This document shows positions 1 through 64,000 of a DNA stretch of 64,000 nt, piece after piece. Location: NCBI GenBank assembly GCA_033439255.1, contig CM065879.1, positions 1,778,501 through 1,842,500 on the forward strand, written 5' to 3'. Each line of letters starts with the position of its first letter. Positions within the stretch are counted from its first letter, which is position 1. Source of the stretch: Hericium rajendrae. Taxonomy: Eukaryota > Basidiomycota > Agaricomycetes > Russulales > Hericiaceae. The translations under genes and the position numbers were made by a program. The notes beneath the pieces were generated by a model that saw only the letters and a list, made by a program, of their open reading frames with translations, had not been told where the DNA came from and ran no database searches.

Positions 1-1105
1 GGTGGCTGTTTTCACCTGTAACACACGGAGAGTCAGCATACAATCGACGGCTAGATAAAAACCTCCTCACTGAGTTGATGAACTGGATGCATGCGAAATA
101 CATGTAATCTTTAGCGAACTCGTCCACAATCTCAGGATCGTGAATCGATTTCGGTCGCAAGTATTTGTGACCTGTGTGAAACACGTTCATCAATAAATGC
201 TACTATCAGGACAGTGCTGACAGAACGCACCTCGCAGCTGAGCCGAACCAAACAAAAACGGGAGAAAATGATAATCATCCAGACCCCACACGCCATGCGA
301 TCCCGCTGGCTCTAACCAGTACGAGGACTGCAGCGTTCGCATGACATTGATATATCTAGAGCCAACCATGATCAGAACAGGAACCACCATGAATGAGTGC
401 AACGAGTATCACCTCCAGAACACCCGAAGGACTAGCGCAACATGATCCGCCGGCTGTACAACCCCTAGTCTCTCGAGGCAGATTCTATATATTGATAATC
501 AGTTGTGAGAAGTGCCATACAACATAAAGATGTGAACGCACAACCAGCATAGGAAGTTCAGCTCCATGCCGCTACCATAGTCGATCCGCGTGCGGTTACC
601 GAACGCTTCAGCGAAGTAGACCGACAGCTCCGCGGCGGCTTCGGCAGGGAGGTTTGGTATGACCTCATGTAGCTTGGGGGCTGCCTATACAAGCACATAC
701 CACTGTTACGCCTGCTCTCATCAAAGATGGGACAAACCGCACCTTTTGCAATTTATCGTAGAACACTCTAAACGCAGGATTGCCAAACCGCGACGCCGCG
801 TTGTCTATCGGCGGAGTGGCCTTTGCGATCTCCTCCACCTCGTCCAATACATGCACGAGCGAGCCAATCGCCTTCACATACCGACATCATCAGCATCACA
901 GACTGGAAAACGTGCTCCAGAGTGAGAGAGCGCGCACAGGTGATTCGGGGCACGGGTCGGTCAGCTTCACGCCGATGACCGCACCGTTCAAGGTCTCGAT
1001 ATAGGAGATAATGTCATTGTGCGTCTTGGACGCCTGAAATGCGGCGAGCTGCTCTTTTGTGAGGATGGCTTTGTGGGGTGCATGGTAGGATGTTTCTGAA
1101 GTCAT
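1..1105 (-). CDS. PTPA: PTPA/Rrd-type activator of protein phosphatase 2A, 3' end outside window
   Basis: The protein belongs to the phosphotyrosyl phosphatase activator family (yeast Rrd1/Rrd2), peptidyl-prolyl isomerases that activate PP2A-type phosphatases. The start is the ATG at 1105. Exons read on the minus strand at about 1105-938, 871-743, 672-542, 484-413 and 355-235, then another ending near position 71, where a GT donor and an acceptor near position 16 show that the gene continues off the left edge. Family motifs seen are FGNPAFR, the block [40 protein letters not shown] and [13 protein letters not shown]. The introns are short and phase-consistent. I see no defect. Family assignment is confident; which of the two fungal paralogues (Rrd1 or Rrd2) it is remains open. 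Confidence 0.9.
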
Positions 1106-1508
1106 GGCAGTAGTGGGTAAGGAAAGGGGCACGGCTCCGGACCGGGCGCGGCGCGACTTGTCGCAGGCGCGCAAAGCTCGGGCTTGCGTCGGGCATGGTG
1201 AAGCTACGATTTATTCTAGACTTGGTTGACGGATTCAAAACTTTGCGAACAAGTGCTCAGCACGGATTTTATTTTACATCAATGCCATTCAAACATCACG
1301 ACATAACTAAGGTAAGTAAGTAAAGGATACAGAGATTGCTTAGTATACAGATGAGGGTAGTATCGTCAATGGGTCATCGTCTCAAAGAAGCGTTAAAGGA
1401 ACGTCGAAGGCTATACTAAGTATGCGCAAATAACCTCGAAGGGAGCGTGAAAGTCGTGAGGTATCCGGGAGGTAGCACAAAGAAACAGAAAAGAAGTCAC
1501 GGCACCGC
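1106..1508. other. Intergenic gap between PTPA and STE6
   Basis: This stretch holds the 5' flank of the PTPA gene and the 3' flank of the STE6-type gene, both on the minus strand. I see no convincing coding exon; the short open frames here lack family motifs or splice signals. Confidence 0.6.
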
Positions 1509-4500
1509 TCACTCGCCCGCCCACTCGCCCCCGCTGGCCAGCTGCGCGAACACGCCCCTCCTCTCCATGAGCTGCTCGTACGTGCCCTGCTCGGCGATGA
1601 CGCCGTCATGGACGACCACTATCCGATCGCACATGCGCATGACGGGCAGCTTGTGCGTCACCATGAGCGTCGTGCGCCCGACCTTGGCGTCCAGAATCGT
1701 CTGCATCACCGCGGCCTGGTTCGCGCCGTCCAGCGCGCTCGTGCACTCGTCGAGAATGAGGATCTTCGACGGCCGCACGAGCGCGCGCGCGATCTGCAGC
1801 CGCTGCGCCTGCCCGCCCGAGATGAGCGCCGCGTTCTCGCCGACCATGGTGGCGTAGCCCTCGGGCAGGGACATGATGAAGTCGTGGACGTTCGCGGCCA
1901 TGGCGGCGCGCTCGATGTCGCTCTGCGGCAGGTCATGGGTGCCGTAGGCGATGTTGTCCGAGATGGTCGCGTCGAAGAGGTTCGGGTTCTGGCTGACGAC
2001 TGCTACGTGGTCGCGCAGGTGCCGCACGTCCGTCGCGCCAAGATCCCAGGGTCCGATGGTGATAGAGCCGTCGTCGGGTTCGTAGAGGCGCTGCAGCAGA
2101 GCAGCCACGGTGGACTTCCCTGATCCGGACGATCCGACGATCGCAACGCTCTCGCCATCACGAAGCTGCAAGTCGATGCCTTTGAGGACTGGAACGTCAG
2201 GGCGCTCTGGGTAGGCGAAGTGGACGTCGTTGAAGGCAATGGTGCCCACGACCGGTGGACGTAAGGTACCCTGCGACTCGTCCGTGACATCCGAGAGCTG
2301 CATGAGCTTGTTGAAATCCTTAGTGGCCTGTACGGACTTCGCAATACGGTTCGCTGTGACCAGAGATTAGAATCAACTCAAAAACAAAATGAACGGAGAC
2401 TTACTGAATGCCATGAGCTGAGAGCCTATGCTGACCGTAAAGACGACCAGATTCAGGGCCTGGACCATCCGCAGATAGGTGTAGGTTCCGTTAGCGACGA
2501 GAACGGCGCCAACATAGAAGAGGAGGGCCTCCGCGAGATAGATGAGCGAGCTCGCCACGCCGTGGGTGCAGCCCTCAACAAAGGCGCCGCGCACCCCCGA
2601 ATCGAGAGCGCACTCCACTGACTCGTCGAAGCGCTCCAAGAAGACGCCCTCGAAGCCCATCGAGCGAATCCCACGAATGTTCGAGATGGTCTGTTAATGC
2701 CGTCCATGAGAATGACGAAAACCAAGACAGATGAGAGGAAGACGTACATCATAGTAACCCTTCGCGACCTGCTCACGGGCACGCTTGTTCCGCAGTTCGC
2801 ACTTAGCCACCAGGTTCGTCTGAACAGCCATCGTAACCGCAAACACCGGCGCAATCGCCAACCCAAGCAGCGTGAGCTGCCACCCAGTAACCAGCGCCCA
2901 AATAAGCCCGACGCTGAGCATCGTCGCCACGACGACCGCCTGGCTGAGCACAGTTGCAATCAGCGAGCGCGCGTCGTCGCCGTCCTTGATCAGCACCTGC
3001 ATGAGCCGCGCCGCGTTGTTCTCCGTCCTGTCGAACCACCGCTTGTCCTGCGCGAGCACGAGCCCGTAGCACACCTTGCGGACCTTGGTGACCCACGCCA
3101 TCGCGGTCGTCTCCATGGTGAAGTACTTGAGGCCCATGAAGACGCCGTCCATCGCGGCGACGGCGAGGACGATGCCGCCGAACGCATTGATGACGGACAC
3201 GTTCTTCGCGCCGGTGGAGACCTCGAAGAGGAGCCGCGACAGGAGGAAGGAGAAGACGGGCGTCATGGCGCCGCTGCCGATGGAGAACAGGATGCCGAGG
3301 AACACGAAGGGCTTGTGCGGGACGGAGGGGTAGATGTCGCGGATGAGGCGGATGAAAGATATTTGGTTTTCAGCTTCATCTGCAGCGTCGGATTCCATTT
3401 GCATCTGCGCGACCTTGACCTCCTTGAGTGGCTGGAGATTGACCGTGTCCCAACGAGCACGCGTCCTCTTTGGGGTGATATCGTCGCCGTAGAACCGCCG
3501 CCGCGAAGCCATGCGCACTGCGCTCCAGGTTCTTCTTCTCCTCGTCGAAATCACCGTCATCGAAGACAGTAGAGCCAGAGTAGGTGTTGGTCATGCTAAA
3601 TATAGGCGAAGTCGGTGTGAACTGGAGGCTGAGACGACGGCTGAGCGTGGTGCGAGCGGCTGGGGGGGATGGCAGCGCGGGTAGGTCGATCGCGACCGTC
3701 GAAGGCCGTCTCGTGTTCTTGATTTTTGCCTCCTCGACAGCTGTCCCGAACTCCTCGGGTGCGACGAATCGACTCTTGCGGTCTGGAACACGGGGCACAG
3801 GCGTCGAGGAGCGTGACTTGGTCAGGTCGTAGACGACGTCCATCATCCAGTTGCCAATGGTAAGCGGCCGGAGCGCCGGAACCGCGACGCTCTGGCGGCT
3901 GAGAGCGCGGGCGTGCATCTCCTCGTCGTCAGAGTACTCGTCCTCCTCCAGGATCATCTCCACCTTGCGCTCGCGCTCGCGCAGCGCCTCGTCAGACCAT
4001 GGATCCTCCGTCTCCAAGAGGCCACCCTGAGCGCCCTGCACCTCCATCATCTGGCGGAACTCGCCGCCGGGCGTCTTCTCGATGTCGACACGGAAGCCTT
4101 GCTCAGCAATGCGACCGTCCTTGAGGAGGTACACGAAGTCGGTCTGGCTGATTTGGGAAAGGTCGTGTGTTATTACAATCGTTGTTTTGTTTCGTCGCCA
4201 GTGCTTGATGGCCTCGAAGACGAGGACACGCGAAGTCGCGTCCAGCGCGGACGTGGCCTCATCTGTTCACGAAGATCAACGTCAGCAAATGTGTTGTATG
4301 AGGGATAAGGAGGGGCCTACCGAGAATAAGCACTTGAGGATCGCGCAACCGCGCACGCGCGATTGCCAGTCGTTGTTTCTGTCCCCCGGACAGATTTGCA
4401 CCTCCGTTGCCCAGCTGCGTATCGTACCCATCCGGGAGGTCCCGCACGAAGTCATGCAGCAACGCAACTCTGCACGCCTCGACGACCTCCTCTCGGGTGG

Positions 4501-6189
4501 CGTCCTCAGGGCGTCGCAGGCTACCAGGCCCAGCGAGGCCCATGGCGACGTTCTCGTGCACGGTCCCGTCGAAGAGGATGCAGCTCTGCGAAACGACGCC
4601 GATCTGCTGACGCGCCCAGGTCTCGTCGACGTACGCCATGTCCTGGTCGTCGATGATGATTTCTCCCTCCTGCACGTCATAGAGGCGAAGCAGGAGCTGC
4701 GCGACGGTCGACTTGCCGGAACCGGAACCGCCGATGATGAATGTCATTTCGCGCGCGGCGAGGTACATCGTGATGTCGGAGAGGACGGGGACCGAAGGGC
4801 GCGAGGGGTATGCGAAGGTGACATTGTTGATACCGAGCTCGCCGTCGCACTTGGGGGGAATGATCTTCTTGAACGACGCGGCCGTCCTGCGCTTGCCGAC
4901 GTTAACAAGCTGCGACGCGACACTGCCGCGGCGCCCCAGCGATGTGGGGGAAGTCGTGGGCTGTTCGACGAGGGTGATGAGAGAACTCATGGCGAACTTG
5001 CCCTTGGCGAGCGTGATGAACTGGGGGATGCACATCTGCAGGTTCGTCGTGGCGATGAGGCAGGCCCAGAAGACGGCCATGACATCGCCAGCCGCGACGG
5101 AGCCATCGCGCACGAGCTTGGCGCCGAACCAGAAGCCCTGGACGAACATGGCCATCATGGCGAACTGGGCGAGGCCGCTGGTGAAGCCCCAGACGGATGT
5201 AACGCGCCGGGCCGCCGCGCGGATCTTGTCGAGCACGGAAGCGAGGGTATCTTCCTCGTATCTTTGGGCGTTGAATGCCTTGACGGTAGCGATGGCGCTG
5301 ATGGCGCGGTCGACCAGGCTTGCGGCTTGAGCCGTCTGTTGGCGCTCGACCGCGAGGATGGGGCCCGCAACGCCTTGCGAGATGCCTTGAATGAGCATGA
5401 GAACGGGTACCGCGGAGAGGATGACGAGGGTCAGCGCCCAGGACCGCATGAAGCCGAGGACCAGGCATGCGACGCAAGTGGTCAAATACTGCACGATCAT
5501 GCCGGACGCGAGAAGAAGCCATTCTGACTTCGTCCGTTTCCCTGCGCGAATGTCAGTCAAGTAATGCAATAATGAGATGCTGGCAAATCGTACCTCGCGA
5601 ATTTGGCCATGAGACCACCAGCACCGACTGGGCCATCGCCCTCGGTGGTCTGCACAGAGTCGTCGGCGCCCATCTTCGTATCAAACCAGAGCATGTCGCG
5701 CTGTGTGACAGAAGCATAGACCTTCTTGCGGAGCTTCATAGCGTTGCGTTCGCCTGTCCAGATCCAAAGACTCGAGGTGATGCTGCTGAGCGCGAGCGCA
5801 CCCGCGGCAAGACCGAGGAGTTCGAGCGCGGACAAACCAACACCGCGCAGGAGAGCAGACTTGTCCTCCTGCGTGATATTGGAAGTCGGGAACTGTGCGA
5901 ACGTGTTGAAAACCTGGCCGACGACGAAGGTCATGAATGGCGCGATGCCACCGGCAACGAGAGACGAGCAGACGGCGGGGAGGACGAAGATGAAGAGCTC
6001 GCGTCGTGTGAAGAGCGAGAAAAGGAGTCGGATAGATGCTGTGGGTGGGGTATAGACATTGTCGAGTTTGTGTACACTGAGAGTAGGCGTAGAAGACTCA
6101 GGTGTATCCTGAGCAAGTATTGTTGTAGAGATGGAAGGGGTCGCCGGCGCCGTGTCGGGATCGACCTCGAGGGTCGTTTGGCGACGCAT
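1509..6189 (-). CDS. STE6: Full-size ABC-B transporter, STE6-type a-factor (pheromone) exporter
   Basis: This is an ATP-driven exporter of the plasma membrane; STE6 orthologues export farnesylated mating pheromone. The layout is TMD-NBD-TMD-NBD in about 1,400 residues, the normal size. The first half starts at the ATG at 6189, with hydrophobic segments at 6050-5000. NBD1 has Walker A GGSGSGKSTVAQ, signature LSGGQKQRLAIARA and Walker B/D-loop DEATSALD reached across an intron near 4320-4262. A charged linker with many Ser/Asp/Glu lies at 4134-3500, followed by TMD2 at about 3400-2380. NBD2 has GSSGSGKSTVAALL, ISGGQAQRLQIARAL and ILILDECTSALD, with a stop at 1509. Several short introns interrupt it, for example near 5590-5540, 3530-3400, 2700-2750 and 2300-2400. 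Both ATP sites look complete. The STE6 name rests on overall architecture and N-terminal resemblance; another ABC-B subfamily member is the alternative. Confidence 0.85.
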
Positions 6190-6645
6190 GGTCGAAAGGT
6201 TGGGGGGAGAAAGGTAAGGGGGAGAAGACGAAGAGCAAGTGGGTGGTCTGAGGGGAAGCCATGGCTTTTTGTCTTTGAGGATACGTAGAAAGCCAATTGT
6301 CTTGCTCTTCCTCTTTGTCTGCTCTCGCTTACCTAATCACAATAGCAGAACGGGCGCTTGCCGACACGCGCGCCTTCCCTCTGATGTTCCTGGGGCAGGG
6401 CCACAGACCTGTATCTCTCGATAGCGGGGACGTGCATTGCGGTCACCTGTGGCGATGAAAAGGCATGGTGTCGACGGTGGCAAGCAGAGAAAAGGGAGGA
6501 CATCGACGACGACAGCGACGACGCTCGTTCATTGTACCTACTTACTTCCCCATTTGGAAACCCATCTATTTCTTCCCACGCTTCGCCTGCCGCTGCTTTT
6601 CGCAACTTTCTCGTATGTTGCCGCTAACCGTCTACAACAGCCAAG
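6190..6645. promoter_or_regulatory. Bidirectional intergenic region between STE6 and SURF6 genes
   Basis: The two flanking genes diverge from this 456-base gap, so it must contain both promoters. It is pyrimidine-rich near the SURF6 start, common at fungal transcription starts. No clear TATA box or known pheromone response motif was recognised. Confidence 0.5.
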
Positions 6646-8132
6646 ATGCCCACGGCCCTCCCGACGCTCCAAGCGTCCATCGAAGCACACAATGAGACGT
6701 TCGAGTCTCTGCTGCGACTCATCCCCGCCAGGTTCTACTTGCCATTCCATGACGACGGAGACGACCAGGTGCGCCGCGATCATTCTGTCTCAGATATGTC
6801 CCTTGTGCTTACATTCAGACAGCCGTCCAAGTACCACAAAAACAAGAAAAGCCAGCAGGGTCCCAAGCAGGCCATTAAAGAGGCAACCCGGAAAGCCCGA
6901 CGCGAAAAGGTACGTGCTCTGCACACTGCAACACAATGCGTCCTGACGGAGGCAAACCCTGCATTTTCGCTACCCTGCATCCCTGCCACCGGTGTGACAG
7001 CTTGATCCTGCGAACAACAAGACCGTTGTAGACTTGCAGAATGAGGCGCAGGAGGGCGCAGGCAGTGCATCCAACCTAAAGCGCAAAGGGAAGCGCAAGG
7101 CGCGCGAGCCTGAATCGGACGAGGGTGAAGAAGGGGATCTTTCCATGGACGTCGATGTAGTTGGAGGACTTGGGGAAGATTCTGATGAAGACGACCCGAT
7201 GCAAGAGGACGAGATTATGCCTATGCCGGAGCATCAGGGCATCGACGCTCTCCGTGCGAAACTGCATGCAAAAATTGATGGCCTCCGCAACAGGGGAAGG
7301 AAATCGTGGGGTGGAGAGGTGGGGACAAAAGACGAGCTGTTGGAGGAGAGGAGGATCCAGCGTGCGGCGATGAGGGAGAGACGGAGGAAGGAAACGAAGG
7401 AAAAGATCCAGCGGGAGCAAGAGCGGAAAGGAAAGAAGACCAAAGAGAAGGGTAAGGAGAAGGAGAAGGTTGCTCCTACACAGGTGCGTCTTCATTCATC
7501 GAGTGTGTTGAGGAGTCCGTATCCCATTGACTTTACTTATCTAGCTACTCGTCCCCGATGCGACATCTTCTCGCCCCGCCCATGACCCTCAGTCCTCCTT
7601 CACAAATATCGCCTTCTCCGCGCTCGCGGATGGTTCCTCGTCGAACACACTTAAGAAGGCACAGCGCCTGAAGACATCATCAAATCCCGCCCAAGCATTA
7701 GAGCAGCTTGCCGCTCGCAAAGAGAAGCTCGCTGCCATGCCACAAGAGAAGCGGAAGCAGATCGAGGAGCGGGAGAAGTGGGAGAAGGCCGAGGCACGCA
7801 TGGAGGGCGTAAAGGTCAAGGACGATGAAGCGCGGCTGAAGAAGGCGGCCAAGCGGTCAGAAAAGGAGAAGACGAAGAGCAAGAAAACTTGGTGCGTATT
7901 CAACGATCCATTTCTGGTTTGGGTTCTCATCATCTACAGGGAGGAACGGAAGGAGCAAGTGTCACACGCGATGGCGGCGAAACAGAAGAAGCGAACTGAC
8001 AATATCGCTATGCGGAATGAGCGGAGAAAGGACAAAGGAAAAGGCGTCAAGGCCAAGAATAAGGCGCGTCCTGGCTTTGAGGGCAAGTCCTTTGGGAAGG
8101 GGAAAGGCAAAGGAAAGCTGAAGGGGAAGTGA
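6646..8132 (+). CDS. RRP14: SURF6/Rrp14-family nucleolar ribosome biogenesis protein
   Basis: Rrp14/SURF6 is a nucleolar RNA-binding protein needed for pre-rRNA processing and both ribosomal subunits. The start is the ATG at 6646 (MPTALPTLQASIEAHNETFE). The N-terminal domain continues through FYLPFHDDGDDQ and, after a short intron ending near 6822, PSKYHKNKK...KQAIKEATRKARREK. Next come an acidic stretch (DEGEEGD, EDSDEDDPMQEDE) and the SURF6 C-terminal domain, rich in Lys/Arg/Glu: LRAKLHAKIDGLRNRG, RRKETKEKIQREQERKGKK and, in the last exons, EERKEQVSHAMAAKQKKRTD and a KGKGKGKLKGK tail with stop at 8132. Introns lie near 6766-6822, 6910-7003, 7482-7545 and 7893-7940. The gene appears intact and is divergent from STE6. 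Confidence 0.9.
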
Positions 8133-8692
8133 TATACTTAACTTGACTGTTCTGTGGTGTATTCTTTCCTATAAATTCCTGCGCCTTCTTCCTCTATTTA
8201 TCGACGCTCTGTTCGCTCTTCATTCCATGGCCTATGTACCACCTGCAGACTGCATCATGAGCGAGCGCAAAGTCGGGCGAGAATTTGCCTATCCTAGATC
8301 ACGTGATGCTAAGATTGAATGCGGCGAAGCTCTTTGGTTCATCAGAACGACGGCCAGCGCGTCTTGGACTGTCCTCGTCGCTGATAACGACGACGACGAA
8401 GGCCCTTTCGTCCAGCTCTATCTACTCTTGCTTTTCTGTCGGCTTAGGGAGTCTTCCTGGGCGTTTCGCTGTTCAGTATACCTTCTGTCTCTACTTGATA
8501 CCCGTCTTGCAGCGCGTATCGGTGAGCCAGTCGATATCATCGTCCGGCCTCCTGACGAATCAACATCTAGCATTGCAGCACCTACTCATCTGTCTTCAGT
8601 AACGTACACCCCCAGCGAGCGCTCAAACTTGACGCTCCCTAATCTCAACGTTCGACTCGGGTGATACGGTCAAACACCACCCGTGATACAAA
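8133..8692. other. Intergenic gap between SURF6 and zinc transporter genes
   Basis: The gap holds the SURF6 3' flank and the 5' flank of the zinc transporter. An open frame of 173 codons spans much of it but has no recognisable domain, and the neighbouring gene uses a different frame. I treat it as non-coding. Confidence 0.5.
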
Positions 8693-11479
8693 ATGGCCAC
8701 TGTCGCTGGAATGCACCGGCGCAAGTCGAGCAGAGAGGAGGACGAGAGCATTGTACTCGCATCTAACGGAGTCCTGCAGAGTCCACAAAAGCCAGTGCTC
8801 AACGGTTTCGCGTCCGCGAAGCCGAGCACGCATGACGATGTTGCCGCAGCCCTCGCGTCGGCCGCGACCGACCTCCCTCCGCAACGCAGCCGTATCAATT
8901 CAGCTCCCATCACGTCGAGTTCTCTCTCTCCGCCCCCGCACTCCGCCTATGTCCCGCCCCCCACTGCTGGTCCTTTCCAGACGAGCTTCGCGGTGCCTCC
9001 ACCTCCCCGACCGGGGCCAAACGGCTTCCATCACCATCGTCCAGCAGGATCACCTATGCGCGCATCGCTCTCCCTGCCGTCTCATCTCCAGGTAAACGCG
9101 CATTCCCGGACACGTAGTGTTTCTGGCCCGTTCGCCCCAGCGCTGCCATCACCACTGTCGATGTCGTTCCCTACATCGTCTTCCGACCATGAGCCCAGCC
9201 ATGGTCCGGTTCCGATGTCTGCGAGTGCAGCAGAGTTTCCCCGCGGGGGTGGACACACGCGCACCGTATCATATTCGCAACCCCATGCTCATGCCCACTC
9301 TCCCCTCCACACGTCGGGTCATCACCATTCGCACCATCCGCTTGCCCATCTCCATACTCAACCTCAACCTCATAATCACAGCCATGTCCCTCCCCCTATA
9401 CACACGCACACATTAAACGGCATAGCGCCACACGACGCGCCGCCCTCGCCCACAGTCGCCAATGCACACGCGCGCCGGCACTCGCGTCTGCACTCTCGCA
9501 ACCTCTCGATCTACTTCCCGCGCCCCGGCTCCCTCCCGCACACCTCGATCGCGGAGGACGGCACGCAGGAAGTCGAGTTCCCCACATCTGCGTCCGAGCC
9601 CGTGCCCGTCACGACGATCTCGAGCCCAGGTCCGCGCAAGCTCGGCGAGGGCTTCACCTTCGGCGCGCGCCCGCCGTCCGACGCGTTCCCGCTGTCGCCG
9701 TCGTTCTCGTCCGCGTCCTCGGGCTCGCTCGCGTCTGGCGCGTCGCGCTCGCGCAGGGGGCACCACCACAAGCACTCGCTGTCGCATAATTTCTTCTCGT
9801 TCCTCGAGCCGGGCGAGGGCGCGGACTTGCATACGCAGCCGACGCCTGTGCCGGTGTCGCCGTGGAATCCCATCTCGCCGTTTCCGGAGAGTGCGCGGCC
9901 GGAGGTGACGTCGTTTGGGCCGCAGCAACACGGGCATGCGCACGATCATGGGCATCATGGTCACGAGCACCACGACCACGAGCACCACGATCACGACCAT
10001 GACCATGATCACGGCCACGACCACGACAACCATGGGCACGACCACGATCATGACCACGACCACGACCACGATCACCGTCCCGGCTCCCCCTCGAAATCGC
10101 GCGGTCGGACCATGGTCTTCACGACGCGGCCGAGCGATGTCGGCGCCGCCCCGATCCCGCCTAGCGCGATTGTCGCGGCGACAGGCACGTTCGCCCTCGG
10201 CGCATGGTTATGGATCGCGGGGCAGCAGGTCGGCTCGCTGGCGTGTACAGGCTTGGGATACTGGGTCGTGTTTGACGCGTTTGGGGTTGGCATCGCGAGG
10301 ATCTTGCCGTCGTATATGAGACGGCCGTCGATGCAGTCGCCGATCCGGAGACCATACGGGTACGTGCTTGTCTGTCCTGCGGCTTTGTTGGGATTGACTC
10401 ATGGTGTCTAGGAATTCGCGGCTGGAGGCGGTTGTGCTGTTCGCGCAAGCTGTATATTTGCTGTTCTCGGCGGTTTATGTCTTCAAGGAGTGCGTAGAGC
10501 ATTTGTTGTTGTCGGCTGGGGGCGATGGAGATCATCATCACCATCCTGGCGACGAAGAAGTGAACCTTTATGGGTATGTGTGATATTGCTTATCCTGGTT
10601 GTCGTCGATCACTAAACCCTTATGTTCAGGATTGACTTCCCTCTGCTCGTCCTTATGACCACTTTCCTTACACTCATCGCCAATTGCTTGCTGTTGCGAA
10701 ATCACAGTAAACTTATGAACAGTGAGTCTTCTGGGATATCTGTCACGAAGATGAAAGTTAACATGTTTTCATAGTCTCTGGAACAAAGTTACCTTCGTTG
10801 GCCTCCATATTTGATCCTGCTCGCTACAAATACGCCTCCCGGACCGCGGACTTGACATCACTGACCGAACGCATCTGGGAAAACCCATTCTCATCAATAC
10901 CTATCATTATATCTTTAGCAACCTTCCTGATACCAACCATCATCCCTCCGTGCGTCTTCTAGTCACTATTTACTCACACCACATCTAATGCATCGATCGC
11001 AACCTCTATTAGCTCTCAGCATCGTGGTCTAGATTTGCTCTTGGCGTCAGCAGAAGCCATCGCCATGTTCTATCTCGCCTATCCCTCCTGCATCACCATC
11101 GGAGCCGTGCTCCTACAGACCTCACCCCCACGCGGCCTCGCCTCTGGACGCATGGAAGCCTTCCTCCGCGCCATGCGCGAGGTGAGTATTGTCACTGCAC
11201 CTCTGCTTTGCAAACCTCATTCTATCACAGATCGAGCGGCACCCATACGTGCAGCATCTCCCGCCACCCCATATCTGGCAGCTCACGCCCACGGAGGACG
11301 ACCCAGCCAAGTCGCTCATCGTCACGCTCGAGCTGCGCGTCGCACACGAGCTCGCGGACGAGGACGTGCTGAAGCTGACGAAGTGGGCGTGGGAGCGCTG
11401 CGTCAATGCGCTCGGGCTGAATCGCGAGGACGCAAAGGAGGGCGGGGGCGGTGTGACTGTGGGTGTAGTGCGGGGATAG
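8693..11479 (+). CDS. ZRG17: Zrg17-like cation diffusion facilitator (ER/Golgi zinc transporter subunit)
   Basis: Zrg17 pairs with Msc2/Cis4 to carry zinc into the early secretory pathway. The first exon (8693-10361) encodes a long Ser/Pro/His-rich cytosolic N-terminus, then a run of alternating His and Asp at 9930-10080, then the first membrane segments (IVAATGTFALGAWLWIAG; YWVVFDAFGVG). Later exons at about 10412-10573, 10630-10721, 10775-10950, 11010-11180 and 11232-11479 add further membrane helices and a C-terminal cytosolic domain (IERHPYVQHLPPPHIWQL, LELRVAHEL). In the second helix the usual CDF motif HxxxD reads YxxxD, so the intramembrane His ligand is missing. This agrees with the non-transporting Zrg17 partner rather than with Msc2. 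Introns have good GT-AG ends and the gene looks intact. Confidence 0.82.
9930..10080 (+). repeat. His/Asp-coding short tandem repeat in the zinc transporter
   Basis: Imperfect hexamer repeats of the GACCAC type encode alternating His-Asp, His-Gly and His-Glu pairs, about 40 histidines in 50 codons. Such loops bind or sense zinc in CDF proteins. The region is likely to vary in length between strains. Confidence 0.85.
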
Positions 11480-11609
11480 GTGTTGGTGGACGTGCTTTTG
11501 CGGCCGCGGGGTCAGCCGTCCGTTCGTTGTGCATGCTTCGGTTACGTAGTTGTTATTTATTTGACCGTACGTTCGTTGAGCGTTGGGATGCGTCGGTTAC
11601 GCACATCTA

Positions 11610-12068
11610 TGGTGCGGGACACCTAGTCCCCGCTACTTTTGGGCAGTGGCCAAATCGGCCCCGCCGAAAAAAAATTCAAATATGGCCTCAGATAAGGGTG
11701 ATTTTGACTCACAGTGACCCTGCGACCTGCTAAGATGCAGGCCGGCACCGATTCCAGCCGATTCCGGCGCAATTCCGCACTCTGAATGTTTTCCTTGGGT
11801 AAGTGAACTCATCACATGCCGTCCCAATTGGGAAAGAGGCACGTGCATATATACCATATATGGTATATGCTTACGTGGCGTGGCCAAATCCGGCCCCCCG
11901 AAAATATTATCTCCGTCAGTTTTGAGTGTATGGACAAATGCTCTTGTAGGATTGTTCCTTCCTTGAGCATTTCTACAAGAGGAATAAGAAATCGGGCGAA
12001 ATGCCACCTTCCTAATCGGGCTGCAACTGGGGTGCACAAAAGTAGCGGTGACTAGGTGTCCCGCACCA
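11610..12068. mobile_element. 459-bp MITE with TA target duplications
   Basis: The ends are inverted repeats of about 35 bases: TGGTGCGGGACACCTAGTC at the left and its complement at the right (two mismatches in the outer 35). TA flanks both ends (11608-11609 and 12069-12070), as expected for a Tc1/mariner/pogo-type target duplication. A GTGGCCAAATC/GGCCCC motif occurs twice in direct orientation (about 11646 and 11876), and an AT-rich palindrome sits near 11838-11870. No transposase is encoded, so it must be mobilised in trans. It lies about 130 bases after the zinc transporter stop, possibly within its 3' UTR or terminator. Confidence 0.85.
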
Positions 12069-12070
12069 TA

Positions 12071-12864
12071 GTCTGTTCGGTACATACATAGGGAATATGG
12101 CGTGTTCATCTCTGCGTGGAATTGAAGCGTGCGAGGCAGCAGGTTGACGTTGAAACATTCAGGGATGGACTGATCAGTGATTGGTATCGATCCTTCAGCG
12201 CCTTGGCGCTTAACACGCCACCGCGATTCTTTCTTGAACTTCCTAACTTTTTGTGCCATCCGCCATCCTAATTCAACAACCTGCCTGTATTTCTCCCTTT
12301 CAACGCAGTTCTATGTGTTTGTACGAAAGAGCTATGATAGTGATCGGGCTAGAGTTTCCGGAAGAATGCATGGCGATAGTTCAGAGATGAACGACGAATG
12401 TTGTCGCGACTTCCAACGTCACAATAGCTGTACTGGCCTATCGTAAGGTGAAGAGGAGATACTTATATGAACTTATGACAGGTCGTATCACATGTGACAG
12501 GTGTATCCAACGTCAACCCAACATATGCTCGACTGTTACAATGTCCGAAGAAGCAGTATCAATGCGGAATGCAATTCCGTTGACTGGACCGTGCGAGCTA
12601 AACCATCCTTCGCATACAAGCATATGTAGCAGATAAGTGCGAGCTTATCCGTATGACCTGTGCGATTGCTTATAAAAGTAAATCTGTTAGCTCGGTAGCT
12701 CGCAAGTCAATCGGAAAGCATTTCCGTTCTCAAGGCGTCATTCTCAGAGGCACGAATCCTGGCGGTTGTCTTTGAATAGCTCGAGCTATCATGCATCCCT
12801 TGAATGTGATGTTTCTGTCGTTCATTGCATCCCAATACTGATCTCTTCCATTCATGCAAGACAC
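12071..12864. other. Gene-free spacer between MITE and Gypsy element
   Basis: Short open frames occur (for example 12177-12446 and 12448-12636 on +), but none has a recognisable domain, codon bias or flanking splice signals. I see no structure worth naming. Confidence 0.5.
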
Positions 12865-13881
12865 TGATGCGCCCTTTAGCACGCCTTGCAATGGCATTGC
12901 CCACTCCCCACCTCCTTGCCCGTCCCGCTTCACTTCACCTCAGCCGCACCAAGTCCGCCCACCGCGACGTTGCTCCCCGCACAGGACAAGTGCCCCCATG
13001 GGTTCGGGACCGACCGGGTCGGACTAAAGCCGGTGTCCCGTGGTCCGATGCACCGAACGGGCCGGAGATCAACCGGCCGGACGAGTCAGCGGCACAGGAA
13101 CAGAAGCGCGCCCAGAGAACCAGCCGGCTCAATCAACGCGCCCTCGAATGCCCACACGCCCCTGGATCACGAGCGGCGCCCGCGACAGTGTGCTACTGAT
13201 GTCATCCCAGCCATTCCAGCTCGACGCGCCCGCCGTTCCTGACGCACGCCCTGGGCGATGTTGTAAGGCGGCACCTTTGATTCGTTCGTACCACGCGCAC
13301 GCCCTCTGCCCTGCACGGGCCGAGCCGCAACGACTCCACTCGCCAAGGGACCCGGAGCAGGCAGGATCAGGAAGGAATTGGAGATTGGGTCGGTCAGCGG
13401 GAGGTTGTCGTAGGAAGTCGCGCCGGGCCGCCTGAGGCGGCCTTGCCCATTTGTACCGTAGCTACTGACTTAGAGAATCGGAACGGAATCTGCCTTTTTC
13501 CCCTCAGAGCTCAGATCTCACAAAGCCCGCCGTTTGACGTTCTCACCCCAGCCTCTAAGCACGTCACAGACGTAGCTCTTCTCACTTTCTCGTGTCACTC
13601 ATCGTATTCGTCGTACTTGTCGCCACGCCGTTATCTACAAGCCGTATCACCTAAGACCCGTGAGTCTTGTCGTACCGTCATCGTCCCTAGCAGAGCCGCG
13701 TCGGAAGTCGCCCGCGCGCAGCAAGCTTGCCCTCCGCGGCCTTGCTCCCCTGCCCGTAGTACGATCACCCGTCAGCTACACGTCTCGGCGCTCCCCTCTT
13801 GAGATACTTGGTCCCCTCGCACCCCTCGGTACTCTGTTGGTTTTGGTTTTGGCTGCCGCCTCCATTCCCAGGGTCCACACA
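12865..13881 (+). repeat. 5' LTR of the Gypsy element
   Basis: It is 1,017 bp, starts TGATGCGCCC and ends GTCCACACA, and matches 24002-25018 at about 97 percent with no gaps. It supplies the promoter for the element's transcript. Confidence 0.95.
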
Positions 13882-13883
13882 TT

Positions 13884-13902
13884 ATTTTGGAGCCCACCGC
13901 GA
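13884..13902 (+). other. Putative primer binding site of the Gypsy element
   Basis: Directly inside the 5' LTR lies a TGG-starting motif (TGGAGCCCACCGCGAGG, beginning near 13888) of the kind that pairs with a tRNA 3' end. I could not assign the tRNA. Confidence 0.5.
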
Positions 13903-14314
13903 GGGTTCCATACTCAAAATAGAGCCGCGTCGTACTAGGAGTAGCGCACGGTCGAATCCAGATCGTACCCTCGAACAAGAAGTCCGTGTTGCGACTCAGG
14001 ACCCTCAGCAAGTTTCCCCCGACCTACCGTCACCTTTCCCACCGGTTCCAACTCCCACTAGTCCCCTTACTCCCATCGACGAAGAGTTCGAAATTCCCGA
14101 GCTCGAGCGTTCCTTCATCGTTCCTACTCCACCCGTATCGCCAACCCCGGCACCGCGACCCCTTGCCGGCCCCTCTGCTACCGCGGGTCCTAGGACAACG
14201 CCGCACCAGGCGACTTTGCCTGCTACCCCCCGTCCCCCTTCTCCTACTCAACAACACAGCCCGCTAGCCCCTGCACGTTTCCCCTTCCCCAGGCCACCAA
14301 GTATCCAACCAGTC

Positions 14315-16822
14315 ATGCCGCCCCCCTCCATGCCTATGCGCGGCGAGAGCGGTGCTCCCAAGTTCGACACCAACTCCCCCCGCGAGCTGGGCCGTTACTT
14401 CCTCGATCTCGAATTTTGTTTTCAGCGTTCCTCCGTGGCAGATGACGCGGAGAAAAAGAGTCATGCGGTCCGTCTCCTCTCAGACGTTGACGCACAAGAG
14501 CTGTGGCAGTCCGAGGCCAAGTATGCCGCCGGCACTTGGGACGAATTCAAGAAAGCTATCCACGAACTCTACCCGGGCTCGGCTAAGGAGAATACCTTTT
14601 CGCGTCAAGATTTGGAGTCACTCGTGCACCGAACTGCCGAGTCCACCCTCAGTTCCGTCGGTGAACTTGGTGCATTCTCGCGCGAGTTCACGGTCATCAC
14701 GCGCTACCTGAAAGGCAAGAACTGCATCTCCGATATCGAGGAACAATGCTGGTTTTTGGCGGCGCTCCCCGAACGTCTTCGCCTGCAGGTAGAGGACCGC
14801 CTTGCTCTTACCAAGCCTGATCACCATCCCGACGATCCGCACCCGATCAACGACGTCTATAGGGCCGCAGAGTGGTGCATGTATGGCACTGCCATCACCC
14901 CCGACCTGTACCTGCATGGACCGTCGTCAACTCAAGCCACCGCGTCGTCATCAACCGCCGAGGCAGGCTCAGGAACGACTATCCAGATTAAGAGTGAGCA
15001 GTTAGCGTCACTGGCCGATATCCTCTTGAGGAGCGCGCAGCAGCCGTTGCGTCAGCTGATGGTCTCTGGAGGTAATCAAGGCGCGCCAATGCGCGGGCGA
15101 ATGGGGTCAGATCAGTGCAACTTCTGTGGGAACGTGGGGCATTTCGTGCGCGAATGCATGACAGCCCAGGAATACATGGCCGCCGGCAAGTGCAAGAAGG
15201 ACGTCCAAGGCAAGATGGTCTTACCCTCTGGGGCTTGGCTCCCGCAAGGACCCCCAGGCACGACTATGGCTGAACGGATCGACGAATACCACCGTATGAA
15301 CCCCAATCAGCGAGCCACGGGTCAGCTTATGATGGGTGTAGCCGGTACCCGCCAGGCAAGTTCGCCGCGGGCGGGGCTCCCTCCCTACGGCTATCGCGTC
15401 GTGCTGGCATACGCTCAGACCACCGCGTCCCCCTATACCCAGGTCCAGGCAGGGTTGTACCAGCTCACCACAGACGCGCAGATTGAGAGCCTGGAGGGCG
15501 AGCTACGGCGGTTATACCAGTTGAAGGACGCCTCGGTTGTGCCCCCACCCAATGCCGCGGCCAGCCGTGATAGAGCTAACCGGGCGTTGGAACGAGCTCG
15601 CAGGATGGAAGAGCCTGCCCGCCAACCAGCCCCTCCACGATTGCCCCGTGCGCCACCGCGCCCGACCATCGAGGACGAACCAGAGCCGCCGTGGGCGTCC
15701 CTGCCCCCTCTGCAAGCTTCACCGGCCCCAGGCCCGGAACGAGACGACCCCCCCCACCTTCTATCTCAACCTGCAGTACGCGACGACCTCTGCGACCCTG
15801 ATGGTCCCGTCCACCCATTTGCCAGAGTCCGCGACGGTGCAAGGCCCGCGCAAGTCCCAGTGATCGAAGTAGTCGAAGAGACGGGCCCAACCCGTCGTGT
15901 GCAAGACTCAGTCGGGCAAGACGTGCTGGACCGCGTGTTCGCGCGTGCCATGTCCCTCCCTATCGAGGTCACCCAGGGCGAGCTCTGGTCCCTGGCGCCT
16001 GCAGTACGCGCGAAATACAAGGAGGCAGTCTCACGGCGTCACACGCGTCCGGTGGTGGGACAGAACCTGTTGGAAGTCCTTAACGAGACTGACCTGCTCT
16101 CCGAGCTGCCAGGTGAAGATGCAGTCGAGGAGCTGGCCTCGCCAGCGCGTCAAGTAGAGCTCGCTGCAGGTATCCAGTTCGCGAGCGAGCCCGTCGAAGG
16201 CGACCGTGTGCAGCACCCGGCCTCACTCCCTCATCCACGGGTATCTATCCTTTCGCACCAGTGCGCCGAGCCGCCGGAAGGTGCTGTCGTCCTTCTGGAT
16301 CCCTACGAGCAGTACCTCAAGCAACTCCGCCCGGACGAAAAGCCTAAACCCCTGATCGTCTCGCGCGAGTCTGCGGCGCTGCGTTCTATTGCAGCACTCA
16401 TAGATCATCAAGAACCGGTCGAGTGCATCTTGGACCCAGGTTCTCAGGTCATCTCCATGTCAGAGAGCGTTTGCTACACCTTAGGCCTGTCGTATGACTT
16501 CACGATTATCCTCACTATGCAATCCGCCAACGGCGAACTTGATGACTCGCTGGGCCTGTGCCGAAACGTGCCTGCAGTCTTTGGCAACATTGTTCTCTAC
16601 CTCCAAATACACGTCCTCCGGTCGCCCGCCTACGATATCCTACTCGGACGCCCCTTCGATGTGCTTACCGAGTCAGTCGTGCGCAGCTACCGCAATGAAA
16701 CACAGACCATCACCATCTTCGACCCAAACACCGGCGAAGCAGCCACGATCCCCACCCACCTGCGCACTGACATTCAGTATACGCTCGCGGCAAAGGAGGA
16801 TTTTCGCGCTTCGATGATTTGA
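14315..16822 (+). CDS. gag-PR: Gag-protease region of the Gypsy element
   Basis: The frame is open from the LTR edge; the first in-frame ATG is at 14315. The order is a Pro-rich N-terminus, a capsid-like helical domain (FLDLEFCFQR, LWQSEAKYAAGTWDEFKKA), a CCHC zinc knuckle (CNFCGNVGHFVREC, near 15118-15160), a long Pro/Glu-rich spacer, and a retropepsin-type aspartic protease with the DPGS catalytic motif near 16435 and ILLGRPF near 16640. Protease fused to gag, ahead of pol in another frame, is usual in fungal Ty3/Gypsy elements. The frame looks whole. Confidence 0.88.
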   Translation: MPPPSMPMRGESGAPKFDTNSPRELGRYFLDLEFCFQRSSVADDAEKKSHAVRLLSDVDAQELWQSEAKYAAGTWDEFKKAIHELYPGSAKENTFSRQDLESLVHRTAESTLSSVGELGAFSREFTVITRYLKGKNCISDIEEQCWFLAALPERLRLQVEDRLALTKPDHHPDDPHPINDVYRAAEWCMYGTAITPDLYLHGPSSTQATASSSTAEAGSGTTIQIKSEQLASLADILLRSAQQPLRQLMVSGGNQGAPMRGRMGSDQCNFCGNVGHFVRECMTAQEYMAAGKCKKDVQGKMVLPSGAWLPQGPPGTTMAERIDEYHRMNPNQRATGQLMMGVAGTRQASSPRAGLPPYGYRVVLAYAQTTASPYTQVQAGLYQLTTDAQIESLEGELRRLYQLKDASVVPPPNAAASRDRANRALERARRMEEPARQPAPPRLPRAPPRPTIEDEPEPPWASLPPLQASPAPGPERDDPPHLLSQPAVRDDLCDPDGPVHPFARVRDGARPAQVPVIEVVEETGPTRRVQDSVGQDVLDRVFARAMSLPIEVTQGELWSLAPAVRAKYKEAVSRRHTRPVVGQNLLEVLNETDLLSELPGEDAVEELASPARQVELAAGIQFASEPVEGDRVQHPASLPHPRVSILSHQCAEPPEGAVVLLDPYEQYLKQLRPDEKPKPLIVSRESAALRSIAALIDHQEPVECILDPGSQVISMSESVCYTLGLSYDFTIILTMQSANGELDDSLGLCRNVPAVFGNIVLYLQIHVLRSPAYDILLGRPFDVLTESVVRSYRNETQTITIFDPNTGEAATIPTHLRTDIQYTLAAKEDFRASMI

Positions 16823-19800
16823 TCGAAGATCAAGGAGAGGTCGCCTTCATCGTTGATTTCGACTCGGAGACGCCGCAAATCACGGCTTATGCCGCTATAC
16901 CCCCAGAATGTTCCGAAAACCCAGAAAAATGCCAAGATCATCTTCAATCTCTTTATCTCTATGCCTGTGATGCCTCGCTTCTCGACTCTAGCCCGGGGGG
17001 TCCTTCGCTTTCGGATGCCCCCGATAAATCTAATTTGTTGTCTGCCTTTCTCTCCGCTACAGCCTGCAAGTCCGCTTCCGCTTCCAAGCAAGGTCGCCCG
17101 AGTCCGCCGCCTCCTGGCGCGACGGATACCAGTCCTCCTGTCGCCTCTTACGCCGCAAAGAAATACAAGCTAGTTGCCCAAAAAGTCCGCCCAGTATTTA
17201 CGGACCTCCCCGAGCGTTTTTGGGTTCTCCGTAACATCAAAGGCGACCCTCTCCAAGACCTGCCGGAGTTATCTCCCAATCCGCCCCCGTTCGCTCCCAC
17301 CGCCCGCTATACCGAAGAAAGAAAAGCGGTTATCGATCGCGCCCATCCAGAAGGTTTCCTCTGGCCCTCCGAGCACGACCTACTCCACCATTTCATGTGT
17401 CTCCACGATACCGCCTTCGCCTGGGACGATTCAGAGCAGGGACATTTCCGCGAAGACTTCTTCCCCTCAGTGGTTATGCCGGTGATACCGCACACCCCCT
17501 GGGTCTTGAAGAACCGTCCAATCCCGCCAGGCATCCATGACAAGGTCTGCGAGATTATCCGTACCAAGATCGCCGCCGGCGTATATGAGCCTTCGTCGTC
17601 GTCATATCGCTCATGCTGGTTCTGCGTCACCAAAAAGGATGGTACAAGCCTGCGCATTGTGCACAGTCTCGAACCACTCAACAAGGTCACCATCGCTCAC
17701 TCGGGTGTCCCGCCTTTTACCGACCAGCTCACCGAGCAGTTCGCCGGGCGTGCTTGCGGCGGCATCCTCGATCTCTACGTTGGTTACGACGAGCGACTCT
17801 TGGCGGAGGAGTCCCGCGACATGACCACGTTCCAAACCCCGTTCGGGCCCAAATGGCTCGTTACGCTGCCCATGGGGTGGACGAACTCCGTGCCTATCTT
17901 CCACGATGACGTTACCGAAATCCTCTGGCCAGAAATCCCAGCTGTCACCATGCCCTATATCGATGATGTCCCCATTAAAGGCCCAGCTACCCGTTACGAG
18001 TTGCCCGGCGGAAATTTTGAAACTATACCCTGGAACCCAGGTATTCGTCGCTTTGTCTGGGAACACTTCCAGGGCGCGAACCGTGTCGTCCAACGCATGA
18101 AATATTGCGGTGGTACCTTCTCAGGGAAAAAGACTGTCCTTTGCGCGCCGGAAATCATCGTCGTCGGTCATAGATGCACGCCGGCGGGCCGTTTGCCAGA
18201 ACTCAGCAACCTCGCCAAGGTCAGCAACTGGCAACCTTGTACCGACCTCTCAGACATTCGCGCTTTCCTCGGGACCATTGGCGTGGCCCGCATCTTCATC
18301 AAGAACTTTGCAAAACGTGCTCACCATCTGGTACGGCTTACGCGCAAGGACACCCCATTCGAGTTCGGCCCAGACCAGTTGGCTGCACAGGAAGACCTTA
18401 AGCAAGCACTACTCGCCTCACCCGCCCTGCGCGCGATAGATTACGAGTCTCCCGCCTCAGTGATCCTGGGCGTCGACACCTCCTATATTGCCATCGGTTA
18501 CCTACTCTGTCAACAGGATGTGGACGACCCCAAAGTTCACCGGTATGCCCGCTTCGGCTCTATCGCCCTGAACGACCGTGAGGCGCACTTCTCCCAACCA
18601 AAGCTGGAATTATATGGCCTATACCGGAGCCTTCGCGCACTCAAACTCTGGCTCATTGGCATTCGCAACCTGATTATCGAAGTCGACGCCCGTTATATAT
18701 CCGGCATGCTGAATAATCCCGATCTCGCCCCTAGTGCGTCCATGAACCGGTGGATCGTCGGCATCCTCATGTTTCAATTTACCCTGGTCCACGTCCCCGG
18801 CGAGAAGCATGGGCCGGATGGCCTCTCCCGGCACCGCCCCCAGGACGATGATGCGCCCGAACCCGACGACGACTTCGATGACTGGGTCGACCGTGCTTAT
18901 GGCTTTGTACACATAATAAATGTGCCTCGGATCGGCCACGACCGCCCTCAGCTGGCACAACAGCTCATCTCGACCAATGTCGCCGTCGGCGATTTTGTCG
19001 CGCCTCCTCCGCAAGACCACTTGGCGTCCTACGCAGACGTTCCAAGGTCCGAAAAATCCCTCCTCATGGATGCCCGACTGCGCGCCGTCACCGACTTCCT
19101 GCTTCATCCGATCCGCCCTGACGGATTGACGGACCGGGAGTACGCTCGCTTCCTGCGTTATTGCCGCGACTTCTTCATGAAAGGTGGCCGCCTCTGGAAG
19201 CACGACAAGACAAATGCGCACAAACTAGTGCTCCCGCCGACCAGCCGCTGGGCTGCTCTCGTTGAGACTCACGAGTCCGCGGGACACCGCGGCGTCGCCG
19301 CAACCGCCCTCCTGCTCGCGGTCCGTTTCTGGTGGCCTTTTATGGGCTCGGATGTCGCTTGGTTTGTCCGTTCGTGCCATATTTGCCAAGCGTTCCAGAT
19401 CCGCAAAGTTCTTATCCTGCCAACGGTTGCGGTGCCCGCGCCTTTATTTGCGAAAATGTACATGGATACCATGCACCTGCCGAAATCCAACAATATGCAA
19501 TACCTGGTCCAAGGGCGCTGCTCTGTGTCCCACTTTCCCGAATGGCGCATGCTGCGCAAAGAACGCAGCGAGCACATTGCTGATTGGATTTACCAAGACA
19601 TCTTGTGCCGCTGGGGTATGCTCACCGAAATCGTGTCCGACAACGGCGGCCCGTTCGTTAAAGCCTTGACGCAGCTGGAAAAGAAGTACCACGTCTGGCA
19701 TATCCGCATCTCGGGCTATAACTCAAGAGCCAACGGCATCGCTGAGCGTGCACACTTTGACGTACGCCAAGCCCTGATCAAGGCTGCCGATGGCGTGGAG

Positions 19801-20451
19801 AAGAATTGGAGCTACTCAGCCCACTCCGTGTTCTGGTCGGAACGTATCACCATCCGCCGGCGCATGGGCTGTTCCCCATACTTCGCGGTAACCGGTACGC
19901 ACCCCCTGATGCCGCTCGATATCGCTGAAGCCACCTACCTGCTACCGCCGCCCGAGGCGATCTTGTCCTCTACCGACCTGATCGCCTCCCGTGCTCTTGC
20001 CCTGCAGAAGCGTCAAAAGGACCTTCAGCGACTTCACAGCTGCGTCTACGAGGCCCGCCTCCAGGCAGCACGAAAATTCGAACTGGAACATGAACGCACG
20101 ATCCGCGACTTTGACTTTCGCCGCGGCGAACTGGTACTTGTCCGCAATTCCGCGTACAGCACCAGCCATTCCCGGAAGACCAAACCATGCTACCTAGGCC
20201 CGTACCTCGTCCTCGGCTGCAACAAGGGGCGTGCTTACCTCTTGTGTGAGCTCGACGGTACGTTATTCGACTGGCCCACCGCAGCCTACCGCGTTGTCCC
20301 GTATTTCGCCCGTACCATCCTCGATCACCCGCCATTGGAAGATTTCCTCGATGTCGGCATCGAGCAGTTTGAACGTTTACTCGCCTCCACCGTCACAGAC
20401 CCGGATGACGAAACCGCCGGCAGCGACCTCGGCGAATTCGACAGGTCCTGA
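16819..20451 (+). CDS. pol: Reverse transcriptase-RNase H-integrase of the Gypsy element
   Basis: This frame overlaps the end of the gag-protease frame by a few bases in a different register, an arrangement the family usually expresses by ribosomal frameshifting. RT carries the YIDD active-site box (near 17960). RNase H follows (LGVDTSYIAIGY near 18470; EVDARYISGML near 18680). Integrase has the zinc-binding H-H-C-C domain (AGHRG...CHICQ, 19270-19390) and the D,D-E core (MDTMHLP near 19462, VSDNGGPF near 19637, GIAERAHF near 19740). The C-terminus has a GPYLVL-type module typical of Gypsy integrases and no chromodomain that I can see. The frame looks whole over about 1,210 codons. Confidence 0.92.
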   Translation: MIEDQGEVAFIVDFDSETPQITAYAAIPPECSENPEKCQDHLQSLYLYACDASLLDSSPGGPSLSDAPDKSNLLSAFLSATACKSASASKQGRPSPPPPGATDTSPPVASYAAKKYKLVAQKVRPVFTDLPERFWVLRNIKGDPLQDLPELSPNPPPFAPTARYTEERKAVIDRAHPEGFLWPSEHDLLHHFMCLHDTAFAWDDSEQGHFREDFFPSVVMPVIPHTPWVLKNRPIPPGIHDKVCEIIRTKIAAGVYEPSSSSYRSCWFCVTKKDGTSLRIVHSLEPLNKVTIAHSGVPPFTDQLTEQFAGRACGGILDLYVGYDERLLAEESRDMTTFQTPFGPKWLVTLPMGWTNSVPIFHDDVTEILWPEIPAVTMPYIDDVPIKGPATRYELPGGNFETIPWNPGIRRFVWEHFQGANRVVQRMKYCGGTFSGKKTVLCAPEIIVVGHRCTPAGRLPELSNLAKVSNWQPCTDLSDIRAFLGTIGVARIFIKNFAKRAHHLVRLTRKDTPFEFGPDQLAAQEDLKQALLASPALRAIDYESPASVILGVDTSYIAIGYLLCQQDVDDPKVHRYARFGSIALNDREAHFSQPKLELYGLYRSLRALKLWLIGIRNLIIEVDARYISGMLNNPDLAPSASMNRWIVGILMFQFTLVHVPGEKHGPDGLSRHRPQDDDAPEPDDDFDDWVDRAYGFVHIINVPRIGHDRPQLAQQLISTNVAVGDFVAPPPQDHLASYADVPRSEKSLLMDARLRAVTDFLLHPIRPDGLTDREYARFLRYCRDFFMKGGRLWKHDKTNAHKLVLPPTSRWAALVETHESAGHRGVAATALLLAVRFWWPFMGSDVAWFVRSCHICQAFQIRKVLILPTVAVPAPLFAKMYMDTMHLPKSNNMQYLVQGRCSVSHFPEWRMLRKERSEHIADWIYQDILCRWGMLTEIVSDNGGPFVKALTQLEKKYHVWHIRISGYNSRANGIAERAHFDVRQALIKAADGVEKNWSYSAHSVFWSERITIRRRMGCSPYFAVTGTHPLMPLDIAEATYLLPPPEAILSSTDLIASRALALQKRQKDLQRLHSCVYEARLQAARKFELEHERTIRDFDFRRGELVLVRNSAYSTSHSRKTKPCYLGPYLVLGCNKGRAYLLCELDGTLFDWPTAAYRVVPYFARTILDHPPLEDFLDVGIEQFERLLASTVTDPDDETAGSDLGEFDRS

Positions 20452-20513
20452 CCAAGTTCGCCCGTGGCATCCTCTGACCACTCGACTAGCGAGGAGGACT
20501 GAGGGCAGTCCAT

Positions 20514-20530
20514 TTTTCAGTTAGGGGGAG
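20514..20530 (+). repeat. Internal copy of the polypurine tract
   Basis: The 17-base motif TTTTCAGTTAGGGGGAG occurs here, 63 bases after the pol stop, and again at 23983-23999 next to the 3' LTR. The LTR-proximal copy is the normal plus-strand primer. This one marks where the 3' LTR of a shorter ancestor would be expected to begin. Confidence 0.85.
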
Positions 20531-23500
20531 TAGAGGCCGTCAGTCAAGCGTGTCGACGACCTTGGACGCCCCACCAATACTCACACGCACGAAATAAATC
20601 TATTGTTACTTGCATTTCGACAAACTCGCCTTGGGCGATCTTCATACCATCCACCACTCAGATTTTACCTTCACCAATCGTATAGGCCCTGACAAGATCG
20701 CCTGGGGTGACTTTGTTTCTTCCTGGTTTTCCCCTTTAGATTCACACAGGTTCAGACTTCAAGATGGGCTCCCATTCGGCAGGAGCAACGATACAGTAGG
20801 ACTCGGCGTCCCGATTACGAGCGACCTATAGTAAAAAGCCGGGCCTAAGGCCCGGGCAACACAAAACGTATGCGACAACTTCCACGACGACAAAACAAGA
20901 TAGCAAATTTAAAAGGGGAGGGTCTTTCCCTCCCCGCGCAAAGCGACAGCCCCGCTCGTCAGGAGTCAGCCGGCACGACTTCCTCTGATGCGGCCACCTC
21001 AGCGACAGGAGCCGCCATCAGCTCCAACGGCTCACCAGGACCCTCGACCGAAGGAACGGGGGACTCCCTTGCAAGCGGGCACAAAGACGGACCCGCGGTG
21101 GGACTCGCCGCGGCCTCCTCCTCTGCGTCGCTAGCGGCGTCCGCAGGCTCGTCCTTGGCGACCTTGCCCTCTTCATCCGCCTCCGCCGCGATATACTCGC
21201 CGCGCATGCCCGTATAGAGGGCCGTGACGAGCCTCTCGACGGCGAGGATCTGGCCGTGGTTCGACATGCGTTGGAGGTACAAACCGACGAGCTGCCGCTC
21301 GGTCTCCGCGAGCAGGGTGCGGCGGAGCGACGAATCGCGTGGAATGCACGCGTAGGGGTCGACATAGTCCCAGGCCCCTGGACGGAAGCCGTCGGAGACC
21401 GGGAACGGAAGGCGAGATGCGAGCGCCTCGAACGGGGCTGTAGGATGGTCACCCGGTCAGCAAACGCGTAGCAACAGTGGGGTAGCGACTTACGGAGCGC
21501 GCCCGTGGAGTCTGGTATCCCCGGTAAGACCACGGGGGAGTCGACCACCTGGTCGCGACCAGAAGAAGCCGCGGCGGCACGTGCGGCAACGGGATCCATG
21601 ACGGGCGCACCCATCCGCGTCAGATGCGTGTTGAGGTCGACGCAGGCGAGGCAGGAAGTGCGCTTCTCGCTGCACTCGCAGCATCGCTCGTGCTTCGCAC
21701 GCCCGACGTTCTTCGCAGGGAGGACCCGGCGGAGGCACTCCTTGCCCTCGTTGATGCACGCGGTGCACCACTGCTTGGGCAGGCACTACGCAAACAGAAA
21801 ATTAGCGTCGAGCACAGGTGGAGGAGATGGGTACTTACCGGACCCCACTTCTCATCGGGCTCCTTGGCCTTGGCCTTCCCTTTCCCCTCGTTCGCAGCGA
21901 TGGTGCCAGCCGGCCCCGTACGCGCCCTCTTCGCCGGCGGGGGCACTTCAACAATCTCGTCCCCCGCCTCCTCCTCCTCGACAGGTGCTACGGCCTTGTG
22001 CTTGGCCGCGCGAGTCGCGGCGGACACTGGAGCATCCAGAGCCGGGTCTACGTCCCGCTCGGCGGATGCGTCTACGACACCGGTGGCAGTCAACAGGGCG
22101 GCGACTTCGAGGCGGTCTTGCTCACTGGTCTGTGAGCGGGGCGGCGACGGAGCCCTGGTGCACGTGGAAGATGAGGCCTGCGGGGTCTCGTTGGTTGGCG
22201 CGGCCGCCCTTTTGCCCTTAGGGGGCCCTGTCTTGTGCGTTGAAACGGGCGCGACCTGCACAGGCCCCTTGCCCTTGGGTGTCGCGGCCGCGAGCGGGGT
22301 GTCGTCGTTGCTCTCCTCGAGCTTGTCGGTCTCCCGGTCCTCTGTCTCGGTCGGGTCTTCGGGGGGCTCGAAGACGTCGAGCACCTTGGCACCCCACTTG
22401 TGGTCGGACTTCAGCTCGAGGCGGCTGAAGACTACACGGGCGTCGGCGATCCCGCGACGGAAGAAATCGTTGTCGAGGTGGGTCGAATTCGACCTCAAGA
22501 GAGGGCCCTGTCAGGAGTGGTGGTCAGCGGGGACGGAAGCAAAACGTGCGCCGGCAGACTCACCAAGCAACTGGCAACCTGGGTGATCCACTCTGCCCAG
22601 ACATTGCCGGGGTCGCCTTCACGCGGGTGGCCTGACCCGAAGAGGCGTTCGAGAGCCTGAATACCCTTGGGGCGGTTGTCGACGTACGCACGAGCCATGG
22701 GAGACGAGGTGCTGAGGAGCGAGTCACCTCGCAACTCAGTGTTCATAAGGACTCCGCGACAAGACGGAAGCGCCTGGCGAATTGCCTCCGGAGAAGCCCC
22801 CACATACAGGTAGCTTCGCAGCTTCGCGCAGAAGCCCGCGATGTGGGCACCCAGCCAAAACAGTTGTCGCTTCGGACTCAATCAGGATCTCAGGCCCCGA
22901 TTGGTGCCCATTTGTCATTTCAGCCGCGTCTCGCGAACAGGAAGCCTATTCGGCGACGGGCAAGTCCCACAGACAGCATAGTGCACCTTGGCACCAGAAT
23001 AGTTCAATTGAGCGGTGAGGCATGCTCGCCACCGGCGTACATCGTACTATACTAATCCGCGGCCCCTCCCGCGACCCTGTCGCGGGCGCCCTCCTCGTCT
23101 GCTCGGTAGGGCGGAAGCCGCAGCAGCTCGGCCAAGTCGAGTGCCTCCGCCACTAGGCGGTGCATCGTCTCTAGCTCATGTGGATCCTCACTCACCTCTC
23201 CCCCGGCGTCTTCCCATGGCAACTCCGGCGCGGAGACCGCTTGATGCAGCCTGGCGAACAACGGCTCCAGAGCCCGCTTGCAGGCCTCCGCGTCTATGAC
23301 GTCATACTGGTACTTGCGGCAGGTGATATCGATTTCCTCCAGGGCCACCACGCGGCATGTCTCCCACAGCTCGGACTCGGCCACGGACAGGTGGTCTGTG
23401 GCATCTACCTGATGGTGCTCCAGGGAATCGAGCCACTCGCGCTTCAGCAACGGCATGAGGTACCAACCCCAGTCGAGCCAACGGCAGACTTTCCCGGACG

Positions 23501-23982
23501 CGCGGGCGGCCTCGGACAGGAAGTGGTCCGACATCTGCATAATGTCATCCTGCAGACCCACGTCGATGGCACCAGCGTAGCGCTGGTAGTCCTTCTGGAG
23601 TCCCGAGAATTAGCAGGTACGCAACAACGCCGCAAGCGAGCTTGGACGTACTACGGCGACCATGAGGTCTCGACCCCAGATCTCGCGTTCCCGGATGACC
23701 GCGTCGCGCTTGGACAGCGTGGACGCATCGAGCGGGGTCCACGAGCGCTCCGCAAGGAGCCAGGTCACTTTCTGGCGGAAGACTTGATCAAGGAAGGTGT
23801 TCATCGGGACAAGACTGCCGGGCGCGAAGATGGCTCGGAGTTGAGTGCCCTCCCAGGGCGTAGATGCCTTTTATAGGCTCGCTGCAGCACACCTGCCCAG
23901 GGCGCCGTCGTACAATCGGCTTCACACATGCCCGCGCCCGAATCCCTCGTGGGGCTCCAGATTAGACTACGGAGAGTCTAAA
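20531..23982 (-). mobile_element. Extra segment of the Gypsy element with opposite-strand frames
   Basis: Between the two polypurine tract copies lie 3.45 kb whose best coding signal is on the minus strand. One gene-like set of exons runs 22498-20959. It has a charged N-terminal part with Lys-rich and Glu-rich low-complexity blocks and a KRAR basic patch, then a cysteine cluster (WCTACINEGKEC, CCECSEKRTSCLAC, near 21790-21640) like the Zn-cluster of many Agaricomycete orphan proteins, then an acidic tail. Another set at 23804-23052 encodes an acidic, Leu-rich helical protein of about 250 residues, with about one break. Antisense frames between pol and the 3' LTR are known from some plant Gypsy elements. 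Function is unknown. Confidence 0.7.
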
Positions 23983-24001
23983 TTTTCAGTTAGGGGGAGA
24001 A

Positions 24002-25018
24002 TGATGCGCCCTTTAGCGCGCCTTGCAACGGCATTGCCCACTCCCCGCCTCCTTGCCCGTCCCGCTTCACTTCACCTCAGCCGCACCAAGTCCGCCCACC
24101 GCGACGTTGCTCCCCGCACAGGACAAGCGCCCCCACGGGTTCGGGACCGACCGGGTCGGACTAAAGCCGGTGTCCCGTGGTCCGATGCACCGAATGGGCC
24201 GGAGATCAACTGGCCAGACGAGTCAGTGGCACAGGAACAGAAGCGCGCCCAGAGAACCAGCCGGCTCAATCAATGCGCCCTCGAACGCCCACACGCCCCC
24301 GGATCACGAGCGGCGCCCGCAACAGTGCGCTACTGACGTCATCCCAGCCATTCCAGCTCGACGCGCCCGCCGTTCCCGACGCACGCTCCGGGCGACGTTG
24401 TAAGGCGGCACCTTTGATTCGTTCATACCACGCGCACGCCCTCTGCCCTGCACGGGCCGAGCCGCAACAACTCCACTCGCCAAGGGACCCGGAGCAGGCA
24501 GGATCAGGAAGGAATTGGAGATTGGGTCGGTCAGCGGGAGGTTGTCGTAGGAAGTCGCGCCGGGCCGCCTGAGGCGGCCTTGCCCATTTGTACCGTAGCT
24601 ACTGACTTAGAGAATCGGAACGGAATCTGCCTTTTTCCCCTCAGAGCTCAGATCTCACAAAGCCCGCCGTTTGACGTTCTCACCCCAGCCTCTAAGCACG
24701 TCACAGACGTAGCTCTTCTCACTTTCTCGTGTCGCTCATCGTATTCGTCGTACTCGTCGCCGCGCCGTTATCTACAAGCCGTATCACCTAAGACCCGTGA
24801 GTCTTGTCGTACCGTCATTGTCCCTAGCAGAGCCGCGTCGGAAGTTGCCCGTGCACAGCAAGCTCGCCCTCCGCGGCCTTGCTCCCCTGCCCGTAGTACG
24901 ATCACCCGTCAGCTACACGTCTCGGCGCTCCCCTCTTGAGATACTTGGTCCCCTCGCACCCCCCGGTACTCTGTTGGTTTTGGTTTTGGCTGCCGCCTCC
25001 ATTCCCAGGGTCCACACA
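24002..25018 (+). repeat. 3' LTR of the Gypsy element
   Basis: It has the same length and ends as the 5' LTR and is preceded immediately by the polypurine tract at 23983-23999. It supplies the polyadenylation signal for the element's transcript. Confidence 0.95.
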
Positions 25019-25456
25019 TCAACACGTATGCTAACCCTACAGGGAATTACCATCGCACTATCGTGGTCTCCCCGTGACTCCCTGACCGTTTTTCACTCAA
25101 AAAAAACTGATTGATAATTTTGGTTTGCTCGGCTCAAGTCACATAATCGTCTTTGACAATACATGAGGATAGCGTCCACCGGTCCTTCGACCCAGGGTCA
25201 AGTGTGGCGTTTGCGCATCTCCCTGAGAATACCTCGACGATGGTTCGAGGTGGATGATCTGTCCATGCCCATCTTTCCCTATCTGTGCCTCGTTCGTGGG
25301 CACCTCCGATGTCTGGGAATCCTAGATATCGGAGACCTAACGTGGCCTTTGAACGTTGTATCCACTGGGCATAAGAGGATTACTCCTCCGGGAAGCCATC
25401 CATCAGTCCTAGCTCTCACCCTTCTTCTTTCTTACTCTAGCTAGAACAATTCAGCT
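25019..25456. other. Spacer and likely promoter of the EF-hand-like gene
   Basis: There are 438 bases between the Gypsy element and the next gene's ATG. They include an A-rich run (near 25100) and a pyrimidine-rich stretch (25410-25440) just before the start codon. No coding exon was recognised. Confidence 0.5.
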
Positions 25457-26547
25457 ATGGCCCCAAATCACACTCAGCCAGGGCGCGGCAAGCTGAGTGA
25501 GTAACTTGACCAGGCTACTAATGTTCCTTCTCTGAATCGCTTCATATAGACAGCTATATATCTGCTGCGCAGAGAGATATCAAGGAAGCTGATCAGCTGA
25601 TCAGCAAGGCGATTCGTGGTGCGTCCAATTCTTGATTCATGATTCTGCTTCGGCATTGAGCTTGCGTATTTCTAGATAAGAACTCGAAGCCAAAGGATTT
25701 CACCAAGAAGATCCTGTCCACCATCAACCATGTAATCCCAGTACTCGATGCCATTGCAGATGTGCATCCAGCCGTCGGGGTATGTTTCTACCTGTGTTGT
25801 TCTTTTTCTAGACAATCTTACCCTGGCTATATGCTAGATTGTAGTGTCGACTTTTAAGGTGGCTGTGTCTTCTGATGGTAGCACCTTACACCGCTGAACT
25901 ATTCTCAGCAAATCTGCAAGCTAGAAACAGAAAGAGCCACTAATGACGATTGGATCGTTGTGATGCACTATACGGCTGTAAGTCTGCCGCTTTTTGCCAG
26001 GGAGGTCGTTCAGTTTTGGAAATTCGATCCAGAGCTTATGTTCTCCCTTCAATACGTGGATAGACTAGATACCCTTGAATTGATGGAACAAGCCTTCAAG
26101 AGTCTTTTGAACAAGTTTGACGAGACACTCAAGGCTTTTGGTGGGTTGCATAGCTGCCTATCAGAATTTTTGCATCTTAAATTGATGCCCTCTCTAGGGA
26201 ATTTTGTTTTGTTCGCACCTTTCCTTCTGGACTTGATTGCTATCTAACATTCGTGCGCAGCATATATTATAACCAAAAGCAATCCCTAGGTCAGTGATTG
26301 CTGTGTTCTTCATGGTTGGAAAACTGAATCCCCTCACCCAGTTCGTCTGCTGCATGCGGGGAAATACAAGAAGCAATTGGAGGAATTTTCGAGCGATTTC
26401 ATCGGTTATCGCAAGGAGCTCCAGAACATGGTTGGTATGCACACTGCTCTCAAAGCAGATGGCATTCAAGCGCAATTGTACAATGTTGACAGGAAATTGG
26501 ACAATATCCTGACTACTCTTGAGAAAACACCATCTCAGAAGGAGCGC

Positions 26548-26699
26548 TGGAGTGGCCTAAGGGCGAGAGCTATGCCCAAGGTGATGATAGCAGAGACGAG
26601 GACTACTCTACATGAGGTGAGACTAGCTATGGACATGCTGACTAAGCCTCGGCATCCTCCGAACCTCTGCATGCAGGGAGCCTCCAGCTCCCTAGTCCA
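26548..26699 (-). repeat. 152-bp LTR, left copy
   Basis: It is the same sequence as 28872-29023 by eye, with short inverted termini TGGA/TCCA. In the element's own orientation (minus) this is the 3' LTR. Confidence 0.9.
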
Positions 26700-26745
26700 G
26701 GTGCCCCCCTCGAAAAAAGCGACGTCCGCGTCGCTGGTGGACAAC

Positions 26746-28581
26746 CTAAGAACCTGAAACATGAATCCAACCCAAACCTCGAAGAACCCGACCCAACTCC
26801 TGAAGACGGGGATCACCCTGCCAGTCCAAAGGTGAGGCCTCGAGCTTGACCGAATGCGAAACCGATGGCGAGGATGAGATGATGACCGAAGGGCGATCCG
26901 CGCGAAGACCAGCGGGATGTCGCCGTGTGACGATGGGCTCGGAAGTCGGAATGAATTGTCGAGATGGGCGTGAAAGACGAGCGGGCCGCTTCTGAGATCG
27001 TCGTGCATGTCGCTTAAGGGAGTCGAACGGTCGTACAGAGCTAGAGCGAAGAATAGAAAAGTCACGAGTTGGGGGTGAGATTAATGGAGCTGGAGTGTTG
27101 ATGGGAAGTGAAGAGGCCTCGTCAGCCCAAGAAAAAGAAGGTAGATGTGTATGTGCAGTGGTTAAAGACATGTCGGCATCATTATAGGACAATGAAAGGT
27201 CGTTAGAGGATGTGGAAGTATTAGAATTGGTCGGCATCGTGTACAAATGAATAACGTCAGGGATCGGAATCAATATACGTGAAGTGCTGGCATCTTGAAC
27301 GACACGCGTGGAGGTAGAGGCCGTGGGGATGGGAACGTCGCGCGGGACGTATGAGTCGGCTGGTGAGGCAAACGAGTCGGCTGGTGAGGCAAACGAGTCG
27401 GGTCGTGCGTCGGACTGCACGCCGGTGTCTATGCGCGGTGCTGTGGTGGATGTGCTGGTGGGACTGGGGGGTTGCGAATCGGCACGCGAGGGATGCGAAG
27501 GGGCATTGGATTGCCCGCCGGCATGAACGCGGGGGCTTGGGGAGAGCGTGGCGTCGGATGATGAAGGCGGGGCAGTGGGTGGTTCAGCTTGCATGCTAAC
27601 GTGGACGCGCGGGGTTGTGTCGATGGAAAGGGGATGGAGAGGTCCGGTGTCGTCCACCTGGACGGTCGCGTCGACTCGAGTATGCGTACTCACCTCGGTA
27701 CGCGCGACCTCGAGTCCTTCTCGGTATCCCTCCCACCGTCCTTGCTCATACCCGTCCTTCCAGGCTTGCTCGCGCCGGTGCTCGTCAACCCTCACATCTC
27801 TCCTCGCTTCCTTCCGGCCTTCCTCGCGGATGTCTTCGACTAGGGCCTCATCGATCTCGTGGATCGACTTGGCCAGGCGCGGGGGCGTGCTCGTCGACGG
27901 AACGTCGTGCGACGTCGGGTGGTGGGTCTTGCGTCGCTCAAGCTTCTGGGCGTCCTCCACAATCTGCGCGAGCAGATCGTCGTCGATTTCGTCGAGCGAG
28001 GTGGCCCATCGCGCGGGCGCGGAAACGTTGTGGCTGTCGTGCGTGGGGGCGATGCAGGTCTTCTCGAGCTCGAAAACGTGCGTAGGGCACGCGAGGAAGA
28101 TGGCCGGGGGGCCCGCGGTGTTGATAGTGGTCGCGAGTTCCGCAACTGCTGCTGCTGCGGGGGCGAAAAACGCGGGGGTGGGGATGCGTGCGTTCAACGC
28201 GGGTGGCAGCTCGTGAGGCTCGGTGCACGTCCGAGACGCGTGGCTGTCGTGCGTGCGTGGTGCGTCGACTGCAGCGCACTCCGCTGGATCGAAAACGGTG
28301 GCGGTGGGTGGCGTTTGCTCGTGAACGAGCTCGGTGGTGGTGCGCGGCTGCGCGGGGGATGCTGCACGATGCGGCGGGATTGCGTTGACCACGTGGTCGG
28401 CGCGTGGTTGCTGCGTGGTCGTGGGGGATTCCCTCACGGCTGGTGCTGGTGGCGTGTCGACGAGGGCGGCGCGCGTGTCGGATGGGACTGCGGGGCTCGG
28501 GGTAGCAGCTGAGGCTGCTGCTGCTGCTGCTGTTGCTATTGCGCGGCGCGCGGCTGAGCGCTTCTTGCCCATATCGGGCAA
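26746..28581 (-). CDS. Low-complexity 611-residue protein of the non-autonomous LTR element
   Basis: One uninterrupted frame fills most of the interior. The product has an Ala-rich N-terminus, long Ser/Thr/Pro-rich stretches, a charged, probably helical block near residues 240-300 (EEGRKEARRDVRVDEHRREQ, DGYEQGRWEGYREGLEVA), an exact short tandem repeat (DSFASPA, about 27345-27390), and a basic Arg/Ser-rich C-terminus (RRSQKRPARLSRPSRQF). I recognise no capsid, protease or polymerase motif. It may be a gag-like packaging protein or a captured host sequence. Conservation of the long frame in an element with no other gene suggests a use. Confidence 0.6.
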   Translation of the reverse strand: MPDMGKKRSAARRAIATAAAAAASAATPSPAVPSDTRAALVDTPPAPAVRESPTTTQQPRADHVVNAIPPHRAASPAQPRTTTELVHEQTPPTATVFDPAECAAVDAPRTHDSHASRTCTEPHELPPALNARIPTPAFFAPAAAAVAELATTINTAGPPAIFLACPTHVFELEKTCIAPTHDSHNVSAPARWATSLDEIDDDLLAQIVEDAQKLERRKTHHPTSHDVPSTSTPPRLAKSIHEIDEALVEDIREEGRKEARRDVRVDEHRREQAWKDGYEQGRWEGYREGLEVARTEVSTHTRVDATVQVDDTGPLHPLSIDTTPRVHVSMQAEPPTAPPSSSDATLSPSPRVHAGGQSNAPSHPSRADSQPPSPTSTSTTAPRIDTGVQSDARPDSFASPADSFASPADSYVPRDVPIPTASTSTRVVQDASTSRILIPIPDVIHLYTMPTNSNTSTSSNDLSLSYNDADMSLTTAHTHLPSFSWADEASSLPINTPAPLISPPTRDFSILRSSSVRPFDSLKRHARRSQKRPARLSRPSRQFIPTSEPIVTRRHPAGLRADRPSVIISSSPSVSHSVKLEASPLDWQGDPRLQELGRVLRGLGWIHVSGS

Positions 28582-28871
28582 TTACGCGGATGGTGTTGAA
28601 CGCGGGTGCGACCGCGCGAAAACGGCGCGTGAGTGTCGAAATACGAGTGCAGGGGGTCCTTGACGAGGACACGAGAAACACGAGGACACGGGAGGGACAC
28701 AGGAGCACGAGAGCACGGGAGAAACGAGCGCGACACGGGGCGCGAGGATGGGACACGAGGCACGTGAAAACGAGACGAAAAAATCTGCGAAAAAGCAGAA
28801 AAAAGCCAGAAAAGACAGAGATGACTCAACCCAAAGCTAGAGTGGGTCGAATCACACTCTCATCACCAAGA

Positions 28872-29023
28872 TGGAGTGGCCTAAGGGCGAGAGCTATGCC
28901 CAAGGTGATGATAGCAGAGACGAGGACTACTCTACATGAGGTGAGACTAGCTATGGACATGCTGACTAAGCCTCGGCATCCTCCGAACCTCTGCATGCAG
29001 GGAGCCTCCAGCTCCCTAGTCCA
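28872..29023 (-). repeat. 152-bp LTR, right copy
   Basis: This copy is identical by eye to 26548-26699 and is followed by the GCGC target duplication. It is the 5' LTR in the element's own orientation. Confidence 0.9.
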
Positions 29024-30654
29024 GCGCGAGGCCACCGAGATCATAGCGAAGAATGGCACGGACAATATTATACAAGTACATGCATGTCTTCAAAAATTAA
29101 GATGTTTGATTAATGTGCGGCCTTCCAGAACGACAAATTGCTACGGGAAGTGGCGGCGAAACTTGGCGAGAAGTTGAACGGTAGTGTTCGCATGGCGCTT
29201 CGTGAAAACATCAGCAAACAAATGGCAGACAACCAGTGCGTGGCGCGGTTGGCCTAAAGACAGACTGAGGCTCCTAATTCAACTTTATCGTTCCCAGAGA
29301 GCAGTTCAGTCAGAAGATTGAGGCTGCCAAGGAGTCCATCGAGGAGGCCGTCAAGGCATCCAGGGATGCTGTGTTACTTCATGTGAGTGATCCGTTCTGT
29401 AAATCCAATCAGCGTCTCAGCACTAAGAGCCTTCATAGCTCAATCAGGGTCCACATGAGCTGATCAAGGACGACGATATTAAGGCGGTTTGGAAAAGTAA
29501 GCCTTGAGACACTTCTGCTGAGATTTTCGCTGACTGTCACTCTCAACCCATAGATATGGTACTTGTCATTCTTTCCTATTCAAGCTGTTCGAGACTAAAG
29601 CCGTTTCTGTAGAAATGGAGGAATAGTGTTAAATGCCGTGTTTTCGTCGACGGTGAGCACGATGGAAATCGGTTTGTGAAGGAACTGAACTTGGGTTAGC
29701 TATCCATGACCATTACACTGACAAATTTGGCAAGTACCTCGAAGACAACGGCGATGATCATGAGGACCAGTGGACTCTACAGATCCTTTCCAAGGTTGTC
29801 TGTGCATCCCAGTCTTCTATCGGAACTCGCTTCTCCGCTGACGATTGGATGGTTGCGGTTTATCAGTCCACTCGACAATTGGAGATGCTATCGACGAAGA
29901 TAGCAGCAGTTTCGTTTCTGTCACTGAGGTCAATCAATTTCTGGAACGGCGCCCCAAGTCCTGGAGCATCCCCGAATGGCTTGCCTTGTAAGCGTGCAGC
30001 CATTTTCCAATGCTGACGCTCACATTTCTGTCTTTGCATCGATTCATGAAAGCTGAGGGCTGGGTTGGTCGAAAAGTAATACTGAGTAAGCAAGCAGTAC
30101 CTTTGCATGGGTAGAGCAATGACGACTTGACCTTTTGGCAGGTATCGCGACAAGATACATGAGCGGCTAGACGAGATCAAAAGCGAAGCTACCGACCTCG
30201 CGAAAAAGCTCGACGACGAGGACGATAGGGAGGCACTCAAAGAGCCCATCAAGCTCATTTCTGACTTCGTGGAGGCCCTTGTACGGCCTGGTGACAACGA
30301 CAATGACAACGATGATGATTTTGACGAAGAGGGCGACCAATTGGGTCGACTCCAGTATGAATTCGAAGAAGCGGAAGAAGAACGGTTGAGTACGAAGTTG
30401 AAAGAGATCGAAATTGATGCACCCTCCGATGTCATTGCTATCATAGGCCAGCCTCGTATTGAGTTGGTAAGCTAATGGGATATAATACATCCAATGGGCA
30501 CTCCTAACAGGTTCTCTCCCTTACAGTCTTTGAGACCTCTGCTGTATGTCTGGCTTGGCAGAGTTCAAGAGCAACTTCAAGCGTATATGAGTGGCATAGA
30601 GAGTGGTGATGCCGAGGATGGCGATGCCAACGGCAATGCCGAGGACAGCGGTGG

Positions 30655-31161
30655 TGTAACGGGGCAGCATTACTTTTGTAGAGTTTCCTAGCCTTATGCT
30701 ATGCATGTACCTAGGGTTAGGGGTCAGCCCAGATATGGTGCTGGGCTCGCTTAGTAATATGATAATCACTTCTTCTCATCCACTACTTGGCTCAAGCACA
30801 TACGCTCCCTCTCGCCTTCGGGCACTCTCCCTTTTCAGGGTTTCTCTCTTTCTCTGGCACCTCTCTCCCTCGCGCCCTGTTGCCCAGGATCCCTCGTCAA
30901 GTAAGCAGGGACGTAGGACTCTCTGGCTTTCTGGTCGCGTGCAGAAAGGTTGCCTTCTGTGCGTAGGCAGGCTGACCTGGAGATTAGCCTTGCTAGCACA
31001 CAGTCTCTCTATTACTCTTGCCTTTCAGTCCTCCAGACCTCTCGGGCAAGGGTGCTCTCTCCTGACTCAAGCGCCAGCTCATCACACGCATCACACCATA
31101 GCAACCCTCGCCAGCTCCTTCGGGGCAGATTCACGACCCTTGTAGCAGTTCTCCTGTTACA
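30655..31161 (+). mobile_element. 507-bp solo LTR, probably Ty1/Copia type
   Basis: It starts TGTAACGGGGCAGC and ends CTCCTGTTACA, so the termini are inverted (TGTAAC/GTTACA), and it is flanked by a perfect 5-bp duplication GGTGG (30650-30654 and 31162-31166). No internal region is present, so it is the remnant of recombination between two LTRs. Pyrimidine-rich low-complexity sequence at 30800-30870 and 31000-31060 is typical of Copia LTR U3 regions. The Copia label is inferred from the ends alone. Confidence 0.8.
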
Positions 31162-31902
31162 GGTGGGAACGGCGATGCCAAGGACGACAATGGAACCGGC
31201 GAGGTCGAAGAAGGTGGCGAGAACGACGATGCTGAGGATTTCGGTGAAACCGGTTTCATTGGACACATTGCAATCATTGGCTACATGGTCAATAGCAGAC
31301 TCGCAGAGCTGATGCGAGTCTGGCGTCAACAAAGGACATCTGCTGCCTCCCAGGTCCTGTGTTTTTGTGGAGGGGTTTTCAGTTCCTGGTATGAAGAGGT
31401 ATGTTTTCGCAGAGATATCCAGTTTCAAGTTCGATTCTGATGCAACTGTTTCCCGTCAGAGAGAAAAATCGGAAAGCGTCTTACAGTGTCTGCTATCCTC
31501 GGCTTATGGTGATTATTGGGAGGACTCTGAGGAAGAAACCAACGACCCTGATGACGATCAGTCCGACATCAGGAAAAAGTGTTTTTTGATTGATAGCCGG
31601 GATGATGTTACGTTATGCTACAGTATCAGTGCCTGTGCTACAAATAGATAACTGATTGGTACAATAGCCGGTGTTCAGGTACTGATTGCAACATGTATCT
31701 ACAGTAGCTTCTGTAGTTGACAGGATTTGTGTATGCCAGAGGCAAGGCTGCATGCACACACATACCAAGTTATCAAGTCCAACAGTTCATACTTTCTGTA
31801 TTGTGGCTCACAATATAGCCAGGTCTTCTTGTATTATATTAGTTTAATTTACAAGGGTACAATTAAATCACATCTCCCTCTGCACTGCAGCACCCAATGC
31901 CC

Positions 31903-31938
31903 GTGGGAAGTCTTTTGCTGCAGCAAAACAGTTCCCAC
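31903..31938. repeat. 36-base palindrome, left (element A copy 1)
   Basis: The motif runs from GTGGGA to TCCCAC around a TTTTGCTGCAGCAAAA core. Related palindromes lie at 33321-33356 and 35136-35171, and their counterparts occur in copy 2 at 45358-45393, 43939-43974 and 42172-42207. Confidence 0.85.
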
Positions 31939-31979
31939 ATGCCATCTCTATGGGAGTTTGGTGGCAATGCACATAGATG

Positions 31980-33115
31980 AGGGCACACGCAGATTGATGG
32001 GTGAGGGGGGCATGTGGGGATTGGCAGGGATGCGCGTGAGTCAGGGGGTGCACAGGCTGGCAGCAAATGCACGCACGAGGCAAAATGGGGGGGTGCATGA
32101 GTTGGCGGCAATGCCCACGGGTCGGCACATGCGTGCGCGGATCAATGGGGGTGTGCGAAAGTGTGCGCACGGGCCAGGGGTGCGAACCAAGGTGCGTACA
32201 TGAGTTGGCAGCGGTGCGCACGGGTCGATGTGTGCACATGCAGATTGGCGAGGCCGGCGGGGGCATGCGGGAGTCGACGAGGGCATGCACAGGTCGGCGG
32301 GGCATATGCAACTCGATGGGGGAGTGTGTGAGGCGTCGGCGATGTGTACAGGTCGGCCAGGGCGTGCGCGGGTCGGCCGGGGCGTGCGCGAGTCGGCCGG
32401 GGCATGCGCGAGTCGACGGCGACATGCGCGGGTCGATGAGTGCATGGACGGCGAGGACATGCAGGTGTCGACAGGCACACGCGTGGGTCAACAGCGACGC
32501 GAGGGGTCGGCAGAAGCACGCGCGGATCGGTGGAGGCACGCTGGTCCGCACATGCATGCATGAGTCGGCGCATACGTGTGCAGGTTGTCGGCACTGTGTC
32601 AGATCGGCGGGGATGTGCACGGGTCGATGGGTGTGCGCTGGTCGGCGCATGTGTGTGCAAGTCAGCGGGGGTGTGCGCTGGTCGATGGCGATATGGGCAG
32701 ATCGGCAAGGGCACGCGTGGATCGGCGGGGGGGGGAGGGGGGGGCGTGTTGGTTGGCAGGGTGCGCATGGATCGGCGGGGCGCGCGCGGATCGGCACATG
32801 CATGCACGAGTTGGCGGGAGTGTGCGCCAGTCGATGGTGACAGGCATGGGCCGATGGGGGCAGGGTCGGGTCAGCGGGGACATGTGCAGGTCGACGGGCA
32901 TGCGCGTGGATCGATGGCGACGCGAGGGGATCAGCGGGAGAGCGCGCAGTTTGCAGGGGCATGCGCGGTTTGGCGCATGCAGGTGAGCGGCAATGCGCAG
33001 GGGTTGGCGATGATCGCAGGGATCGATAGAGGGACGCAGGTCGGCGGCAGGTCGAGCATGTCAGCGGTGATGCTGACGGTCCGGTTGGGGCTTGCAGGGG
33101 TCAGTGGGGCCATGC
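31980..33115. repeat. G-rich tandem array of element A copy 1
   Basis: Degenerate units of about 15-20 bases (consensus roughly GGTCGGCGGGGGCATGCGC) are repeated for 1.1 kb. Open frames in all registers reflect the lack of TA-rich stops, not genes. A poly-G run at 32726-32750 is probably unstable. Confidence 0.85.
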
Positions 33116-33320
33116 GCAGGGTACAAACGAGAGTATTGCCCATATTTGAACGGGCGATAATCTCTGAATCAGTGCGAAATAAGGTCAATAAGACAATTTT
33201 ACTCACCGTGCAGCCCTCTGCGACTCTTCCCTGTAGTGAAACCAGCTGAATACCTGCAAAAGATGTGTGAATTATCCATCGACAGAGGGAAACATACCTT
33301 GCAGATTTGAAAAAACAGCC

Positions 33321-33356
33321 GTGGGACGTGTTTGGCTGTAGCCAAACGTTTCCCAC
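33321..33356. repeat. 36-base palindrome, central (element A copy 1)
   Basis: It is a diverged relative of the outer palindromes with a TTTGGCTGTAGCCAAA core. It lies in the unique central part of the element. Confidence 0.8.
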
Positions 33357-33648
33357 GCGCCCCCCGCATTTTTTTCTTCAAGTCGAAACGCGCGCGGGCA
33401 TGGCCCGCCGTGCACCGTGCTGTTTTATCGCCCATATATGGTCACTAAAATGAATCGGGCCGTGCGGCTCCGTGCGCTCGACTTGTGCGCGATTTGACTT
33501 TGCCTGCCACGTCGTCTTCCTTCCACCCACCCCTTCCTCATGGTGGAATTTTAATTGTAAGTGTCTCTTAATCTTTTTTGAGTCTTGTTGGGCTGGGAAT
33601 AAAGGTGAGTAGCTACAGTTTTTCCTGTAGCTTTATTGTACTAATCAA

Positions 33649-33682
33649 GAGAGTATCGCTCGCGGTGTCGAGCGATACTCTC
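33649..33682. repeat. Perfect hairpin in the centre of element A copy 1
   Basis: A 14-base stem (GAGAGTATCGCTCG and its complement) encloses a 6-base loop. A weaker hairpin with the same GAGAGTAT start lies at 33144-33180, and both are followed or preceded by inverted GTACAAACGAGAG-type sequence and GGGGCCATGCG, so the centre is itself an inverted repeat of about 500 bases. Confidence 0.85.
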
Positions 33683-33702
33683 GTTTTGTACACTCCGCAT
33701 GG

Positions 33703-35130
33703 CCCCACAATGCCTGCGCCCCCGCGTCGCCTCCTGCGTGCCCTCGCCGACTCCTCCACGCCCTCGCCGACTCTCGCACACCCTCACCGACTCCCGCACA
33801 CCCTCACCGACTCCCGCATGCACACGTCACCTCCCTCCTGCATGCCCACGTCGACTCCCGCACGCCCACGCCGACTCCTGTGTGCCCCCCACTGACCCGT
33901 CGCACCACCACCAACTCGCTTGCACCCCCACCGATCCCGCACGCCCGTGCCGCCTCTCGCGCGCACCCCGCCGACTCGCTCGCACCCCGCCAACTCGCTC
34001 GCACACCCACTGACCTTGACACATCCCCGTCAACCTGCACGCGTCACTGCCGGCCCACGTCCTGCATGCCCCCACCGACTCCCGCGCACCCGCAGGGGTG
34101 AGTGAGTTGGTGAGAGCGTGTGGAAGACAGTACAAGCATTTTGAGAGGTGGCGGGGTTGCGAGCAAGTCAGTGAGGGTGCAAGCAAGTTGGTGGGGGCAC
34201 GAATGAGTCGGCACGGGCGTGAGGGAGTCAACGGAGGCATGAGCGAGTCAGCGGGGGCACGCGGGAGTTGGAGGAGGGGTGCGCGGGAGGCAGTGGGAGT
34301 CAAGGTGGGCACGCGAGAGAAGATGAGGGCACGCGGGAGTTGGCGAGGGCGCGAGGGGGGGTCGGGGTGGGCGCGAGGTGGCAGGAGACTTCCGCGCACC
34401 CCTACCGCCTCACGTGCACCCTCGCCAACTCCCATCCACCCATGTCACCTCTCGCATGCTGTACCGCCTCCCGCATGCCTGCGCCGACTCCCACCTGCCC
34501 GTGCTGCATCCCGCGCGCTCCCGCTGCCTTCCCCTGTCCGCGCCGACTCCCGCACACTAGCGCCGATGCCCACACGCCCGTGTCGATGCCCTCACACCCG
34601 CACCGACTCCCGCACGCCCGCGCCAACTCCTGCACGCCCGCACCGATGCCCGCACGCACGCGCCAACTCCCGCACGCCCGCACCGATGCCTGCGCGCCCG
34701 CGCCGACTCCCGCGCACCCACGCCGATGCCCGCATGCTCGCGCAGACTCTCGCATGCCCGCGCCAACTCTCGTGTGCACGCTGATGCCCGCACGCCCACG
34801 TTGACTCCCGCACGCCCGCGCCAACTCCCGCACGCCCGTGCCGGCTCCCGCACGCCTGCGCCGACTCCTGCGTGCTCCCACTGCCTCCCGCCCACCCGCG
34901 CCAACACCCGCACACCGGTGCCGCCTCCTACATGCACGCAGCAACTCGCACGCACACGCGCCGATGCCCCGCGCCCCTGCCAACTCGCATGCACCTGCGC
35001 CGACTACAGCATGCCCGTGCCGGTGCCCACACACCTGTGCTGACTCGCGCATGCCCCCGCTGACTCCAATGCGCTCCTGCCACCTCCAGCATACCCCCGC
35101 CGATCTCTGCACGCCCCTGCTGCCTCCTGT
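33703..35130. repeat. C-rich tandem array of element A copy 1 with an inverted sub-block
   Basis: Units of about 15-21 bases (roughly CCGACTCCCGCACGCCCGCG) are repeated for 1.4 kb. At 34098-34385 the strand bias flips to G-rich, so a 290-base block is inverted within the array. The array mirrors the G-rich one on the other side of the centre. Confidence 0.85.
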
Positions 35131-35135
35131 AATGC

Positions 35136-35171
35136 GTGAGAACTGTTTTGCTGCAGCAAAATAGTTCCCAC
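35136..35171. repeat. 36-base palindrome, right (element A copy 1)
   Basis: It has the same TTTTGCTGCAGCAAAA core as the left palindrome. Together with the adjacent CCCAATG/CATTGGG motifs it forms a subterminal inverted repeat about 300-440 bases from each end of the element. Confidence 0.85.
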
Positions 35172-35199
35172 GAGACATTGGGTGCTGTGGGTATAGAAG

Positions 35200-35575
35200 G
35201 GTGTGGAGAGGAGATATTATACATTAGTACTATCAGTGTAAAAGATGTAACTAGTCAGAATACAAATTTTGCATGATTTATTGTACGAGATGTGATTAGA
35301 GACTATAATGAATTATAACAAACTATATTATACTGAATCTCACATACTGCAATATAACACTATAGTAGCTAGCACAAGCTACAGTAACTAGCATAAGCTA
35401 TCGTAGATATATCATCTACAGACTGCTACAGATCACTACAGATGGCTACAGATGGCTACCTGTAGTTGTAATAGAGACCCACCTATTAACAGATGCTACA
35501 GAAAATATATAATCTATTATAGCTACTGTAGACTATATTTTCTACTGTAGGCTAAAATAGTATGGACACTTTTTC
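35200..35575. repeat. AT-rich end with clustered CTACAG/CTGTAG motifs (element A copy 1)
   Basis: More than ten hexamers of the CTACAG/CTGTAG type, in both orientations, fall in about 250 bases (35360-35560). Clusters of short subterminal motifs are typical transposase-binding arrays in DNA transposons. A sparser set lies at the other end (31617-31720). Confidence 0.7.
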
Positions 35576-36372
35576 CAGATGGACATTGAGGGTGCAGCAC
35601 CAACTGCAGTTACCACAAAATCGACCAAGGCTCCAGCACGCAAGAAGCCACTCAGAGGAGATATAGACCAAAAGGTTTGTCTGATGCATCGACTGATTAT
35701 AATGATGCTTATGATACTATCCAGCTCCAGCAGGTGTGGACTCGGATGGACGGCTTTGATGACCGGCTGGGCACGATTGAGAGCCTGCTTCGCTCCCTTA
35801 TTGCTGCCAGTGCCAATACAAGTTTGGCCAATCCCGTGCCGCCCAAAAAGCAGCTTCCCTCGCAGGTCTCGCAGTCTCAAGTTCCCAGTCCTCCGGTTAC
35901 CCCTGCCTCTAAAGGGAAGGCTGTAAGATCCTCTTCAGGTCAGACTTCCCAGCGACGCGAACATATAGACGAAGAAGAAGACAATCAAGACGATGAACAA
36001 GGGGATCACGGTCAGCATTCTACGTATCTCGATGACTCACATGACGACCGCAATTATCACATCGCTGGTGATGCCTCCTCTGGTCACAACTGCCACGAAA
36101 TCAGCGACGAAGATGAGCATGGGAATGAGCATGATGACGAGGATGATAGCAGCAGCGAAGCTGATAATTGTGTTGATGGCCGCTCTTACAACCCCCACCA
36201 GGTCACTGGCGATCGAAGAATTTCAGATCGTCAATATCAGAGCTACCAAGAAGATGATGACCATGCTGTGCAGCAGCACAGCAGTGAAAACAATGACGAT
36301 GACGATGATGGTGAAGAGGAAAGTTCGGAGGATGCAGATTCTGGCTCGGATGGAGGGCTCTGGCCATCTTAA

Positions 36373-37171
36373 AGATATCAACGCCTATCCAGCGCCTTAC
36401 TTGGAAGTTTCATGTACTCGATATAATGTACAAAGGTCACTGCTAAGCTGGTTTCAATCTACCTGTATACATTTTTGTGCGGTCAGTCTGACTCGAGTGC
36501 CGCCGGGGGCGGCAGAGCCCTTGCTCGGAGTTCGAGTTCGAGTACTGTTTGAGTTCGAGTTCAGCTGGAAGGCTGGCATGTCGGTGCGCAGCATGATGAC
36601 TTCAACATGAGATCACGATTGATGTCATTGCCAACAGGAAGGGAAAGTTTTGTGAGGGTGGAAAGTCTGTGGAGAGCCTGCTAGGGAAATCCAAGAAAAG
36701 CCGGAGACGGAGCACGATCACGTGCACAGAAAGAGTGCCGAATCCGGGACAATCTGTGTTGACGCGTGACGTCATAGCACGGCCCTACGGGCATCACCTG
36801 GTCCCATGTTTGGAAAAGTGCTCAGTGCGTGCGCGCTCTCGCACGAATGCGGGAAGCATGTCATAAATGCGAGAAGCATGTCATAGTCCACATATGCAGG
36901 CAGTGTATACAGTTACAGGTAGATCTCGTCCATCAGCGAGCCAGTAAGGTGATGGCCATCAGCCAATTGTGCGACCAAAAGAACGATAAAGAGCACATAG
37001 TCTGTGTGTGCGATAGGATAGTACCGGCACAAGAGTCACTGTAGAAACAGATGGAGGGGCGAGAAAGTCAATGTAAAAGTGATCAAAAGTGAAGTCCATG
37101 TCTTGTGGCGTCGATTATGTCGAATAAGTCACGATCAGGGAAGTCATGCTGGTGGACGAGAGGAGTGAGAT
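36373..37171. other. Gene-free stretch
   Basis: This stretch holds the 3' flank of the EF-hand-like gene and the 3' flank of a minus-strand gene. A small GTTCGAGTTC repeat lies at 36525-36565. I see no coding exon with support. Confidence 0.5.
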
Positions 37172-39540
37172 TTAAGGAAGCGGAGCGGCATGTATAGAGA
37201 TAGGAGGCGCACCGGTGCCGTACTGGGCTTGACTATTATATCGATGAGGGAGGATACGTGAGAAGCCGTCCATGATAGCGAGGAATACATGGCCTCGGCC
37301 TGGAAAGTACCGGTGGCTGACAATGACAACGACTTCGACAAGGGCACCTTGGAGATCTGATGGATAGTGAGGAATGGTGCGGCGGCTCATTGCAGTGTCA
37401 GACACACTGTGTCCAAAGAAGAATGGCGAGTCCTGGGTAGAACGGCAGGTGAATTTTCCGAGAAACAGAAGGCATTGTCAGAGTGCATACATCAGGGCTA
37501 GGGAGGGACACGAGTCAGAGTCACCCGCAGGTCCACACAGGTAAACTCGCAAAATTTACCTGCGGGTTCCTGATCCGCGGATCCGGATCACCCGGTGGCT
37601 GAGACCTGTCCAGATCCAGGTCAAGGTCTTGCCAAAATTCATGGACCCGCGAGTGATCCGCAGGTAACTCATACTTAGAGCACTTAGTAGTAATCTGCAC
37701 TCGAAATTTTATGCGAAGAGATACATGAACTATAATCTACAAACGCAAGGAATCTACTGCTACTAGACAGCTAAGTATATCTACTGACTAGCATACCCTC
37801 CGCCAGTGGGTGGGGCTCTGCGAGGCACGGGGTCGTGTGCGAGATGTAGGTACGGGGTGACATGGCAGGGCCATGTGCGACATGCATGGTGCAAATGCGT
37901 GCAGGTGGGGCTATACACCAGCTCGAGGCTGCGCGTGGGCATACACATGTCGGCGGGGTCGTGTTTAGGTGTGTGCGCGTGCATTGGTGGGCACGCAATG
38001 CGGGAGGCCGTGCACGAATACTGGCTGGCACAGCTGTGCACACGCAAGCAGCGTCACCGGCACCGGCGTCGGTGGGATCGTAGCGCGCATGGGGGGGAAT
38101 CGGCTTGGACACTGGTGTGGCCCGCATGAGACGTGGACTGCGGCATCCGTGACGCGGCAGGTGTTGGCATTGACGGAAGCATGTCGACGGGCAGGGAAAG
38201 CGAGCAGGATGGAAGTCGGACTGCGTGGCGACGTCGACAAGCAGATGCGGGGAATTGAGACGAAAAGGATGGTCATCTGCTTGCATACTTATCGATACGG
38301 TGTGAGGTACTCACCTCGTCGTGTGCCGCCTCGGATCTCTCACAGTACGCCTCATCGCGTGACTGTCCTTGCTACATCCTTTGAGCCATCCCGAATACTA
38401 GCAGACGCCTGCTCTGGCGTCTGCATACTCACTTCTCGCCTCCAGAGCCGTCGGCCGTCCTCGATGATGTCCGCGAAGGTGTCCGGATGGGGCGTGGCCG
38501 GATGGAGTATGGCCATACGCGCGGTGTACATACGCACCAGTGTGCGGGAATGTGCGTGAGTGCGGATATGTGCATGTGCGCACGTTGATGAGTCCGTACA
38601 CGGTGCGTGCTGGTACGCGTGCCGGTACACATGTGTCGATGGGGATGGAGAATGTATGGGAGGTGTCAAATGCGAGGCGACAGCGTCGTTGTGCAGCTCA
38701 CAGCGCGCCGCGTCATCGTCTTTCGACACTTAAGTGAATAGCAAATGACAAGAAAAAGAATGAATAGAAACACAACGCAAATACGAACCAAAAGAACTTA
38801 CTAGCCGGTGCTGCTAAGCACGAGTAGGCCATGCAGGATGGTCTTATCGCATATGATGGTGTTGAGTGCTTAAAACTGGGCAGTCTGACGCGGCGTCTGC
38901 TCCGACAGCACAGCTGACATGGACGATTCGAGTACGAGGGACAGCAATAGTGGGATGGTGTCACTGAGAAAAGCGACCTGCGAGTGACCCGTGGCACCGC
39001 AGGTACCTGACCCGCGGCTCCGGATCACCCGGTGGCTGAAACCCGCGCGGATCCAGGTCAGACCTCGCGCTGGGTCAAATACCCGCGGGTTCGGATCCGG
39101 ATCACCCACGAGTGCACTCGTGTCGATCCCTAATCAGGGCAGATGACTTGCAGTCTGTTCTCGTGAAGCAGACTAGAGTATATGTCGCCGCCGGGTGCGG
39201 TCGCAGCCATGATAGCAATTAAATTGCGAAGCATAGCTTCCCAATGAAGTCGGGTGGTGGGAAACCTGAGACGGGGGCGAGCGAGGGTGCCGGTGTACGT
39301 ATGATGCGGTAGGTCAGGTACGAGGGCCTCCCATGACCAGTCGCCGACGGCAGTGAAGGTGGGATAGGGAGGTCTGGTTGCAAACGGACGAGGGCGAGAG
39401 GACACGAGAATAGCAGTGTCGTTCTCGTCACTGTCTGCCCAATGGACGTGATCAGTGAAATTGGGAGAGGCAAGGTCGTTGGGTGTGAAAAGGAAAAAGA
39501 AACCAATCGGGACTCGTTGGGAGCGAGGAGCTTCAGGCAT
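37172..39540 (-). pseudogene. Unknown two-exon host gene split by hAT-like copy 1
   Basis: The start ATG is at 39540; exon 1 ends with codons for CPD at 39133. The hAT-like element follows. After it, at 37498-37491, comes the second copy of the target duplication, then a GTATGC donor, a short intron to about 37438, and exon 2 with stop at 37172. The element therefore sits on the last eight bases of exon 1, exactly at an exon-intron border. The product would be about 225 residues (NFTDHVHWADSDENDTAILV in exon 1; VEVVVIVSHRYFPGRGH in exon 2). I do not recognise the family. Confidence 0.65.
37499..39132. mobile_element. hAT-like non-autonomous DNA transposon, copy 1 (1,634 bp)
   Basis: The ends are TAGGGAGGGACACGAGT and, complemented, TAGGGATCGACACGAGT. 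The perfect 8-bp duplication ATCAGGGC (37491-37498, 39133-39140) is the hAT hallmark. Subterminal GATCC/ACCCGCGGGT motifs cluster within about 150 bases of both ends. No transposase frame is present. Copy 2 at 59321-60954 has the same length and orientation. Confidence 0.92.
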
Positions 39541-40553
39541 GGTAGCGGCGCGTGAGGGGGAAGAGAGAAAGCAGGATTAGTCGTATAATCTCAGCGAGAG
39601 CGATCAATTTAACCAAGGGAATTTGTGATATATTGTTCAACGTCGGAGCACGACTGTCTTTGCAGCGGAACGTGTCGGAGCATGATGATGGCGGGTGGCG
39701 CGCGGAGAGAATTGATCGACTTTGACGTGAGTAGATCGGGATGAATGACGGCCTCGCAGACCGTATGGTATGGAGGGTGCGATTGCACAGTATGTCAATC
39801 GGAATATCTGTGAGAGAGTGTAGTTATCAGATGAGGTTTAGCTATTGTTGCATACAGTTCGGGTCCGGTTCGGAGTTTTCGATGAATGTGCTCGCAGCGC
39901 ACCATAACAATTCACAGCACGCATGTACCTGCAAATTGGAGAGGAAGCATTCATGCGGGGTGTTGTTGTCTTGGCAGCTGTGCATGTTGAAGTGCACAAG
40001 CGTTAAAGCTTAAAGTCGTCTGTGCACGTCGATCTCGCGGACGTTGCCGGAAGATTGCTCCCGCCTTTGCATATCCATGGAGTTGCGCGGTTTAGTGCGA
40101 GGACGTGGAAAGTCTGTGTGTTCATAGGTAGCATCGATCGTACGCAGGTCATGTTGCCACAGCACGTTCTTACTGTTTTCGCGGACGCTTTGGACACTCT
40201 GCATTGACAATAAATCAAAAATTGCGTACACATGGGAGGCAGTAATAGGCGGTCGTCAGAAAAGAGTCTGCAGTTATTCAAATCTGGAGAAGTCCGAAGG
40301 GTTCGCAGAGCAGGAAAGGTGGGATAGAGTTCGTATGCAAAATAACTGTACGGTGCTGAGGGTGAGAGGGGCTGCACAAATAGTCAAGTCCAGACAAGTC
40401 CTCAGAAATTGCAGAGCGGAAAAGGTCGGATAGTATTTGTATGTATGCGTGTGCAGAGAAGCGTGCAGGAATCGTACGGTGAGGATGGTGACAAAGGCTG
40501 GATGGATGTCAGCATGAGGAAGATAAGTACAGAGAGGAACATACATGGCAGAT
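39541..40553. other. Gene-free stretch with an imperfect tandem duplication
   Basis: No supported exon was seen. At about 40278-40500 a unit of roughly 110 bases is imperfectly repeated (each with GCAGAGC, GGAAAAGG/GGAAAGG and TGTACGGT/CGTACGGT). Confidence 0.5.
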
Positions 40554-41546
40554 TCAGTACGGCACATGCTCCTTGATCACCATGATACGTGCATCTTCCT
40601 TCTGGTCGCAATGTGGGCATGTAGGACCGCCAAATACCCAAGCCGCGCCAAAAGCGGCCGGTTGAATAGAAGGATGACAAGTATCATAGGTTAGATCGTC
40701 GAATGTGATGGTCAGGGAACCAGCATCTGAAAAGGACCGAAGGCGGTGAGGGCAGTAAAATCGACCTGCGGTGTTTCCACCGTTATGGAGGAAAGGAGAA
40801 TTCTGCATCTCTGTTATCTCGAACCCGCGGTCCTCATATTTGCTGACGCATGCATCGATGCGGGGAATTTCACTACCACCTGGGTGCGTAACACAACCAA
40901 CGCCGTTTAACGTCCATAACGGGTAGGCGATGGCCATCGCATTCGCAGAGACACCGCCGATGACGTGCGTGCCCCAGAAGTTAGCGACAGAGGTCTCGGG
41001 GGTCGGACGGGCGCTGCATATGATGTCGATGGTGGCTTGCGAGTTCCGATGGACGAGCTTGACGACATTGGCGATACCACTGCCGTACTCATCCTCTGGG
41101 TGGGGATGTGTAGAGAGGATGGAATATCCTTCGTCCTGTCGGAGATAGTCCACCATGAAGGCAGCCGTGTCATATGGGCAATACATGTCCATGTCCTTGG
41201 CATCGAAGATGTCGATTCTGGCACAGAACCTAAGAAAAAAGGAAAGAGGAAGGGACCCGGAGAGCATCGCACGGCACATGTGCATGTTCATCTGGAGCTG
41301 GGTGGGGTTGTTGACGAATCGGCCGAGATAAAGCGACCATGTATATCTAAGAACATAGTTGACATTGGCGCGGCTGCGACGGTCCACTTGCCGCAGGCGG
41401 TAGAGGGATAGAAACGGGAGGTAATGGCATATTTCGAGGAAGACATCAATGTTGCCGAGTGCTCGTTTAGCTACGGTACTGTCGACAGAAGGTAGGGCGT
41501 AGGTGGGCAGACGCTGCCTTGTGAGAGATGCGAGGGAATGCGCCAT
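40554..41546 (-). CDS. F-box-like protein of an Agaricomycete multi-copy family
   Basis: A 330-codon intronless frame. The N-terminal region has an F-box-like pattern (NIDVFLEICHYLPFLSLYRL, RQVDRRSRANV), the SCF ubiquitin-ligase adaptor motif. The rest (FCARIDIFDAKDMDMYCPYD, HRNSQATIDII, YPLWTLNGVGCVTHPGG) matches my recollection of large F-box protein families in Agaricomycetes. The C-terminus has a CPHC pair. Substrates are unknown. It lies between two interrupted genes yet its own frame is intact. The F-box call is made by eye from a short motif. Confidence 0.65.
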   Translation of the reverse strand: MAHSLASLTRQRLPTYALPSVDSTVAKRALGNIDVFLEICHYLPFLSLYRLRQVDRRSRANVNYVLRYTWSLYLGRFVNNPTQLQMNMHMCRAMLSGSLPLSFFLRFCARIDIFDAKDMDMYCPYDTAAFMVDYLRQDEGYSILSTHPHPEDEYGSGIANVVKLVHRNSQATIDIICSARPTPETSVANFWGTHVIGGVSANAMAIAYPLWTLNGVGCVTHPGGSEIPRIDACVSKYEDRGFEITEMQNSPFLHNGGNTAGRFYCPHRLRSFSDAGSLTITFDDLTYDTCHPSIQPAAFGAAWVFGGPTCPHCDQKEDARIMVIKEHVPY

Positions 41547-41633
41547 AGGGATATTACAGGGTTGGGCATGGGCAAGAAATGATGACGGGGCAGAGGCGAC
41601 TTATATATGGCAGAATGGCTGCATATAGATTGG

Positions 41634-44600
41634 TCAGGCAAAATTGCTCCGTAGATATCGTTCAAATTCACGTCGGCCAAAAACATCCTGAGGTAGGTTT
41701 CCACTGCAGTTGTACCACCAGATGGTTCGAGCCAAGGCTTCTTCATCTAGTTGCTCGGACGCATCTGGAAAAAGTGTCCATACTATTTTAGCCTACAGTA
41801 GAAAATATAGTCTACAGTAGCTATAATAGATTATATATTTTCTGTAGCATCTGTTAATAGGTGGGTCTCTATTACAACTACAGGTAGCCATCTGTAGCCA
41901 TCTGTAGTGATCTGTAGCAGTCTGTAGATGATATATCTACGATAGCTTATGCTAGTTACTGTAGCTTGTGCTAGCTACTATAGTGTTATATTGCAGTATG
42001 TGAGATTCAGTATAATATAGTTTGTTATAATTCATTATAGTCTCTAATCACATCTCGTACAATAAATCATGCAAAATTTGTATTCTGACTAGTTACATCT
42101 TTTACACTGATAGTACTAATGTATAATATCTCCTCTCCACACCCTTCTATACCCACAGCACCCAATGTCTCGTGGGAACTATTTTGCTGCAGCAAAACAG
42201 TTCTCACGCATTACAGGAGGCAGCAGGGGCGTGCAGAGATCGGCGGGGGTATGCTGGAGGTGGCAGGAGCGCATTGGAGTCAGCGGGGGCATGCGCGAGT
42301 CAGCACAGGTGTGTGGGCACCGGCACGGGCATGCTGTAGTCGGCGCAGGTGCATGCGAGTTGGCAGGGGCGCGGGGCATCGGCGCGTGTGCGTGCGAGTT
42401 GCTGCGTGCATGTAGGAGGCGGCACCGGTGTGCGGGTGTTGGCGCGGGTGGGCGGGAGGCAGTGGGAGCACGCAGGAGTCGGCGCAGGCGTGCGGGAGCC
42501 GGCACGGGCGTGCGGGAGTTGGCGCGGGCGTGCGGGAGTCAACGTGGGCGTGCGGGCATCAGCGTGCACACGGGAGTCGGCGCGGGCATGCGAGAGTCTG
42601 CGCGAGCATGCGGGCATCGGCGTGGGTGCGCGGGAGTCGGCGCGGGCGCGCAGGCATCGGTGCGGGCGTGCGGGAGTTGGCGCGGGCGTGCGGGAGTCGG
42701 TGCAGGTGTGAGGGCATCGACACGGGCGTGTGGGCATCGGCGCTAGTGTGCGGGAGTCGGCGCGGACAGGGGAAGGCAGCGGGAGCGCGCGGGATGCAGC
42801 ACGGGCAGGTGGGAGTCGGCGCAGGCATGCGGGAGGCGGTACGGCATGCGAGAGGTGACATGGGTGGATGGGAGTTGGCGAGGGTGCACGTGAGGCGGTA
42901 GGGGTGCGCGGAAGTCTCCTGCCACCTCGCGCCCACCCCGACCCCCTCGCGCCCTCGCCAACTCCCGCGTGCCCTCATCTTCTCTCGCGTGCCCACCTTG
43001 ACTCCCACTGCCTCCCGCGCACCCCTCCTCCAACTCCCGCGTGCCCCCGCTGACTCGCTCATGCCCCCGTTGACTCCCTCACGCCCATGCCGACTCACTC
43101 GCGCCCCAACCGACTTGCTCGCACCCTCGCCGACTTGCCAACCCCGCCACCTCTCAAAACGCCCGTACTGTCTCCCACACGCTCTCACCAACTCACTCAC
43201 CCCTGCGGGTGCGCGGGAGTCGGTGGGGGCATGCAGGACGTGGGCCGGCAGTGACGCGTGCAGGTTGACGGGGATGTGTCAAGGTCAGTGGGTGTGCGAG
43301 CGAGTTGGCGGGGTGCGAGCGAGTCGGCGGGGTGCGCGCGAGAGGCGGCACGGGCGTGCGGGATCGGTGGGGGTGCAAGCGAGTTGGTGGTGGTGCGACG
43401 GGTCAGTGGGGGGCACACAGGAGTCGGCGTGGGCGTGCGGGAGTCGACGTGGGCATGCAGGAGGGAGGTGACGTGTGCATGCGGGAGTCGGTGAGGGTGT
43501 GCGGGAGTCGGTGAGGGTGTGCGAGAGTCGGCGAGGGCGTGGAGGAGTCGGCGAGGGCACGCAGGAGGCGACGCGGGGGCGCAGGCATTGTGGGGCCATG
43601 CGGAGTGTACAAAACGAGAGTATCGCTCGACACCGCGAGCGATACTCTCTTGATTAGTACAATAAAGCTACAGGAAAAACTGTAGCTACTCACCTTTATT
43701 CCCAGCCCAACAAGACTCAAAAAAGATTAAGAGACACTTACAATTAAAATTCCACCATGAGGAAGGGGTGGGTGGAAGGAAGACGACGTGGCAGGCAAAG
43801 TCAAATCGCGCACAAGTCGAGCGCACGGAGCCGCACGGCCCGATTCATTTTAGTGACCATATATGGGCGATAAAACAGCACGGTGCACGGCGGGCCATGC
43901 CCGCGCGCGTTTCGACTTGAAAAAAAATGCGGGGGCGCGTGGGAAACGTTTGGCTACAGCCAAACACGTCCCACGGCTGTTTTTTCAAATCTGCAAGGTA
44001 TGTTTCCCTCTGTCGATGGATAATTCACACATCTTTTGCAGGTATTCAGCTGGTTTCACTACAGGGAAGAGTCGCAGAGGGCTGCACGGTGAGTAAAATT
44101 GTCTTATTGACCTTATTTCGCACTGATTCAGAGATTATCGCCCGTTCAAATATGGGCAATACTCTCGTTTGTACCCTGCGCATGGCCCCACTGACCCCTG
44201 CAAGCCCCAACCGGACCGTCAGCATCACCGCTGACATGCTCGACCTGCCGCCGACCTGCGTCCCTCTATCGATCCCTGCGATCATCGCCAACCCCTGCGC
44301 ATTGCCGCTCACCTGCATGTGCCAAACCGCGCATGCCCCTGCAAACTGCGCGCTCTCCCGCTGATCCCCTCGCGTCGCCATCGATCCACGCGCATGCCCG
44401 TCGACCTGCACATGTCCCCGCTGACCCGACCCTGCCCCCATCGGCCCATGCCTGTCACCATCGACTGGCGCACACTCCCGCCAACTCGTGCATGCATGTG
44501 CCGATCCGCGCGTGCCCCGCCGATCCGTGCGCACCCTGCCAACCAACACGCCCCCCCCCCTCCCCCCCCGCCGATCCGCGCGCGCCCTCGCCGATCCGCC

Positions 44601-46315
44601 CGTATCGCCATCGACCAGCGCACACCCCCGCTGACTTGCACACACATGCGCCGACCAGCGCACACCCATCGACCCGTGCACATCCCCGCCGATCTGACAC
44701 AGTGCCGACAACCTGCACACGTATGCGCCGACTCATGCATGCATGTGCGGACCAGCGTGCCTCCACCGATCCGCGCGTGCTTCTGCCGACCCCTCGCGTC
44801 GCTGTTGACCCACGCGTGTGCCTGTCGACACCTGCATGTCCTCGCCGTCCATGCACTCATCGACCCGCGCATGTCGCCGTCGACTCGCGCATGCCCCGGC
44901 CGACTCGCGCACGCCCCGGCCGACCCGCGCACGCCCTGGCCGACCTGTACACGTCGCCGACGCCTCACACACTCCCCCATCGAGTTGCATATGCCCCGCC
45001 GACCTGTGCATGCCCTCGTCGACTCCCGCATGCCCCCGCCGGCCTCGCCAATCTGCATGTGCACACATCGACCCGTGCGCACCGCTGCCAACTCATGTAC
45101 GCACCTTGGTTCGCACCCCTGGCCCGTGCGCACACTTTCGCACACCCCCATTGATCCGCGCACGCATGTGCCGACCCGTGGGCATTGCCGCCAACTCATG
45201 CACCCCCCCATTTTGCCTCGTGCGTGCATTTGCTGCCAGCCTGTGCACCCCCTGACTCACGCGCATCCCTGCCAATCCCCACATGCCCCCCTCACCCATC
45301 AATCTGCGTGTGCCCTCATCTATGTGCATTGCCACCAAACTCCCATAGAGATGGCATGTGGGAACTGTTTTGCTGCAGCAAAAGACTTCCCACGGGCATT
45401 GGGTGCTGCAGTGCAGAGGGAGATGTGATTTAATTGTACCCTTGTAAATTAAACTAATATAATACAAGAAGACCTGGCTATATTGTGAGCCACAATACAG
45501 AAAGTATGAACTGTTGGACTTGATAACTTGGTATGTGTGTGCATGCAGCCTTGCCTCTGGCATACACAAATCCTGTCAACTACAGAAGCTACTGTAGATA
45601 CATGTTGCAATCAGTACCTGAACACCGGCTATTGTACCAATCAGTTATCTATTTGTAGCACAGGCACTGATACTGTAGCATAACGTAACATCATCCCGGC
45701 TATCAATCAAAAAACACTTTTTCCTGATGCGGCGACCAGCTGTCATTCAGGGGACCATTCTTGACAACAACAGCCAATCCACGGATGATCGGTAGAGATG
45801 GTTTCCGCACGGATGTGGCAATGGTATTGACTGTACAGGCGGTGCACATGTCAGGGTGTATGGCATAAATGGAATAGTACCAATCGATTATTGGGAGACG
45901 GTCATACATCTCCGTTGCGAGAATGCACGGGCCGGGACCTAAAATGTCTTGTAACGATACAGGTGATACAGTTCCATCATGGTCCATCTCGACGCGACAT
46001 GGATCGAGATAAGTCTTCACCATGTCTAGGCTCGATAACGGGTCTTCCATGAGGAAATCAGGATGAATCGCGATCGCATTCCAGTCTGTTTTCAATACCG
46101 GCATTTGGTCCGGGAAACGAGTGCGAAAGAAACGCTGTGCAGGGTTTTGTGAGTGCGGTGCAGTAAGAAGAATGAGATGAGTCCACCTCCTCCGATAGCA
46201 TCCAGTCGGGGTTGTTGTCTAACACATCCTGCAGAGCATGAGCACAATCTACCTCCGACGAGGGCTGTTCAGACAGTTGGCATGAGGTGATATCGACAGG
46301 CCTTGGGGGATACAT
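41634..46315 (-). pseudogene. Unknown host gene split by element A copy 2
   Basis: The start is the ATG at 46315. Exon 1 (MYPPRPVDITSCQL...) ends near 46187; after an intron of about 51 bases, exon 2 (RFFRTRFPDQMPVLKTDWNA) runs to 45730, ending with codons for SWSP. Element A copy 2 follows. The frame then resumes at 41759 with SEQLDEEALARTIWWYNCSG and stops at 41634. Removing the element and one CG leaves the frame intact. The product would be about 230 residues. No family was recognised. Confidence 0.65.
41762..45729 (-). mobile_element. Element A copy 2 (3.97 kb), opposite orientation to copy 1
   Basis: This copy is nearly identical to 31567-35581 in reverse complement, with the same ends and internal order, and about 47 bases shorter because of small array indels. 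CG flanks both sides (41760-41761, 45730-45731), different from the GA around copy 1, so the two copies inserted independently. Its arrays are a G-rich block at 42213-43640 (with an inverted sub-block) and a C-rich block at 44180-45330 including a poly-C run near 44551-44570. Confidence 0.82.
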
Positions 46316-46774
46316 GGTGATGGATAGAATGGGAGCGGTGAGTGAGTAGGTGTGGCGCACATTGGGCGTGGGTGTGCGCGATCGTTCGATCGGACAGTGA
46401 TCGGAGCCGTACGGTGGTGCCGTGGATGCGGGTCCGAAAAGGGTGTGTTCATGTTGTCGGGCTTCAGTTCATTCCAAGTTTGTCCAGAGAGCGTCTAGAG
46501 CTGCTCGCTCGCAATTCCTTCCGGTGCGCTGTGGCGTGCGATGCACTCACATTTGTGGAACAATGCCTGTATATGGTCTTCGGTAGTGAATGCGAGACAG
46601 CTTCCGGTAGTGGGTGTGAGACGGTTTGGAACGATTTGTGGGGCAGCAGCAGCGACTGATCGATTTGTGTAGGATGAACTACTCAGCGTACGATCGCGAT
46701 ACGCAGCATTTGCCATGGCTGGTTTCGGCCATGCAATATAATACGAGATGTGGAGCACAGCGCCATCTAATGCG

Positions 46775-47939
46775 ATGGCCGCCATTTCTGACGAACAGGT
46801 GGGTATTTTCCAGGAGGGAAGAGCATCGGCGAGGCACTGATGCTTTCCACAGCAATACGGCGAGATCTTAAGCCTTGCAGAGAGATGTTTGCAGCAAGCC
46901 AGACAAGATCTGCCATTGCTAGATAATTTGTGCAGCCGAGCGAGCATTTTCCCGGTACAGTATGAGGATGTGAGTGTATTTGACACGATGTTTAAATTAG
47001 CAACTGATGAGCATGGCTATTAAATAGATGTGGGAGATGTACCGGGTTGCCGTCTCTAATATTTGGGCACGTGAAGATGTGGACACGTCTGATGATGCCG
47101 CCATGTGGAACACAGTCTTAATGGACGGCAACCGGCTCTACCTCTCTCGTCTTCTGGCATTCTTGGCGGCGCCGAACAGCATATTGAAACATACTCTGGC
47201 GCAACAACTTTTCTCCCTTGTACAGGTCTCTGAAGTACGCGCGTTTTACAGCCTGCATGCGGTATCAGCCAACGTGCATATGGAGGTGAATGCATCTCTT
47301 CTACACGAGTACATGCCGGACAGTTTGCAGCAAGCTGGTCATTGGAACGAGTTATGTCAAATAAAATCAATGAGGCGCAAGTTCGAATGGAACACAAGGT
47401 GGATGGCCAACAAAGATGCATCTGTCGCAGAGCGAGTCGTCGCATTGGCAGCCTTTGAGGGCATTTTTTTCACAGCGTCGACAGCGGCAGTCCTGACGCT
47501 AGTCCGGAGAGGAATCTTCATGCGTGGCCTGTTGATCAGCACTCAGCTCATGTGCCGAGACCATACACTTAACACGAGGTTTACGTGCCTGTTCTACAGC
47601 TATATGGAACACGGAGTTGACCGGCCTGCCATGGAAAACATTATGCGCGAGGCTGTTTGTATAGAGCAGGACTTTGTGACAAGTAAGTTTGGGGCCTTGT
47701 GCTGTAGAGACGTCAGCTAAAGATTTCTTTTAGATGCGATACCTGTCGATCTGTTGGGATTCAACATCGATGGCATGCATCGGTTTATTGAGTATGCCGC
47801 AGATCGTGTTGCGCTCTGTTTGGGGTTCGCCAAGATATACGAGTCGGACAACCCATTTGACATACCTTGTATGTTGGACAGCCTGGAGGAGAGATGGCAG
47901 CCAACCGCGGCTGATGCAGATGGAGAAGGGTTCTCGTGA
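46775..47939 (+). CDS. Ribonucleotide reductase small subunit (R2)-like protein lacking catalytic residues
   Basis: Four exons (46775-46798, 46853-46969, 47028-47682, 47734-47939) with phase-consistent GT-AG introns give about 333 residues. Family landmarks are SIFPVQYEDMWEMY (R2: FPIxYxxIWxMYK), WAREDVDTSDD, EVRAFYSLHA, VAERVVALAAFEGIFF and DAIPVDLLGF...NPFD. R2 proteins hold a diiron centre and tyrosyl radical for dNTP synthesis. Here the Asp ligand, the first His and the Glu of FEGIFF are kept. The E of ENIH is Ala (ANVH), DEGLH reads DHTLN (Glu to His, His to Asn), and the radical Tyr position is Asn (HMEVN). The usual C-terminal R1-binding tail is absent. It cannot be a normal R2; yeast Rnr4 is a precedent for a ligand-poor helper subunit. 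The N-terminus is shorter than usual. Confidence 0.85.
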
Positions 47940-48108
47940 GTTGGGGAGGACATTTTACAGAAGAGATCATGTGGCACAAATGAACCATTGCAGGATGCCG
48001 GCAAGGAGAACAGGTAGGAAGTATATTCATGGGGACAATGATGTTAGCATCTACAATATTATGAAGTTGTGTGACGTGTTGAAGAGAGCTTGAGCAATTG
48101 TTCTTCGA

Positions 48109-49017
48109 GTGGCAGAGACCTGCAGCGAACGCAGTACAGAATGCCGGCATGCACCCGGAGCTGCGGAGAGAGCATCGACTCAGATGCGCAGTATCTGCAA
48201 TGCTATGCGGACCGATCGTGAACTCATATCGACGACACGACAGATCGCATGCTTACCGGAAAGTATGCTGTCTGGAACAGATGAAGAGCGGATAGAATGG
48301 CGCGAACATGCGACAGGGCTCAATATTCTGTTCAGGTCATCGTCGAGTGCATCCGAGGAAACACGGGAATGCATATTCGTATGTCGGGGCCGGATCAGAG
48401 TTGAGGGTTATGATGTGGTGGAGGACAGTTCAGATGCCGAACAGAACAATGGTAGAGATGGCTATGAGAGGCTGCAGTTGGCCGCGCCAGGCCAACATGT
48501 GATGGGCAACGAGCAATGGGATGAGTTGGCAGAGTTGCTACAGCATGCGGTGGATCTTATCCCGGTCGACAATGGAAGATACCGGCGGCGCTGGCCAGGA
48601 ATGAGGGAACGCACTCTATTCTTGGAGTCCAGAATATTTATAGAGGTGAGTTTCGGTTGATTCAACGGCATTATGGGCGACAGTAACCATATAACGAGGC
48701 GCAGTTCGGCAAGGGTGAAGTACGAGTCGCAGGCCATGGGGAGGGCTTGTCATCAGGTATGGAGAATGTGGAAATTTGCTGTATATGAGTATTAACTGTA
48801 TAGGGCAGATGACATTCGGCCGCTGTTTGTTTATGATGGACGAACACAGCGGAGGCTGCCACAGTCTGAGTATTATCACCGTCTGCGAGGCGCATTAGTG
48901 GAGGTACGGGCCATATTCTGTCATGACGGTCAAAATGGCGCGGACGATTTTAGGGCACAAATGATGTCCATTGATATACTGTAGACGGCAGACCAGGACA
49001 TGTATAATCAACAATGA
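48109..49017 (+). CDS. Unknown four-exon protein downstream of the R2-like gene
   Basis: A first exon of about 180 codons (48109-48650; EERIEWREHATGLNILFR, YERLQLAAPGQHVMGNEQWD, LFLESRIFIE) is followed by exons at about 48709-48759 (FGKGEVRVAGHGEGLS), 48811-48900 (DIRPLFVYDGRTQRRLPQSE) and a short last exon ending at 49017. Introns show GTGAGT, GTATGG and GTACGG donors. The upstream start is uncertain; an extra 5' exon is possible. No family was recognised. It lies 170 bases after the R2-like gene on the same strand and converges with the oxygenase gene. Confidence 0.55.
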
Positions 49018-49175
49018 AGAAAGTAGCCACGGCCCATGCGAGAGCGACGCCTCAATGTCTCCTCTGAAGCGAACAGCCACAGCGTCCGTGAAAAGGTGGA
49101 TGTGGGTGAGAAGCCGGCGAAGAATGCGAATGGTACTAGATTAGCGGGAATAACATCTAAGTCATGTCTCAAATA

Positions 49176-50988
49176 TTATTGCGGGCAGACATCAGCAGGC
49201 TGCACGTTAAATACTTGTCTAATGTCAGCGGTAAGTTCTGTGTGTTTGGAGAGAAGCCCCAATCCGAACTCCCATCTGCCGGGACGTTCCTTCCATATTT
49301 CATTGTAACGAACAGGCTCCTCTCTTTTCAAGCTGTTTTCCAGCTGCAAACCGTACTCCACCCATCAAAAGAGCGAGCCCTTCGTATACAGTGTAAATGA
49401 TGCGCGCGTGTCTCCAGGTGCGAGTAGGGTGTTTCCATGGCCAAGGGCCGTAGACGGAACATGCATGAGTGAATGTCGTGGATAGCGGACGACGAGTCCA
49501 AGTTGTGCGAGTACGAACATCGCGCTGTTGTCAGGATTGAACCGCCCAAATGGAATGATGGAGCACCATCCATATGGCAGGTTGCTTGTGTCAAGGTGGA
49601 TCGTCGTGGCCACGCCGGGCCCAAAGTTGAACGCCGCGCCTGCATAAATCGGGCTGTCGAACGGGATCTTCAACTCAGGCTGGCTGCCTTTCAGTATGGC
49701 CATATTTTGCTCATAGTGCTGGTAGAGTTTTGGTGCAGATACTGCGAAGGAGCCTGGTGGACAGAAATTAGCAAAAAGAAGTGCAAAGGAAGTGAGGTAA
49801 CTTGCTGGCCATGAAGCCGGCGACACGGCGTAAGTCCGCATCCTGCAAGAGCTTGTCTATTGCAGGCGCATTTGGACCATGGCTTGCATTCATGGGGTGC
49901 TGACGAAAGCCGCGTTGAGATGAAGGCGGAGAACATGTAGACTGCCGACAGTGCTTACCTGCTGCCCTCTTCCGAACACAACCCCAGTGTTGATGAAATC
50001 GAAGTCGCCTCGCCGCTGGTTTGCGCAAGTTTTGATGGAGATGTTATCTTTAGCGACCGACATCGCCGCGTAGATACGTTCGCAGCTTGCATCCCATCCT
50101 AGATCAGGTGGGCGCCCGGCGAGCATGACAATGATGCGTGCATGTTTGTCAACAATCACAACTCGTTTTCTAGCCAACATAACATTAGCGCGTACGGGAA
50201 ATTCGACCTGTTCCCATGCTTACAGGCCATCCCATGCAAAATATTTGAACCTGCGCTTCCGCAACTCCTGCCAGGTGAAAACCTTGCCGAGAAGGTCGGC
50301 GTCCAGCCCCTGCTTTGTGGAGAGCCCTACCCACGCTCCCTCTGCGTGTGGGAGATCCTTCGCATCCTTGTCGGTTAGGTCGATGACGATCAGCTCCGAA
50401 TATTTAACCACCATCGCCTCCCGTACCTGATACTCCCGCGCTGCTTTCTTCGCATCTCTTTCACGCTTCCAGTGGCGCTTCAGACGCTTGTGCCTATGCT
50501 GTCCGGTCTCTTTCGCAGTGTCAGGCTTGGCGTCGGCCGGCGCAGCTTGCGGAGATTGCGGCACAGGCGCACGCGTACGAAAAGCCAAAGGGCGGGAAAA
50601 CACCTTCGTTGGAGGAGGTGGGGCTTGGAACCGTGGCGGCATGGATGTGCCAGGGCGCATTAAGCGATGACGACGCTCTGCCGCGTCGACGTCTATGAGC
50701 GGGGGCAGCTCGCTCGCAGGATCTCCATCAGGGGCAGGGGGGAGGTGCTGCCATGGGTCTTGCCCTGATGAACTTGCAGCAGCATGGCCATTCCCCTCGG
50801 AATCATCCCTTGTAATGGCGTCTTGAAGCATGCGGGCCAGATCAAAGCCATCGGGCGCCTTTATGACAATGTCGTACGCCGAGTAGATGTGCTGTGATCT
50901 AGTCTAAAAAGAACCACGTCAGCGGCGCTAGCAAGCTAAGACAGGATTTTTCGACGGCTACCTTTCTGAACGCAGTTGCTGCAGCCAT
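49176..50988 (-). CDS. TET/JBP-family 2-oxoglutarate/Fe(II) dioxygenase-like protein, with an in-frame TGA
   Basis: TET/JBP enzymes oxidise 5-methylcytosine or thymine in DNA; Agaricomycetes carry large multi-copy families. The start ATG at 50988 (MAAATAFRK) joins across an intron to TRSQHIYSAYDIVIKAPDG. Next come a disordered Pro-rich/basic region, IVIDLTDKDAKDLP, VVIVDKHARIIVMLAGRPPD, CANQRRGDF and GVVFGRGQQ, then the double-stranded beta-helix core: SAPKLYQHYEQN, HLD (the HxD iron ligands, in TTIHLDTSNLPYGWC), the distal His in ALGHGNT, and the 2-oxoglutarate-binding Arg in DTRASFTLYT. One intron (near 49803) uses a GC donor (A|GCAAGT). At 49365-49367 a TGA stands where relatives have Arg, followed by 61 more open codons to 49176. 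CGA to TGA fits CpG deamination, so the product may lack its tail. Confidence 0.78.
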
Positions 50989-51955
50989 ACTAACAACGTG
51001 GATAAAGCCTAAGAAGGGCAGAGACATGGTTAGCAGATGCAGTCAAGATGGTAATCGACCCCGGCCAGGTGCTCTCGTCGCCGTCTTCAATCGACGCCGT
51101 GCCCGACACCATATTGAGGACGTGCGGCGGCGCCACCCAAGCCGGAGCCTGCGATGCCAATTGCTCACCTGTTGAAGGCGACAGGCCTGGGTTCTTGCAG
51201 CCTACAATGGTCTGGAATAGACACACTGGTCAATGAGCAGGAGCTTAACCGTGTCGTAGAGCGGGGAGCTGAATGCGATGCATATGCCCTGGCCATCCTC
51301 AATCGACGCCGTGCCCGACACCATATCGAGGACAGCAACAGGTACACATGCACTGCGAGCTCCCTAGACGACGGAGAACTTACCGTTCGCTGTTGAACGG
51401 AGAGATTGTTTCAGTAGAGAGAACGAGCCATTAGGCCGCAATGCAATGCTGAGATGGGGAGAGGGAGAAGGCGAAGGCGAGCGCTGCAAGCATAAGAGCG
51501 GTGGCAAACAATGAATGGCTTCCAAGTCGCCGCTGTGATGGGGGTTGTGATTATGCAAGTGACAGCGCGAAGGCCGTCGCGAGGGCCTGTATTCACTTCG
51601 AAAATAGCATGATGTCAGACGGGCTGCAGATCGGGGCGTTATGTGTGTGAGGGAGACATTTGGCAGTTAGCAGATCGCACCGACAAGCAATGCGCGTTGC
51701 TCTGGATGCGCTCTGAGTCACCTGACCGTGTCACCTCTTCGACGTCATTCCGCCGTTCTGTCCAGACCAAGGTGTAGGCAAGCCTCCAATGAAAGCGCGG
51801 TGTCTCCGCGCACGCCACTGCGAACGGGCCGAGACCAAGATTGTTTCGCATTGCCATACGCAAACATTGCAACGTTATACATAATTTACTACAACCCGCG
51901 TCCATGTTCGTAGTGTCTGCAACCGTTTCTCGCCCTTTGCAGGCCGCCGTGTATC
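50989..51955. other. Gene-poor stretch with a 35-base direct repeat
   Basis: A 35-base sequence beginning TCAATCGACGCCGTGCC is present at about 51088 and again at about 51299 in direct orientation. A possible minus-strand exon (51860-51728; GPFAVACAETPRFHWRLAYT) has coding character, but I could not link it to a gene. Otherwise nothing is supported. Confidence 0.45.
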
Positions 51956-52801
51956 TAGGGTCGGTAGAGCAAAATTGTGGACTGTGTCTCCCATGTTATA
52001 CGCCAATACTTCCTCGGGTTGTGCAAGTCGAGGGGTTGTTCGACGTCTGTGACACGGCGAGGATGTATATAGTTTAAAACGATGTCCCCATTGAGGATGT
52101 CAGACACGCGCATGACGTGCAATGTGCCGCTGCGAGCGTCGAAAGTCTGCATATGATGCCATAAGAGATGGTAGGCAACTGGGCGTGTATCATAAGTAAA
52201 CAATTACCAGAGGCTGTCGAGACTTGCAGGGCCATGTGTACATTTCGTCGCATGTTGTGATAGGTGTAGTGGCCGATGGCGCTATCGACAGGGCAGACAT
52301 GTAAAGTAAGTCAGCTTCTCTCAGCTTCTCACACCCTGGCATGTGCATACCAGGTTGCCGGTGCTCGTATATGGTGTTCAGACGCTGCAGAGCGGCGCGT
52401 TGCGTTGCTGTCAGCAGCGCTATATCCATTGCTGCACGGTACGGCTGTTGTCCTGCGCAGCCCACGATTGACGCGACTGTGGTGACCCTCAAAACAGTAC
52501 CGGTCACACAGAACCCGGCCTCCTCGCCCGTTCCTCGTTGCAGCAGACGGCTATCAGGTAGAGCCTTCGTAGTGGTCCATTGCATGTCGGGCGGCGCATC
52601 GGCAAGGGAGTGGGTGTACGCTCCATGCCGCCAGAGAAGGATAACAGAATTGATTCGCCTACAGGATGGTGAGCAGTCAAATAGACCAGCAGATAAAGCC
52701 GATGGCACTTACCGCTCCAATTCTGGCGATAATGCGGCGGCCAGGGGACCTTGTTGGCCATCATAAACAAGGGCTCTGAGAAGGATATCAGTTCGCGGCA
52801 T
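51956..52801 (-). CDS. Unknown four-exon protein
   Basis: Exons at about 52801-52711, 52656-52352, 52283-52208 and 52139-51956 join with consistent phases and GT-AG ends. The start MPRTDILLRALVYDGQQGPL leads to RINSVILLWRHGAYTHSLAD, TQRAALQRLNTIYEH and, in the last exon, TFDARSGTLHVMRVSDILNG and a stop after LLYRP. It is about 220 residues long. I do not recognise the family; no membrane segment or signal peptide is evident. Clean splicing and no stops argue that it is a real, recently functional gene. Confidence 0.6.
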
Positions 52802-53112
52802 GTGTGGCATGCGCTGTACGTTACCGGATATCTGTGCGAGGTTGCAATTGAGAGGCCATCACTGGTGACTGACGCGAGACGGACGGAGGCGTATATGCAC
52901 GTATTGTATATGCTTAATGCCTACGGTGTGGACCTTGTCAGCTGTGAGCGATAAGTAAGTGCGATCGGAGGCTGCGCGGTCTCCTACAAGTAGCTTTGTC
53001 ATAAAATGCGACGGCAGCGAGCACCGTAACCGCAATTCTCGCTCGCCACTCAGCTCCTGCCCACAGCTAATTGGGACGCCAAGCTGATCGGTAATAGACC
53101 TTGGTGACAGAT

Positions 53113-54812
53113 ATGGATGGTCTGTCAGAATTGGTCCGCAATGGGGCTATGTCTCTTGGTGCTGACAGAAATGGCTGATACAATAATACACTCGGTGACA
53201 GCATGCGCGGACGCGAAGTCCGTGCTTCACGCGAGCAACCGTGAGCAGTCCAGGGACTCGTCGGTGGGCGAGTTGGAGTATGTGGACGAGCCGTTGGCTG
53301 TCATGCCTGCGGCCATGCCAGCTACCGTGTATGAACAAGCAGCGGATGTCGATCGCGGATCATCAGCAGAACTATCCATCGGAGACTTGCACTATGTAGA
53401 CGTACCGAGGATGGGTGCAGCTGTGAGCGTTGTCATGGAGCATGCTGATCTTAATGGCAAATGGTAGCAGATTGTGGTCGCGAAGACCTGCGTGAGCACG
53501 CAGTTGTCTCCAAAGTGCATGCGCGTATGACCTGACGCGGCAATATTCCTGGCAGGCGCCGGCTGCCAACCGTGAGAACTTCAACTTACAAAAAGACCGC
53601 CAGACGTTTGAAGGAACACGGGACATACAGAGACAGCGCAGTGCCCAGTTATCCGGACGGAATCAGGAAAGAGGATTATCGTCCATTGCTAACCGCGGAC
53701 GAGCGGACTGGCGTGGTGGGTTGCGATGCAGGCGATGACACTCGCAGGGTGAGATTTGTACAGGGATCGACGATCGTGTACCCAGGAGAAGGCGAGACTG
53801 CGACAGAAAATGCACAGCCAGGCGAAGGTTCAGGAGATCGACGTTTGCCAGAACCACCTGCTGCTTTTGTCCAGCTCATACAATACGTAAGACGTTCCAG
53901 AGCTGCGAGGCGTGGCGTAGCACAGTAGATCACATTCCGAGACATAGCATTGGGCAAAAAGTAGTATGGCATAGTCTTATGCAGTAATGGAACGATTACG
54001 GAGCGGTCGCTCGATCATTTACTGCGAGAGCGAAGCAATCAAGCCGTGCAGTGGAAGAGATTGGTATGACAGCCATCTGTCAATCATGAACAACGACACA
54101 AGCCCCCCTTCTGTAAATCGCGTGGTAAGGCAGTGCTGTCATTTATGCCAATAACGCAATACTGATACGGATACAAAACAGAGCTTGGCACGGGAAGCAA
54201 CATATAGTTTAGTGCAGTTACTGGGACGGAAAATAGTACGTTGATAAGCCCTTAGTTATCACTTACTTTTCTGAAAAAGAATGGCGAAAGGAAGATTTGC
54301 TAGAACGTACAGACAGATTGCTGGGTGGCGGACGGATCCCGGACGTCGTGGAACGGACGCAAGAGCGGGAGGCGGAGACACATGCCTTACGAGGGCATGT
54401 CGAGAATTTGGGCCAGCAGCTGGGATGGGACACGACGCATGTGCAAAGAGACAGGGCCGAACAGTCATGGAGCACGGTATGTGCTGATTACCACATGCCA
54501 ACGCACAATTGACGTGAGCGATATGGTCTCCTACAGGCTGTCCGTGCAGATGATGTGACACAACGGCCAAGAGGACATCTGCAAGGTGAAGAGGTCGACG
54601 AGCGGCAGGGTGTGTCCTTTAGTATGTCCCCTCTAACGGAACTATCCAGCGACTTGGAGGAGAATCTGCAGCCGGTCACGATGCAGGAACCCGTACGGAC
54701 GAGACGGGTAGTGATGGATTTTGTGGCGGTTCCTGCCTTCCCGAGAGGTGTCAAACGGGCAGACTATAAGCCGGTGCCAGAAGATTATCAGCTGCCGGAG
54801 GACGAGCGATGA
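53113..54812 (+). CDS. Unknown multi-exon, probably coiled-coil protein
   Basis: The start ATG is at 53113 (MDGLSELVRNGAMSL). The next exon has an internal near-repeat (VGELEYVDEPLAV and IGDLHYVDVPRMG). After an intron ending near 53563 comes RRLPTVRTSTYKKTARRLKE. A GTAAG donor near 53887 leads to a charged helical part (TERSLDHLLRERSNQ; WRKEDLLERTDRLL; ERTQEREAETHALRGHVENL) with heptad-like Leu spacing. The last exon (from about 54538) encodes MSPLTELSSDLEENL and stops at 54812. The joins between 54073 and 54290 are not resolved, so two genes are possible. Function is unknown. Confidence 0.5.
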
Positions 54813-55727
54813 GGGTACATACCTTGTGCTACAACCTATGACCCAACTGGCATCAGCCACTGATGGAGCTCTCCAGCAACTGAAGTTGGTCGAGTACGCG
54901 TGGCAGATTGGTGGTATGGACTCGGCTGCCTCGAGCGGCATGCGGCAGACCGTCTGGAGCTCGTGCAGGCATTTTCGAGCTTTTCGTCGAGTACGAGTGG
55001 CTCATTGGTCTCGGACACCTGGCCCGACAGCATGCAAACTCTTCCTCACCAAGATCCGCAATAATGTTGGCTTGCGGGGACACCGCAACATGGTAACGCA
55101 GCGGCTACAGCGCTGAAAATGTCAGATTGTACGAAAATGAACAAAGGCGGGAAGGATCTGGGGTGGAGCGCTAGGTGAGCATCTGCGTGATGGCCAAAAA
55201 AGATCCCGGGGTTTGTACATCTTGGTGCTTGTGCGGCGCAGGTGGGGAAAGCTTCGCGACGAACATGAAACAAGAATTAGACACATCCCGTGCGGACATT
55301 CCAGGACACGGAGACGCCACCAGTGGACGAGAATAACCAGCATGTTAGATTTTTGTCCGTGTAGATAACAATCAACATAAAAGTTGAGTACATGTCACAT
55401 ACAGTCCTTAGTCCATCACAATGCACAGAAATGTCCGTGATCATTTGGTGTCAGAACATCAGTCACGAGCTACGTGGTGAAAGAATGAGCGCATGTAGAC
55501 AACGCAAGTGAGCTCCACGTACTCTAGAACAGCTGCAGTAGCTGCTGGCGACCATACCCTGACGGCAAGACAATGTGGATATCACAGCACTGAGCCATCA
55601 GAATATGACCCATATCTGTATAGTAGTTATACAGTATCTGGAATCGCACATCTACCAGGGAACCTGGAAGGGTGTGCACTAACAGAGACGTGAGCACTGA
55701 GAAACAATGGCATGCATCAAATATGGC
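54813..55727. other. Mostly gene-free stretch
   Basis: Weak coding character continues at 54830-55050 on + (GALQQLKLVEYAWQIGG), which may be a further exon of the upstream gene. From 55100 to 55727 nothing is supported; the sequence is moderately AT-rich. Confidence 0.4.
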
Positions 55728-56499
55728 CTACCGGCCAAGCCTTGGAGACGTTCCTATCAAATCTGTCAAAAGACTGGAGGGTCGGGTGGTGAAAACACCT
55801 ACAGGCGGTACGCAGACGCGAATGCTTTCGTCATGCAGCAGCCCACGGCCTAAACCCACATAACTGTAGGCCATAACACCATCCTCAATGTGGTCGACCG
55901 CCTTGCGGGTGTTGTACCAGTAATCATCCGCCTCCCGTCGATACCACCTGGGCAGTCCGACGTACATACTAGGCCATATCACCTGTGGGCTCGGTGTCTG
56001 TGCGAAAAGGCTTCCGCGGGTGCTGACTTCGCCGATGATGCGAAACTGTGCAGGTAGATCTCCAGGAGCCAGAAAGGAATGAGCGCGGTGCAGGGCGCAA
56101 ACGCCGCGTTTCTCATCTGGGTGCCAGTAGAATGCTGGGGAGGTGCTGTATGATGCCAGGTCGAGGGTGTTGGGGACGAAGACGGGCATGTTAACAATAC
56201 CAAGCAGATGCCTAACCTGAAATGCAACATGAACATAGTCTTTTATAGTCAGAATCTATGAGAGTGGGACAAATACCCGGGTATGGTGACTGATCGAATG
56301 AGCCCACTGCGTAACCGAAGCGGGCAAAGTCCTGCCGTACACAATCTATAGGTTGCGGCCCGTCATACAATTGAACCTAGATATAGATATGTCCAGGGAG
56401 GCACTTCGAATACATTGTACTGCCAAGAAGATGCTCATACAAATCATAGGGTGTCCAATATCGTCCAGAAGCTTTGTCCAAGTGTCATTTGGAATACAT
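55728..56499 (-). CDS. Unknown protein, 5' end unresolved
   Basis: The main exon (about 56216-55728) encodes HLLGIVNMPVFVPNTLDLAS, YWHPDEKRGVCALHRAHSFL, EVSTRGSLFAQ and WYRREADDYWYNTRKAV and stops at 55728. Upstream coding sequence lies at about 56355-56271 (GRTLPASVTQWAHSISHHTR), joined by a GTATTT donor and a CAG acceptor; anything further upstream is unclear. It is about 190 residues, with no family recognised. It lies directly downstream of another minus-strand gene. Confidence 0.5.
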
Positions 56500-57802
56500 T
56501 TAGATGTCCACATCGGGAGAGGGTGCACTAGCATGCGCGATCTTCTCTGCAGCCCGGCGAAGAACCGCCACGCTGCTCAACTCGTACGATGCACGGAACG
56601 GCCCGCTGTTCTTGCCACGTTCGGAGTTCAGATGGTAGCGGTTGACTGTCGTTTCAAGCACCACCACATCCCCAATGCGGAGATCAGAGCCATCCATCGT
56701 CGGCATGGCCGATTTACGAGCCAGGCGATGGGTGGCATCGAAGATCTGCTGAAAAGCCTGTACACGCCATCAGTTTAAAAATTGCAATCGGATATGCAGC
56801 AGAATCTGCAAGCGAGACACACCTGGCCTCTGTGATCTCCCGTGTTTGTCCAGCAAGATGCGCGCACTTCGTCGGCGGCCTTGTCTTGTGTTGTTATAGC
56901 TATTGTTTATGTCAGTATGTGAACAACGAAGCCACTCGCGTGAGAGGCACAACGTACCAGCGCTGTCCGAGTATGTACGCAGGAAACGCTGACTAGCAGC
57001 AATGCCTGATGATGTGAGCGGCGATATCGTGATCGACGCGTTCTCGTACGGATTGCCTTGCGGGCTGTAGATGTAGGCCTTCGTGATCTCGCCTAGATGC
57101 CACAGAACCAGCGGCATGTTCGTGCCTTTAATATGGAGCGTGTTGGAAGGAAGAGTTTTGAAACCACTAATACGACCCCACGACAGCTGTGATGGGGCAC
57201 ACAGAATGGAATACGTGTGATCGGAAGCTCTGCTGAAAGAGAGTACGCTTTTGAACCGTCTATAGGTCGGTGAGTCCGAGAGATATGTAACAATAAGGGA
57301 AGTAGGAGAGGCGCACCTGATGTCAGCAGCATCAAACAGACCATACGATGCCAACTCTTCCTCGTCCTTTGTCGCAACTATGGACGACTGCGCGACGCTC
57401 GTATTTTCCGACGCCTTCATAGGTGCGGGCGACTCAGGGCTGACAGCAGCATGTGTTCCCTGTCGGAGAGCTTGAGCATGACTAGAAGTTGCAGTTGCCG
57501 GTATAGCAGCATCCTCAGCGGCGACGCCTGTTGATGAGCCGCGGGTGTCTGATACGTCGATGTTAAAATGATACCGGCAGCTGGCAGAAAGCGGACCTAT
57601 GCAACCCGGCGGGTCGTCGCTACCTTGCGCGTCGCTTGCATCCTTCTCCCGCAGGTCGTCGCTACCTTGCGTGTCGCTTGTATCCTTCTCCTTTCTGCAC
57701 GACAAAGGATGAAGATGGAAGCGCCACGAAGAAGGAAACATACCCTTTTTTCTTTGCAGGCCCTTCTCCTGTGATGTCCTCTAGGCGGCGTTTGGGAGGC
57801 AT
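56500..57802 (-). CDS. Unknown five-exon protein with duplicated Asp-rich repeat
   Basis: The start ATG at 57802 (MPPKRRLEDITGEGPAKKKG) includes a KKRR-type basic patch that could be a nuclear signal. Exon 2 carries a 39-base tandem duplication (about 57600-57690) giving two copies of EKD(T/A)SD(T/A)QGSDD. Later exons encode SVLSFSRASDHTYSILCAPS, LHIKGTNMPLVLWHLGEI, AFQQIFDATHRLARKSAM, and a last part MDGSDLRIGDVVVLETTVNR ending at 56500. Introns near 57750, 57310, 56950 and 56800 are GT-AG. About 370 residues. The final part recalls an OB-fold-like domain, but that is only an impression. Confidence 0.55.
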
Positions 57803-58300
57803 GGTGACAGATTGGAGATGTCAACGGACCAAAGAACACGGTGTCGAGGCCTTTTCATACCTTGTCCGGAATAGTGCGAACGATCGATCGACCGCTAGAG
57901 GATATGTTTCCTTACGGAAGGATTTTCTATGTGGACTACCGATCTCGTATGCACTCTCCGCCATCTTGCTGCGCTGCGCCGGCGAATTATAGCCGATCCG
58001 CAGACACGGGACCCGTGCGACAGATGGTGCACTTGGCATTTCATTGTCATTGCACGATTCAAATCATGGTGGTGGCTGCTGATCCACGGAAGGCGCGCAT
58101 GGAGCTACGTCGCAGTTGAGATCGATAACCACGCAGTGGGAAAAGCGCAGGAGGATGGTGGCCGTGCTGGCGGTCTGCAGAGCTAAGTCCTACTTAAGCA
58201 ACGCGCGGGCGCAAAATGCAAAGGTACTCACCTCAACATGACCTTTTTACTGCGTATGTCACCATGCCAGGCATCTTCAGTAGTTTTCTGACCCACAGCA

Positions 58301-61011
58301 GTGCCGAATTCAAAACAGCTTGTGTGCGACACATGGACGTCTGGGATTGCCCTGCTCGCGGAGGATGAAGAATCCACAGAAGAAACCCCACCGTCGTGGA
58401 AGAGGATGCCCAGCAGCTTACTGGAGCTAGTGGATTGGGCGTGCGTGGGATTGAACCCATACACGAAGGACATGTCGAGACAGCTCTGCCTCGTGCATAA
58501 GCCACCGGAAGGTGCCGAATTCGACGAGGGCGCATATTTCCCGGTAGAGGCGCACATATACGCTTTTATCGGTGATCACAATGTGACTCCGACAGGAAAC
58601 TGGACGGGGTGAGTCAAGTTTTCCTGTGGAACTGAGGATAGCATGACGATATGTTTTTTTTTCTCTTAGCAAGGCCCAAGACGCTCATAAAGCCGTGCAG
58701 TATCTCTCTCTACATGCTGGAACGTTTTGCCAGCAGTTTGAAGCACAGAAGCAGACTATTGCGAACGTCCTTGCTGTTATCGAGAAGCACCTCAACCCGA
58801 GGCCAAGCAAAAAACGCGGGCGGGACGACAACGTAATTTTCCTGCAGAGACACCCATTTTCAAAGGTTGGCTTGCAACACGTCGTCGTGTCCTTCATCTC
58901 ACGTGTGGCATGGCAGGTTTCCTCTTCAAATGCGCCCGAGCAATCATCTGTTCTCACAGTAGCTGACGATCCCCTGGGGTTGGCGAAAGAAATGGATAAG
59001 CAATGGCGCGTCATGGAAAAGGTGGACTTTGAATATAGAACCGACGACGGCGGACTTTCGCCTTTCAGTCACCTTCTCCTCGAGCATGGGGACTTCGTGG
59101 ATGTCACGATCACCTTCGACATAGCGTACTCCTGACGGGGTGACCATATGCCTGTGCCCAATGTCCATCTTGGTTTTCACCGCATTGTTGTGCTCTGTGC
59201 CGCAAAGGATGTGGAGAAGGTGAGTGTATACCTGCATTGCGACGCTGCATTCATTCAAGACGTGTTACAGAAGCTAGGGAACTCCGGCAGTGACATTGAA
59301 GACCAGGCGGGCATTCAGTCTAGGGAGGGACACGAGTCAGAGTCACCCGCAGGTCCACACAGGTAAACTCGCAAAATTTACCTGCGGGTTCCTGATCCGC
59401 AGATCCGGATCACCCGGTGGCTGAGACCTGTCCAGATCCAGGTCAAGGTCTTGCCAAAATTCATGGACCCGCGAGTGATCCGCAGGTAACTCATACTTAG
59501 AGCACTTAGTAGTAATCTGCACTCGAAATTTTATGCGAAGAGATACATGAACTATAATCTACAAACGCAAGGAATCTACTGCTACTAGACAGCTAAGTAT
59601 ATCTACTGACTAGCATACCCTCCGCCAGTGGGTGGGGCTCTGCGAGGCACGGGGTCGTGCGCGAGATGTAGGTACGGGGTGACATGGCAGGGCCATGTGC
59701 GACATGCATGGTGCAAATGCGTGCAGGTGGGGCTATACACCAGCTCGAGGCTGCGTGCGGGCATACACATGTCGGCGGGGTCATGTTTAGGTGTGTGCGC
59801 GTGCATTGGTGGGCATGCAATGCGGGAGGCCGTGCACGAATACTGGCTGGCACAGCTGTGCACACGCAAGCAGCGTCACCGGCACCGGCGTCGGCGGGAT
59901 CGTAGCGCGCATGGGGGGGAATCGGCTTGGACACTGGTGTGGCCCGCATGAGACGTGGACTGCGGCATCCGTGACGCGGCAGGTGTTGGCATTGACGGAA
60001 GCATGTCGACGGGCAGGGAAAGTGAGCAGGATGGAAGTCGGACTGCGTGGCGACGTCGACAAGCAGATGCGGGGAATTGAGACGAAAAGGATGGTCATCT
60101 GCTTGCATACTTATCGATACGGTGTGAGGTACTCACCTCGTCGTGTGCCGCCTCGGATCTCTCACAGTATGCCTCATCGCGTGACTGTCCTTGCTACATC
60201 CTTTGAGCCATCCCGAATACTAGCAGACGCCTGCTCTGGCGTCTGCATACTCACTTCTCGCCTCCAGAGCCGTCGGCCGTCCTCGATGATGTCCGCGAAG
60301 GTGTCCGGATGGGGCGTGGCCGGATGGAGTATGGCCATACGCGCGGTGTACATACGCACCAGTGTGCGGGAATGTGCGTGAGTGCGGATATGTGCATGTG
60401 CGCGCGTTGATGAGTCCGTACACGGTGCGTGCTGGTACGCGTGCCGGTACACATGTGTCGATGGGGATGGAGAATGTATGGGAGGTGTCAAATGCGAGGC
60501 GACAGCGTCGTTGTGCAGCTCACAGCGCGCCGCGTCATCGTCTTTCGACACTTAAGTGAATAGCAAATGACAAGAAAAAGAATGAATAGAAACACAACGC
60601 AAATACGAACCAAAAGAACTTACTAGCCGGTGCTGCTAAGCACGAGTAGGCCATGCAGGATGGTCTTATCGCATATGATGGTGTTGAGTGCTTAAAACTG
60701 GGCAGTCTGACGCGGCGTCTGCTCCGACAGCACAGCTGACATGGACGATTCGAGTACGAGGGACAGCAATAGTGGGATGGTGTCACTGAGAAAAGCGACC
60801 TGCGAGTGACCCGTGGCACCGCAGGTACCTGACCCGTGGCTCCGGATCACCCGGTGGCTGAAACCCGCGCGGATCCAGGTCAGACCTCGTGCTGGGTCAA
60901 ATACCCGCGGGTTCGGATCCGGATCACCCACGAGTGCACTCGTGTCGATCCCTAATTCAGTCTGTTGGAGACCGTCTGGAAGGCGTTCAATTGGAGAATG
61001 TTGGCCTGTAA
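58301..61011 (+). pseudogene. Unknown multi-exon gene split by hAT-like copy 2
   Basis: Coding sequence opens at about 58301 (5' end unresolved): LLELVDWACVGLNPYTKDMS, EGAYFPVEAHIYAFIGDHN. After an intron at about 58609-58669 come AQDAHKAVQYLSLHAGTFCQ, LQRHPFSKVGLQHVVVSFIS and FSHLLLEHGDFVDVTITFDI. An in-frame TGA at 59133 is followed in the same frame by VPNVHLGFHRIVVLC, a 51-base intron, and KLGNSGSDIEDQAGIQ. The hAT-like element follows, and after it the frame resumes with SVGDRLEGVQLENVGL and a stop at 61009. So it has one nonsense codon and one insertion. About 330 residues; family unknown, though similar orphans are multi-copy in Agaricomycetes as I recall them. Confidence 0.6.
59321..60954. 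mobile_element. hAT-like non-autonomous DNA transposon, copy 2 (1,634 bp)
   Basis: It has the same length, orientation and ends as copy 1. The perfect 8-bp duplication ATTCAGTC (59313-59320, 60955-60962) differs from copy 1's, so the two are separate insertions. About 12 differences from copy 1 were seen by eye, all transitions at CpG sites. Confidence 0.92.
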
Positions 61012-61460
61012 AAGATTGCCGCAAGTGATAACGGACGGTGATGGACAGTAGTGTGTGTTCATTGTGAGACCGAGACACTGATTGTAGCGATATGGACTGT
61101 GACACTCGGACACGTACTCTAGCAATGTCGACTGTGCAGGACGATGTCTACTACGGTTTTCTGACATTCCCGTGTTGTGTTGTAGGACAATGGACTGAAA
61201 TATATTCCCTGAGACCACTTCCGCTGCAAGTCTTTCTGTTGATCGTCTGATGGCTGATGAATTTGGCGGACGCCTGCGCTTATTTCCAGCGCCTCTCTGG
61301 TGGTGCTTGCGACTACTCAGGCAATGTAGGAGTAAGCGCCGGAACGTTGCCGAAGCGTTCTGCGCTGTACCGCTGGTTCTGCCAAGGTTCTGCCCTCCGA
61401 AAGGAGCACAGCTCGCGCGTACGGTCCACAGACTCGAGTCGTACCGGACAGGTTGCCACG
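61012..61460. other. Intergenic gap downstream of the Helitron helicase gene
   Basis: This is a convergent intergenic stretch. A Helitron 3' end (CTRR preceded by a short hairpin, on the minus strand) was looked for here and not found. A plus-strand frame with some coding character (61257-61529) overlaps the helicase stop but has no recognised domain. Confidence 0.45.
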
Positions 61461-64000
61461 TCAGCCTTGACCGGACGGCACAAACGTAAGTGGCTGCACA
61501 AAGTCCTGTCTGGATCGTTGCTGATATAAACGGGCACTTGCTCTTGCAAGGTCATCCAGCCTCGTCAGCTCCATACGTAGGTCGTGCGGTAATCCACAAG
61601 CAATGGTCATCGGCGGAAACCAACGAAGCACGACGAGACCATCTAATTTCGTCACCCGCGACAACATGACATACGCGCTCTGCTGTGTCTTACAGGATGC
61701 AAGATCGACGACTGCACTCTCTAACGAGCGACCTTGACTCTTATAGTCTATGTAGGAGTATGCAGGCAAAAGTGGCAGCTGAATGCGATTTATCGAGTAT
61801 GTCCGTTTGTGCCTACCCAAATATTTAATGACCGTCTTCATCGGAAATACAGGTACAATATCTTCAGGCAATCCCTCGCAGCGCATCCCACAATCTGGCA
61901 CATGAATATAGGCGCAGGTGGCAATGCGGTGGCCGGCATCATCCTCGGTGTAGTCCACTTGCTGGACGGTACCTTCCATTCCGTTGACAATTCCGTGAGT
62001 CATGTCAGCGTTGTCAGTCACCATTACCCGCATACCACGAAACATTGGCAACACCCCTAATGCATCTCCTGCTGTTTTAGACGGAAGAGCTCTTGTCCGT
62101 CGAACAGCATCTCCACCCAGACGACGAGATTGGAAGAAATCTTGCGACATGTAATACGCAATCTCTTCATTCCTTTCTGTAGCCCGTGTCTGCGCGATCC
62201 GCATGTTTAGCGCATCGCGGAACATCTTGTCGACTGTGATTATTGGGCTATCTTTGAATCGGTCGAGAGACTGTTGCGCACGTAATGTATTCATAATTCG
62301 TCCACACAGTAACTCATAATCTGACCGACATTCACCATTTCTCGCAACAGTCCCTCGTCCTAGCCGTACGCGGGAAAGAAGGTCAGCATATCTGATGTCC
62401 TGTGAGTGTCGCCAATTCTTCTTCAAATGCACGACTGTATTCACTTGTCGCCAAATGTGTGCTCCCTGCAAGGCATCCTGACTATCTACAGTTTGGCCTT
62501 CTTTGTGCTTGGACGCTTTGGGCGAGACTAAACTATGCGAGAACAGCGACTTCGATCTGGGCGGCTGTAATTGTGCAAAGTCACCACAAAATATCACATT
62601 AATCCCGCCGAAGGGCTCGTCACTCCGTCCGTCTTCCCAGCCTTTCGCGCTCGCGATTCTGGAGGAAACTTGTTTAAGAAATTGAGGCGAGATCATAGAA
62701 ACCTCGTCGATGATAAGGTATCTCACATTTTTCCACATGTCAACGAGTTCATGTTCCTTATTTCCGAAGAAGCTTTTCGGCAAGTATGTCAGAGCATGCA
62801 ATGTATAACCCCCTATGAGTACCGCAGCGATGCCAGTGGGCGCACTTAACAACAGATCTGACAATGAAGCACAACGTGCAAAATACTGGACGATCGCCTT
62901 CACGACATGGCTCTTACCCGTACCACCGACGCCTGAAATATACATCAGTAGCTGTTCTGTCTCACCCTTTGCAAAGTGCTCAGCCACAGTACGTACCGCC
63001 ATCTCTTGCTCTGCATTCCCCATTATACCGTTATCGCTTAGGACATTCTCCAATACCTGAGCGGGGTCTAAGCCGGGTGGCTCGGTGCCGCCTGGGAAAT
63101 GCGCATCGGTTTGGGCCTGATCGTGCAGCGTCTCCATGGTTGTAAGAGGTGCGCATGCGTGCGCAATTGATCCATCCGTGCCGGTAGGGTTACTAGGAAC
63201 TGTGCTGCGAACCTTAGGTCGCTTGTCGGCTTTCTGCTTCACCATGTACGCGCGTAGCGCGTCAACGTCACAAGGACTCAAATCCCATGTTCTCTTCGAA
63301 CGTCTAGGTGCGTTAACACCATCTCCGACTACGGCGCTGTTGTCATTTATAAGTCCTGACCTCGTTAATATATCTAGGCCTTGGCTAATTCGATCAGATG
63401 CAAAATCTACAGGGTAACTAGCCTCCTGACGATCATCCTCCTCTACATCAGTACAACCTTGCACTTTGAAAAGGGCCTGTTCCAAATCATCATACAGATG
63501 AACATCAGTGCTGTTTATCAGTTGGTTATCAACAGGGATGCCGTTCAGGAAACTCGCCCGTAGCAAATCCATTGATGTTTGTTTTGCATCACGGCATTCC
63601 CATTCGACGTGGATATTTGCCATGATATGCTGAAGATGTACGGGGAAATCATATCGCCTGAAAGCATCTGTCCAGCTGTCAGTGGGCGCCTTCAAATCGT
63701 CAATCGACCGCCACGGCTTGAACAGAATAAGCATCGCACGGCAATATTCTTGGTTATTGTCATCGCTAGCCGGAATCGTCTTTCCGAGATACACAGGAAC
63801 GATAGGCTTGCGTCGTAAGCGGCAGAGGTGTGTGTTGTACATAGGATGCTCGGGACTGCTATAGCTCACACGGTCAGCAGCATGTGCGCCTCGCGACCCG
63901 CCATCCCCTTGAGCGCGACGTAGTCTGTCAGCTTCCTCTGTTTTCGTCAATCGTTCCACCCATGCGACGTGTTCCCATACAGAGAGTTTCATGAAGGTAG
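61461..64000 (-). CDS. Helitron Rep/helicase protein, PIF1-like helicase part, N-terminus outside window
   Basis: One uninterrupted frame covers at least 843 residues and runs off the right edge. The first 150 visible residues (YSSPEHPMYNTHLCRLRRKP, AMLILFKPWRSIDDLK) match the segment between Rep and helicase in Helitron proteins. PIF1-type motifs follow: Walker A GVGGTGKSHVVKA (visible residue about 352), Walker B LIIDEVSM (about 424), FCGDFAQLQPP (about 470), KNWRHS (about 535), and the C-terminal DYKSQGRSLESAVVDL with AYVMLSRVTKLDGL (about 750-790). In Helitrons the Rep HUH nuclease and this helicase drive rolling-circle transposition. All motifs are intact, so this half could be functional; the Rep domain should lie beyond 64000. 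Confidence 0.92.
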   Translation of the reverse strand, partial: TFMKLSVWEHVAWVERLTKTEEADRLRRAQGDGGSRGAHAADRVSYSSPEHPMYNTHLCRLRRKPIVPVYLGKTIPASDDNNQEYCRAMLILFKPWRSIDDLKAPTDSWTDAFRRYDFPVHLQHIMANIHVEWECRDAKQTSMDLLRASFLNGIPVDNQLINSTDVHLYDDLEQALFKVQGCTDVEEDDRQEASYPVDFASDRISQGLDILTRSGLINDNSAVVGDGVNAPRRSKRTWDLSPCDVDALRAYMVKQKADKRPKVRSTVPSNPTGTDGSIAHACAPLTTMETLHDQAQTDAHFPGGTEPPGLDPAQVLENVLSDNGIMGNAEQEMAVRTVAEHFAKGETEQLLMYISGVGGTGKSHVVKAIVQYFARCASLSDLLLSAPTGIAAVLIGGYTLHALTYLPKSFFGNKEHELVDMWKNVRYLIIDEVSMISPQFLKQVSSRIASAKGWEDGRSDEPFGGINVIFCGDFAQLQPPRSKSLFSHSLVSPKASKHKEGQTVDSQDALQGAHIWRQVNTVVHLKKNWRHSQDIRYADLLSRVRLGRGTVARNGECRSDYELLCGRIMNTLRAQQSLDRFKDSPIITVDKMFRDALNMRIAQTRATERNEEIAYYMSQDFFQSRRLGGDAVRRTRALPSKTAGDALGVLPMFRGMRVMVTDNADMTHGIVNGMEGTVQQVDYTEDDAGHRIATCAYIHVPDCGMRCEGLPEDIVPVFPMKTVIKYLGRHKRTYSINRIQLPLLPAYSYIDYKSQGRSLESAVVDLASCKTQQSAYVMLSRVTKLDGLVVLRWFPPMTIACGLPHDLRMELTRLDDLARASARLYQQRSRQDFVQPLTFVPSGQG

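Follow-up and report, generated by a model that had tools for sequence, protein, structure and literature searches.

CACTA/EnSpm transposons, such as maize En/Spm, have short terminal inverted repeats (TIRs), target-site duplications (TSDs) of 2-3 bp, a repeated subterminal motif and non-autonomous derivatives. In CACTA/EnSpm proper the termini begin with CACTA or CACTG, and the ends of CACTA-type transposons are bound by protein. Tc1/mariner elements duplicate TA, and Helitrons have neither TIR nor TSD. PlavakaB, a group related to CACTA/EnSpm, is described with the termini CATCA..TGATG, a 2- or 3-bp TSD and a Plavaka transposase, and Plavaka is placed in Agaricomycotina (Kojima 2025, PMC12730594). 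Foldback-type Galileo of Drosophila is assigned to the P superfamily with 7-8-bp duplications (PMC4168063). In Marasmius oreades, a Plavaka-rich mushroom, the TIR and TSD of autonomous elements serve to classify the non-autonomous families (PMC8290104, PMC9674265).

The 64,000-nucleotide stretch of Hericium rajendrae DNA analysed here (the window) contains two copies of about 4 kb, in opposite orientation, of what is called here element A. Both lie where the initial annotation had placed them, and their limits and terminal features are as follows.

31567-35581, plus strand: element A copy 1, a non-autonomous PlavakaB transposon of 4015 bp with ends and TSD; 98% identical to copy 2; ends common to the 12.4-kb transposase-bearing copies
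31565-31566: TSD GA, left flank of copy 1
35582-35583: TSD GA, right flank of copy 1
31567-31581, plus strand: left terminal inverted repeat CATCAGGAAAAAGTG, copy 1
35567-35581, minus strand: right terminal inverted repeat CATCTGGAAAAAGTG, copy 1
35332-35581, plus strand: right subterminal CTACAG/CTGTAG cluster, copy 1, 9 motifs in 250 bp
41762-45729, minus strand: element A copy 2, a non-autonomous PlavakaB transposon of 3968 bp
41760-41761: TSD CG, low-coordinate flank of copy 2
45730-45731: TSD CG, high-coordinate flank of copy 2

The inverted ends, the GA/GA and CG/CG flanks and the subterminal CTACAG cluster described in that annotation were all recovered. The element reads CATCAGGAAAAAGTGT..ACACTTTTTCCAGATG, with CATCWGGAAAAAGTG termini and a TIR of about 16 bp (the match between its ends), and CTACAG/CTGTAG occurs three times in the first 250 bp and nine times in the last 250 bp, the background in the window outside the elements being 0.37 per kb. 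By analogy with the protein-bound CACTA-type ends, the right cluster probably consists of protein-binding sites. Throughout the genome CATCWGGAAAAAGTG gave 101 matches with at most one mismatch, 54 of them exact, compared to 5 for the reversed-pattern control; these ends are far from chance. Among 15 elements surveyed, the TSD was of 2 bp in 13 and of 3 bp in one, and C1_214368 had none. The duplications were GA, CG, CA, TC, AG, CT, AA and TG, in agreement with the earlier statement that the element is not a mariner.

The annotation had further proposed that the host reading frames rejoin once the element and one dinucleotide are removed. This held at both sites as regards open frames (198 and 204 codons), and paralogs supported it at site 2. 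There, 20 of 23 matches cross the rejoined junction, five of these 20 containing stop codons; of the other three, two are the interrupted pieces themselves and one is a partial match stopping short of the junction. At site 1 the search with the rejoined frame found no empty-site paralog and matched just the two interrupted pieces.

A longer copy with the same ends that encodes a transposase, as the annotation had suggested seeking, was found: three 12.4-kb copies, mutually 99.5-99.7% identical, carry the ends of element A. In the one copy submitted to a profile scan, which is flanked by CA/CA and identical to element A at 31/32 and 55/60 end positions, the Plavaka model PF18759 matched two collinear frames (E 2e-43 and 3e-36). 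The same copy contains two collinear pieces matching Peptidase_C48, an Ulp1-like protease (E 0.001 and 0.006, neither reaching the curated cut-off), and a match to Tet_JBP, a TET/JBP oxygenase (E 1e-7, below the cut-off). In a genome search, one stop-free frame in each of the other two copies spans positions 106-325 of the Plavaka profile, and C7 gave a further match, situated 1.6-2.6 kb inward of a matching end. No transposase was found inside the 4-kb copies. Copies of 7-14 kb were considered as carriers of their own Plavaka transposase and rejected, as their extra length looks like nested insertions, apparently of hAT-like frames in C2_987048 (judged from the frames themselves and not by Pfam) and of a second PlavakaB-type element in C18_125283.

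Regarding the termini, the left end of element A begins CATCAGG, and its right end, taken inward, is CATCTGG, which departs from the five published bases at a single position. The ends thus differ from CACTA, as had been noted, and begin with CATC. Element A has both TIR and TSD, which a Helitron has not, and its self-comparison above threshold revealed only internal inverted segments, not the long terminal inverted repeats of a foldback element. On its termini and duplications, element A is a non-autonomous PlavakaB, and we infer from the shared ends that it is mobilised in trans by the transposase of its 12.4-kb relatives.

Between the two window copies, 21 of 31 substitutions are CpG-type transitions. 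The observed/expected CpG ratio is 1.0-1.1 in the arrays and core and 0.2 in the ends. A methylation-style decay tied to TET was considered; since the arrays and core are without CpG depletion, there is no clear link.

The interior comprises three related 36-nt palindromes per copy, mirrored in copy 2, and mirrored G-rich and C-rich arrays with a 20-nt period, both of which had been correctly reported. The annotation had described a single central hairpin; a hairpin is indeed present, and there are two of them, mirrored. The term "palindrome-built" likewise suits the interior of the non-autonomous copies and not the mobile system as such.

31903-31938: outer left 36-nt palindrome P, copy 1
31942-33106 (limits approximate), plus strand: left array, 20-nt period, G-rich on the plus strand (C-rich when read outward from the core)
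33129-33164, minus strand: covarying left-arm hairpin, copy 1, whose start coincides with the 3' splice site predicted for intron 2 on the minus strand
33164-33206, minus strand: predicted intron 2 of the leftward transcript, 43 nt, GTGAGT..CTGAT..CAG
33254-33297, minus strand: predicted intron 1 of the leftward transcript, 44 nt, GTATGT..TTCAC..CAG
33321-33356: central 36-nt palindrome P, copy 1
33432-33441: CCATATATGG, TATA-like or CArG-like, unchanged in 12 of 14 aligned cores
33605-33649, plus strand: predicted intron of the rightward transcript, 45 nt, GTGAGT..TACTAAT..AAG
33649-33682, plus strand: right-arm hairpin GAGAGTATCGCTCG..CGAGCGATACTCTC, copy 1
33712-35126 (limits approximate), plus strand: right array, 20-nt period, C-rich on the plus strand, with a G-rich stretch near 34100-34390
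35136-35171: outer right 36-nt palindrome P, copy 1
42172-42207: outer palindrome (element-right), copy 2
43616-43649, minus strand: right-arm core hairpin, copy 2
43939-43974: central palindrome, copy 2
45358-45393: outer palindrome (element-left), copy 2

Palindrome P has 227 strand matches in the genome, corresponding to about 114 sites (control, 0). The motif CTACAG recurs within it, and the core holds an inverted pair of this motif.

The core resembles a divergent promoter and holds three predicted introns of 42-45 nt, in which the splice signals are kept while the rest diverges. Across 14 aligned cores (9, 8 and 9 rows used), mean pairwise identity at splice-motif versus other intron columns was 0.98 vs 0.52, 0.90 vs 0.62 and 1.00 vs 0.67 for the three introns. 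Splice signals and hairpins persist in copies whose other sequence has diverged to about 65-85%. Core copy L003 has lost the intron 2 donor, and some predicted acceptors are AAG or GAG instead of CAG/TAG. On each side, a hairpin stands directly at the last predicted acceptor and is followed by the C-rich array; C15 and C9_147 are without a homologous left hairpin. In the hairpin alignment 94.3% of cells are paired, and 5 of 14 pairs show a two-sided change, a number reached by 8 of 500 shuffles. The covariation score was reached by none of 500, with slid versions far lower, and the count of further pair types was not above shuffles (66 of 500 reached it); these shuffle tests treat related copies as independent. 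A search of Rfam 15 gave no match above the gathering score, the six weak matches to miRNA models (E <= 1) being all far below it.

The hairpin and its intron form a module that recurs across the genome. A shorter pattern of the right-arm hairpin matched 278 sites, with variable loop length, and its reversed-pattern control matched none. GTGAGT lies upstream of 100 hairpin halves (control, 0), at a spacing of 42-44 nt in 88 of them. The branch site CTRAY is in place in 90 of the 100 (control, 0). Twelve of the modules lie in sequence inspected beforehand, and among the 88 others CTRAY is present in 78. The module is also present in a second PlavakaB-type family (family 2), whose ends differ: relative to 97 exact family-2 ends, among the matches listed, 21 of 100 modules lie 1.23-1.6 kb upstream of such an end, compared to 2 when strands are flipped. 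For the ends of element A the same test gave 11 modules and also 11 when flipped, as the symmetry of the element predicts, and it is therefore without weight.

Four other readings of these data were weighed. That element A represents a superfamily of DNA transposon still undescribed, as the initial annotation had held, is barely credible: the 4-kb copies are without transposase and their combination of features is absent from the common superfamilies, but the 12.4-kb copies that share their ends bear a Plavaka (PF18759) transposase, and termini and TSDs are as published for PlavakaB. That the arrays code for repetitive proteins, with translation starting at an ATG close to the hairpin, is very improbable. 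We compared the longest and first-ATG frames with 60 shuffles per arm and found no consistent excess. Of nine elements, C2_987048 and C18_125283 (where the outer palindrome was caught) were left out, as were a single arm of C15 and a single arm of C19, which gave 12 arms. In all 12 arms the last exon has its first ATG after 12-73 nt, the left-arm frames of copies 1 and 2 reach 350 and 330 codons (0 of 60 shuffles) and C9_1470233 has a frame of 471 (1 of 60); yet the length of the first-ATG frames in the 12 arms varies between 9 and 471 codons, in 9 of 12 the longest frame was reached by at least 4 of 60 shuffles, the array unit is 20 nt and exon 2 varies from 45 to 49 nt, so that reading frames shift.

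Palindromes and hairpins could also act as DNA, by forming cruciforms or by binding proteins that serve transposition or replication, the splice-like strings being coincidental. The presence of CTACAG inside palindrome P and as an inverted core pair, and the protein binding at CACTA-type ends, are compatible with such a role; it is nonetheless unlikely, as loop length varies, stems covary, and 90 of 100 genomic modules have donor and branch site in the order that splicing requires and within a narrow range of distances. Less easily set aside, though still doubtful, is the proposal that the core is a functionless relic, namely the promoter and 5' leader exons of a divergent gene pair in a lost autonomous ancestor whose genes were replaced by arrays. 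The layout is divergent as in gene pairs, palindrome P also occurs in the 12.4-kb element, about 90 bp ahead of its transposase frame and about 135 bp ahead of another frame, and 6 of 100 modules have a typed transposase place no more than 12 kb away, so that the module may still exist in a live autonomous family. Against it, splice signals and hairpins persist in the diverged copies and in a family with other ends, and, among the matches listed, 29 core places lie at least 14.5 kb from all 81 typed transposase places. A core serving as a promoter common with the 12.4-kb copy was rejected, BLAST having found just the ends and the palindrome. Core and hairpin are missing from the autonomous copy compared, and the module is therefore not simply the promoter of the autonomous element.

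We consider it quite likely, as a whole, that element A is a non-autonomous PlavakaB moved in trans whose interior gives spliced structured RNAs. The Plavaka transposase of the 12.4-kb copies would recognise the CATCWGGAAAAAGTG termini together with the subterminal stretches rich in CTACAG, excise the element and insert it with a 2-bp (rarely 3-bp) duplication. The central region would act as a two-way promoter starting two divergent transcripts, whose leaders would be spliced, the leftward one losing two short introns and the rightward one a single intron. A hairpin would open the last exon, directly at the 3' splice site. From there both transcripts would run outward along the C-rich strand of the 20-nt array to the 36-nt palindrome. 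The interior is probably not junk, and PlavakaB elements with the module probably make spliced non-coding RNAs. We infer that the predicted RNAs are made, are non-coding and help the element, by regulation or escape from silencing. More tentatively, and somewhat short of an even chance, non-autonomous PlavakaB elements may be mobile non-coding RNA genes, the module of minimal introns, hairpin and C-rich 20-nt repeats being selected across differently ended families and its spliced RNA serving the element (in chromatin setting, transposase recruitment or shielding from silencing) beside a TET/JBP-bearing partner.

In the usual view, non-autonomous DNA transposons need only their ends and their interiors should decay; in element A, by contrast, interior splice signals, hairpins and arrays outlast other sequence and recur in a second family. 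If the transcripts are confirmed, these would be transposons living by RNA instead of protein, and the 12.4-kb partner, with its transposase, protease-like and TET-like genes and its many dependents, offers a concrete system for studying RNA function.

Element A resembles CACTA/EnSpm in its short TIR, 2-3-bp duplication, repeated subterminal motif and non-autonomous derivatives, and differs from it in its CATC ends and in the transposase model matched, which is Plavaka. Like Galileo (PMC4168063), element A has inverted arms that can hold tandem repeats; unlike it, its TIR is only about 16 bp and its mirrored arrays are internal. Marasmius oreades shares a Plavaka-rich genome, and the available text on its non-autonomous elements describes no splice, hairpin or array features (PMC8290104, PMC9674265). 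The nearest relative is PlavakaB itself, in which some published families carry a TET/JBP gene, as does the 12.4-kb partner; element A differs in having no transposase gene and a right end in CATCT. The available text on PlavakaB holds no description of mirrored arrays, introns or hairpins, and the words Ulp1, protease and subterminal are absent from its main text (PMC12730594). A literature search did not find the conserved introns, hairpins and arrays of such an interior in print. Family, termini and TSD are known, and what appears to be new is the interior of element A, with its conserved introns, hairpins and arrays.

The window was placed at C2:1778501-1842500 in a genome of 46.8 Mb and 19 contigs. 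The two nearly identical copies of a 4-kb element (element A) that the initial annotation had reported in opposite orientation were recovered there, with 98% identity:

31567-35581, plus strand: element A, copy 1
41762-45729, minus strand: element A, copy 2

Their GA/GA and CG/CG flanks, the three 36-nt palindromes (palindrome P), the mirrored arrays of 20-nt period and the CTACAG-rich ends were likewise as described. Alignment of the two copies revealed 31 substitutions, 29 of which are transitions, and five gaps, one of them 40 nt long, the length of two array units. That the duplications differ between the copies points to two separate insertion events, not to duplication of a single stretch. 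CpG-type transitions account for 21 of the 31 substitutions between 31567-35581 and 41762-45729; CpG is low at the element ends (0.2) and not in the arrays or the core (1.0-1.1).

The end pattern CATCWGGAAAAAGTG matched the genome 101 times at no more than one mismatch (54 exact), compared to 5 matches for the reversed control. Target duplications were surveyed in 15 elements having two exact ends facing each other; the survey left out a 14-kb composite located on C9, as well as pairs whose ends carried a single mismatch. Identical 2-bp flanks were found in 13 of them (GA, CG, CA, TC, CA, AG, CA, CT, GA, AA, TG, AG, TG), one of the others showing a 3-bp match (ACG) and the last no match. Host reading frames had been proposed to join once the element and one dinucleotide are removed. 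At the site 2 insertion (copy 2), where the host frame itself is recovered as two interrupted pieces matching the query at 96% and 98%, the rejoined frame is supported by 20 further matches that cross the junction, the best with 45% identity over residues 3-143; stops occur in five of these 20, and an additional match ends short of the junction. At site 1 (copy 1), the joined frame is open, and a paralog search with it found none. The host gene interrupted by copy 2 (window 41400-46600, minus strand) belongs to a family with about 20 paralogs.

Longer copies carrying both the ends of element A and a transposase, for which a search had been suggested, were found at three places (loci L039-L044):

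C2:25000-37414: 12.4-kb copy, ends as element A
C2:3857472-3869885: 12.4-kb copy, ends as element A
C4:1119862-1132277: 12.4-kb copy, ends as element A

These copies are mutually 99.5-99.7% identical, which suggests recent activity. The first of them agrees with element A at 31 of the 32 outermost positions on the left and at 55 of the 60 outermost on the right; BLAST aligned the left ends at 74.6% over 122 columns and the right ends at 82.7% over 220 columns. Ten frames of this first copy were scanned against Pfam: two collinear frames matched the Plavaka transposase (PF18759), two other collinear frames Peptidase_C48 (Ulp1-like) and one Tet_JBP (TET/JBP-like), the latter two profiles below cut-off; one further frame gave a sub-threshold zinc-finger match, and four had no profile match. 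In each of the other two copies, one stop-free frame spans most of the Plavaka profile. The whole genome contains at least 132 exon-level Plavaka matches. For PlavakaB, Kojima (PMC12730594) gives CATCA..TGATG termini and duplications of 2 or 3 bp; neither "Ulp1" nor "protease" appears in the main text of that paper.

Fourteen cores, including two near-identical pairs, were aligned, and three introns were predicted, two on the minus strand and one on the plus strand, first by eye and then with regular expressions composed after inspection of the alignment. The calls follow the general splice-site consensus. The predicted plus-strand intron was found in 14/14 cores (in the copy C12_186 the expression match is longer and contains the 44-nt one), as was predicted minus-strand intron 1, which an insert lengthens to 83 nt in one core. 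Predicted minus-strand intron 2 was found in 12/14, counting L003 despite its donor ACGAGT; of the exceptions, C15 is not homologous there and C19 was missed by the expression, its sequence being visible in the alignment. Predicted lengths are 42-45 nt (9, 8 and 9 copies compared). The predicted leftward exon 2, located in 13 copies, measures 45, 47, 48 or 49 nt and therefore holds no frame. Between the leftward and rightward sides lie palindrome P and CCATATATGG, the latter unchanged in 12 of the 14 cores. Palindrome P occurs at about 114 genomic sites (227 strand matches), and in the 12.4-kb element both the transposase frame and another frame have it upstream, suggesting a role linked to promoters.

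On both sides of the core, the last predicted exon opens with a hairpin. In ten sequences of the left-arm hairpin 94.3% of cells are paired, and pairing falls to 29-57% when the partner is slid by 1-3 columns. Five of 14 pairs changed on both sides (equalled in 8/500 shuffles) and the covariation score was 0.270, compared with a mean of 0.187 in the shuffles (reached by 0/500); further pair types were not above shuffles (66/500). Relatedness among sequences tends to inflate figures of this kind.

The hairpin pattern AGTATYGCTC-N4..12-GAGCRATACT matched 278 genomic sites, most known by position only, with 0 in the control; a longer form matched 173. The hairpin module is dispersed well beyond element A, and in the copies read the hairpin directly follows a predicted 3' splice site. 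Genome-wide, GTGAGT lies 28-44 nt upstream of 100 hairpin halves, and the distance from its start to that of GAGAG is 42-44 nt in 88/100 (34-50 allowed). A CTRAY branch site, expected 1-6 nt before the hairpin from copies already in hand, was at that place in 90/100 modules (against about 2% expected by our own rough estimate): in 12/12 within already-inspected DNA and in 78/88 in uninspected DNA. Of these 100 modules, 31 are no more than 4.5 kb from one of the 57 palindrome P sites (out of roughly 114) entered in the comparison; many modules are therefore probably outside element A.

Relatives of element A also carry nested insertions. One, at C2:986001-996000 (L047), has putative hAT-like frames with a BED-like start, judged by frame appearance. 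The elements C1_214368 and C7_2704069 (L045/L046, L056) share a 490-bp repeat with 98% identity, present in two copies within one of them and in a single copy within the other; it looks like long terminal repeats from a nested retroelement. Nested in a further copy (C18_125283, L054; element positions 670-3766) is a 3097-bp non-autonomous element of a second family, ending in CATCAGAAAAATC..GATTTTTCTGATG and flanked by AG/AG. Its subtermini are CATAG/CTATG-rich, two intron-hairpin modules stand in tandem, and the strongest period of its C-rich stretch is 20 nt, though weakly so; palindrome P was not found in it at up to 3 mismatches. The end pattern of this family has 384 genome matches at no more than one mismatch (control, 6). 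Modules lie 1.23-1.6 kb upstream of one of its 97 listed exact ends in 21/100 cases, compared to 2 with strands flipped; the same test with element A ends gave 11 in either case, the outcome expected from the two-armed symmetry of element A. From its presence in this element and its placement near these ends, the module is common to at least two PlavakaB-type families.

Shared ends, duplications, partner transposase frames, conserved splice signals and covarying hairpins are directly supported. The core probably acts as a divergent promoter yielding spliced non-coding RNAs with the hairpin and C-rich repeats. As the C-rich orientation runs outward on both arms in the copies profiled, both transcripts would be C-rich and pairing between them seems unlikely. 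The 12.4-kb type presumably moves element A, its transposase acting in trans. The proposal of an undescribed transposon does not hold at the family level: judged by its termini and duplications, and with ends shared with the Plavaka-bearing 12.4-kb copies, element A is a non-autonomous member of PlavakaB as described by Kojima (PMC12730594).
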